A stretch of DNA of 35,363 nt from a virus. Of this stretch, positions 1 through 35,363 are shown in pieces. The number at the start of each line of letters is the position of its first letter. Within the stretch, counting starts at the first letter, position 1. The DNA lies in IMG/VR virus record IMGVR_UViG_3300024319_000789, positions 1 to 35,363 of that record, one strand, 5' to 3'. The translations under genes were made by a program, and so were the position numbers. Under the pieces are notes generated by a model. That model did no database searches. It saw only the letters and a program-made list of their open reading frames with translations, and was not told where the DNA came from.

Positions 1-1
1 G

Positions 2-70
2 TACACATACTTAAGAAACTACAATATTACAGAAATAGACGAAGTAATATACCAAAAACTAAAAAAGTAA
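2..70 (+). CDS. 3' end of an unidentified gene
   Basis: An open frame enters from the left edge and stops at TAA 68-70. Only 22 codons are visible, ending in a basic LKK tail. A terminator follows 5 bases later, which supports a real gene end. Too little is present to name a product. Confidence 0.5.
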   Translation, partial: YTYLRNYNITEIDEVIYQKLKK

Positions 71-74
71 TATT

Positions 75-99
75 AAACAGGCTAATGCCTGTTTTTTTT
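75..99 (+). terminator. Rho-independent terminator
   Basis: A 7-bp stem (AACAGGC / GCCTGTT) with loop TAAT is followed by a run of about eight T. It closes the upstream transcription unit. Confidence 0.85.
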
Positions 100-109
100 A
101 CGAATTAGG

Positions 110-138
110 TTGACTTTTGGTATAAAAATGTGTTAAAT
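110..138 (+). promoter_or_regulatory. sigma70-like promoter
   Basis: TTGACT (110-115), 17-nt spacer, TTAAAT (133-138). The expected start of transcription is about 145, at the ATG of the next gene (146), so the mRNA may be nearly leaderless. The -10 is weaker than in the other promoters of the window. Confidence 0.55.
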
Positions 139-145
139 ATAGTAT

Positions 146-2092
146 ATGTTATTCGCGATTCTCACATTACTAGTCGCTTTATCTATATCGGCGATTGCCG
201 CCTATTATAGTATCGTTGGACTAGCCGCAATTTTTGCCGCCGCAGTAATGCCTATTATTCTTATGGGTGCAGTACTTGAGGTAGGTAAAATTGTCAGTAC
301 AGTTTGGTTACACACCTTCTGGAAAAAAGCACCACTCTTAACTAGGACATATCTTAGTTCAGCAGTATTCATATTAATGTTTATTACAAGCATGGGTATC
401 TTTGGATTCCTCAGTAAAAGTCATATTCAACAAACAGCACAATCACAAGATCAAGTTGCAAAGATTGAAGTTATCAAAGGAAATATTGAAAGATCTAATA
501 GCAAGATTGATAGATGGTTACAAGAAGTTGAAAGACTTAGTACAGGTACAAATACAAGAGTAGACACATTAGTTGATAAAGAACAAAAGATACTAGATAA
601 TTTATATGCTCGTATTGACAAAGAAAAAAGTGATGCAAGAAAGCAAGCCGATAAAAATATACAACTACAAAACGATCGTATCAGTCAAGCTCGTCAACGT
701 AAAGAAGACAATATTAAAAATATTGAGCTAAAGTATCAAAACAGTTTTAGTAGTCAAAAAAAAGCAAAAGAAATTGATCAAGAAAAGAAAAACGAAGTAG
801 GTGTGGCCGCTTCTGCACAACGTGAAATTAGAAAAATACAAGGTGTTCTAAAAGACCAACTTGACGCAATAGATAAAAAGTATTCCGGTCAAGTAAAAGC
901 AATAGCAGATAGAATTGACGATTTAAGAAATCAAACTAATACAAAGACAGATAATATAGATGGTAGAGTAAATGAACTTGAGAATCTTGTATTAGCAGAA
1001 CAAAAAGTAGTTGATGGGTATAGAAAAGACAAAACTGCTATAGAAAGTAGTTACAGACAACTTGAAGCAGAAGTTGGACCAATCAAATACATTGCAGAAT
1101 TTATCTATGGGGAAGATGCTGACCGTAACTTATTAGAAGCGGCAGTACGTTGGGTTATTATAATTATTGTTGCAGTTTTTGACCCACTTGCCATTATGCT
1201 GGTATTAGCCGCCAGTATGCAAATTAGATGGATAAGAGAAGAAAAGCACGGCCCGGAAGCCAAAACTATACGGATTAAGGAACTAGAAATGAAAATAGAA
1301 GAGTATAATGAGTTTTTACAAAAACTTGAAGCAGAGCTCGATAGACTTACACAAGAAGGTGAGGACAAAGATGGTCGTATCACTGAACTTGAAAGTGCTA
1401 TTGAAACAGTTAATGCTGACAAAGATAAAGCAGTAGAAGAACTTGAAAAACTTTTAGAAAAAAACAAAGACAAGTTTGGTGCTATTATTGATGGGCTCAC
1501 AGAAGACATTGGTGAAAACAAAGAAGAAATTAAAACACATAAGCAAACAATAAAAGAATTGAAAGCAACTATTAAGGAACTTGAAAACAAAGAGCCTGAG
1601 ATAAAAGAAGTTGAAGTCGAAGTTGAAAAAATTGTTGAAGATGAAACTAAGATTAAAGCCGCAGATGCACTTCGTAAAGAAAAAGAAGCAGAAGCAAAGG
1701 AATTAGACAAACAAATTAAAGCACGTGATGCCGCAATGGAACGTCTAAATAAAAAGTACAAGTTAGTTGAAAAGCCATTGGCAGAAAAACTTATGCCAAT
1801 AGCAGATGATGATGACGATGATGACGAGATTCCGCCAGCGGCTTTTGGTAGTACTTTTCCAGATAGTCCAAAGAACGGTCAGTTGTTTACTAAAACAGAT
1901 GTGTTTCCACACTCATTGTACAAGTACAATGGTAAGAAATGGATTGATGTTGATAAAAACGGCACAGACAGTTACTTAACAGAAGAATATGTTAGACACT
2001 TAGTAGAAGCAGTTGCTAAAGGTGAAACTGAACTAGAAGATCTTACTGATCAAGAAAAACAAGAAATGACAGAATTTTTATCAAAAGGCTAA
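146..2092 (+). CDS. large membrane-anchored coiled-coil protein
   Basis: A 648-residue protein. Hydrophobic segments lie near residues 1-20, 23-45 and 70-92, then a long charged coiled coil (about 95-310), another membrane segment near 330-355, a second Lys/Glu-rich coiled coil (about 370-540), a run of Asp near 557-563 and a soluble C-terminal part. The overall plan resembles DUF4407-type membrane/coiled-coil proteins, but I could not confirm that family. An in-frame TAG at 140-142 just upstream makes ATG 146 the first possible ATG; no Shine-Dalgarno is visible. It is the first gene after a terminator and promoter and runs into the next gene with 1 base between. Function unknown; a scaffold or envelope-spanning role is inference. 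Confidence 0.8.
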   Translation: MLFAILTLLVALSISAIAAYYSIVGLAAIFAAAVMPIILMGAVLEVGKIVSTVWLHTFWKKAPLLTRTYLSSAVFILMFITSMGIFGFLSKSHIQQTAQSQDQVAKIEVIKGNIERSNSKIDRWLQEVERLSTGTNTRVDTLVDKEQKILDNLYARIDKEKSDARKQADKNIQLQNDRISQARQRKEDNIKNIELKYQNSFSSQKKAKEIDQEKKNEVGVAASAQREIRKIQGVLKDQLDAIDKKYSGQVKAIADRIDDLRNQTNTKTDNIDGRVNELENLVLAEQKVVDGYRKDKTAIESSYRQLEAEVGPIKYIAEFIYGEDADRNLLEAAVRWVIIIIVAVFDPLAIMLVLAASMQIRWIREEKHGPEAKTIRIKELEMKIEEYNEFLQKLEAELDRLTQEGEDKDGRITELESAIETVNADKDKAVEELEKLLEKNKDKFGAIIDGLTEDIGENKEEIKTHKQTIKELKATIKELENKEPEIKEVEVEVEKIVEDETKIKAADALRKEKEAEAKELDKQIKARDAAMERLNKKYKLVEKPLAEKLMPIADDDDDDDEIPPAAFGSTFPDSPKNGQLFTKTDVFPHSLYKYNGKKWIDVDKNGTDSYLTEEYVRHLVEAVAKGETELEDLTDQEKQEMTEFLSKG

Positions 2093-2093
2093 T

Positions 2094-2477
2094 ATGTCAG
2101 AAGTAAATTTAGTTACCTATCCGGATTTTGATCACAACAGTGATTACAAAATATGTCTAGTTGCTGATACACCATCAGCAGTTGAGCTACTAGACATTAT
2201 TGAGCGATTTAAAGGAAGAGTTAGTATTCATTGTGTAACACATGATACTACTGATTTTGATTGGATTGCATCAACAGTAAATGCAAGTAATTTTACATTT
2301 ATAAATAGTTGTACAAAACAAGCTCACTTATATTTAGGCTGGATTCTTGGAAGACCAAATGTTTGGCATAATATACAAAGTGCAGAGAAAGTTAATGCTA
2401 AATACTCGATAAGCATATTAACTGCATATATTAAACATTTGGAACAAGAAGAGGAAAACACAAAGCATGGCGTATAA
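2094..2477 (+). CDS. hypothetical protein, 127 aa
   Basis: Not recognised. A mixed alpha/beta soluble protein with no signal peptide or membrane segment. Its start follows the previous stop directly, with AAAGG upstream, and its end overlaps the bS21 gene by 11 bases, so it sits in the same operon. Confidence 0.7.
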   Translation: MSEVNLVTYPDFDHNSDYKICLVADTPSAVELLDIIERFKGRVSIHCVTHDTTDFDWIASTVNASNFTFINSCTKQAHLYLGWILGRPNVWHNIQSAEKVNAKYSISILTAYIKHLEQEEENTKHGV

Positions 2478-2718
2478 TCGCAAATTTGATAGTAAAAAGA
2501 ATGAAGCCAATTTTGGTGATGGATTAACAGTAACCGTAATAAACAACGACGTTGCAAAAGCAATTCGTAAATTAAAGAAAAAAGTTAACAATGAAGGTAT
2601 ACTACAAGACTATCGAGAAAAGCAGTACTTTGTGAAGCCAAGTGAACAACGTAGACTTGCTAAAAAGGCAGGTAGAAAACGTTGGTTAAAGAAAAAACAA
2701 CAAATTGAAAATAGTTAA
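2467..2718 (+). CDS. rpsU: ribosomal protein bS21
   Basis: 83 residues matching the bS21 layout: a short beta start (TVTVINND), AIRKLKKKV, then GILQDYREKQYFVKPSEQRR and a basic tail rich in RRLAKK and RWLKKKQQ. bS21 sits by the anti-Shine-Dalgarno of 16S rRNA and aids initiation; it is the ribosomal protein most often reported in phages. The N-terminus is about 18 residues longer than usual. GAGGA upstream of ATG 2467. A phage copy could replace host bS21 and bias initiation to phage mRNA (inference). Confidence 0.93.
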   Translation: MAYNRKFDSKKNEANFGDGLTVTVINNDVAKAIRKLKKKVNNEGILQDYREKQYFVKPSEQRRLAKKAGRKRWLKKKQQIENS

Positions 2719-2733
2719 TTTTACATATATTTC

Positions 2734-2762
2734 TTGACTTTTGAGATAAATATGTATATAAT
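2734..2762 (+). promoter_or_regulatory. sigma70 promoter overlapping a late-type box, upstream of hsp20
   Basis: TTGACT (2734-2739), 17-nt spacer, perfect TATAAT (2757-2762). The spacer contains GATAAATA (2745-2752), close to the T4 late consensus TATAAATA, so the gene could be read both early and late. The predicted start is about 2768. Confidence 0.8.
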
Positions 2763-2767
2763 GCATA

Positions 2768-2816
2768 TAGTACAAATGGTTTGTGCTATTGTAACCGGAA
2801 CGCCTAAATGGGTTCC
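2768..2816 (+). other. two hairpins in the hsp20 5' leader
   Basis: Hairpin 1 pairs 2768-2776 with 2780-2788 (9 bp, loop TGG) and begins at the predicted transcript start. Hairpin 2 pairs GGAAC..CC (2797-2804, one bulged G) with GGGTTCC (2810-2816), loop TAAAT. The Shine-Dalgarno (2841-2846) lies downstream. GTTCC of hairpin 2 could alternatively pair with part of GGAGAAC around the ribosome site. Structure seen by eye; a regulatory role is inference. Confidence 0.5.
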
Positions 2817-2852
2817 AAAATATAAATCTTGCTTATTATAAGGAGAACTAAA

Positions 2853-3299
2853 ATGACAAGAATTACCTCACTGGACTTAAATCCATTCTACCGCAACTCA
2901 ATTGGATTCAATCAACTTTTTGATAGAATTTCAAGTAACATGGAAGCGGCATCACAACAAAATTATCCACCATATAACATTATCCGTAAAGATGATGAAC
3001 ACTACTTTATTGAGATTGCAGCCGCTGGTTTCTTAAAACCAGATATTGCTATTACTATGGAAAACGGTACATTAACTGTAACCGGTGCCCAAACTAAAGA
3101 AGATGTTGATGGTTTAGATGAAGCAGATGGATATGAGTACCTACACAAAGGGCTCGCAAATCGTAACTTTACTAGAACGTTTAATCTTGCTGATTTCGTT
3201 GAAGTAAAGGATGCTAGTTTGAATAATGGAATTTTAAGTATTCACTTAGAAAAAATTATTCCAGACGCAATGAAGCCAAAAACTATTGAAATAAATTAG
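2853..3299 (+). CDS. hsp20: small heat-shock protein, Hsp20/IbpA family
   Basis: 148 residues with the alpha-crystallin fold order: PPYNIIRKDDEHYFIEIAAAG, then MENGTLTVTG, then NRNFTRTFNLADFVEVKDASLNNGILSIHL with the conserved NGIL/ISI core, ending in a short KPKTIEIN tail. Such proteins hold unfolding proteins for refolding in the cytoplasm; T4-type marine phages often carry one. ATG 2853 is chosen because AGGAGA lies 6 bases before it; a TTG 24 bases upstream has no such site. It has its own promoter and structured leader. Confidence 0.93.
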   Translation: MTRITSLDLNPFYRNSIGFNQLFDRISSNMEAASQQNYPPYNIIRKDDEHYFIEIAAAGFLKPDIAITMENGTLTVTGAQTKEDVDGLDEADGYEYLHKGLANRNFTRTFNLADFVEVKDASLNNGILSIHLEKIIPDAMKPKTIEIN

Positions 3300-3325
3300 T
3301 AGTACATTCAAGTAATCGACTTGAT

Positions 3326-3333
3326 GATAAATA
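3326..3333 (+). promoter_or_regulatory. T4-type late promoter (GATAAATA)
   Basis: GATAAATA differs by one base from the T4 late consensus. It precedes the ExbB-like gene. The hairpin at 3336-3359 starts where the transcript would begin. Confidence 0.5.
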
Positions 3334-3335
3334 GA

Positions 3336-3365
3336 TGTGAAGGGTTCTTTCCCTTCACATTATTT
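3336..3365 (+). terminator. hairpin after hsp20: terminator or late 5' hairpin
   Basis: A perfect 9-bp stem (TGTGAAGGG / CCCTTCACA), loop TTCTTT, followed by the weak T tract TTATTT. It can end the hsp20 transcript. Because it also begins at the predicted start of the late promoter just upstream, it could instead be a stabilising 5' hairpin of the next mRNA. Confidence 0.55.
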
Positions 3366-3377
3366 GGTACTTATATT

Positions 3378-3845
3378 ATGAAACAAAACATTTTCTTTAA
3401 GTGGGTGATCCTCTTGAGTTTTACCTTTTTCTCTTTCTTCGTGTTGTACATGTTTGACATGTGGCAAGCACTATGGAGTGCCGACAAAACAAAAATCAGT
3501 TTTCTTATCCTAGCAATTTGGCTAGTGAGTTCAATCAGTGTACTAGGGTACATACTAAAACCAACAATGTTTAATCTTGACGTATTATGGTTTAGCAGTG
3601 AGAGTTGCATAACTCTTGGCTTAATTGGTACAGTAAGTGGATTCTTAATGATGCTATTTTCAGCATTTGCAGATATCGATGTAAAAAGTACGGAAAGTTT
3701 AACAGAAGCATTAACGTATATGGCAGTGGGAATGAGTACCGCCTTAAGCACTACGTTAGTTGGACTAGCATCGAGCTTACACTTAAAAACACAATTAGTA
3801 TTGATAGAGACAGGAAACAATGATAAGGAACAATCCCAAATATAG
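3378..3845 (+). CDS. ExbB/TolQ/MotA-like proton-channel protein
   Basis: 155 residues with four membrane segments (about 8-26, 39-59, 80-98, 111-134). The third and fourth carry the MotA/TolQ/ExbB signature: LGLIGTVSGF (Thr85) and MAVGMSTALSTTLVGL (Thr125/126), where family members place the polar residues that line the ion path. In this family a pentamer surrounds a dimer of the partner protein and uses the proton gradient to do mechanical work at the envelope. It is much shorter than MotA or ZorA and lacks a long cytoplasmic tail. ATG 3378 gives the conserved start MKQNIFFKW; the longer TTG frame would cross the upstream hairpin. The next gene overlaps by 26 bases and is the likely partner. 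Confidence 0.78.
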   Translation: MKQNIFFKWVILLSFTFFSFFVLYMFDMWQALWSADKTKISFLILAIWLVSSISVLGYILKPTMFNLDVLWFSSESCITLGLIGTVSGFLMMLFSAFADIDVKSTESLTEALTYMAVGMSTALSTTLVGLASSLHLKTQLVLIETGNNDKEQSQI

Positions 3846-4491
3846 TAGCAGTTTTGGATTTATAGATCTGCTATTTAATTTATTAGTAGGGTTTGTATTT
3901 CTGTTTTTTATTGCTTATTTGTTAATTAACCCAATAGCAAAAAAGGGTGTTATTACCCCTCCTGATAAAGTTCTTATTAATGCAACTTGGGAAGACAATA
4001 GTAATGCAGATATTGATCTCTGGATGGAAGATCCTAATGGAAATGTAATGAGTTTCCAAAATAAAACAATTCCTGGTGCTCACTTAGAAAAAGATGACTT
4101 AGGTGAAAGCAATGATGCAATATGGGTCAACGGCCAAAGAGTTGTTTCTCCTATAAACAGTGAAACAATACATATACAAGGTTTGATACCAGGTGATTAT
4201 TATGTTACTATACATGCATATAATCTTCGTAATGAAGGTGCTAAAGAGGTTGATGTTTCATTAAAAACACTTGATCCATATCGTGACAAAGCAAACAGAA
4301 GAATTACACTTATACAAAGTGGACAAGAAATATGTATATGGAAGTTTACTATTAATCAGACACAAAAGATATCTGATGTACAAAATTGTGAAAGACAACT
4401 AGTAGTTGGAAGACTTACACAAGAATATGACCATAGTTTAAACAGACCTAGTAATAACGAACTGCCACCGGCTAACACAAGGATACCATAA
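3820..4491 (+). CDS. ExbD/TolR/MotB-like single-pass partner with periplasmic domain
   Basis: 223 residues. A short cytoplasmic start, then one membrane helix (about 15-37) with Asp16 at its start (FGFIDLLFNLLVGF), placed as the essential Asp of ExbD, TolR, MotB and ZorB. The rest is periplasmic: a beta-rich domain containing NADIDLWMEDPNGNVMSF and IPGDYYVTIHAY, reminiscent of DUF2135/pre-peptidase-like sandwiches, and not the OmpA-type peptidoglycan domain of MotB. It overlaps the ExbB-like gene by 26 bases, the usual coupled arrangement. Channel partnership is inferred from order, topology and the Asp; what the outer domain binds is unknown. Confidence 0.72.
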   Translation: MIRNNPKYSSSFGFIDLLFNLLVGFVFLFFIAYLLINPIAKKGVITPPDKVLINATWEDNSNADIDLWMEDPNGNVMSFQNKTIPGAHLEKDDLGESNDAIWVNGQRVVSPINSETIHIQGLIPGDYYVTIHAYNLRNEGAKEVDVSLKTLDPYRDKANRRITLIQSGQEICIWKFTINQTQKISDVQNCERQLVVGRLTQEYDHSLNRPSNNELPPANTRIP

Positions 4492-4961
4492 TGTTTAATA
4501 TTGAGTTTTTTGATCAATGGTTTTATCATATCGTAGGTTGGCCTTTTATAATAATCTTCTTATTAACTTTAATGTATCTAAGAGTTAATTGGAAAGTAAC
4601 AACACTACTAGTACCTGTTATGTTAGCATGTTTAAGTTGGGTGATGTTTGATTTAGAAAAGACAATGGGTCGTCCGTACTATGCAATGCCACAAGGTAAG
4701 TTTATGTACATACATCATATTGAATCAGGTGATAAAATAGACTTATTAGTGGTTGACAAAGACGGAAGTAGGCTTTATACTATAGATAATAATAAGAACA
4801 CAAGAAAGCAATTGAACAATAGCAAACAAAAAGCAAAAGGTGGAATACCTCAAGAAGGTGAGTTTAAGAAAATGAAAAATAAACTCAGAGGAGGAACTCC
4901 TGGAGAATATGAACTTGTTATACATGATTTGCCCGTACCAAAACATTTGAGAAAAAACTAA
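4491..4961 (+). CDS. membrane protein of the channel cassette
   Basis: 156 residues, not recognised. Two membrane segments (about 15-30 and 36-53), then a soluble part with a basic stretch (KQLNNSKQKAK, KKMKNKLRGG) and a C-terminal GEYELVIHDLPVPK strand. Its ATG shares a base with the upstream stop and its stop abuts ClpS, so it is cotranscribed with the ExbB/ExbD-like pair and may be a third component. Confidence 0.65.
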   Translation: MFNIEFFDQWFYHIVGWPFIIIFLLTLMYLRVNWKVTTLLVPVMLACLSWVMFDLEKTMGRPYYAMPQGKFMYIHHIESGDKIDLLVVDKDGSRLYTIDNNKNTRKQLNNSKQKAKGGIPQEGEFKKMKNKLRGGTPGEYELVIHDLPVPKHLRKN

Positions 4962-5267
4962 ATGACAGATACAAAAGAAATAGTCAAAACTGAAACAAAG
5001 ATAGAGTTCAAAGAACCTAACTTGTGGAAAGTTATTATACTCAATGACGAGATAACAACAATGGAATTTGTACTTGAAGTACTTACTAACTTCTTTGGTT
5101 ATAACGAAGATGGTGCAATGGAAATGACTTTAAAAATACATGAAGATGGAGCGGCAGTAGTTGCAACATATCCTTATGAACTTGCTGAACAAAAAGGTAT
5201 TGAAGTTACACTAGCGGCTAGAACTGATGGTTATCCGTTAGAAGTTCGCATTGAAGAAGACGCCTAA
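4962..5267 (+). CDS. clpS: ClpS, ClpA adaptor of the N-end rule
   Basis: 101 residues with the ClpS core: VIILNDEITTMEFVLEVL (Asn28, Asp29, Met34), NFFGYNEDGAMEMTLKIHEDG (His60) and YPYELAEQKG. These residues form the pocket for bulky N-terminal residues and the surface that docks on ClpA. ClpS delivers such substrates to ClpAP in the cytoplasm. The flexible N-terminus of about 20 residues is present. A phage copy might redirect host proteolysis (inference). Confidence 0.93.
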   Translation: MTDTKEIVKTETKIEFKEPNLWKVIILNDEITTMEFVLEVLTNFFGYNEDGAMEMTLKIHEDGAAVVATYPYELAEQKGIEVTLAARTDGYPLEVRIEEDA

Positions 5268-5288
5268 ACAAACAATCCAAAATAACGG

Positions 5289-5317
5289 TTGACAAAACCA
5301 TATTTCTCTGCTATATT
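5289..5317 (+). promoter_or_regulatory. sigma70-like extended -10 promoter
   Basis: TTGACA (5289-5294), 17-nt spacer ending TGC, TATATT (5312-5317). It drives the glycine-zipper gene and probably the cupin-cytidylyltransferase-prs run. Confidence 0.85.
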
Positions 5318-5343
5318 AATAGTATATAAACTAGGAGACAATA

Positions 5344-5787
5344 ATGAACTATTGGGAAAAATTATTCCATACATGTGTTTTAGTATGGACAACTGCATTT
5401 TTTATTTCGTTAAGCGGTATTGCTAGTGCAAGTGAAGTTGCAGGTAAAGTTACTAAGCATTACAAAGAAGTAATTACTCAAAATCCTTATACTGTTGAAG
5501 TATGCAGGAAAGTTGCAGTAAGTGGCGATAAAACAGGTGATACACTTAAAGGTGCAATCATTGGTGGTATCATTGGAAACAATGTTACTAAGAACGTAGA
5601 CAATGGCGGAGCCGTTGGTGCAATCATTGGTGGACTTATAGGTAATCAGAATAGTAATGCAACAGGCGGAACTAAAACAGTTTGCGAAGTTGAAACACGT
5701 TATAACGAAACAAAACAAACTGTGTATAGCCATAGTACAATAGAATTTACAGTTGACGGTTATGTCCATAGACTTAGATTTAAGTAA
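5344..5787 (+). CDS. secreted glycine-zipper protein
   Basis: 147 residues. A signal peptide (hydrophobic 10-24, cleavage after ASA29) with no lipobox Cys, then two glycine-zipper stretches, KGAIIGGIIGNN (about 69-80) and VGAIIGGLIGNQ (about 91-102), as in glycine-zipper 2TM envelope proteins such as the 17-kDa surface antigen. Two Cys in the mature part could form a disulfide. TAGGAGA precedes the ATG. Likely inserts in or associates with the envelope; role in infection unknown. Confidence 0.75.
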   Translation: MNYWEKLFHTCVLVWTTAFFISLSGIASASEVAGKVTKHYKEVITQNPYTVEVCRKVAVSGDKTGDTLKGAIIGGIIGNNVTKNVDNGGAVGAIIGGLIGNQNSNATGGTKTVCEVETRYNETKQTVYSHSTIEFTVDGYVHRLRFK

Positions 5788-6116
5788 TGATATTAGATAA
5801 TATCAACAACATCGGCGGAGAGATAATTAAAGATAACGAAACTTATCTCTTACGAGACAATAAACTACTTAATAATTTAGTGTTGAGTAGTACTGAACTA
5901 CACCCTAACAAATCAACTAATGGGCATAGACATGCCGGACAAGAAGAAATATACCACTTTGTAAGAGGTAGCGGAACAATGGATTTAGATGATGCTACTT
6001 TTCAAGTAGGTGTTGGAGACATTGTATTAATTGAAGATGATGTATTTCATCGTGTTCATGCAGGTCCAGAAGGTTGTTACTTTGTATGTGTGTTTGATGG
6101 AAAGAGAAACCATTGA
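5787..6116 (+). CDS. single-domain cupin
   Basis: 109 residues with both cupin motifs: GHRHAGQEEIYHFVRGSG (His47, His49, Glu53/54) and GVGDIVLIEDDVFHRVHAG (His88). These ligands normally hold a metal. Small cupins are often sugar-nucleotide isomerases, dioxygenases or binding proteins; the substrate cannot be told. The start shares a base with the upstream stop, and it overlaps the cytidylyltransferase at TTGA, which suggests a shared pathway. Confidence 0.85.
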   Translation: MILDNINNIGGEIIKDNETYLLRDNKLLNNLVLSSTELHPNKSTNGHRHAGQEEIYHFVRGSGTMDLDDATFQVGVGDIVLIEDDVFHRVHAGPEGCYFVCVFDGKRNH

Positions 6117-6532
6117 AGGTTGGAATAACTTTTAGTACATTTGATTTACTTCATGCAGGGCATATAGGTATGCTTCGTGAAGCAAAAACATATTGTGATT
6201 ACTTAATTGTTGGATTACAAAGCGATCCAACAATAGATAGACCTGATACAAAAAACAAACCAATACAAACAATGGTAGAACGATATGCACAACTTAATGC
6301 ATTGAAGTTTGTTGACGAGATTGTACCTTACCAAACAGAAGAAGACGTAATTGATATATTGGAACTATTTCAAATAGACGTAAGATTTCTTGGTGACGAG
6401 TATAGAGATAAAGATTTTACAGGTAAGGATGTATGTCGTAAAAGAGACATAGACTTACACTTTAACAAACGTGACCACAGATTTAGCAGTAGTGGTTTAC
6501 GACAACGTGTGTGCGACAATCAATCACAATAG
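6113..6532 (+). CDS. cytidylyltransferase-like nucleotidyltransferase (TagD type)
   Basis: 139 residues. [15 protein letters not shown] holds the HxGH motif (residues 14-17) of the cytidylyltransferase family, followed by [11 protein letters not shown], a [10 protein letters not shown] segment, [14 protein letters not shown] and [11 protein letters not shown], the counterpart of the second nucleotide-binding motif. Family members join CTP to glycerol-3-phosphate or a similar phosphate. The start is TTG 6113, overlapping the cupin stop as TTGA; no ATG exists before the motif. Cotranscribed with cupin and prs; exact substrate unknown. Confidence 0.88.
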
Positions 6533-6551
6533 AAGAGGAAAACCTTTGAAT

Positions 6552-7505
6552 ATGAAAATCATTACAGGAAATGCTAATCCTGAATTAGCAACAAGTATTG
6601 CAGATCACTGCTTTGCGAGTTTAGTGCCGGCTAAAATCAGTACTTTTGCTGATGGCGAGTGTAGTGTAGAATTTTTAGAAAACATTCGAGGTGAAGATGT
6701 TTTTATTATTCAAAGTACAAGTAATCCTGTCAACGATAGTTTAATGGAACTTATGATAATGATTGATGCTGCAAAACGTAGTAGTGCAAGTCGTATTACT
6801 GCTGTTATTCCATATTTTGGTTATGCAAGACAAGATCGTAAAAGTGCAAGTCGTACACCTATTACTGCAAAACTAGTTGCTAAATTGATTACAGTAGCAG
6901 GTGCAGATAGAGTACTTACAATGGATTTACATGCTGGACAGATACAAGGATTTTTTGATATTCCAGTTGATGACTTAACAAGTAGAACAGTATTTGCAAA
7001 AGACATTAAACGTACTATTGGTATTATTGATGATCCTGACATTGAACAAGTAGGCACAGTATTTGTATCACCTGATGCAGGTGGTGTTGTTAGAGCCCGT
7101 AAGTTTGCTGACATGTTTAATGGTGATATTGCTATTGTAGATAAACGTAGACCCGAAGCAGGTAAAAGCGAAGTTATGAACTTGATTGGTGAAGTACAAG
7201 GCAAACATGCTATCCTAGTAGATGACATTGTTGATAGTGGTGGCACATTATGTAATGCCGCAAAAGCAATTATGGATGCTGGTGCAGTAAGTGTTCGTGC
7301 TTATATTACTCACGGAGTACTATCAAACGAGGCATGTCAAAAAGTAGAAAAAAGTGTTTTAGAAGAATTAGTAGTAACAGATACTATTGCAGATCGTTGC
7401 CCAAAAAATTGTAAAAAAACAAGACAAGTAAGTGTTGCACAACTAATTGGTGAAGCACTAAGACGTATTACAAACGAAGAAAGTGTATCAAGCCTATTTA
7501 CATAA
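6552..7505 (+). CDS. prs: ribose-phosphate pyrophosphokinase (PRPP synthase)
   Basis: 317 residues, near full family length. Visible motifs: FADGE (32-36), catalytic loop RQDRK (93-97), [14 protein letters not shown] (125-138), VDKRR (196-200) and the PRPP loop DDIVDSGGT (224-232). It makes PRPP from ribose-5-phosphate and ATP for nucleotide and NAD synthesis. ATG 6552 is used; TTG 6546 is better spaced from AGAGG (6534-6538) and is a real alternative. In-frame extension further upstream overlaps the cytidylyltransferase and is unlikely. Confidence 0.93.
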
Positions 7506-7515
7506 GGACTAGGTT

Positions 7516-7890
7516 ATGACTGAAGAAGTAACAACTACAGAACGTACTATGAGTAAAGCAGGCGCTCTTGCTATGGAGTTGTCTAAAGAAAAGAAACGTT
7601 TACAACAAGAGCTCAACGAATTACAAGAAGAGTTTGATGTAGTTAAACCTACTACACCAACAGGTACTATTGACTGGTATGTAAAGTGGACTGCAACTTT
7701 TTTAGCAGTTGGTGGTGTATTTCTTATTAGTTCAGGATTGTTACAATATGGACAAATTGCATATATCTTTAGTGCATTATGTTGGATTTACGTTGGTATG
7801 GTTTGGGGAGACAGAGCTATTATGATTGGTTCTGCAATTAGTGGTACAGCAGTCGCAATGAATTTGGTAACAGGATTAGTCGGAGTATAA
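7516..7890 (+). CDS. small membrane protein with N-terminal coiled coil
   Basis: 124 residues. A charged helix (about 15-42, KKRLQQELNELQEEF) precedes three membrane segments (about 56-74, 79-97, 102-120). Not recognised. It lies between prs and guaC with 10 and 2 bases of spacing, so it is in the same transcript. Confidence 0.65.
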   Translation: MTEEVTTTERTMSKAGALAMELSKEKKRLQQELNELQEEFDVVKPTTPTGTIDWYVKWTATFLAVGGVFLISSGLLQYGQIAYIFSALCWIYVGMVWGDRAIMIGSAISGTAVAMNLVTGLVGV

Positions 7891-7892
7891 TA

Positions 7893-8852
7893 ATGAGAAT
7901 AGAAACAGATTTAAAATTAGATTATAGTAATGTATTAATTAGGCCAAAACGAAGTACGTTAGGAAGTCGTAAAGATGTTAAACTAACAAGACGTTACAAC
8001 TTTCGTCATTATAGCCCAGACACTTCATTTATACAACATCTTAATGAAGGAGAAAATCACTATGAAGGTATTCCAATTATGGCTTCAAACATGGACGGAG
8101 TTGCTACATTTGAGATGGCTGATAAGTTAAGCAAAATGGGTTTGTTTACTTGTTTAGTAAAGTCGTATACAGTTGATGAACTTATTAAATTCTTTGATCC
8201 TGATGACTTTGATACACTAGATAGACGTATTGAGAATGTTGCATATAGTATGGGTATTATGCCAACTGACTTAGAAAAATTTAATGAAGTAATGGAAAAA
8301 ACCTCCAGAACGGTTAAATATGTCTGTGTAGATGTTGCTAATGGATATAGCACACGATTTGCTGGTTTCATCAAACAGTTAAGAGCACAATATAATGACA
8401 TTGTTATTATTGCAGGTAATGTAGTAACAGGTGATCAGACACAGGAGTTAATTCTTAGTGGAGCAGATATTGTTAAAGTTGGTATCGGCCCTGGTAGTGT
8501 TTGTACTACTCGTTTACAAACAGGAGTGGGCTACCCTCAACTATCTGCGGTCATTGAGTGTGCAGATGCAGCTCATGGTCTTGGTGGTCATATTATTGCT
8601 GATGGCGGTTGCAGTACTCCCGGAGACGTGGCCAAAGCATTTGCGGGTGGGGCAGACTTCGTTATGTTGGGAGGAATGCTCGCAGGGCACGATGAAGGTG
8701 GGGGAGAAGTTTATACCCGGCACTTTGCAAGTGGTGAAGCAACACTATTAGATAATGGCAACTATATGCCACATTACGAACAAAAACAGTATGTACAGTT
8801 TTATGGCATGAGTAGTAAAGCCGCAAACGACAAGCACTTTGGTGGATTATAA
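7893..8852 (+). CDS. guaC: GMP reductase (GuaC), interrupted by in-frame TAA
   Basis: 319 residues of an IMPDH/GMP reductase barrel: [13 protein letters not shown] at the start, [10 protein letters not shown], the catalytic loop [20 protein letters not shown] with Cys204, then GHIIADGGC and [20 protein letters not shown] reductase converts GMP to IMP with NADPH, a purine-salvage step. The frame stops at TAA 8850-8852 inside HFGGL-stop-EYRSSEGR, where relatives read on as GG(V/L)(A/K)EYR. The remaining C-terminal part continues in the same frame (see 8853-9047). The truncated product would lack the distal flap and C-terminal part. Part of the gene (about 8520-8730) is visibly richer in G+C than its surroundings. 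Confidence 0.9.
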
Positions 8853-9047
8853 GAATATCGTAGTAGTGAAGGTAGAGATGTAATGGTACCTTATAGAGGA
8901 CCAGTTGAAACAACAGTTAATGATATACTAGGTGGTATTCGTAGCACTTGCACCTATGTAGGCGCTTTAAAACTAAAGCAATTAAGCAAGTGTGCAACTT
9001 TTGTTATGTGTCCAGATACACATAATAGAGTATTTGAAAACAACTAA
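8853..9047 (+). pseudogene. guaC: C-terminal remainder of guaC after the in-frame stop
   Basis: Directly after TAA 8850-8852, in the same frame, 64 codons encode the normal GMP reductase end: EYRSSEGR, VPYRGPVETTVNDILGG, IRSTCTYVGALKLKQLS, then TAA 9045-9047. There is no internal start with a ribosome site. A single AAA-to-TAA change would explain the break. Options are a nonsense mutation, a sequencing or assembly error, or readthrough. TAA is an ordinary stop elsewhere in the window, so a recoded genome is unlikely. Confidence 0.88.
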
Positions 9048-9071
9048 AAGTAAAAAATATTTTGTAACTAG

Positions 9072-9098
9072 GGTGCGTTAAATTAACGCACCTTTTTT
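9072..9098 (+). terminator. Rho-independent terminator after guaC
   Basis: A 9-bp stem (9072-9080 with 9084-9092, GGTGCGTTA / TAACGCACC), loop AAT, then six T. It ends the prs-guaC unit. Confidence 0.92.
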
Positions 9099-9103
9099 AT
9101 TGC

Positions 9104-9132
9104 TTGACTTACCGTGGGTTTTATGCTAATAT
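9104..9132 (+). promoter_or_regulatory. sigma70-like extended -10 promoter
   Basis: TTGACT (9104-9109), 17-nt spacer ending TGC, TAATAT (9127-9132). It lies just after the terminator and starts a transcript with a long untranslated leader before the gene at 9419. Confidence 0.8.
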
Positions 9133-9238
9133 AACATTAATGCTTAAAAAAGCACAATGATGTTACAAATTAACCTATTAGTGCTCTTTGAGCAAGACTG
9201 TTTTTACAAAAAAATAGGGCAAAATCACTGTCCTATTG

Positions 9239-9246
9239 TATAAATA
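9239..9246 (+). promoter_or_regulatory. perfect T4-type late promoter
   Basis: TATAAATA matches the T4 late consensus exactly. The transcript would start near 9252 and carry the hairpin-rich leader that follows. The gene-free stretch 9048-9418 therefore holds a terminator, an early promoter, this late promoter and the leader. Confidence 0.75.
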
Positions 9247-9251
9247 GATGT

Positions 9252-9418
9252 GTTAAAAGAACGAGCGACTTCCAGCTCATTAAAAATGGATGGCACTAGG
9301 AAAGACTAGGGCGGTGGCTACGCCAAACAACAGACTGACAGTAGCAAAGACTACTGACGCCGGAAAAGACCGGGGTATTGCTTTCCTCAAGCATATAACA
9401 TATTAACAGGAGAAAAAA
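9252..9418 (+). ncRNA. structured leader RNA with repeated NAAAGA-loop hairpins
   Basis: Hairpins by inspection: 9263-9266/9275-9278 (GAGC/GCTC); 9296-9299/9306-9309 (CTAG/CTAG, loop GAAAGA); 9310-9313/9321-9324 (GGCG/CGCC); 9339-9344/9351-9356 (CAGTAG/CTACTG, loop CAAAGA); 9360-9363/9370-9373 (CCGG/CCGG, loop AAAAGA). GGAAAG (9299-9304) could also pair with CTTTCC (9381-9386). Three unrelated stems sharing one six-base loop type look selected. No known riboswitch family recognised. It ends at the ribosome site (AGGAGA) of the next gene. Confidence 0.55.
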
Positions 9419-9577
9419 ATGGCTAGAACGCTATCTAAAAATCTTGTGGCAATGTTTCGTAACATGTTTGATTCGAGAAGTGCCACAGAAAAATACCTTG
9501 CAGAATCTACAGACCTATGTGATTTAGAGCATCGTATGAAAAGATTACATACAACACACGGAAGGTTTGGATTATAA
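9419..9577 (+). CDS. DUF3563-like small protein
   Basis: 52 residues. The segment EKYLAESTDLCDLEHRMKRL matches the core of DUF3563 proteins of proteobacteria (YLAxxxDLxDLExRMRxL). AGGAGA lies 7 bases before the ATG. Function of the family is unknown. First gene of a run of small ORFs behind the structured leader. Confidence 0.8.
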   Translation: MARTLSKNLVAMFRNMFDSRSATEKYLAESTDLCDLEHRMKRLHTTHGRFGL

Positions 9578-9578
9578 A

Positions 9579-9758
9579 ATGACAACAATTACAGCATCAT
9601 ATTGTTTTATATGTGAAAAAATTGATCTTGCACTTAACAAATTTGTAAACGTTTGTGAAACTGCAGGAACGGCAAGAGCAGCATCTCAGTTATCCGCAAT
9701 GGGATATCATGCAGAAGCAAAAGCATTAATGTTATCGATTGGCGAGGAGACTAAATAA
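9579..9758 (+). CDS. small protein, 59 aa
   Basis: Not firmly recognised. The stretch ETAGTARAASQLSAMGYHAE resembles short conserved helices in small alphaproteobacterial proteins (DUF1127-like flavour). ATG 9579 follows the DUF3563 stop by one base; a TTG 12 bases upstream lies inside that gene and is less likely. Confidence 0.7.
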   Translation: MTTITASYCFICEKIDLALNKFVNVCETAGTARAASQLSAMGYHAEAKALMLSIGEETK

Positions 9759-9868
9759 TGGCAAAAGTTATTAGATCATATGTGCCATCAGTGGTAACAT
9801 TAACAGTAATGTTTGGCATACTAACTTTAACTTTTTATCTTAATGTGGCAACTTACGCAGGAATGTAA
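9758..9868 (+). CDS. single-pass membrane micro-protein, 36 aa
   Basis: The ATG shares a base with the upstream TAA, with GAGGAG 9 bases before. The product has a short basic N-terminus and one membrane helix (about 10-30). Unknown function; tight coupling and a good ribosome site support it. Confidence 0.65.
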   Translation: MAKVIRSYVPSVVTLTVMFGILTLTFYLNVATYAGM

Positions 9869-9877
9869 AATACTAAA

Positions 9878-10084
9878 ATGGTTAAAGAACTGAAACAATT
9901 ATGGAAAGACATATTCAGTAATTATCATCCAGAAAATACTTATATGAAAGGAGATTCATCGAAGAAGATGAAACAAGATCCTAACAAACGTATAGATTCA
10001 GATGGTATGACTGATAAAGAAAAAATGGATAAGGGCTTTTCAAACGGCACTTATAATATTAACGGAAAAGACGTAGACTTTTAA
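9878..10084 (+). CDS. hypothetical hydrophilic protein, 68 aa
   Basis: Rich in Lys and Asp with no membrane segment; contains PNKRIDSDGMTDKEKMDKGF. Not recognised. It lies 9 bases after the membrane micro-protein and 11 before the pseudoazurin gene in the same orientation. Confidence 0.65.
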   Translation: MVKELKQLWKDIFSNYHPENTYMKGDSSKKMKQDPNKRIDSDGMTDKEKMDKGFSNGTYNINGKDVDF

Positions 10085-10095
10085 AAAGGAAAATA

Positions 10096-10530
10096 ATGAA
10101 GTATATACAAATTTATCTTGCAATATTCATAGCAATGTTTACATACGGTGTAGCATTTGCTGATGACATCTCACTTGATATGCTCAATAAAAGAGCAGAT
10201 GGTGAAAAGATGGTGTACTCACAGGACATAGTCAAAGTAGATATTGGTGACACAGTAACATGGTTACCAAAGTCAAAAGGACATAATGTTGAATTCATTG
10301 GTATACCAGAAGGAATGAAGAAAATAAAGAAAAGTAAACTTAGTAAAGAATATAGTTATACTTTTGAAAAAGCAGGAATTTACTTATACCAATGCACCCC
10401 GCATAAAGCAATGGGTATGATTGGTGTAGTAATAGTAGGTAACGATTTATCTAACTTAGACAAAATTAAAAAAGTTAGAGTACTTGGTAAGTCTAAAAAG
10501 AAATTTAAAAAACTCTTAGGAGAATTTTAA
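10096..10530 (+). CDS. pseudoazurin-like cupredoxin
   Basis: 144 residues: signal peptide (1-22, VAFA then DD), then a cupredoxin domain with GHNVEF (His63) and YQCTPHKAMGMIG carrying Cys100, His103 and Met108. The C-x2-H-x4-M spacing is that of pseudoazurin. Such proteins carry electrons in the periplasm, for example to nitrite or nitrous oxide reductase or a c-type oxidase. A basic tail (KKKFKKLL) follows the fold. AAAGGA precedes the ATG. As a phage gene it would modify host respiratory electron flow (inference). Confidence 0.9.
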   Translation: MKYIQIYLAIFIAMFTYGVAFADDISLDMLNKRADGEKMVYSQDIVKVDIGDTVTWLPKSKGHNVEFIGIPEGMKKIKKSKLSKEYSYTFEKAGIYLYQCTPHKAMGMIGVVIVGNDLSNLDKIKKVRVLGKSKKKFKKLLGEF

Positions 10531-10531
10531 A

Positions 10532-10560
10532 GGCCTACACTGACGATGTAGTAGACTTTT
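10532..10560 (+). repeat. imperfect copy of the following micro-ORF
   Basis: The bases GGCC-TACACTGACGATG (from 10532) closely repeat GGCCCTACACTGAAGATG at 10577. Read in frame it gives AYTDDVVDF then TAG, parallel to WPYTEDEHDWLS of the next ORF, but it lacks a start codon. It looks like a decayed tandem duplicate. Confidence 0.5.
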
Positions 10561-10572
10561 AGGAGATTTAAA

Positions 10573-10614
10573 ATGTGGCCCTACACTGAAGATGAACACG
10601 ACTGGTTGTCCTGA
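10573..10614 (+). CDS. 13-residue micro-ORF MWPYTEDEHDWLS
   Basis: TAGGAG lies 7 bases before ATG 10573, and the ORF ends at TGA 10612-10614, just before a terminator. Very short acidic peptide with Trp at both ends. The ribosome site and the adjacent near-copy suggest it is translated; function unknown. Confidence 0.5.
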   Translation: MWPYTEDEHDWLS

Positions 10615-10625
10615 TCTACTTAATT

Positions 10626-10650
10626 AAAGACCCGTAAGGGTCTTTTTTTA
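10626..10650 (+). terminator. Rho-independent terminator
   Basis: Stem AGACCC / GGGTCT (extended by A-T pairs), loop GTAA, then seven T. It ends the pseudoazurin unit. Confidence 0.92.
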
Positions 10651-10685
10651 TCATTAAACTACCGGTTATTTTTTGATATATTTCC

Positions 10686-10693
10686 TTTAAATA
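10686..10693 (+). promoter_or_regulatory. probable late promoter (TTTAAATA)
   Basis: One mismatch to TATAAATA, 33 bases before the ATG at 10726 and directly after a terminator, where a promoter is needed. No good TTGACA/TATAAT pair is visible here. Confidence 0.45.
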
Positions 10694-10725
10694 CAACTGT
10701 AAGTTTTAAGGGGGATAAGCATACT

Positions 10726-11217
10726 ATGATTGATCCGATCAGTGCCATAGCCATGGCTACAACAGCATTCAACACGATCAAAAAAGGATTTGAGGTTGGA
10801 CGCGACATTGAGTCTATGTACGGTGACGTAGGCAGATGGATGGGTGCAGTATCTGATATTGATCAGGCTGCGAAGATGAATAAAAAACCACCATTGTTTA
10901 AAAAGATATTTGCAGGTTCTTCAATTGAAGAAGAAGCAATGAATATCTTTGCGGCTAAGAAGAAAGCAGAGGCAATGGAACAGGAACTTAGACAATATGT
11001 TAATATGGTTCATGGTCCTGGTAGTTGGAATGAGATTCTACAACTACAAGCAACAATTCGTAAAGATAGACAAAAACAGGTTTATGCTCAAGAAGAGCGT
11101 CGTAGAGAAATATTTAATGCAATAGGACTTATAGCACTAGTACTTGCTATTGGCGGATTAGTAGTAGGTGGTTCAATAATGATGATTGATATAGCAGGGC
11201 ATCCAAGAACTTGGTGA
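10726..11217 (+). CDS. hypothetical protein with C-terminal membrane helix, 163 aa
   Basis: Starts IDPISAIAMATTAFNTIKKGFEVG, a soluble helical body rich in charged residues, and one membrane helix near 133-155 (IGLIALVLAIGGLVVGGSIMM). I recall similar starts in unannotated marine phage proteins but cannot name a function. AGGGGG lies before the ATG. Overlaps the next gene by one base. Confidence 0.75.
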   Translation: MIDPISAIAMATTAFNTIKKGFEVGRDIESMYGDVGRWMGAVSDIDQAAKMNKKPPLFKKIFAGSSIEEEAMNIFAAKKKAEAMEQELRQYVNMVHGPGSWNEILQLQATIRKDRQKQVYAQEERRREIFNAIGLIALVLAIGGLVVGGSIMMIDIAGHPRTW

Positions 11218-11573
11218 TGTCTTATATATTAGTTTTTATAATGTCTGTTATTATACCAGTATTACCTGCAGATAGTAAAGGTAAAAACTTTACGTCAAAA
11301 GCAAAGATATACGGAAGCCCTAAGCCTTATACAAGGCAACAACAGATACAAAGAGGATCAAGAGTAGAAAAGAAGTACACCACATGCAGGTTAAAGAAAA
11401 TTGTACAATCAAGAAGTGGTGGTCAGGCTTGTATATACCAAGGTGGTAATAAAACATACGAATTAATGTTTGAAAAGAACTGTCCAAAGCAATACAAATG
11501 TGTATACAATCCTTGGACTAAAGAGCCAAATATCGACGATATTGTTGATAGTTTGAACTCAATAAAGAAATAG
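11217..11573 (+). CDS. small secreted Cys-containing protein, 118 aa
   Basis: Signal peptide (hydrophobic 3-17), then a basic segment and four Cys (CRLKK, ACIYQGG, NCPKQYKC) likely paired outside the cytoplasm. Unknown family. ATG 11217 overlaps the previous stop as TGATG; the TTG six bases earlier is not needed. Confidence 0.68.
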   Translation: MSYILVFIMSVIIPVLPADSKGKNFTSKAKIYGSPKPYTRQQQIQRGSRVEKKYTTCRLKKIVQSRSGGQACIYQGGNKTYELMFEKNCPKQYKCVYNPWTKEPNIDDIVDSLNSIKK

Positions 11574-11583
11574 AAGGTTTATA

Positions 11584-11871
11584 ATGTATGGTCATGAAAA
11601 TTTTGTATTAGATCTTAGTAATACAAACAAAGCAATGTTATACAAAGATGGCCGATTAGTATTCATGGGAGATGGATACAGAGCAATTACAATGCTTATT
11701 ACAAACTCCCAGGACCCAGGTCCAGTTAGAGAAAAGTTCAATGCACAGCTAACATTACGCGAGAAGCCTAAGTTTCAGAAGGACAATGACATCGACACAC
11801 TACGAAAAGAAGCGTGGGAAGCCGAAAGATTAAGACTAGAAGAACAAAACAAAGGGAAAAAGAGAAGATGA
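11584..11871 (+). CDS. hypothetical protein, 95 aa
   Basis: An N-terminal beta part (FVLDLSNTNKAMLYKDGRLVFMGDGYRA) and a highly charged C-terminal helix ending KGKKRR. Not recognised. It overlaps the next ORF as ATGA. Confidence 0.68.
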   Translation: MYGHENFVLDLSNTNKAMLYKDGRLVFMGDGYRAITMLITNSQDPGPVREKFNAQLTLREKPKFQKDNDIDTLRKEAWEAERLRLEEQNKGKKRR

Positions 11872-12089
11872 CCCATACGTTTTTACTAATTGTTTACTTA
11901 GGACAAAAAATAATTAATCAAGATATGTACTTCTATGACGTTGATAGATGTAAGTATTTTGCTGAAAGGATAACTAAACAACCAGCTGTACCAAATAGAA
12001 CTGCAGGTGAAGATGAGCCCAAGACAATGAAATATACTGCGGTGTGTGAGCCACGCCGAGTTAATCCGTCAGGGGTAAGCATATATTAG
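11868..12089 (+). CDS. hypothetical protein, 73 aa
   Basis: Starts at ATG 11868 (ATGA overlap). Starts MTHTFLLIVYLGQKI with FYDVDRCKYFAERI following, and two Cys overall. Unknown; coupled with its neighbour. It ends 4 bases into the convergent Fis-like gene. Confidence 0.65.
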   Translation: MTHTFLLIVYLGQKIINQDMYFYDVDRCKYFAERITKQPAVPNRTAGEDEPKTMKYTAVCEPRRVNPSGVSIY

Positions 12090-12331
12090 GCAGAAACGTG
12101 AGTTTCTTTGTCTATCTCGTATTTTTTAATCTTATGTATTAATAAAGTACGTCCGATGCCTAAACTTTTTGCCGCGTGTGTTCTATTATAATTGCATTGA
12201 TCAAGTGCTTCTCTAATTCGGACAACTTCAAGTTTAACAACTTCATCCGCGAGACCCTCAACAGGGTTAACGTCGTTGAAATATTCAAGTTGCTCCCAAA
12301 TCCAATCTTGCTCTGTGCGTTCTTTACTCAT
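12086..12331 (-). CDS. Fis-type helix-turn-helix protein
   Basis: 81 residues on the reverse strand. The C-terminal half (about 35-73) is a Fis/NtrC-type HTH: LEVVRIREALDQCNYNRTHAAKSLGIGRTLLIHKIKKY, with the conserved N-x2-AA-x2-LGI-x-R-x2-L pattern. No AAA+ domain is present, so it is a stand-alone DNA-binding protein, likely a dimer. GAGGT precedes the ATG. It is one of few reverse-strand genes and faces the 12420 unit across about 88 bases of shared regulatory DNA, which it may control (inference). Confidence 0.85.
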   Translation of the reverse strand: MSKERTEQDWIWEQLEYFNDVNPVEGLADEVVKLEVVRIREALDQCNYNRTHAAKSLGIGRTLLIHKIKKYEIDKETHVSA

Positions 12332-12379
12332 AATTTGACCTCAAATGTCGATTATTAGGTGTAAAAATATTTACAGTTG

Positions 12380-12387
12380 CATAAATA
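12380..12387 (+). promoter_or_regulatory. T4-type late promoter with overlapping palindrome
   Basis: CATAAATA, 32 bases before GTG 12420. The box runs into an inverted repeat AAATACA-CA-TGTATTT (12383-12398), a possible operator or 5' hairpin. Confidence 0.6.
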
Positions 12388-12419
12388 CACATGTATTTAG
12401 TTTGAAGGGGAGAACAATC

Positions 12420-12962
12420 GTGACATTACGATTTTTTATTGCAATACTACTTTACTTTTCAGTCGCCACGGCTATGGCTGCAGATCCTATTGTCACGGAT
12501 AGCACGTCTAATAGTACAGTTACTACAACTGGAAAGACAAAAACAACAGTTAAGAGTCCGCCACCGAGTGCGATATCACCAAGTATGAATAATAGTAATA
12601 GTGACCTATGTACAGTAGGTATTGCCGGGGCCGTGCAAACACAAATATTAGGAATATCAGGTGGTTCAACAGTTAGAGATATGAACTGTGAAAGATTAAA
12701 GTTAGCAAAGACAATATATGACATGGGCATGAAAGTTGCCGCAGTTAGTGTTATGTGTCAAGATGAGCGTATCTTTACTGCAATGGAAATGGCAGGAACA
12801 CCTTGTCCGTTCTTAGGTAAGATTGGTGAAGAAGCTCAAAAAGAATGGGACGCTAAGCCTGAACTAAAGCCGACATCGGAAAAGGATAATGCTAACAATG
12901 ATAAACTTAAAGGCGCCGCTATGGGCGTTGGTAGTGTTTTGTTACTTTTGCTTCTCCTTTAA
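12420..12962 (+). CDS. secreted hypothetical protein with C-terminal hydrophobic tail
   Basis: 180 residues from GTG 12420, chosen because AAGGGGAGA lies just upstream. Signal peptide ends ATAMA-ADP, then a Ser/Thr-rich linker, a domain with VGIAGAVQTQILGISGG and MNCERLKLAKTIYDMGMKVA, several Cys, and a C-terminal hydrophobic end (GVGSVLLLLLLL). I recognise this type as a conserved unknown of marine T4-like phages. Its last 65 bases overlap the start of the repeat protein in another frame. Confidence 0.75.
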   Translation: MTLRFFIAILLYFSVATAMAADPIVTDSTSNSTVTTTGKTKTTVKSPPPSAISPSMNNSNSDLCTVGIAGAVQTQILGISGGSTVRDMNCERLKLAKTIYDMGMKVAAVSVMCQDERIFTAMEMAGTPCPFLGKIGEEAQKEWDAKPELKPTSEKDNANNDKLKGAAMGVGSVLLLLLLL

Positions 12963-15156
12963 TAGTTTAGCTCAAACAGCCTCGCCGACCAATCCAGTAA
13001 CAACTAATCCAAATAGTATTAATCTAAATGATGGTACTATTGGGTCACCAACAAATGGATGTCCGTCTGGTACCTCTAGTGCATATGTATATGGATCAGG
13101 AAGTACCATACGTTTTGGTGAGTGTGTTAATACATTCGCAGTAACATATGCAATTAATCAAGCATTACAAGGTACAGGCGTTAGTATAGATAAAGTTCAT
13201 TATCAATGGAAGTATATTCATTGTTTTAATGCACCTAACCAGTTTTGTAGTCAAAATATTAGTGACAGAGTAAACACAACAACAGGTGCAGTTACAGATG
13301 ATACTTATTGGGATGAGTTAGTTGTAGTTGTAGAACTAACTGATAGCAGTGGAAATGTAGTTGAAACTAAAACTTGGACAATGGACAGGTGGTATGATTG
13401 GCAAAATGAAAATGCTCACAGTTTTAATGAAGTCAAAGAAGGTTCTACATACTGGCAGATACACGAAGACAATATAGAAATATATAATCACATAGATAAA
13501 ACAGGAACAATACGCACACCAAATGCTGTTGGAGATGTGCGTTTTAGAATAAGTGGATACGACAAAGGTAATTGGGACGGTTACTATGGTCCTATTATAA
13601 AAGATTTCAAAACTTGGTTTACTTATAGAGCAAACCCATGTAATGATACTGCATTATATGATCCAAGTTGTCCTGGTTATTCAGAAGCATATGCACAATA
13701 CGAATACAATCAAAGTTGTGCCGCCAATGCACTTTATGATGCAGGATGTCCTGGTTATGCAACTGCATATTTTAACCAGCAATGTACTGCCGATCCGTTA
13801 TACGACAGTGGTTGCCCAGGATACGCCTCGGCTTATTATACTCAACAGTGTACCGCAGATCCACTATACGATAGTGGCTGTGATGGTTATGCAGCCGCAT
13901 ATTACACACAACAATGTACGCAAAACCCCCTTTACGACAGTGGATGTGATGGGTACGCGGCTGCATATTATACTCAACAATGTACTGCTAACCCATTATA
14001 CGATAGTGGCTGTGATGGTTATGCAGCCGCATATTACACACAACAATGTACTGCTAACCCATTATACGATAGTGGATGTGATGGTTATGCAACTGCATAT
14101 TTTAATCAACAATGTAAGGCAAGCCCACTATATGATGCGGCTTGTACAGGACATTTTGAAGCACAATGTGATGCAAGTGCATTATACGATATTAGATGTA
14201 CAGGATACGACGTTGCATATTTAGAACAACAATGTATGTACAATCCGCAATATGATGAAACTTGTACTGGATACATTGAACCAATAATTGAAACAGACCC
14301 AGGAACTATAGTAGATGACGGTACAGGTACAGGAGATAGTATTGTTGATAGTGTTATAGCATTACCGGTTGAAATACCAGATATGATTATCTTACCTCCA
14401 GCACCTGCACCCGCACCAGCACCGGTTGTTGTAGTTGTAGTGCCCGTTGAAGTAGAAGTAACACCGGTTGAAATTACATTAGAACAAGAATTAGAAAATG
14501 AAATTGCAAACATAGAAGTAGCAGAAGCAGAGATATCAACTTCTACTACTGAAGAAAACACTACTGAAGTAATAGTAGAACCGGTTGAAGAAATAACAGA
14601 AGAAACAACAGAAGAAGTTGTAGTTGAAGAACAAACAGAATCTGAATCAGAAGGTGATCCAAGAGGTGATCAGATTAATGAATCTAAAGAAGAAACAACT
14701 GAAGAAATTGTAATAGATGAAGATGGTTCAGAAGAAGAGGTAGTAGAAGAAAAAGAAGAGAAGAAGGCTCCTGTTATAGTTAAGAAAACTGTAAAAAAGC
14801 CTGCCACAAAGAAAGTAGTAAAACTTAGCAAAACAGAAAAGAAAAAGGCTAAGAATAAAAAGATGAGAGAAATCATCAAAAAGAAACTGGCACTATTAGC
14901 CGTTACAATGGGCAAAGCACAAAGTTTAGAAAATCAACAGGCATTACAAGCACAAATAGCCGCATTGATTAACTTTGTTCCTGGCTTTAATGCATACGGA
15001 AAAGTAGCAATACCGGGCGTAAATTTTTATCAACCCGAAGCAATTTATTTAGATGAAAAGGTTCCAGAAAATCAAAGAGGATTAAGGAACGGACTAGCAC
15101 AACAAATTCTACATGAAAAAATGATAGATATGCAATACGAAAGGTTAACACAATGA
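12898..15156 (+). CDS. large secreted protein with Cys-rich tandem repeats
   Basis: 752 residues from ATG 12898 (AAGGA 11 bases upstream; ATG 12889 is also possible). Signal peptide (PLWALVVFCYFCFSFNSLAQ), an N-terminal beta-rich domain of about 220 residues, ten 22-residue repeats of form C-x3-PLYD-x2-C-x-GY-x-A-Y-x3-Q, a Pro/Ala and Val/Glu-rich linker, a very acidic stretch, a Lys-rich stretch (KKTVKKPATKKVVK), and a conserved C-terminal part with QALQAQIAALINFVPGFNAYG. Two Cys per repeat suggest a disulfide-laced rod outside the cytoplasm. Fibre, surface or exported protein; function unknown. Confidence 0.85.
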   Translation: MINLKAPLWALVVFCYFCFSFNSLAQTASPTNPVTTNPNSINLNDGTIGSPTNGCPSGTSSAYVYGSGSTIRFGECVNTFAVTYAINQALQGTGVSIDKVHYQWKYIHCFNAPNQFCSQNISDRVNTTTGAVTDDTYWDELVVVVELTDSSGNVVETKTWTMDRWYDWQNENAHSFNEVKEGSTYWQIHEDNIEIYNHIDKTGTIRTPNAVGDVRFRISGYDKGNWDGYYGPIIKDFKTWFTYRANPCNDTALYDPSCPGYSEAYAQYEYNQSCAANALYDAGCPGYATAYFNQQCTADPLYDSGCPGYASAYYTQQCTADPLYDSGCDGYAAAYYTQQCTQNPLYDSGCDGYAAAYYTQQCTANPLYDSGCDGYAAAYYTQQCTANPLYDSGCDGYATAYFNQQCKASPLYDAACTGHFEAQCDASALYDIRCTGYDVAYLEQQCMYNPQYDETCTGYIEPIIETDPGTIVDDGTGTGDSIVDSVIALPVEIPDMIILPPAPAPAPAPVVVVVVPVEVEVTPVEITLEQELENEIANIEVAEAEISTSTTEENTTEVIVEPVEEITEETTEEVVVEEQTESESEGDPRGDQINESKEETTEEIVIDEDGSEEEVVEEKEEKKAPVIVKKTVKKPATKKVVKLSKTEKKKAKNKKMREIIKKKLALLAVTMGKAQSLENQQALQAQIAALINFVPGFNAYGKVAIPGVNFYQPEAIYLDEKVPENQRGLRNGLAQQILHEKMIDMQYERLTQ
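13639..14275 (+). repeat. ten coding repeats of 66 bp
   Basis: Inside the secreted protein. Bases 13865-13919 and 13997-14051 are identical and lie 132 bp (two units) apart, while the unit between them encodes the same peptide with different codons (GATGGGTACGCGG versus GATGGTTATGCAG). The outer units are more diverged and one is shortened (near 14130-14170). This points to recent duplication of a two-unit block. It is protein-coding and not a CRISPR. Confidence 0.88.
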
Positions 15157-15686
15157 CACAACAAACTGAAATGGAAATAGCAGGTGTTAAGTTTAAAGGC
15201 GGTAAAATATTTCTTGTATTAACTGCATTAACTACTGTAGGTGGTGGTCTTTGGGCAGGATTTGAATTCTACAAAGACTATATGGATATGAAAGCAATTA
15301 TTCAAACTATCGACACTGATGCAATAGAGGCACGAAATAAGCAACTTGATATTAAACTTGAACAAGCAATAGATTATACACGTGATATTAAAACTGGTTT
15401 AAGAGATGACATATTAGGCATTGAAAAACAAGTAGATCGTATGGAAGATAAACTTCGTAAGTCAGAAGAGATACAACGTGGTATTATACAAAATGCTGAA
15501 GAACGTTTTGAGAACAAAAGAGATGCACTACAAAATGATTATAATCAATCAGCAAATCGTTTAAAAGAGCAGTCAACACAACGTAGTGATGATATTACTG
15601 CACAAGTTAAAAGAGATATGAAAGAACTTGAGTTACGTCTTAATAAACGTTTACAAAGAGCTTTAGATAACCCTCTTGCTAACTAG
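15153..15686 (+). CDS. membrane-anchored coiled-coil protein, 177 aa
   Basis: One membrane helix (about 18-40, GKIFLVLTALTTVGGGLWAGF) followed by a charged coiled coil over most of the rest (LEQAIDYTRDI to LNKRLQRAL). Not recognised. The start overlaps the upstream stop as ATGA, so it is coupled to the repeat protein. Confidence 0.75.
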   Translation: MTQQTEMEIAGVKFKGGKIFLVLTALTTVGGGLWAGFEFYKDYMDMKAIIQTIDTDAIEARNKQLDIKLEQAIDYTRDIKTGLRDDILGIEKQVDRMEDKLRKSEEIQRGIIQNAEERFENKRDALQNDYNQSANRLKEQSTQRSDDITAQVKRDMKELELRLNKRLQRALDNPLAN

Positions 15687-15698
15687 ATAAGTATTTGT

Positions 15699-15842
15699 AT
15701 GAAAAATACAAATAAAAAAGTAGTAGAAATTAACTTAGGTTGGGAAAAACAGTCTGCACCAGCAGTAAAAAAGACAACCATAAAGTCTTACATGGCACGT
15801 CAGATTGCAACCCAACCAAGTAAACCTACAAATAAAAAGTAG
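15699..15842 (+). CDS. small basic protein, 47 aa
   Basis: ATG 15699 to TAG 15842. Product starts MKNTNKKVVEINLGWEKQ and is Lys-rich with no membrane segment. It overlaps the 3' end of the convergent DUF3307-like gene by 43 bases. Same strand and only 12 bases after the previous gene. Unknown; no clear ribosome site. Confidence 0.5.
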   Translation: MKNTNKKVVEINLGWEKQSAPAVKKTTIKSYMARQIATQPSKPTNKK

Positions 15843-16165
15843 CAACTATAATGAGCGGCTTGATCTCCTGCTTGTACCCACCAAAACTGTCGCATGGTAT
15901 TATTGTAATTTAACTTGTGTATAAGCCATGTCTTACAGTAGTCTATTTGCCAATGTAAAAATATATCTAGCAATGCAATCAGCATTGCAGTAGTAACATC
16001 AGTAAATAAAATTAGTACAAGGAAAGTGCCTATGCCGTGGTGTGTACTATGCAACCAAAGTTTCTTGCCGAAGTAATCTCTTTTAGTTGATCCTTTAATA
16101 TATCCTTGTAAGCCTAAGTCAGCGATTGCATGTTTAATTAATAGTAAAAATAGTATGGTTGTCAT
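15800..16165 (-). CDS. DUF3307-like membrane protein
   Basis: 121 residues with three to four membrane segments. His-rich membrane motifs (LLIKHAIADLGLQGYI; WLHSTHHGIGTFLVLILF; LDIFLHWQIDY) match the pattern of DUF3307 proteins (H-x3-D-x-x-LQ then H..H). Family function unknown. Its promoter is the reverse-strand TATAAATA at 16219-16226; no strong ribosome site is visible before the ATG. Confidence 0.75.
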   Translation of the reverse strand: MTTILFLLLIKHAIADLGLQGYIKGSTKRDYFGKKLWLHSTHHGIGTFLVLILFTDVTTAMLIALLDIFLHWQIDYCKTWLIHKLNYNNTMRQFWWVQAGDQAAHYSCYFLFVGLLGWVAI

Positions 16166-16173
16166 TAATTCTC

Positions 16174-16202
16174 TTGACTTTGGTGGAAGATGATAGTATT
16201 AT
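16174..16202 (+). promoter_or_regulatory. sigma70-like promoter
   Basis: TTGACT (16174-16179), 17-nt spacer, TATTAT (16197-16202), 72 bases before the gene at 16275. It overlaps the leader region of the divergent gene. Confidence 0.78.
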
Positions 16203-16218
16203 AAAGTATATATAAAAT

Positions 16219-16226
16219 TATTTATA
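16219..16226 (-). promoter_or_regulatory. T4-type late promoter on the reverse strand
   Basis: Reverse complement of 16219-16226 is exactly TATAAATA, giving a leader of about 47 bases to the DUF3307-like gene. Confidence 0.65.
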
Positions 16227-16274
16227 CTCAAATTAAAAGCATAAGTAATAGTAGTTAATTCAATGAGGAACTTT

Positions 16275-16589
16275 ATGTTTATTGTTCATGGTAAAGAAAA
16301 AGCAGATGCACTAAAAGTTAAGTACACAGTGCTTACACTTGACACAATCAAATATCCAGATAACAAGGATCCGGTAACATTATATACAGTTATCGATACA
16401 GGAAAGCTCAGTCTTGAAAGCATGTCAACACTTGAGCAGTTTACTAATTTACACGAAAATCTTATAGAAAATCTAGAGAAGCAACAATGGAATTACTGTA
16501 AGGAAGCAATTGGTTTACTTAAAGGACAATTTGGTGGACAAGTAGATAGTTTCTATGACCATGTGTTGGAGAGAGTGCCAAATGCTTAA
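16275..16589 (+). CDS. conserved phage hypothetical protein, 104 aa
   Basis: Contains KVKYTVLTLDTI, TLYTVIDTGKLSLESMSTL and a C-terminal EAIGLLKGQFGGQVDSFYD block, a pattern I associate with a widespread unnamed protein of T4-like cyanophages. ATG 16275 is used because GAGGAAC sits 5 bases before it; ATG 16263 is 4 codons longer without a site. Confidence 0.75.
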   Translation: MFIVHGKEKADALKVKYTVLTLDTIKYPDNKDPVTLYTVIDTGKLSLESMSTLEQFTNLHENLIENLEKQQWNYCKEAIGLLKGQFGGQVDSFYDHVLERVPNA

Positions 16590-17475
16590 TATACACATTA
16601 TCGGTAACGGAACAGAAACATATGCAATAAGAAGTTTACTTGAAGCAAACGAGATAAAACTTCCGGGCTCTATCAAAGTCAATATTTTTGGTGAGTATTA
16701 TTTTAAGAGTTCACTTATCTATACATTAAACGACTATCTTAAAGTAGAAGATGTAGTAAAGGCAGCCGATATTGTCATTTGTACAGATCCTATTTACGAA
16801 GACAAAGATGTTGTTAAATTGTGTGCAGACAATGATAAGCCGCTATTTTGTACTTTTACGTTAGAAAATAGTTTGGTAGATCCTAACACTATATGTATAG
16901 ACGGTTTAAACGTAGCCGAAGCCGCTTCGGATCTTTGGATTAACAGGTTACTTGACGTAACTAATAATGTTACTAGTATTGAACACTTTTACGGACTAAG
17001 TAAATTATACGATACTGGTGAACAAGCACTGCCCGGAATTAGTATTGATGAATACAGAGCGGCAACACAACGTATATCCGGACAACCAAGACTTATAGCC
17101 TTAAGAGAAAAGTATTATTATGCAAGTGAAGTAACAAATGATGTTGACAACGACATTCCTATTACTTACAACTGGATTACTGATACTGATCAAGTAGACG
17201 CAGATAGACTAGACACACAAAGTGAGTTTATCTTTCACACCGTAACAAGAACTAAAAAACCAGAAGATAGTGTTGAGTTTCTAAAACGAAGTCATATGGC
17301 ATGCACAAATAATAGAAGTTTATCAGCATGGCATTATATTAATGCATGTGTGGCTTGTAGTTTTATATACATGTATATGTCAAAGCAACTACCAGCAGTA
17401 ATAACAGATTATAGTGTAGTTGATCATAATGCATTCAGCAGTAATATTTTTGGTAATAGATTTAGGATTGCATAA
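16582..17475 (+). CDS. hypothetical protein with Rossmann-like start, 297 aa
   Basis: Begins MLNIHIIGNGTETYAIRSLL, with a G-x-G turn typical of nucleotide-binding folds, and VVKAADIVICTDP later, as after the second strand half of such folds. No catalytic motif is recognised. GGAGAGAG precedes ATG 16582, which overlaps the previous stop by 8 bases. Cotranscribed with its neighbours. Confidence 0.7.
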   Translation: MLNIHIIGNGTETYAIRSLLEANEIKLPGSIKVNIFGEYYFKSSLIYTLNDYLKVEDVVKAADIVICTDPIYEDKDVVKLCADNDKPLFCTFTLENSLVDPNTICIDGLNVAEAASDLWINRLLDVTNNVTSIEHFYGLSKLYDTGEQALPGISIDEYRAATQRISGQPRLIALREKYYYASEVTNDVDNDIPITYNWITDTDQVDADRLDTQSEFIFHTVTRTKKPEDSVEFLKRSHMACTNNRSLSAWHYINACVACSFIYMYMSKQLPAVITDYSVVDHNAFSSNIFGNRFRIA

Positions 17476-17780
17476 TGAAATTAACTGATACACTAGTAGA
17501 AAAGTTAGTAGAAAAATACGACACTGATATTAAAAATGGCGATAGAGATGCCATAGATAAGAAAGAGTCACTCAAGGACTTTTATAGGGATTGGAACGTT
17601 AGTAGAGAACTTACGACAAGTAAGACACTAGCAGTAAGTACAATTGACAAAGAAGCAATGAAAAAGTTATATGCACTTAGGGACAAACATGCAGACGAAT
17701 GGCCTGACAATGCATTGGAAGGTGGCGTGTTTCAAAACTTGCCAGCAACACCTATTAATGACAATGAGTCAGAAAAGTAG
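17475..17780 (+). CDS. hypothetical soluble protein, 101 aa
   Basis: Charged and helical with no membrane segment; the start shares a base with the upstream stop (TAATG). Not recognised. It is the last gene before the tRNAs. Confidence 0.68.
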   Translation: MKLTDTLVEKLVEKYDTDIKNGDRDAIDKKESLKDFYRDWNVSRELTTSKTLAVSTIDKEAMKKLYALRDKHADEWPDNALEGGVFQNLPATPINDNESEK

Positions 17781-17817
17781 GGTAACTTAACTTAGTGTAT
17801 TAAATATACTGAAACAT

Positions 17818-17893
17818 GCCGGTATAGCTCAGTTGGTAGAGCAATGGTTTTGTAAACCATAGGTCCCGAGTTCAAATCTTGGTGCCGGCACCA
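17818..17893 (+). tRNA. tRNA-Thr (anticodon TGT)
   Basis: 76 nt. Acceptor GCCGGTA pairs with TGCCGGC, anticodon stem ATGGT/ACCAT, loop TTTGTAA, T-loop TTCAAAT, A73 and encoded CCA. Reads ACA and other ACN codons, which are common in this AT-rich DNA. Confidence 0.96.
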
Positions 17894-17898
17894 TTATT

Positions 17899-17974
17899 GG
17901 GGGATTAGCTCAGTTGGGAGAGCGATGCCTTTGCAAGGCATAGGTCGTCGGTTCGAACCCGTCATCCTCCACCA
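17899..17974 (+). tRNA. tRNA-Ala (anticodon TGC)
   Basis: 76 nt, 5 bases after tRNA-Thr. Acceptor GGGGGAT pairs with ATCCTCC (one G-T), anticodon stem ATGCC/GGCAT, loop TTTGCAA, T-loop TTCGAAC, A73 and encoded CCA. Reads GCA and other GCN codons. Confidence 0.96.
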
Positions 17975-18010
17975 ATTTTTGATAAGTACATTATATATAA
18001 GGAATGTCAG

Positions 18011-18760
18011 ATGGCCGAATTTACAAATGTACTACAAGATAGACACACAACTTTTGCTTGGGACCAAGATAGAGTACCAAGTGAAGAATTATTACTAGAA
18101 GTGTTAAACGAAGTTTATCAGCATGTACCTAGTAAGAACTTAATGTTCTCATATCAAATACGTTTACTTAAAAACGACAATGATGAAATTCGTAAAAAAG
18201 TAATGACTATATGTCAACGTAATGCTAGTCATACACTTGAAGAAGATAGAGGAAACCCACAAGTACTTGCTCCGTGGTTAATTGGATTTAATGCAAGATG
18301 GGTTAGTGATTTAGAAAAACGTTATGAACATGATTCAAAACGTGGTGAGTTAAACGGACTTGGTACAAATCAAAGACGTACTGGTGCATCAGATAAAATC
18401 ACAGAAGATGAAGCAAAGTTTTTAAGTGCCGGACAAACACAAAACGAAAACATTGAAATTGGAATTGCAAGTGCATTCATTATGTTAGCAATGGCTAATA
18501 GAGGAATACAAACAGGCATGTGTCAAAATATTTGTAGAGACTACAAGTATGCAGAAGAATTATTTCAAGTAGATGACGATGAACGTGGTATGGACTTTAG
18601 ATTTATTATGGGTGTAGGATACGGTAAAGACATTGATACACATCATGAATATTACGATCCACGTATAGGAAAAGACAAGAAAATTCCTTTTCCTCCAGCA
18701 ATGGTAGAAAAAGTCTATCCAAGACCTCCAATGGAAGATATTATTAGAGTCATAAGATGA
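18011..18760 (+). CDS. nitroreductase-like flavoprotein
   Basis: 249 residues with the FMN-dependent nitroreductase order: an N-terminal LQDRHTTFAWDQDRVPSEELL, a VPSKNLMFSYQ segment, IEIGIASAFIMLAMANRGIQ then GMCQNI in the centre, and FIMGVGYGKD near the end. Such enzymes use NAD(P)H to reduce nitro, quinone or similar groups, and relatives modify carrier-bound substrates. It is followed with a 4-base overlap by an acyl carrier protein, so a thioester-bound substrate is possible. The substrate is unknown. Confidence 0.75.
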   Translation: MAEFTNVLQDRHTTFAWDQDRVPSEELLLEVLNEVYQHVPSKNLMFSYQIRLLKNDNDEIRKKVMTICQRNASHTLEEDRGNPQVLAPWLIGFNARWVSDLEKRYEHDSKRGELNGLGTNQRRTGASDKITEDEAKFLSAGQTQNENIEIGIASAFIMLAMANRGIQTGMCQNICRDYKYAEELFQVDDDERGMDFRFIMGVGYGKDIDTHHEYYDPRIGKDKKIPFPPAMVEKVYPRPPMEDIIRVIR

Positions 18761-18990
18761 ACGAATCAGACTACAGAGAACTTTGTGAAATAGTAGCAAA
18801 AGTTATTAAAATAGATTCTAGTGAAGTATCATTAGATAGTAGTATTGATGATTTAGGCGGTGATAGTTTACACAGAGTTGAAATTATTATGGCACTAGAA
18901 GCAAAGTTTGAATTAAGTATACCAGACGACTTTACTAACACTTACACCGGTGTAGAAGATTTAGCAAAGTTTATTCAGGATAACACATAA
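18757..18990 (+). CDS. acyl carrier protein
   Basis: 77 residues, typical ACP length, with DDLGGDSLHRVEIIMALEAKF. Ser37 of the DSL motif is the phosphopantetheine site. Acidic four-helix pattern with an FELSIPDD loop before the third helix. It would need the host holo-ACP synthase. ATGA overlap with the nitroreductase-like gene implies joint work; it ends 2 bases before tRNA-Ser. Sequence does not tell fatty-acid from specialised ACP. Confidence 0.93.
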   Translation: MNESDYRELCEIVAKVIKIDSSEVSLDSSIDDLGGDSLHRVEIIMALEAKFELSIPDDFTNTYTGVEDLAKFIQDNT

Positions 18991-18992
18991 AC

Positions 18993-19082
18993 GGACAGTT
19001 GGCTGAGCGGCTTAAAGCGGGGGATTACTAATCCCTTGTAGTAGCAATACTACCGTGGGTTCGAATCCTACACTGTCCGCCA
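18993..19082 (+). tRNA. tRNA-Ser with anticodon ACT
   Basis: 90 nt class II tRNA. Acceptor GGACAGT/ACTGTCC, discriminator G73 as expected for Ser, long variable arm (GTAGTA/TACTAC, loop GCAA), T-loop TTCGAAT, encoded CCA. The anticodon stem GGGGA/TCCCT holds loop TTACTAA, so the anticodon is ACT where GCT is normal. A at position 34 reads AGT directly, and AGT is visibly the favoured Ser codon here. Confidence 0.92.
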
Positions 19083-19085
19083 ATT

Positions 19086-19093
19086 TATAAATA
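19086..19093 (+). promoter_or_regulatory. late promoter box between tRNA genes
   Basis: Exact TATAAATA between tRNA-Ser and tRNA-Gly. It would start a late transcript with tRNA-Gly and the radical SAM gene. Confidence 0.55.
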
Positions 19094-19101
19094 CTTGATA
19101 A

Positions 19102-19176
19102 GCGGGCGTAGCTCAGTGGTAGAGCATCTCGTTGCCAACGAGAATGTCGAGAGTTCGAATCTCTTCGCCCGCTCCA
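19102..19176 (+). tRNA. tRNA-Gly (anticodon GCC)
   Basis: 75 nt. Acceptor GCGGGCG/CGCCCGC, anticodon stem TCTCG/CGAGA, loop TTGCCAA, T-loop TTCGAAT, T73 and encoded CCA. Reads GGC and GGT. Confidence 0.96.
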
Positions 19177-19192
19177 TTAAAGGATTTATATA

Positions 19193-20422
19193 TTGAGCAC
19201 CACATCTTTTTGTTCTGCACTTTGGTGGAACGTATTTTATAAAGAGTTTCCAATAGCAAGTATGAAACCTTGTTGTAATTGGGAAGGGCCAAGCATAACA
19301 TATGGCAAGGATGCTAAACCTGAAGATCTTATAAATCACCCTGACATGATAAAGTACAGAGAAATGTCGTTAGTGGGAAAATGGCCAGACGGTTGTATTA
19401 GATGCAAAACAAGACAAGAGCAAGGCCTAAAAAGTTATAGAGATACTGAAAATAAAAGAGCAAACGTTACTTCGCCAAGACAGTTAAGAGAAGCAACACC
19501 TGAAATAAGAACAATAGATTATCGTGCTAGTAACTTATGTAATCTAAAATGTAGAATGTGTAATCCGGCAGAGAGCTCGCAGTTATATTCAGAAATGAAA
19601 AAACACCCGGAGTTACAAGAACACTTTTCACATCCTGTTATGTCTCCTACAATGCTTGAACTAAGTGATGCTTATGAAAGTAAGGAAATTAATGAAAGTG
19701 TTGCTAATCATGAATTGTTTAGTAAGTTAGAAGAATTAAAAATATTTGGTGGTGAACCAAGTATTGATGAAAGTGTACATAACTTATTAGATTGGGCAAT
19801 TGATAACGATTATGCTAAAAATTTAAGACTTCGTTATACTACAAATGCAACAAATACCAATCGTAAATGGATGGACTATCACACACATTTTAAAAATTAT
19901 AATGTTAGTTTTAGTTTAGATGGTGCAGGCAAAACTTATGAATACATTAGAACACCAGCCAACTGGAGCACAGTTAGAAAATGCTTACTAAATTTTGTAG
20001 CAATGAGAGAAGCAATACCTAATAGACGTATTAGAAAACAATGTCATTATTCAGCAAACATAGTTTATAGTTTGTGGAACTGTTTTACAATTAATCATTG
20101 GCATGATGAACTAATTAATTTGCTAGATGATAATAATATTGGATATAATCTTGCAATTAGTTTTAGAAATAACCAAGCAGTCCATTTACTTCCGCAAAAG
20201 TATAAAGACATTATTTTAGAAAGTGCTGATAAGTTACCTGATAGTAAATTTAAAACATCAGTATTTCAACTAACAAATAAGCCTACACCAGATGACTGGC
20301 AAAATCAATTAAGAAACTTCTTTACTTTTAGTCAAAAGTATGATATAATAAGACATACTAATATTTTTAACCTAAGTCCTATATATGAGGACTTGTATAA
20401 TTATGTAAGGAAAGATCAATGA
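19193..20422 (+). CDS. radical SAM protein, twitch/SPASM-like (first copy)
   Basis: 409 residues. The core has NLCNLKCRMCNP with Cys116, Cys120 and Cys123 for the SAM-bound 4Fe-4S cluster, then IFGGEPSID for SAM. Before it, extra Cys (SMKPCCNW; GCIRCKTRQ) look like an auxiliary cluster or zinc site. Such enzymes make a 5'-deoxyadenosyl radical and modify peptides, nucleotides or sugars. Starts at TTG 19193 with AGGAT 7 bases before; no upstream ATG is available between it and tRNA-Gly. Substrate unknown. Confidence 0.88.
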   Translation: MSTTSFCSALWWNVFYKEFPIASMKPCCNWEGPSITYGKDAKPEDLINHPDMIKYREMSLVGKWPDGCIRCKTRQEQGLKSYRDTENKRANVTSPRQLREATPEIRTIDYRASNLCNLKCRMCNPAESSQLYSEMKKHPELQEHFSHPVMSPTMLELSDAYESKEINESVANHELFSKLEELKIFGGEPSIDESVHNLLDWAIDNDYAKNLRLRYTTNATNTNRKWMDYHTHFKNYNVSFSLDGAGKTYEYIRTPANWSTVRKCLLNFVAMREAIPNRRIRKQCHYSANIVYSLWNCFTINHWHDELINLLDDNNIGYNLAISFRNNQAVHLLPQKYKDIILESADKLPDSKFKTSVFQLTNKPTPDDWQNQLRNFFTFSQKYDIIRHTNIFNLSPIYEDLYNYVRKDQ

Positions 20423-20646
20423 TACATACAATACAACAAATGATGGATAAGGTAAGTGCTATGCACGGGTTAGCAGTTCTTTGTCACAGAGAAAAATATG
20501 GAAGAGCAGACGGTATATACGACTTTGACAAAGTTAATAACTTAGTTGAACAAATACAAGCAATGGCAGGTGATATTTATAATGATAAAACGCCGCACCC
20601 TAAAGTAATTAACAAATTAAATAATCGTAAAACAGTTTCTTCATAA
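20419..20646 (+). CDS. hypothetical protein, 75 aa
   Basis: Helical soluble protein (IQQMMDKVSAMHGLAVLCH..). ATGA overlap with the radical SAM gene suggests coupling. Not recognised. Confidence 0.66.
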   Translation: MIHTIQQMMDKVSAMHGLAVLCHREKYGRADGIYDFDKVNNLVEQIQAMAGDIYNDKTPHPKVINKLNNRKTVSS

Positions 20647-20655
20647 ATATAAATA
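20642..20655 (+). promoter_or_regulatory. overlapping late promoter boxes
   Basis: CATAAATA (20642-20649) overlaps a perfect TATAAATA (20648-20655). It lies 33 bases before ATG 20688. Confidence 0.65.
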
Positions 20656-20687
20656 TACATTAATTGGAAAGTTGGGAATCCTATATA

Positions 20688-21431
20688 ATGAAATTAAAGC
20701 CGTGGTTTTATGCTGTTGACGAATTGTATCAGCAGGACAAAGAAAAGTTTATTAAGTTGGTTGAGTTAAAGGCAGACATTATTACTAATGTAATGGAAGT
20801 CGAGTCTGGATCGTACATGAGTTGTTGTGTTATGGGATTTAATCCTATACTATGGAAACTGTGTAAAGATTATCCAAACTTTCAATACAACATGGTATGT
20901 TATGATGATCAAGAAGTAGAGTTTGCAAAACAACACGAAGACTTGCAACATATTAATTGTTATACGGCAGGCGAAATTAAACCTGAAGGGCAATTTGATA
21001 TTGTACTTGCCTTAGACAGTTACTTTACACGTTTTGCTACAGAACAACAACAAAAAGATGCGATTGCACTAGCACACGGATTAACAAATACTGTGTTAGT
21101 AACAACTGTTAAAGATTTTAAAAACATCAAGAGTATTGATCGTTTAATCGATCCACCTATGGTTATTAATAGTAAAACTGATAGCCATGTATTTGTATGT
21201 CATAGAGAATGGAATACACAAGATAAACAACGTTTTACAGAAATTATGTATCAATTAAGTAATGGCGATATGAAGTCATTTACAAAAGAAGAAAAAAGAA
21301 CACTATACTTTAAGCAACTTGCAAAGTATATACATGACTTAGGTTGTTCAAGTTTTAAAATTAGTCAAACACAATTTTACAAAAACTTGTTTAGCAGAAG
21401 TTATGAATACATAGCAGTAGCAAAGAAATAA
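20688..21431 (+). CDS. methyltransferase-like protein, 247 aa
   Basis: Has features of a class I SAM-dependent methyltransferase fold: VMEVESGSYMSCCVMGFNP in the place of the first motif, YNMVCYDDQEVEFAKQ as strand 2 with an acidic residue, and FDIVLALDSYF as strand 4. The glycine loop is weak, so activity is not certain. ATG 20688 is preferred over TTG 20664, which lies in the probable leader. Resembles unnamed proteins of marine phages. Confidence 0.62.
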   Translation: MKLKPWFYAVDELYQQDKEKFIKLVELKADIITNVMEVESGSYMSCCVMGFNPILWKLCKDYPNFQYNMVCYDDQEVEFAKQHEDLQHINCYTAGEIKPEGQFDIVLALDSYFTRFATEQQQKDAIALAHGLTNTVLVTTVKDFKNIKSIDRLIDPPMVINSKTDSHVFVCHREWNTQDKQRFTEIMYQLSNGDMKSFTKEEKRTLYFKQLAKYIHDLGCSSFKISQTQFYKNLFSRSYEYIAVAKK

Positions 21432-21432
21432 T

Positions 21433-21440
21433 ATAAATCA
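21433..21440 (+). promoter_or_regulatory. possible late promoter (TATAAATC)
   Basis: TATAAATC differs from the consensus in the last base. It directly precedes the fibre-like gene (ATG 21452). Confidence 0.35.
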
Positions 21441-21451
21441 ACGAGGCGTAT

Positions 21452-22441
21452 ATGTCAGCAGAGTTATTCACGGCTCTCAGTAAGTTTGTTACTGAAACAG
21501 TCGAAGCACAAGTCAATAAAGAACTAGCAAAATTTAACGTACAACAAACTGTACAACAACAAGCCCAAGCAACAGTTACAGACTTACTTACTAAACTTGA
21601 TATACCTGATAAAGGTATTAAAAACTCAAGTATTGATTGGGACGGTTTTAGTTTCAGTACTGATATGGTTAAAGGTAATTTTACTAACATAACAAGTACT
21701 GGATTTACTGACAATGCAGAAAACATTGAGTTAACTATTGATGAAAGAGGCGTTGTAGTACATAATAATTTAACAACAAATCATGTTGGTGCAATAAACG
21801 TTGAAGTTGAACACCTAACAGTTACAGATAATGCTGAATTTAATAATGCAACATTTAAAGGTGATGTTAACATTATTGGAAAATTAACTGCTGATAGTTT
21901 AGGCAGTTTACAAGAACAATTAAATGATAAACAATCTTACACCATTAACGGAAAAACAGTACTAAGTGAAAATACACTTGGACCTAGTATAATTGAAAGT
22001 AATCTTAGACGTATTGGTAATTTAAAAGAGTTACAAGTTGAAGGTGAAGTATTATTAGGCGATAGTCTTTATGTAAGTCCAACAGGTAGAGTAGGTATTA
22101 ACACAGATGAACCTACACATGCACTAACACTTTGGGATCAAGAAGTATGTTTAACAGTTGGTAAACTACAAAAAGATACCGCAGTAATTGGTACTGAACG
22201 TAATCAAGATATAGTATTAAAAAGCGGAACAAATAACAATGCTACATTAAAAGCGGATGGTACTACTGTAATTGAGAAACCAGTATTAAATGGTAAAACA
22301 TTTACAACTTCTGCTATGTCACCAGGATATGCAGGACAATTAGGAGACATCTGCTGGAACTCCAACCCACAACAAGGACAACCTATTGGTTGGGTTTGTA
22401 TTGGCGGAGCTCAATGGTGTAACTTTGGCATAATTACATGA
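21452..22441 (+). CDS. tail-fibre-like structural protein
   Basis: 329 residues. An N-terminal helix (FTALSKFVTETVEAQVNKEL), then beta repeats such as VEHLTVTDNAEFNNATFKGD and NLKELQVEGEVLLGDSLYV, then SPTGRVGINTDEPTHALTLWD, a hallmark of phage fibre and appendage proteins, and a Trp/Gly-rich end (GDICWNSNPQQGQPIGWVC). Likely a virion fibre or a trimeric appendage. ACGAGG is upstream. No chaperone is seen nearby. Confidence 0.75.
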   Translation: MSAELFTALSKFVTETVEAQVNKELAKFNVQQTVQQQAQATVTDLLTKLDIPDKGIKNSSIDWDGFSFSTDMVKGNFTNITSTGFTDNAENIELTIDERGVVVHNNLTTNHVGAINVEVEHLTVTDNAEFNNATFKGDVNIIGKLTADSLGSLQEQLNDKQSYTINGKTVLSENTLGPSIIESNLRRIGNLKELQVEGEVLLGDSLYVSPTGRVGINTDEPTHALTLWDQEVCLTVGKLQKDTAVIGTERNQDIVLKSGTNNNATLKADGTTVIEKPVLNGKTFTTSAMSPGYAGQLGDICWNSNPQQGQPIGWVCIGGAQWCNFGIIT

Positions 22442-23028
22442 AAAACATTGGTTTTGTAATCGGCAATGGTATATCTAGACAAGACTTTGATTTAAGACAG
22501 TTAAGTCATGCTGGCACTACATATGGTATGAACGCTATATATAGAGACTTTTTTCCAGACAATATAGTAAGTATAAAACGTACACATTTAACTGAACTGT
22601 TAAACTGGAACCTTGAAGGACGTTTATATCTGCACACTAATAATGCTTTAGTATCATTAACAAAAAATCCTAAACTTGAACTAGTGCCAAATATACCAAT
22701 AATTCCAACACATACAAACGAAATGCAAAATATGTGGAAAACAGGATCTTACACAGTATTATTAGCGGCTGAACGTCATGATATTGTTATATGCTTTGGA
22801 ATGGATTTTGGTGGTGAAAATATATACCAAGATAGCGATAATTATTGGCATGAAAACAAGATAGATTATGCTCCACACTTACAACAAGTGTTAAAAATAG
22901 TCCAACACTACAATGATACACAGTTTATTTTTATACAAGATACTGATACAAATTCAACAGCATTAAACACTGAACCTAATGTTTCTTATGATACTTACGA
23001 TAATACTACAAATATGCTCTTGACATAA
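22438..23028 (+). CDS. hypothetical protein with GNGxSR start, 196 aa
   Basis: Begins MKNIGFVIGNGISRQDFDLRQL followed by TYGMNAIYRDFFPDNIVSI, a layout shared by unnamed phage proteins and DUF115-like nucleotide-sugar or pterin enzymes. IVICFGMDFGGENIY follows. No activity can be assigned. It overlaps the fibre-like gene by 4 bases, so a role in modifying the fibre or its target is possible. Confidence 0.65.
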   Translation: MKNIGFVIGNGISRQDFDLRQLSHAGTTYGMNAIYRDFFPDNIVSIKRTHLTELLNWNLEGRLYLHTNNALVSLTKNPKLELVPNIPIIPTHTNEMQNMWKTGSYTVLLAAERHDIVICFGMDFGGENIYQDSDNYWHENKIDYAPHLQQVLKIVQHYNDTQFIFIQDTDTNSTALNTEPNVSYDTYDNTTNMLLT

Positions 23029-23048
23029 CTTAATATATGTGCTACATT
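23020..23048 (+). promoter_or_regulatory. sigma70-like extended -10 promoter for uvdE
   Basis: TTGACA (23020-23025), 17-nt spacer ending TGC, TACATT (23043-23048). The -35 lies inside the last codons of the previous gene. Confidence 0.78.
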
Positions 23049-23079
23049 AATAACAATTACAGTTATACAAAGGTTACAA

Positions 23080-24129
23080 ATGTTCAAGCAAGATGTAAAA
23101 AGAGTTGGCTTTGCATGTAAGTATATGCATCCTGATCAAACACAAAAGCCTAAAATACTAAAAGAAATACAATACAAGTATACAGAAGCAATGACTACTG
23201 TGGCTTGGCTTAAACGTCAAACTACTGAAGTTGCTGAGCAAAAGATGTGGGATATTATGGAACATAATATCATTAGTATGTACAACTTGATTGAATGGGT
23301 AGGTAACCAGCCAGAACATCTACGTATGGTACGTTTAGGTAGTAATCAGTTGCCTATGTACACACAACCTGACTTTAGATACTTTTGGCAAAAGCCAGAT
23401 GTGAGAGAAGTATGTGCAAAAGGCTATGCACGAGCAGGTGAAATTGCTAGAAAGTTAGATGTACGAGTAAGTATGCACCCTGGACAATTTTGTGTCCTTG
23501 CAAGTGACAATCCAGACATAGTAGAACGTAGTATAGAGGAGTTTGAATATCATGCTGACATTATCCGATGGATGGGCTTCGGCCGCAAATTCCAGGACTT
23601 TAAGTGCAACGTCCATATCTCCGGTCGTCAGGGTCCAGCCGGTGTCAGAGCTGTCTTGCCAAGATTATCTCCGGAGGCGAGAAATACTATCACAATTGAA
23701 AATGACGAAAACAAATGGGGTATTGAGGCGTCGCTCGAACTTGCCAAAGACGTACCACTTGTGCTTGACATACACCATCACTGGGTCAATTCAGGAGAGT
23801 ATATTGAACCCACCGACGATAGATGTTCTCGCATAATTGATTCGTGGCGTGGAGTACGTCCAGCAATGCACTACAGTCAGTGCAGAATTGATTACTTAGT
23901 TGATCATCCTACTAACGTAAAGCCTGATATGGAAACACTACTTGAAACTGGTTACAAGAAACAAAAACTTCGTGCCCATAGTGACTACATGTGGAATGAT
24001 GCATGTAATGATTGGGCTATACAGTTCAATGATAAGTTTGATATTATGGTAGAAGCAAAGTGCAAGAATCTTGCAAGTAAGCAACTAGCAGAGACAAAAA
24101 AAGCGACTCTAGTAAATAGAGCCGCTTAA
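23080..24129 (+). CDS. uvdE: UV damage endonuclease UvdE/UvsE
   Basis: 349 residues with the UVDE barrel motifs: RVGFACKYM, MVRLGSNQLPMY, SMHPGQF (His133), CNVHISGRQG (His179), TITIENDENKWG (Glu207), LVLDIHHHW (His232-234) and HYSQCR (His264), the metal ligands of the family. It nicks DNA 5' of UV photoproducts, useful in sunlit water. It has its own promoter. Bases about 23565-23835 are clearly richer in G+C and use other codons than the flanks, while the protein stays intact. The last codons overlap the terminator of the convergent gene. Confidence 0.95.
   Translation: MFKQDVKRVGFACKYMHPDQTQKPKILKEIQYKYTEAMTTVAWLKRQTTEVAEQKMWDIMEHNIISMYNLIEWVGNQPEHLRMVRLGSNQLPMYTQPDFRYFWQKPDVREVCAKGYARAGEIARKLDVRVSMHPGQFCVLASDNPDIVERSIEEFEYHADIIRWMGFGRKFQDFKCNVHISGRQGPAGVRAVLPRLSPEARNTITIENDENKWGIEASLELAKDVPLVLDIHHHWVNSGEYIEPTDDRCSRIIDSWRGVRPAMHYSQCRIDYLVDHPTNVKPDMETLLETGYKKQKLRAHSDYMWNDACNDWAIQFNDKFDIMVEAKCKNLASKQLAETKKATLVNRAA
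24096..24125 (-). terminator. terminator of the reverse-strand gene, inside the uvdE end
   Basis: On the reverse strand, GCG-G-CTCTA (from 24125) pairs with TAGAG-T-CGC (to 24103), loop TTTAC, then seven T. It ends the gene at 24148-24456 while the same bases code for the tail of UvdE. Confidence 0.82.
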
Positions 24130-24147
24130 ATTAATTGCAGTTACGTT

Positions 24148-24456
24148 TTAAACGTAATCAGGCTGGATTAAAGTTACTGAAAAACCAGCAGTCTCTAATG
24201 CAGTCTTTGTTGCTTCTGCGTCATCTTTACGAGCAGACAAACTTGCCCAACCCGCGTCTGACCACTCACGTGTGTATACTAATGTATCACTATCCGCTAA
24301 TGTGATTGAGAAACTAGTTAAGTCTCCGCCGTCTTTTGCACTTGTGTACCATGCTTTATTCTCAGCACTAATTGCCGCTTCTACGGCAGTGTTTGCCTGA
24401 GTTGCAGTCGTCCAACCAGCACCGCTTTTAGAGATTGTTATTGTTTGATTTGCCAT
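24148..24456 (-). CDS. hypothetical protein, 102 aa
   Basis: Starts MANQTITISKSGAGWTTATQ; small, Ala/Thr/Ser-rich, with SFSITLADSDTLVYTREWSD strands. AAGGAG lies 6 bases before ATG 24456, so the longer frame to 24492 is rejected. Own late promoter and terminator make it a single-gene reverse unit. A virion or abundant late protein is plausible; not recognised. Confidence 0.75.
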   Translation of the reverse strand: MANQTITISKSGAGWTTATQANTAVEAAISAENKAWYTSAKDGGDLTSFSITLADSDTLVYTREWSDAGWASLSARKDDAEATKTALETAGFSVTLIQPDYV

Positions 24457-24520
24457 TAAATTCTCCTTAGGAAATCGATTTTTATTTTGCAAAATGTAGG
24501 AATAGCTCTTACCTACTACA

Positions 24521-24528
24521 TATTTATC
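24521..24528 (-). promoter_or_regulatory. T4-type late promoter on the reverse strand
   Basis: The reverse complement reads GATAAATA, giving a leader of about 60 bases to the gene starting at 24456. It sits 7 bases from the -35 of the divergent + promoter. Confidence 0.6.
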
Positions 24529-24535
24529 TTTCCAG

Positions 24536-24564
24536 TTGACAAATATATTAAATAATGCTATATT
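24536..24564 (+). promoter_or_regulatory. sigma70-like extended -10 promoter
   Basis: TTGACA (24536-24541), 17-nt spacer ending TGC, TATATT (24559-24564). It drives the membrane protein and methylase unit. Confidence 0.87.
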
Positions 24565-24593
24565 AAGTATATAAACAATTAGAGGATTACCTT

Positions 24594-24779
24594 ATGGATA
24601 TAATTACAAACAATGCTCCTTATGTTGCAGTAGTACTTGCATCAATCGTTGGTTTTTGCGGATACTTACTTGGACATCAATCTGGTGCCAGTAAAGCCGG
24701 ACTTTTAATGTTAGATATGCTAGAGCAAGAAGGTGCTATATCTTTTGATAAAGATGGTAATCTAGTCACAAAGGGCTAA
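24594..24779 (+). CDS. small membrane protein, 61 aa
   Basis: One membrane helix (about 9-28, YVAVVLASIVGFCGYLLGH), then a short acidic helix and FDKDGNLVTKG. AGAGGA precedes the ATG. It abuts the methylase gene. Function unknown. Confidence 0.72.
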   Translation: MDIITNNAPYVAVVLASIVGFCGYLLGHQSGASKAGLLMLDMLEQEGAISFDKDGNLVTKG

Positions 24780-25907
24780 ATGAATATACAAACATTACAC
24801 GATGCTTGGGATATAAAGCCTGAATATGTATTTGCAGATGAATTTACAGGTTACGAAGACCTGTATCCTCAATTTGACAAGTACACTAAGGAGGTTTACG
24901 ATGCCGACCCACAAGGCACTATTGACAACGTTTTTACTCTTTACCGCAATAGGGCTATCGTACCTATCATATACTACACGGAAAGAGGCTTACTCGAAGC
25001 GGTCCACGGATTTCGTTCTACCGGATACAACGGAGTCAAGGGAGATGTTCTCGGTCTTGGGAATAACCAAGGGCAAAGAATAAATAGATTTGTATTTCCA
25101 AATATGATGACTGCTGAGCCAAAAGGCAGAGGTAGTAATAGTTTAAAAGATAGATTCTTTGATGATAAAAAACTAAAGCGAGCAATAAGGATTTGTTTTG
25201 AATTTAGACAAGGTGATAAGTTAGTATATCCTAACTTACTTAGAACTGCACTAGAGTTAGTTACAGGAGAAAACATACAAAACTTTAAGGCACAAAATGC
25301 AAGAGCTATTGCTGAGCATTTATGTCCTGTTATGTTTGGTAATGTATATGATTATAGTGCTGGTTATGGTGGTAGATTATTAGGAATAACAAGCAGTAAT
25401 ATGAGATTTAATTATACTTGTGTCGATCCTAATACAGATACCGTTAAGTATTTAAATTATTTAAATACAGTTATACAAGAAGCAATTGGTACCAAAGGCA
25501 CTATAATACAGAGTGTAAGCGAACAGTACCAACCAGAAGGAATGGACTTAGCATTTAGTTCACCTCCTTATTTTAACTTGGAGAAGTACAGTGACGAAGA
25601 AACACAATGTATGGTTCAGTATAAAACACTGGACGAATGGTTTGAAGGCTATGTTGCACCGACTATGGGTAATATTTACAGGGGCCTTGAAGATGACGGA
25701 ATCTTTGCCACAAACATTGCAGACTATAAGACTTACGGGCAAAAAGAACCCGTCGAAGTATGCGACAGGTGGATACAGACGGCAGAAAAACAAGGTTTCA
25801 AATTTGATGGAATAATTAAAATGATGCTTAACACTAGACCCGGTGTTGGCAATAATAGACTAGAGCAACATTCAAAATGGGAGGGAGTATATGTCTTTAC
25901 AAAGTAA
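24780..25907 (+). CDS. DNA methyltransferase-like protein
   Basis: 375 residues. A methyltransferase core with YDYSAGYGGRLLG (about 190-202) in place of the SAM motif and FSSPPYFNLEKYS (about 259-271) as the amino-methylase (S/D)PP(Y/F) motif, so N4-cytosine or N6-adenine methylation is likely. The N-terminal 150 residues are of unknown role. No restriction partner is visible, which fits self-protection or regulation. Bases about 24885-25080 and 25680-25790 are richer in G+C than the rest. The start directly follows the upstream stop. Confidence 0.8.
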   Translation: MNIQTLHDAWDIKPEYVFADEFTGYEDLYPQFDKYTKEVYDADPQGTIDNVFTLYRNRAIVPIIYYTERGLLEAVHGFRSTGYNGVKGDVLGLGNNQGQRINRFVFPNMMTAEPKGRGSNSLKDRFFDDKKLKRAIRICFEFRQGDKLVYPNLLRTALELVTGENIQNFKAQNARAIAEHLCPVMFGNVYDYSAGYGGRLLGITSSNMRFNYTCVDPNTDTVKYLNYLNTVIQEAIGTKGTIIQSVSEQYQPEGMDLAFSSPPYFNLEKYSDEETQCMVQYKTLDEWFEGYVAPTMGNIYRGLEDDGIFATNIADYKTYGQKEPVEVCDRWIQTAEKQGFKFDGIIKMMLNTRPGVGNNRLEQHSKWEGVYVFTK

Positions 25908-26109
25908 AATAAAAATATCAACACACTATGACGACGAAGATGGACGCAGGCAAGCAGATGTTGTTTTCGTAAATAATGAGTACTATGCAGTAGATATGTA
26001 CGAAGATGGCGAGTTGATTGAAACTAGAGTAATGAAAACAGGTGATAACTATCATAGTGCAAGTTATGCCGAGAGCGCCGCAGAAAATTGGGCATTAGGA
26101 TATATGTAA
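25891..26109 (+). CDS. hypothetical acidic protein, 72 aa
   Basis: Beta-rich and acidic (YYAVDMYEDGELIETRVM). GGGAGG precedes ATG 25891, which overlaps the methylase end by 17 bases. Not recognised. Confidence 0.68.
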   Translation: MSLQSKIKISTHYDDEDGRRQADVVFVNNEYYAVDMYEDGELIETRVMKTGDNYHSASYAESAAENWALGYM

Positions 26110-26558
26110 TGGAAATTAAACATACAACATTAACACAAGTTGATACAGTAATTGAAACTTATAAAAATACAGAAGGTGTAGACATAAATTATGTTTGTAC
26201 AACTGACTTGGTTACTACTGATCATCCAGTAGATGTGTTCTACAGAAAAGAACCTCATCCTCAGTTTGGCAATAACTACTTTGGTTTGTTAATCAAAAAC
26301 GATGCTATTGAAATTGTTAATGCAGACATGGTTACTAATTTACATTTTGGTATGGTAGAAAATGATGATGGATTACTTGAATACAGTAGAAGTGCCAATG
26401 ACGCAAAAGCATTTAAAAATGGAAATACTATTTCAGGTGGTCGTGTAAGAATTAAAAGTAATGCACCTTGTGACATTTTTAAAATAGTTGATGGCAACTT
26501 ACAACTAGAAGCAAAGTTTGACGAGTACAACACAGTTGATGGTACTGAAGAACAGTAA
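26109..26558 (+). CDS. hypothetical protein, 149 aa
   Basis: Starts at ATG 26109, sharing a base with the previous stop (TAATG). Mixed alpha/beta, with FGNNYFGLLIKNDAIEIVNA. No motif recognised. It runs into the second radical SAM gene with the same TAATG coupling. Confidence 0.68.
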   Translation: MEIKHTTLTQVDTVIETYKNTEGVDINYVCTTDLVTTDHPVDVFYRKEPHPQFGNNYFGLLIKNDAIEIVNADMVTNLHFGMVENDDGLLEYSRSANDAKAFKNGNTISGGRVRIKSNAPCDIFKIVDGNLQLEAKFDEYNTVDGTEEQ

Positions 26559-27595
26559 TGTCAACTTGCACCTATGCTAATAAAGGTTTATGTATATTAC
26601 CACATGGTGATACAAGTCCTTGTTGTGCAATAAACGGTGAAAACTTAAAACCATTTACAAGTTTTGAACAATTTTATAAAGACCCTGCATTTACTGAAGT
26701 AAGGCAGTTTAACAACAATAAAAACATATTAGATAGTGTATGGTGTGATACTTGCAAGTATAGTGAACAAAGCAATCACATAAGTCTTCGTAAACGTAGT
26801 TTTAACAATCCTATACAAGATCAAACAGATGAAGTAAAGTTAAGATTACTTGATATTAGTTTTGGTAATACTTGTAATTTAGATTGTGTTATGTGTTGTA
26901 GTGCTTATAGTAGTAAATGGGCAAGTACACATGGAAAAATTAAAGAAGTTAGTGAAATAACAGGAAATGATACAACTCCAAAATCCAACACACTAAGTTA
27001 CGAACATATTGATGCATTGCTCGAAGCATCAGGTGACTTAGAACGTGTAATTATTAAAGGCGGTGAACCTTTATACGATAAAAAGTCATTATACTTTCTT
27101 GAAAGATTTAAAAAATATAATAGTACTGCAAATGTTAATATGGTTACTAACTTAACAATGTTAAATGAGCAAAAGTTAGACATGTTAAAAACATACAACA
27201 AGATGAATATTATTACAAGTTGTGATGGCATTGGAAAAGTGTATGAATGGATACGTGGATACAGTTGGGACAAACTAGAACAAAACATTGACAAGTGTAT
27301 TGATAACGGTTTAAGAATTAGTGTACAATTTACTATTACTGCATATAACATTGCACAATTAGAAACAATGTATCAACATTATAAAAACAAAGGTATTGGT
27401 GTAAATTTTATATTTGCAAATGAATCGTGGCTACACTATTCAAATGTTGGCAACACAAAGTTACGAAGGGTAATTGAAGAATTAACTGCACCTGTTACTA
27501 TTGAAATGCAAGACCCGTGGAATGCAAAAAGTTTTGCTAATTACACATCTATTATGAATAAACAACGTGGATTTAATTGGGCAGATATATGTTAA
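26558..27595 (+). CDS. radical SAM protein, twitch/SPASM-like (second copy)
   Basis: 345 residues. GNTCNLDCVMCCS gives Cys106, Cys110 and Cys113 of the radical SAM cluster; IIKGGEPLYD follows as the GGE motif and ITSCDGIGKVYEWIRG as a later core strand. The first 70 residues carry C4, C12, PCC22-23 and VWCDTC (C63, C66), an auxiliary-cluster-like domain also seen in the copy at 19193. Substrate unknown. Coupled by TAATG to the gene before and overlapping the next by 7 bases. Confidence 0.88.
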   Translation: MSTCTYANKGLCILPHGDTSPCCAINGENLKPFTSFEQFYKDPAFTEVRQFNNNKNILDSVWCDTCKYSEQSNHISLRKRSFNNPIQDQTDEVKLRLLDISFGNTCNLDCVMCCSAYSSKWASTHGKIKEVSEITGNDTTPKSNTLSYEHIDALLEASGDLERVIIKGGEPLYDKKSLYFLERFKKYNSTANVNMVTNLTMLNEQKLDMLKTYNKMNIITSCDGIGKVYEWIRGYSWDKLEQNIDKCIDNGLRISVQFTITAYNIAQLETMYQHYKNKGIGVNFIFANESWLHYSNVGNTKLRRVIEELTAPVTIEMQDPWNAKSFANYTSIMNKQRGFNWADIC

Positions 27596-27987
27596 TAGGT
27601 TTTAGTTTAAGTCGTTGTGTACGAGATATAGCAGACGGTAAAGTTATTACTGATGATGTATTATGCATTATAACAAGAACACATCTTAACTTTGAGAACA
27701 GTAAAAGTTTTGATAAGATATGGCAAGTACATTCGCAACCAACATTAATTAATTTACTAACACCATTATGGCACGATTTAGATAGAGATGCAATTTACAA
27801 CATAATAGATGAGCTTTGGTTTGATGGAAAAATACATCAACCAGCACAGTGGGTTGGAAGTACTCAAATGAAGAAACCAGCACCTTTTACTTGGATGGAA
27901 TGTATAATACCTCCAGGTGAAGATAACCCGGCAGCTCATCAAGCATTTAAGGACTATAAACTAATCTCAGATTTAACAAATAGATAA
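27589..27987 (+). CDS. hypothetical protein, 132 aa
   Basis: MLIGFSLSRCVRDIADGKV at the start, several Trp-rich patches (FDKIWQVHSQPT; DELWFDGKIHQPAQW). Soluble. ATG 27589 lies within the radical SAM stop region, so it is translationally coupled. Not recognised. Confidence 0.7.
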   Translation: MLIGFSLSRCVRDIADGKVITDDVLCIITRTHLNFENSKSFDKIWQVHSQPTLINLLTPLWHDLDRDAIYNIIDELWFDGKIHQPAQWVGSTQMKKPAPFTWMECIIPPGEDNPAAHQAFKDYKLISDLTNR

Positions 27988-27990
27988 ATA
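27983..27990 (+). promoter_or_regulatory. T4-type late promoter for the structured RNA
   Basis: GATAAATA overlaps the stop of the previous gene. The expected start, about 27996, falls at the first bases of the 9-bp closing stem of the RNA that follows. Confidence 0.62.
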
Positions 27991-27993
27991 ACA

Positions 27994-28101
27994 TGTCGGA
28001 GGGCACACCGTGCTCTATCCTGTAGTAATTTCGATTACTATTACTTTTGGTCGGGTCGTATAGATTTACCTATTTAACAGCAGAACACAATTCCTCCGAC
28101 A
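27994..28101 (+). ncRNA. candidate structured RNA, about 108 nt
   Basis: The ends pair over 9 bp: TGTCGGAGG (27994-28002) with CCTCCGACA (28093-28101). Inside are a GCAC/GTGC hairpin (28003-28013), a helix TCTAT/ATAGA (28014-28018 with 28060-28064), and nested in it a 7-bp hairpin TAGTAAT/ATTACTA (28023-28029 with 28034-28040) capped by TTCG. No ORF with a ribosome site covers it, and a late promoter sits at its 5' end. No known RNA family recognised. It could be a free small RNA or the leader of the dCMP deaminase gene at 28123. Confidence 0.65.
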
Positions 28102-28122
28102 ACTTTCCAACAAGGCTTATAA

Positions 28123-28563
28123 ATGAAACAAAAATATGTAAAAGCACATATGGCAGTTGCACATCAGTATGCAACTCTTAGTAGTGCCGTAAGATTGCAA
28201 GTAGGTTGCATTATTGTAAAAGACAACCGTATTATTAGTATAGGTTATAACGGTATGCCAAGTGGCTGGGATAATTGTTGTGAAGATATAATTGACCGTG
28301 AAAAGAATGGCAAGCCTATACTAAAAAGCAAACCTGAAGTATTACATGCTGAAACAAATGCTATTGCCAAGTTAGCAAGTTGTAACGAGTCAGGCAAAGA
28401 TGCTACTTTATTTGTAACACATCAACCATGTTTAGATTGTGCTAAAATAATATATCAAAGTGGTATCAAAGAAGTTTACTACACACATGAATATAGAGCA
28501 AGTGCAGGAGTTGACTTTCTCAAGCAGTGTGGTATAAACACAACACAAGTAACGGAGTACTAA
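28123..28563 (+). CDS. dCMP deaminase
   Basis: 146 residues of the zinc cytidine/deoxycytidylate deaminase family: VGCIIVKDNRIISIGYNGMPSG, then LHAETNAI (His75, Glu77) and HQPCLDCAKII (Cys103, Cys106), the zinc ligands and catalytic Glu. It makes dUMP from dCMP for thymidylate synthesis, as T4 Cd does. It lies behind the structured RNA; no strong ribosome site is visible before the ATG. Confidence 0.93.
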   Translation: MKQKYVKAHMAVAHQYATLSSAVRLQVGCIIVKDNRIISIGYNGMPSGWDNCCEDIIDREKNGKPILKSKPEVLHAETNAIAKLASCNESGKDATLFVTHQPCLDCAKIIYQSGIKEVYYTHEYRASAGVDFLKQCGINTTQVTEY

Positions 28564-28564
28564 T

Positions 28565-29323
28565 TTGAATTTAGAAACTGTATTAGAAGTAGAACATTAT
28601 ACTGATAATTTGTTTTGGTTTAAAACAACAAAAAGTGATGCGTGGAAAGAAAAGAATTTTCAACCAGGCGAGTTTACAATGATTGGTATGGGCGATGAAA
28701 AGTTAACTCGTGCATATAGTATTGCTAACAGCCCGCAAGATGACTACTTAGAGTTTTTAAGTATTAAAGTACAAGATGGACCACTAACAAGTAGGTTGCA
28801 ACATATAAAAGTAAATGATAAGATTGAAGTTGTTGTAAAACCAATTGGTACATTATTACTAAGAAACTTAGATCCAGAGCCTTGTGTAAATGACAATGGC
28901 AGACTTTGGTTGATAAGTACAGGGACAGGCCTTGCACCATTTTTAAGTTTAGCGAGGCATTATGAAGCATATGATTATTATAAAGAAATTATTGTTACCC
29001 ACACTGTTCGCACTAATGCTGAGCTCGTGTTCCGCAATGAATTGGAATCCGCTGGAGCAAAGGTGTATCAGACAGTCACACGTGAAGTTCCAAGAGAAGG
29101 TGCGTTCGCTGGAAGAATTACGGATAAAATCAGTGATGGTAGTTTGTTCACTGATCTTGGATTAAAACAAGATGATTTTGATATTAAAACTGATAGAATA
29201 ATGATTTGTGGAAATATGGATTTTAATAACGAAATTAGAGACTTACTGGAAGCAAAAGGATGGGAGCATGGAACAATGCGAAGTCCAGGACAGTTTGTAC
29301 AAGAAAAGGCTTTTGTAGGATAA
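28565..29323 (+). CDS. fpr: ferredoxin/flavodoxin-NADP+ reductase (Fpr type)
   Basis: 252 residues. RAYSIANSP (49-57) binds FAD, STGTGLAPFLSLA (118-130) is the pyridine-nucleotide loop, and MICGNMDFN follows near 215, all typical of bacterial Fpr. It passes electrons between NADPH and ferredoxin or flavodoxin and could feed the radical SAM enzymes encoded here (inference). Start is TTG 28565, one base after the previous stop. Bases about 28990-29110 are richer in G+C than the flanks. Confidence 0.92.
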   Translation: MNLETVLEVEHYTDNLFWFKTTKSDAWKEKNFQPGEFTMIGMGDEKLTRAYSIANSPQDDYLEFLSIKVQDGPLTSRLQHIKVNDKIEVVVKPIGTLLLRNLDPEPCVNDNGRLWLISTGTGLAPFLSLARHYEAYDYYKEIIVTHTVRTNAELVFRNELESAGAKVYQTVTREVPREGAFAGRITDKISDGSLFTDLGLKQDDFDIKTDRIMICGNMDFNNEIRDLLEAKGWEHGTMRSPGQFVQEKAFVG

Positions 29324-29622
29324 TGTTAGACTTACATGGATACACAGTTAACGATGCATTTAAAAAGTTCAACGAAACAGTTGATCACTTTTATCATGCA
29401 CAATATAAAAAGTTAACTGCAATAACTGGACATGGTGAAATTAGTAAAGAAATTGAAACATGGGCAGAAAATAATCAATACATTAGAAGTATTGAAAGAC
29501 AAGACCCTAACAAAGGATCTTACTTAATACTACTTAAAAAGAAAAAAGTACAAGCAACTGCAAGTACTGAAAAAGTAGATTTATCTCCACTATTACAAAA
29601 ATTTAATGCACATAGACGTTAG
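29323..29622 (+). CDS. Smr-domain protein
   Basis: 99 residues with LDLHGYTVNDAFKKFNETVDHFYH, TAITGHGE and a closing GSYLILLKKKK strand, the signature of the Smr domain (LDLHG and the TGxG turn), linked to nicking of DNA or cleavage of RNA. ATG 29323 shares a base with the Fpr stop. Short stand-alone form; converges with the reverse gene, overlapping by 4 bases. Confidence 0.88.
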   Translation: MLDLHGYTVNDAFKKFNETVDHFYHAQYKKLTAITGHGEISKEIETWAENNQYIRSIERQDPNKGSYLILLKKKKVQATASTEKVDLSPLLQKFNAHRR

Positions 29623-30317
29623 TAGGCTTTAAACAGTTCTAGTTTCTTATCTTGCTTTTGAGGGTCAATTAATGTTGTTGCACCTGTGCTCTTTTTTGAC
29701 TCTCCACGATCGCTATAAACAAGCAAAAAATTAATGCCATTGTCAAGTGCTTCTTTTTTACATGTTTCAATAAGATGTTTGTTGTATTCCATAACAATAT
29801 ATTGCCAAGTAACATGTTGAGACATACTTGCACCTAGTTTCATAGCATCAATTATCAGTTGAGCATCCTGACCTTGTCTATATGTAGCGGCAACAGTAGG
29901 ATCACCATCAACACCAAATGTCCAAGTAACATTTCCGCCGATTGTAAATGCTTTTTTATACCATTCTATATTAGGTGCTTGAGCCGCCGTGTTTATTTTG
30001 ATGCGTGTTTTTGGGTAGTATTCTTTTGCAAATTCTAATGCTGGTAGAATGTTTTTCCAATATACCGGATCACTGTAGTTACCACACAATGTAATACTTT
30101 TAAAAAAGTATAAAAACTTTTCAAAGTTTTCTAGTGTTAACACTCCAGTCTTTCTTAATGAGTCGTTGAACTCAAATCTACCATATGAATCCTTTGGCAG
30201 ATTCTTTTTATTTCTAAAGCACATCTGACAATGTAGTATGCAAACACTACTAGTTTCAATATTAGGATGACCTTTAGTTTGAAATGTTAAAAAGTCGTGG
30301 TAATAATCATATGTCAT
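29619..30317 (-). CDS. radical SAM core protein (third copy)
   Basis: 232 residues. SSVCILHCQMCFR gives Cys26, Cys30 and Cys33 of the radical SAM cluster almost at the N-terminus; ITLCGNYSDPVY stands in the place of the GGEP motif. Unlike the two + strand copies it has no N-terminal Cys domain of its own; that part seems to be in the gene just upstream. ATG 30317 overlaps the upstream stop as TAATG; a GTG nine bases earlier is possible. Substrate unknown. Confidence 0.82.
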   Translation of the reverse strand: MTYDYYHDFLTFQTKGHPNIETSSVCILHCQMCFRNKKNLPKDSYGRFEFNDSLRKTGVLTLENFEKFLYFFKSITLCGNYSDPVYWKNILPALEFAKEYYPKTRIKINTAAQAPNIEWYKKAFTIGGNVTWTFGVDGDPTVAATYRQGQDAQLIIDAMKLGASMSQHVTWQYIVMEYNKHLIETCKKEALDNGINFLLVYSDRGESKKSTGATTLIDPQKQDKKLELFKAY

Positions 30318-30619
30318 TACTTGCACCGTTTTTTACAAATTGACATCAAGTTCTTTTCGTGTGCTAACTCATCAACAAAAGACTTCCACTGTGGTTTATT
30401 TAACACAGCCCATATACCTTTATTATTAGATAACTTTAGTTCAGGATCCATAAGTCCATGTCTTTTATGTAACGTATCTCTTATATCTTTACGATTACAC
30501 CAAACACAAGGCATCAGGAAATCTTCTTGCACATAAGCAAGTCCTTTAGGTTTAGATTTATCTTTGCGAACTGGGTTTCCGTCTACAACGTCAAACGGCA
30601 TACACTGTGGTTTAAACAT
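30317..30619 (-). CDS. Cys-rich partner, resembles a split SPASM-like domain
   Basis: 100 residues: MPCVWCNRKDIRD, then LSNNKGIWAVLNKPQWKSF and SICKKRCK at the end. The order PC-x2-C, an N-x-I-x-x-V/I-L-N segment and a closing C-x3-C matches the auxiliary-cluster regions fused to other twitch/SPASM radical SAM proteins, including the N-termini in this window. It is coupled (TAATG) to the radical SAM core. ATG 30619 is chosen; the frame upstream to 30724 is hydrophobic and overlaps a promoter. The split-domain reading is inference. Confidence 0.7.
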   Translation of the reverse strand: MFKPQCMPFDVVDGNPVRKDKSKPKGLAYVQEDFLMPCVWCNRKDIRDTLHKRHGLMDPELKLSNNKGIWAVLNKPQWKSFVDELAHEKNLMSICKKRCK

Positions 30620-30624
30620 ATATG

Positions 30625-30632
30625 TATTTATT
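30625..30632 (-). promoter_or_regulatory. late promoter on the reverse strand
   Basis: Reverse complement reads AATAAATA. It ends only 5 bases before ATG 30619, so a late transcript would be essentially leaderless. Confidence 0.5.
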
Positions 30633-30645
30633 ATACAGAAAAAGG

Positions 30646-30673
30646 TTGACAGAACTTCTATATGTGCTATATT
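30646..30673 (+). promoter_or_regulatory. early promoter of the shared family (copy 1)
   Basis: AAAGG-TTGACA (30646-30651), 16-nt spacer ending GTGC, TATATT (30668-30673), followed by AGTAAGTTAA. The same layout recurs at 32737, 32930, 34634 and 35056. Confidence 0.9.
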
Positions 30674-30705
30674 AGTATAGTAAGTTAAGAAAATAAGGAA
30701 AAAAC

Positions 30706-31818
30706 ATGCAAAATATTCAAACACTTCCAGAGTTATTTAAAAGAGATACTAAAGGTAAAATTAGAACATTGACTATCCAATATGGATATGATATGGAGAT
30801 GGCTGGTATTAGAAGCATATCGGGTATTGTAGATGGTAAGAAAATTACTAGTGTTTGGAATATGAGTGCTCCTACTAACGTTGGTAGAAGCAACGAAAGA
30901 GATGCTTTAACACAAGCACAGTTTGAAGCACAAGCGGAATGGGATAAAAAGTCCGCTAAAGAATACTTTACTAATATTGCTGATATAGATAGTTATGAGC
31001 AGTTTAAGCCAATGTTAGCACATGATTACACTAAAAGGCCACAAAGCAGTGGTTACAGTCAGCCTAAACTAGATGGTATTAGATGTGTTTTTGATAAAAA
31101 TGGTATGTGGACTAGAGCAGGAAAGCCTATTACAAGTTGTCCACACATTTGGAAATCATTAGAAAAGTTTATTACAGAGAATCCAAATTTAGTTATTGAT
31201 GGTGAATTATACAATCATGAACTAAAAGCAGACTTCAACAAAATTACAAGTTTAGTTAGAAAACTAAAAAGTACACCTGCTGATATGGAAGAAGCGGCAC
31301 AATTAGTGCAGTACCATGTGTATGATTGTTTTGATAAAAACGATCCTAGTGCAAACTTTGTTGATAGAGTAAAAGTGCTAAAGTCATTGAGAAGTGATAT
31401 TATTAAGCCTGTACCAACTGATTACTGTGAAACACAAGAAGAACTTGATGCTTGTTATAGTGCTTATACTGAAGATGGCTATGAAGGTCAAATGGTAAGA
31501 AACAATACACCATATGAGTGTAAAAGAAGTAAAAACTTGTTAAAGAGAAAAGAGTTTATTACTGAAGAATTTAAAGTTGTACAAGTTATTGAAGGACAAG
31601 GTGCATGGACTGGATATGCAAAAAGGTTTATACTTGCATTACCAGATGGTACTGAATTTGGTAGTGGCGTTAGAGGTACACAAGCACAATTAAAAGAGTT
31701 GTTGGAAAACAGTGAAAAGCCTAACTGGGCAACATGTAGATTCTTTGAACTTACACCAGATGGTATTCCAAGATTTCCAGTTGTAGTTGATTATGGAACA
31801 GGCGAAAGGAACGACTAA
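30706..31818 (+). CDS. ATP-dependent DNA ligase
   Basis: 370 residues. The N-terminal 90 resemble the WGR-like domain of some viral ligases (GKIRTLTIQYGY .. SNERDALTQAQFEAQAEW). The ligase core has SQPKLDGIR with nucleophile Lys121, VIDGELY (163-169), EGQMVR (260-265) and LLKRKEF (278-284), then an OB domain with VIEGQGAW and ATCRFFELTPDGIPRFPV. It seals nicks during phage replication and repair. AAGGA is 7 bases before the ATG. Confidence 0.93.
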   Translation: MQNIQTLPELFKRDTKGKIRTLTIQYGYDMEMAGIRSISGIVDGKKITSVWNMSAPTNVGRSNERDALTQAQFEAQAEWDKKSAKEYFTNIADIDSYEQFKPMLAHDYTKRPQSSGYSQPKLDGIRCVFDKNGMWTRAGKPITSCPHIWKSLEKFITENPNLVIDGELYNHELKADFNKITSLVRKLKSTPADMEEAAQLVQYHVYDCFDKNDPSANFVDRVKVLKSLRSDIIKPVPTDYCETQEELDACYSAYTEDGYEGQMVRNNTPYECKRSKNLLKRKEFITEEFKVVQVIEGQGAWTGYAKRFILALPDGTEFGSGVRGTQAQLKELLENSEKPNWATCRFFELTPDGIPRFPVVVDYGTGERND

Positions 31819-32006
31819 TGGCATTTGAATCAGAAGAAATAAACACTCGCGATCATCACTTAGTTGGTACACGTTGGCCTGTTATAGGTAGTAAGGGTGA
31901 TGCATACGAAGTAGTTATGTGGGATAGAGGTTGGGAATGTTCATGTCCTGCTTTTAGAAAGTGTAAACATATTAAAGGCGTTGAAGCCGGATTGCTTGGC
32001 GAATAA
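31818..32006 (+). CDS. SWIM-type zinc-finger mini-protein
   Basis: 62 residues. WECSCPAFRKCKHIKG gives C41-x-C43 and C49-x-H51, the SWIM zinc pattern CxC-xn-CxH. SWIM domains bind DNA or proteins. The ATG shares a base with the ligase stop, so a role beside the ligase is plausible (inference). Confidence 0.82.
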   Translation: MAFESEEINTRDHHLVGTRWPVIGSKGDAYEVVMWDRGWECSCPAFRKCKHIKGVEAGLLGE

Positions 32007-32007
32007 T

Positions 32008-32127
32008 TTGGACTTATTCACTTTAATAGATAAACTTTTAAAGTTGTTTTTTATTATATGGATGTTGGTTGTCGTTATTAACACACTAGGTCCAGACTTT
32101 ATAAACGGAACAGGAATATTTGGATGA
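32008..32127 (+). CDS. single-pass membrane micro-protein, 39 aa
   Basis: TTG 32008 to TGA 32127. The product has one hydrophobic helix (LFFIIWMLVVVINTLG). It overlaps the thioesterase start as ATGA. The TTG start and the absence of a clear ribosome site keep confidence moderate. Confidence 0.48.
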   Translation: MDLFTLIDKLLKLFFIIWMLVVVINTLGPDFINGTGIFG

Positions 32128-32477
32128 TATTTAGAACAAGAAAAATGGTAGCACCAAAAGACTTGAATGCCATTGGCACTTTATTTGGCGGCAGAGTACT
32201 TGATTGGATTGATGAAGAAGCATACATTTATGTTACTTGTCAACTAGACAGTATGGATGTAGTTACGAAAACTATTGGACGTATTGACTTTGTAGAAGGT
32301 GCAAAGCATGGTGACATTGTTGAAATAGGTATGGAAACAGTTAAACTTGGTAAGACTAGTATTACTGTAAAAGCAACTATAAGAAATATGAAAACTAAAA
32401 AAATTATTACAGAAGTAGACGATATAGTGTTTGTTAACATTAAAGACGGTAAACCTTATCCACATGGAAAGGCTTAA
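32124..32477 (+). CDS. hot-dog acyl-CoA thioesterase, YciA-like
   Basis: 117 residues with LNAIGTLFGGRVLDWIDEEAY, the N-x-x-GT-x-F/G-G-x2-LxW-x-D motif of YciA/BFIT-type thioesterases, and IGRIDFVEGAKHGDIVEI and KTSITVKATI strands. These cleave acyl-CoA thioesters, possibly also acyl-ACP. The window also encodes an ACP, so the two may share a pathway (inference). Confidence 0.88.
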   Translation: MIFRTRKMVAPKDLNAIGTLFGGRVLDWIDEEAYIYVTCQLDSMDVVTKTIGRIDFVEGAKHGDIVEIGMETVKLGKTSITVKATIRNMKTKKIITEVDDIVFVNIKDGKPYPHGKA

Positions 32478-32479
32478 CT

Positions 32480-32641
32480 ATGGATTGTTATCACTGTGGA
32501 ACAGAATTAATTTGGGGTGGAGATCACGACTGTAGTGATGAAATGGTAGAATATTTAATAGAAACTAATCTTAGTTGTCCTAACTGTGGTAGTGTTGTTA
32601 TAGTGTATTTTCCAAAAGAAGAAGAGGGTATAGAATGTTAG
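32480..32641 (+). CDS. zinc-ribbon mini-protein, 53 aa
   Basis: CYHCGTELIWGG and SCPNCGSVV give two CxxC knuckles of a zinc ribbon, plus an extra Cys at GGDHDC. Acidic C-terminus ending IEC. AAAGG lies before the ATG. Role unknown; such proteins often bind nucleic acid or proteins. Confidence 0.75.
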   Translation: MDCYHCGTELIWGGDHDCSDEMVEYLIETNLSCPNCGSVVIVYFPKEEEGIEC

Positions 32642-32733
32642 AGTTTTACGGAGTAATGTTAGTTTTACATATTATAGCAGAAGCAAGTGGTAATTCAGAC
32701 TTGTTTATGATATGTGTAAGTGGGTGTAATTAA
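32635..32733 (+). CDS. micro-protein, 32 aa
   Basis: ATG 32635 to TAA 32733, overlapping the zinc-ribbon gene end by 7 bases. GAAGAGGG lies just upstream. Short hydrophobic stretch (YGVMLVLHIIAEA). Ends 4 bases before the next promoter. Function unknown. Confidence 0.45.
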   Translation: MLEFYGVMLVLHIIAEASGNSDLFMICVSGCN

Positions 32734-32736
32734 AGG

Positions 32737-32764
32737 TTGACATATAGTACAATAGTGCTATTAT
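32737..32764 (+). promoter_or_regulatory. early promoter of the shared family (copy 2)
   Basis: TTGACA (32737-32742), 16-nt spacer ending GTGC, TATTAT (32759-32764), then AGTAAGTTAACAAAAA, preceding the entericidin-like gene. Confidence 0.9.
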
Positions 32765-32797
32765 AAAATAGTAAGTTAACAAAAAACGGAGACGTAA

Positions 32798-32926
32798 ATG
32801 AAAAGTATTATAATTTTAATGTTAGCACTATCACTTGGTGCTTGTGGTACAATTGGTGGTATGGGTAAAGATGTTACAGATGCTGCTGAATGGTCTAAAG
32901 AAAAAATCTCAAAATCCTTAAAATAA
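32798..32926 (+). CDS. entericidin-like small lipoprotein
   Basis: 42 residues. Signal peptide with lipobox LGAC (Cys16), then GTIGGMGKDVTDAAEWSKEKI, very close in plan to entericidin EcnA/EcnB (GCNT..GKDV..AGE). Entericidins are tiny outer-membrane lipoproteins; EcnB is toxic and lytic, EcnA is its antidote. No partner is seen. It is a single-gene unit with a strong early promoter. Confidence 0.82.
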   Translation: MKSIIILMLALSLGACGTIGGMGKDVTDAAEWSKEKISKSLK

Positions 32927-32929
32927 AGG

Positions 32930-32957
32930 TTGACAAACCTTGTATATGTGCTATTGT
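32930..32957 (+). promoter_or_regulatory. early promoter of the shared family (copy 3)
   Basis: TTGACA (32930-32935), 16-nt spacer ending GTGC, TATTGT (32952-32957), then AGTAAGTTAACAAAAAGGA. Confidence 0.88.
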
Positions 32958-32987
32958 GTAATAGTAAGTTAACAAAAAGGAATTGAT

Positions 32988-33377
32988 ATGTTAGATATGA
33001 AATTTGAAGATGTAAGCCAAGAAACACTAGATGATGAAATTATGTTTGAAACTATGGATTATTTTAGTGTTTTAAAAAATGATCTTGGTATGGATAGTAT
33101 TTGGGATTTACCAGATGCTACTATTACTAGTGTTGATACTATGATTTTTGAAGATAAGCAATACAAAGTAAAGTATAAGTTTATTGAATCAATGGGTGCT
33201 ACAATGGACGATGTAAAGTGGGCAGAGGTAACAAGTATTACTACAAGTAGTAGTATTAAAGATCTTTGGTTTGCCGCTAACAGTTGTATTAAAAGAAGTG
33301 GTACACATCATAATTATATCGAAGGTTTTGAATTGTCTGAAGATGGTTTTACACTTAATCTTATTACAGGTTCTTAA
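32988..33377 (+). CDS. hypothetical acidic protein, 129 aa
   Basis: Acidic soluble protein, no motif recognised; contains SSSIKDLWFAANSCIKRSGTHH. AAGGA precedes ATG 32988. First gene of an early run of small ORFs that extends to 34629. Confidence 0.75.
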   Translation: MLDMKFEDVSQETLDDEIMFETMDYFSVLKNDLGMDSIWDLPDATITSVDTMIFEDKQYKVKYKFIESMGATMDDVKWAEVTSITTSSSIKDLWFAANSCIKRSGTHHNYIEGFELSEDGFTLNLITGS

Positions 33378-33524
33378 ATGGAAAAGGTTATTAGTGAAGA
33401 AGTAATCAAGGAACTTGAAAGTCGTAACTGGCTTTCTATTCCATGTTCAGAGGAGGCTATGGATAGCCTTTGTAATGCTAACGTGCCAAGTAATTGGTTA
33501 ATTAAGGAGTTTGATGATGTTTAG
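33378..33524 (+). CDS. hypothetical protein, 48 aa
   Basis: Starts right after the previous stop, ends TAG 33524 inside the next gene. Starts MEKVISEEVIKELESRNWLS; acidic, soluble. Codon use and coupling match the neighbours. Not recognised. Confidence 0.6.
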   Translation: MEKVISEEVIKELESRNWLSIPCSEEAMDSLCNANVPSNWLIKEFDDV

Positions 33525-33807
33525 TAAAGAAGTTATGTCGCCTATAGATTTTCCACCAAACGGAAAACAGGCATTGTTTAGTTTTGACAACTATGTTCTT
33601 AGTGTTGTACAACACAGTGGTTCATATGGTAATGCACAAGGCTTGTATGAAATTGGTATTTTTGAAGGTGATAACATGGTAGAGATGCCTGGTATTACTG
33701 AACCCGGTGATACTGTTAAAGGATTTTTATCTGAAACAGAAGTTAACGGTATTATTAAAAAAATGACATCGGTTACAGGTGTTGAACCATTTTTATTTAA
33801 GGAGTAA
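33517..33807 (+). CDS. hypothetical protein, 96 aa
   Basis: ATG 33517 lies 7 bases after AAGGAG; ATG 33514 and TTG 33511 are alternatives. The central part (FDNYVLSVVQHSGSYGNAQGLYEIGIFE) and the C-terminal FLSETEVNGIIKKMTSVTG are typical of an unnamed small phage protein found in T4-like cyanophages. Confidence 0.72.
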   Translation: MFSKEVMSPIDFPPNGKQALFSFDNYVLSVVQHSGSYGNAQGLYEIGIFEGDNMVEMPGITEPGDTVKGFLSETEVNGIIKKMTSVTGVEPFLFKE

Positions 33808-33810
33808 GAC

Positions 33811-33993
33811 ATGAATGGAACTTTAAAAGATATTGACGATTTGAAACAAGCACAATCTTTACTAGAAGGTGCTAGTGATGAAAAACGTGCTGGTGTGCAA
33901 ATTATTCAAAATATGATTGCTACTAAAGAAGCAGAAGTTAACTCATATGAAAAGCAAATGGATTTGTTCTTTGCTGATACTGTTTTTAAATAG
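33811..33993 (+). CDS. hypothetical helical protein, 60 aa
   Basis: Helical and charged; AAGGAG lies 8 bases before the ATG. Not recognised. Confidence 0.68.
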   Translation: MNGTLKDIDDLKQAQSLLEGASDEKRAGVQIIQNMIATKEAEVNSYEKQMDLFFADTVFK

Positions 33994-34001
33994 GAAGTAC
34001 A

Positions 34002-34175
34002 ATGTTAGTTTATGACGAAAATAGACAAATGGAAAGAGCAAAAGCAATTATGTCTTTGCTCGAAATAGGTGATCTTAGTCCGTGGGCTGAGTCGTATTGG
34101 AAAAGTGTACTAGCTCGATTGTCACGAAGTCAAGTGCAATTAGAGTATGCTTACAATAAGGCCTTGTCAAACTAA
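34002..34175 (+). CDS. hypothetical protein, 57 aa
   Basis: ATG 34002 to TAA 34175, with AGGAA upstream. Helical (MERAKAIMSLLEIGDLSPWAE..). Its stop shares a base with the next ATG (TAATG). Not recognised. Confidence 0.65.
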   Translation: MLVYDENRQMERAKAIMSLLEIGDLSPWAESYWKSVLARLSRSQVQLEYAYNKALSN

Positions 34176-34429
34176 TGCCTCAGACTAATCGTAACCAATA
34201 CAGAAAAGAATATGACGAATTAATAATTCGCAGAAAAGCCATTGCCTTTAGGGCAATTGGTTTCTTACAAGCATTGGTTAAGATGGATGATAATATTGGT
34301 CCTGCTACTAGGATTCACATGGCTAGTATTGTATCAGAATACAATAAAATAGATCAAGAGATTGATCATATATCAAGTCTATTAGATTTAATAGATCATA
34401 ACGAAAATACTGATTTTGGAGAATGGTAA
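34175..34429 (+). CDS. hypothetical helical protein, 84 aa
   Basis: Basic start (PQTNRNQYRKEYDELIIRRK), then helices; no motif. Coupled at both ends by TAATG overlaps. Confidence 0.66.
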   Translation: MPQTNRNQYRKEYDELIIRRKAIAFRAIGFLQALVKMDDNIGPATRIHMASIVSEYNKIDQEIDHISSLLDLIDHNENTDFGEW

Positions 34430-34629
34430 TGGTTATAGATGCAACTTCGTCCTTTGCGGCTAAGATGTTTGCAAATACTTTTCAACGTGATGTTGGAAAT
34501 AAATGGAAAGTTCAAGTAGAATACTCAAGTGATCTTAATACTCCATATGAATGGTTTGATATTGAGTTTTCTTTGCTTGAGAAAGCCACCGGAAAAATAC
34601 ATGAGATTCCTGAAGAAATCTTTCAATAA
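34429..34629 (+). CDS. hypothetical protein, 66 aa
   Basis: ATG 34429 is preferred because GGAG lies 9 bases upstream; ATG 34423 is possible. Contains WKVQVEYSSDLNTPYEWFDIEF. Last gene of the run begun at 32988. Confidence 0.64.
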   Translation: MVIDATSSFAAKMFANTFQRDVGNKWKVQVEYSSDLNTPYEWFDIEFSLLEKATGKIHEIPEEIFQ

Positions 34630-34633
34630 AAGG

Positions 34634-34661
34634 TTGACACATTCCTATAACGTGCTATTAT
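34634..34661 (+). promoter_or_regulatory. early promoter of the shared family (copy 4)
   Basis: TTGACA (34634-34639), 16-nt spacer ending GTGC, TATTAT (34656-34661), then AGTAAGTTAACAAAAAGGAG. Confidence 0.9.
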
Positions 34662-34692
34662 ATAATAGTAAGTTAACAAAAAGGAGTTGCAC

Positions 34693-35049
34693 ATGGTACA
34701 GAAAATGAAATTGTTTCAAATTGTAATTGACAAAGATTTGTCCGATCTTATTAATAAAGAAGGTTGGGATTGTCATGTTAAAGCAAAGGCAAAATTATTG
34801 AGTATGGATGGCAATCCTAGTATTGGCATTAAACACAAATGTTATAGTCATGTTGCAAATATTATTGCAGATGATTTAAATCATGCATTTGAGGCAGGTA
34901 ATATTGGTCCTGCTGATAGAGTTGAAAAGATTGCTCCAAAAATGACTAGTGTTAGTGTTGGTGACATTATTGAAGATGACACAGGTACATGGATGTGTGA
35001 TAGTTTTGGTTGGAAAGAAGTTACATGGGATCAGTACAATACTTTATAA
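34693..35049 (+). CDS. hypothetical protein, 118 aa
   Basis: ATG 34693, 6 bases after AAGGAG. Soluble alpha/beta with IGIKHKCYSHVANIIADDLNHA and a C-terminal IEDDTGTWMCDSFGW. Not recognised. Single gene between two early promoters. Confidence 0.74.
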   Translation: MVQKMKLFQIVIDKDLSDLINKEGWDCHVKAKAKLLSMDGNPSIGIKHKCYSHVANIIADDLNHAFEAGNIGPADRVEKIAPKMTSVSVGDIIEDDTGTWMCDSFGWKEVTWDQYNTL

Positions 35050-35055
35050 AAAAGG

Positions 35056-35083
35056 TTGACAGATCCGTATATCGTGCTATTAT
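35056..35083 (+). promoter_or_regulatory. early promoter of the shared family (copy 5)
   Basis: TTGACA (35056-35061), 16-nt spacer ending GTGC, TATTAT (35078-35083), then AGTAGTAAGTTAA. Confidence 0.9.
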
Positions 35084-35115
35084 AAGTAGTAAGTTAAAAA
35101 AACAGGAGATATTAA

Positions 35116-35363
35116 ATGTATAGCAAAGAATTAGAAACTGCACTAGAGGCAATGAGAGCAATTAGAGATACTGAAGAAATGCATGTATTGGCAAGCGAAT
35201 ATAACAGGCATGTAAACTTTTTAAGAAAAAACAAAGGTTCTAATGTTGTTGTAGGTGATCAGATTGTTTGGAAATATGGTGGACTTGAAAAAGTTGGTAA
35301 AGTTGTTAAAGTAAACAGAGTTTCAGTTGAAGTACAGAATGTTGGAAATACTCCGTTTGGTGC
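35116..35363 (+). CDS. hypothetical protein, cut by the window end
   Basis: ATG 35116 with AGGAGA 7 bases upstream; 82 codons are visible with no stop. An N-terminal helix (ELETALEAMRAIRDTEEMHVL), then a beta part (NVVVGDQIVWKYGGLEKVGKV), resembling a small SH3-like barrel. Not recognised. Confidence 0.65.
   Translation, partial: MYSKELETALEAMRAIRDTEEMHVLASEYNRHVNFLRKNKGSNVVVGDQIVWKYGGLEKVGKVVKVNRVSVEVQNVGNTPFG

Follow-up and report, generated by a model that had tools for sequence, protein, structure and literature searches.

A three-gene phage and proteobacterial cassette that probably encodes an ion-driven membrane motor of the MotA/TolQ/ExbB superfamily

Introduction

Ion motors of the 5:2 type form a small family whose jobs include swimming, gliding, outer-membrane transport and upkeep, and anti-phage defense. 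A conserved aspartate lies in the single helix of MotB and TolR (PMC9389320), and the uncharacterized generic ion transporters are highly diverse (PMC12505986). The host TolQR pair is used by phage for entry (PMC10424213), and Zorya is an anti-phage defense motor (PMC11890865). Within the open literature searched, no description was found of the gene trio considered here or of its phage form, nor any paper linking DUF2135 with MotA or a phage-encoded TolQ with superinfection exclusion. The DNA analyzed is the marine phage record IMGVR_UViG_3300024319_000789 at its full length of 35,363 bases, referred to below as the window.

The Cassette and Its Surroundings

Three plus-strand open reading frames, overlapping or abutting as first described, make up the cassette. 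Gene A (3378-3845, 155 amino acids) encodes a MotA/TolQ/ExbB-like channel subunit in a short form without a cytoplasmic insert; gene B (3820-4491, 223 amino acids), which overlaps the end of A, encodes a putative axle subunit with a single transmembrane (TM) helix and a periplasmic beta-sandwich; gene C (4491-4961, 156 amino acids) encodes a protein predicted to have two TM helices and a small, probably periplasmic alpha/beta domain. The cassette is preceded by genes for an S21-like ribosomal protein (2467-2718) and Hsp20 (2829-3299), and followed by genes for a ClpS adaptor (4962-5267) and a glycine-zipper protein (5344-5787); host-type genes thus cluster on both sides of it.

The first gene of the window (146-2092) encodes a membrane and coiled-coil protein of 648 amino acids. 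A family of phage virion proteins matches its C-terminal part, and Pelagibacter phage Mosig has a partial relative. Since this gene is partly shared with a Pelagibacter phage, and since the closest relatives of the window DNA ligase are ligases of Roseobacter and Rhodobacter phages (about 149 kb), the host of the phage is probably an alphaproteobacterium. Many metabolic genes are present in the window; two radical SAM proteins (19202-20419 and 26558-27595) and a UvdE-type endonuclease (23080-24129) were also observed, together with a weak hit to the Pfam Cytotoxic domain, below threshold (18011-18760, 3.3e-4), that probably carries no weight.

Gene A, the Predicted Channel Subunit

Assignment of the cassette to the MotA/TolQ/ExbB motor class is well supported by profile matches and residue conservation in A. 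The window protein matched Pfam family PF01618 (MotA_ExbB) with an E-value of 1.4e-6 and 28.5 bits (curated cut-off 22.9), the match spanning only the TM3-TM4 half. Each of six related Rhizobium/Sinorhizobium phage genomes contained one PF01618 match, always in the gene upstream of the B homolog; the cut-off was passed in three of the six, the other three matches being weaker. The family relationship suspected in the initial annotation was thus recovered above the cut-off and again in related phages, and PF01618 was detected at E<=1e-3 in 65 of 72 A homologs. When the PDB was searched (E<=10) with a profile of nine A proteins from phages, all 18 distinct chains retrieved were MotA, TolQ, ExbB or ZorA, at modest E-values (best 0.001).

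The two channel motifs initially noted in A are conserved across the 72 homologs. The TM3 motif LGLIGTVSG (residues 80-88, plus strand 3615-3641) contains G84, found in 72/72 sequences, G81 (71/72), G88 (70/72) and T85 (65/72). The TM4 motif STTLVGL (plus strand 3747-3767, within ALSTTLVGL at residues 122-130) contains T125, T126 and G129; position 126 is Thr in 69 of the 72 sequences and Ser in the remaining three, and G129 is kept in 67. Hydropathy analysis showed TM1 to TM3 clearly and TM4 weakly in the window protein, TM4 being clear in its relatives, and the net charges of the loops are compatible with a MotA-like topology with four TM helices and both termini inside.

Gene B, the Candidate Axle and Its Beta-Sandwich

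In the AlphaFold2 model of B (mean pLDDT 88.2), one TM helix (residues 11-36) is followed by a confidently modeled beta-sandwich (residues 51-188, plus strand 3970-4383). The proposal of a one-helix partner with an aspartate at the helix start holds for 70 of 75 B homologs; the other five have the Asp about three residues earlier, and the rest of the helix is nearly free of charges in the homolog alignment. In the window this candidate ion-binding residue is Asp16 (codon 3865-3867, plus strand). The five shifted variants (L071, L078, L079, L135 and L155), at least four of which have a Lys inside the helix, could differ in their ion coupling.

The beta-sandwich had been described as DUF2135-like, and at the profile level this stands: in an hhalign comparison with E. 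coli YfaP, taken to represent DUF2135, the B domain aligned at E=1.8e-5, against a best value of 1e-3 among 100 shuffles of YfaP. The Pfam family itself (PF09906) gave weak matches in 11 of the 75 B members (best 8.8e-4, with the family cut-off not reached) and no match to the window protein; a search for DUF2135 in a 36-genome sample returned no hit. A Foldseek search with the B domain found PDB entries 2qng (E=1.6e-4) and 2qz7 (E=1.7e-4), both TerD-family proteins, at probability 1.00 and with TM-scores on the target of 0.54 and 0.51; no other PDB fold match fell below 1e-3. Sequence homology to TerD was rejected (hhalign E=0.06, probability 0.9%), and the likeness is one of fold only. B showed no match to ExbD/TolR or MotB profiles: neither Pfam nor NCBIfam placed it in these families or with the OmpA-like C-terminal domain, and the predicted fold is a TerD-like sandwich. 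Within the homolog alignment D64, D66, D92, D93, E115 and E170 are invariant or nearly so, and these acidic residues of the sandwich could bind a metal ion.

Gene C, the Third Membrane Protein

The AlphaFold2 model of C (pLDDT 86.8) contains TM helices at residues 4-29 and 34-58 and an alpha/beta domain at residues 70-146; the loop between the helices is positively charged, and the C-terminal domain is therefore predicted to lie outside. No Pfam family covers C; scattered weak hits of a few members, to DUF4131 and others, were judged to be chance matches. The fold search yielded nothing below E=0.28 and no convincing match, and tblastn with C alone found nothing in phages. C was accordingly followed across loci by gene position combined with profiles. 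Its coupling to the A-B pair, part of the initial annotation, is borne out by its gene following B at 86 of the 90 loci compared.

Gene Order and Distribution

Among these 90 distinct loci, A lies upstream of B on the same strand in 88; two misses in the A-B-C count come from one contig that starts inside B. The survey of relatives therefore finds not only the pair but also the third gene kept together at nearly all loci, even where a GIY-YIG or HNH homing endonuclease gene stands between the members, and this conserved order excludes chance association. One locus, L135, has two copies of C.

With tblastn, B homologs were found in 26 phage records, all from Rhizobium or Sinorhizobium phages, and they occur as well in IMG/VR contigs, in bacterial genomes and, as two copies, in Azospirillum chromids. 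The phage carriers include both a temperate group (16-3) and T4-like phages. The cassette adjoins genes of early or middle type in these phages (DNA metabolism, chaperone, ClpS) and is not placed among lysis or structural genes. In phage records its genes carry either a number or the label hypothetical; in phage 16-3, a laboratory phage of Sinorhizobium meliloti, they are p038, p040 and p042. A PHROG search with the 16-3, N34 and AF3 copies gave no match.

The view of the cassette as a phage-owned motor has to be revised. Gammaproteobacterial genomes had a strong B match (E below 1e-30) in 39 of 369 cases and alphaproteobacterial genomes in 55 of 385, the latter count taking in the prophage-bearing centre genome; most of these matches represent stand-alone chromosomal operons. 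Where longer contexts of cellular loci were examined, the surroundings looked chromosomal, with no recognized phage genes, and in alphaproteobacteria the A-B-C trio often stands alone. The trio is a widespread uncharacterized bacterial operon, not a phage invention, of which phages carry a shortened form.

Proposed Mechanism

We read the cassette as a probable ion-driven motor of the inner membrane, made of three parts, belonging to the MotA/TolQ/ExbB superfamily and captured by phages from a bacterial operon. By analogy with the superfamily, from which we infer 5:2 assembly, rotation and ion flow, five A subunits would form a ring around a B dimer acting as the axle; ions would bind at Asp16 of B and exit past TM3 and TM4 of A, and every step would turn or tilt the dimer. 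In the periplasm the B sandwiches would in turn move against C, which would pass the force on to the envelope. A role in the envelope during phage infection is plausible, at somewhat less than even confidence: more weakly than the motor itself, we infer use early in infection, when the phage may guard or remodel the host envelope, either to exclude other phages or to keep the envelope intact.

Associated Genes and a Possible Role in Exclusion

The main hint of a machine working toward the outer membrane comes from cellular loci, since some of them, in gammaproteobacteria and in small-genome alphaproteobacteria, encode a DUF3108-like lipoprotein of outer-membrane type directly after C (L124, 9337-10056; L131, 8985-9689; L152, 9358-10068; and others). 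In four gammaproteobacterial loci (L118, L120, L121 and L130) the gene after C encodes a VWA-FHA membrane protein, and in three of these four, genes for an L,D-transpeptidase-like protein and a DUF302 protein precede A. Limited to these few gammaproteobacteria, the VWA-FHA gene was rejected as a general partner of the cassette.

Many phages carry a secreted trypsin-like serine protease (Trypsin_2) beside the cassette. Its gene (p036 in phage 16-3 itself) lies directly upstream of A in several 16-3-like phages and the marine contigs L041 and L042, falls within about 2 kb downstream of the cassette in N3_13, N3_19 and L020, and adjoins or neighbors it also in the viral contigs L024-L032 and L037; its coordinates are 2160-3059 in L004, 2511-3158 in L006, 7510-8202 in L001, 7014-7670 in L020, 1550-2278 in L024 and 1218-2339 in L042. 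Every complete copy retains the catalytic His and Ser of the triad, and the Asp is sometimes Glu. No such gene was found beside the cassette in the window, in N34, AF3 or I1_18, at the other remaining phage loci, or at the cellular loci examined.

An alternative is superinfection exclusion or inter-phage defense by a Zorya-like logic, in which the motor would sense or act at the envelope as another phage enters and, in many phages, the protease would be the effector. Such a function overlaps with the envelope role proposed above and makes it specific. Conservation of the catalytic His and Ser next to so many phage cassettes, and nowhere among the cellular ones examined, is consistent with it, as are the occurrence of the cassette in both temperate and T4-like phages and the weak similarity of A to ZorA (1.8e-5). 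Against it stand the phages without a nearby protease, the window among them, and the stand-alone cellular operons without an effector gene; moreover, A has no long ZorA tail, B has no peptidoglycan-binding domain, and ZorC, ZorD and ZorE were not seen among the neighbors. We regard exclusion as the specific function as unlikely, and retain the broader reading of a captured envelope motor.

The Shortened Phage Form

The length of the A proteins examined separates the two forms: 129-160 amino acids in every phage copy, 173-271 in every cellular one. The insert absent from every phage copy lies between TM2 and TM3, on the cytoplasmic side in the predicted topology. This loss suggests that the phage form is a motor without a cytoplasmic partner or regulation. 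A tree computed from 74 B proteins (23 phage rows against the other 51), unrooted and with some long branches, rejected a single phage clade (AU p=1.7e-6). Because the phage B proteins are not one clade, the cassette was transferred between cells and phages at least twice; the simplest reading, though of an unrooted tree, is that phages were the receivers and that the insert was lost repeatedly.

Repeated acquisition with the same loss, as suggested by the tree, together with the consistently missing insert, would also suit a takeover device, in which the shortened phage A would enter the host's own A-B-C complex and deregulate or poison that motor. This is improbable: the phages carry three genes and not A alone, the operon occurs in only about 11-14% of the sampled genomes, and window B is about 24-38% identical to cellular B, which makes mixed rings doubtful. 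Retention of the channel residues with loss of the cytoplasmic parts could also describe a controlled leak of ions, which would set the membrane potential and act in lysis timing without transmitting force; the chance of this is slight, since a folded, highly conserved periplasmic B domain and a conserved C would then be needless, and since the cassette does not lie beside holin, endolysin or spanin genes. Equally remote is a set of Ton-like auxiliary metabolic genes energizing outer-membrane nutrient uptake during infection: ExbB, labeled a TonB-system energizer, is reported as a possible auxiliary gene of chronic deep-sea phages (PMC11361711), and the window has its many metabolic genes, but no TonB-like protein and no TonB-dependent transporter were recognized among the genes examined, and C with its two helices and small domain is unlike TonB.

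The captured three-part motor is thus the preferred reading. A broader version, which we put forward tentatively and as more doubtful than the motor, would have an as yet undescribed three-component ion motor, with an A ring, a B axle bearing the sandwich and a periplasmic C, that is widespread in alpha- and gammaproteobacteria and was acquired by phages more than once. Every acquisition would have removed the cytoplasmic control domain, a secreted protease would often be linked to the motor, and the resulting ion-powered periplasmic machine would target the envelope of the host or rival phages. As a further branch of the ion motors, the A-B-C genes would supply a missing piece of envelope biology: the periplasmic head differs, the third protein is constant, and about one in ten of the sampled proteobacterial genomes has the set. 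The cassettes of several phage lineages, always shortened, offer a minimal motor of natural origin in which the function could be tested, for example that of phage 16-3.

Comparison with Known Systems

An ExbB-type protein in phage genomes has been noted before, in chronic phages of the deep sea (PMC11361711); there, in the accessible part of the report, it is presented as part of a TonB system, and no A-B-C cassette is described. The ZorAB pair of Zorya (PMC11890865) is an ion motor from the MotA/TolQ/ExbB superfamily, and A weakly matches ZorA profiles. These profiles span 461-683 positions, compared to the 155 amino acids of A, and membership in Zorya was rejected; the cassette differs further in the absence of the long ZorA tail, of the peptidoglycan-binding ZorB domain and of nuclease effectors, and in being phage-carried here. 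PADLOC profiles gave no match for B or C, and the window neighbors are Hsp20 and ClpS.

The B domain shares a profile alignment with the DUF2135 protein YfaP and a fold with TerD (2qng, 2qz7); it differs from both in being fused to a predicted motor axle helix, and has no sequence similarity to TerD. Like the Tol-Pal system (TolQRA-Pal), the cassette joins a further membrane protein to a motor pair, and some bacteria also have a lipoprotein of outer-membrane type encoded downstream; yet C, with its two helices and small domain, is not TolA, the lipoprotein is DUF3108-like and not Pal, and neither TolB nor CpoB was seen in the gene blocks of the cassette.

The closest counterparts are ExbBD and TolQR (PF01618; PMC9389320, PMC12505986). 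A has the TM3/TM4 channel motifs and the family profile, B has one TM helix with an Asp at the corresponding place, and the genes are adjacent with A before B. In contrast to these pairs, A is short for the family and has no cytoplasmic domain, B bears a DUF2135/TerD-like sandwich in place of an ExbD/TolR or OmpA-type domain, and a third membrane protein, C, almost always accompanies A and B.
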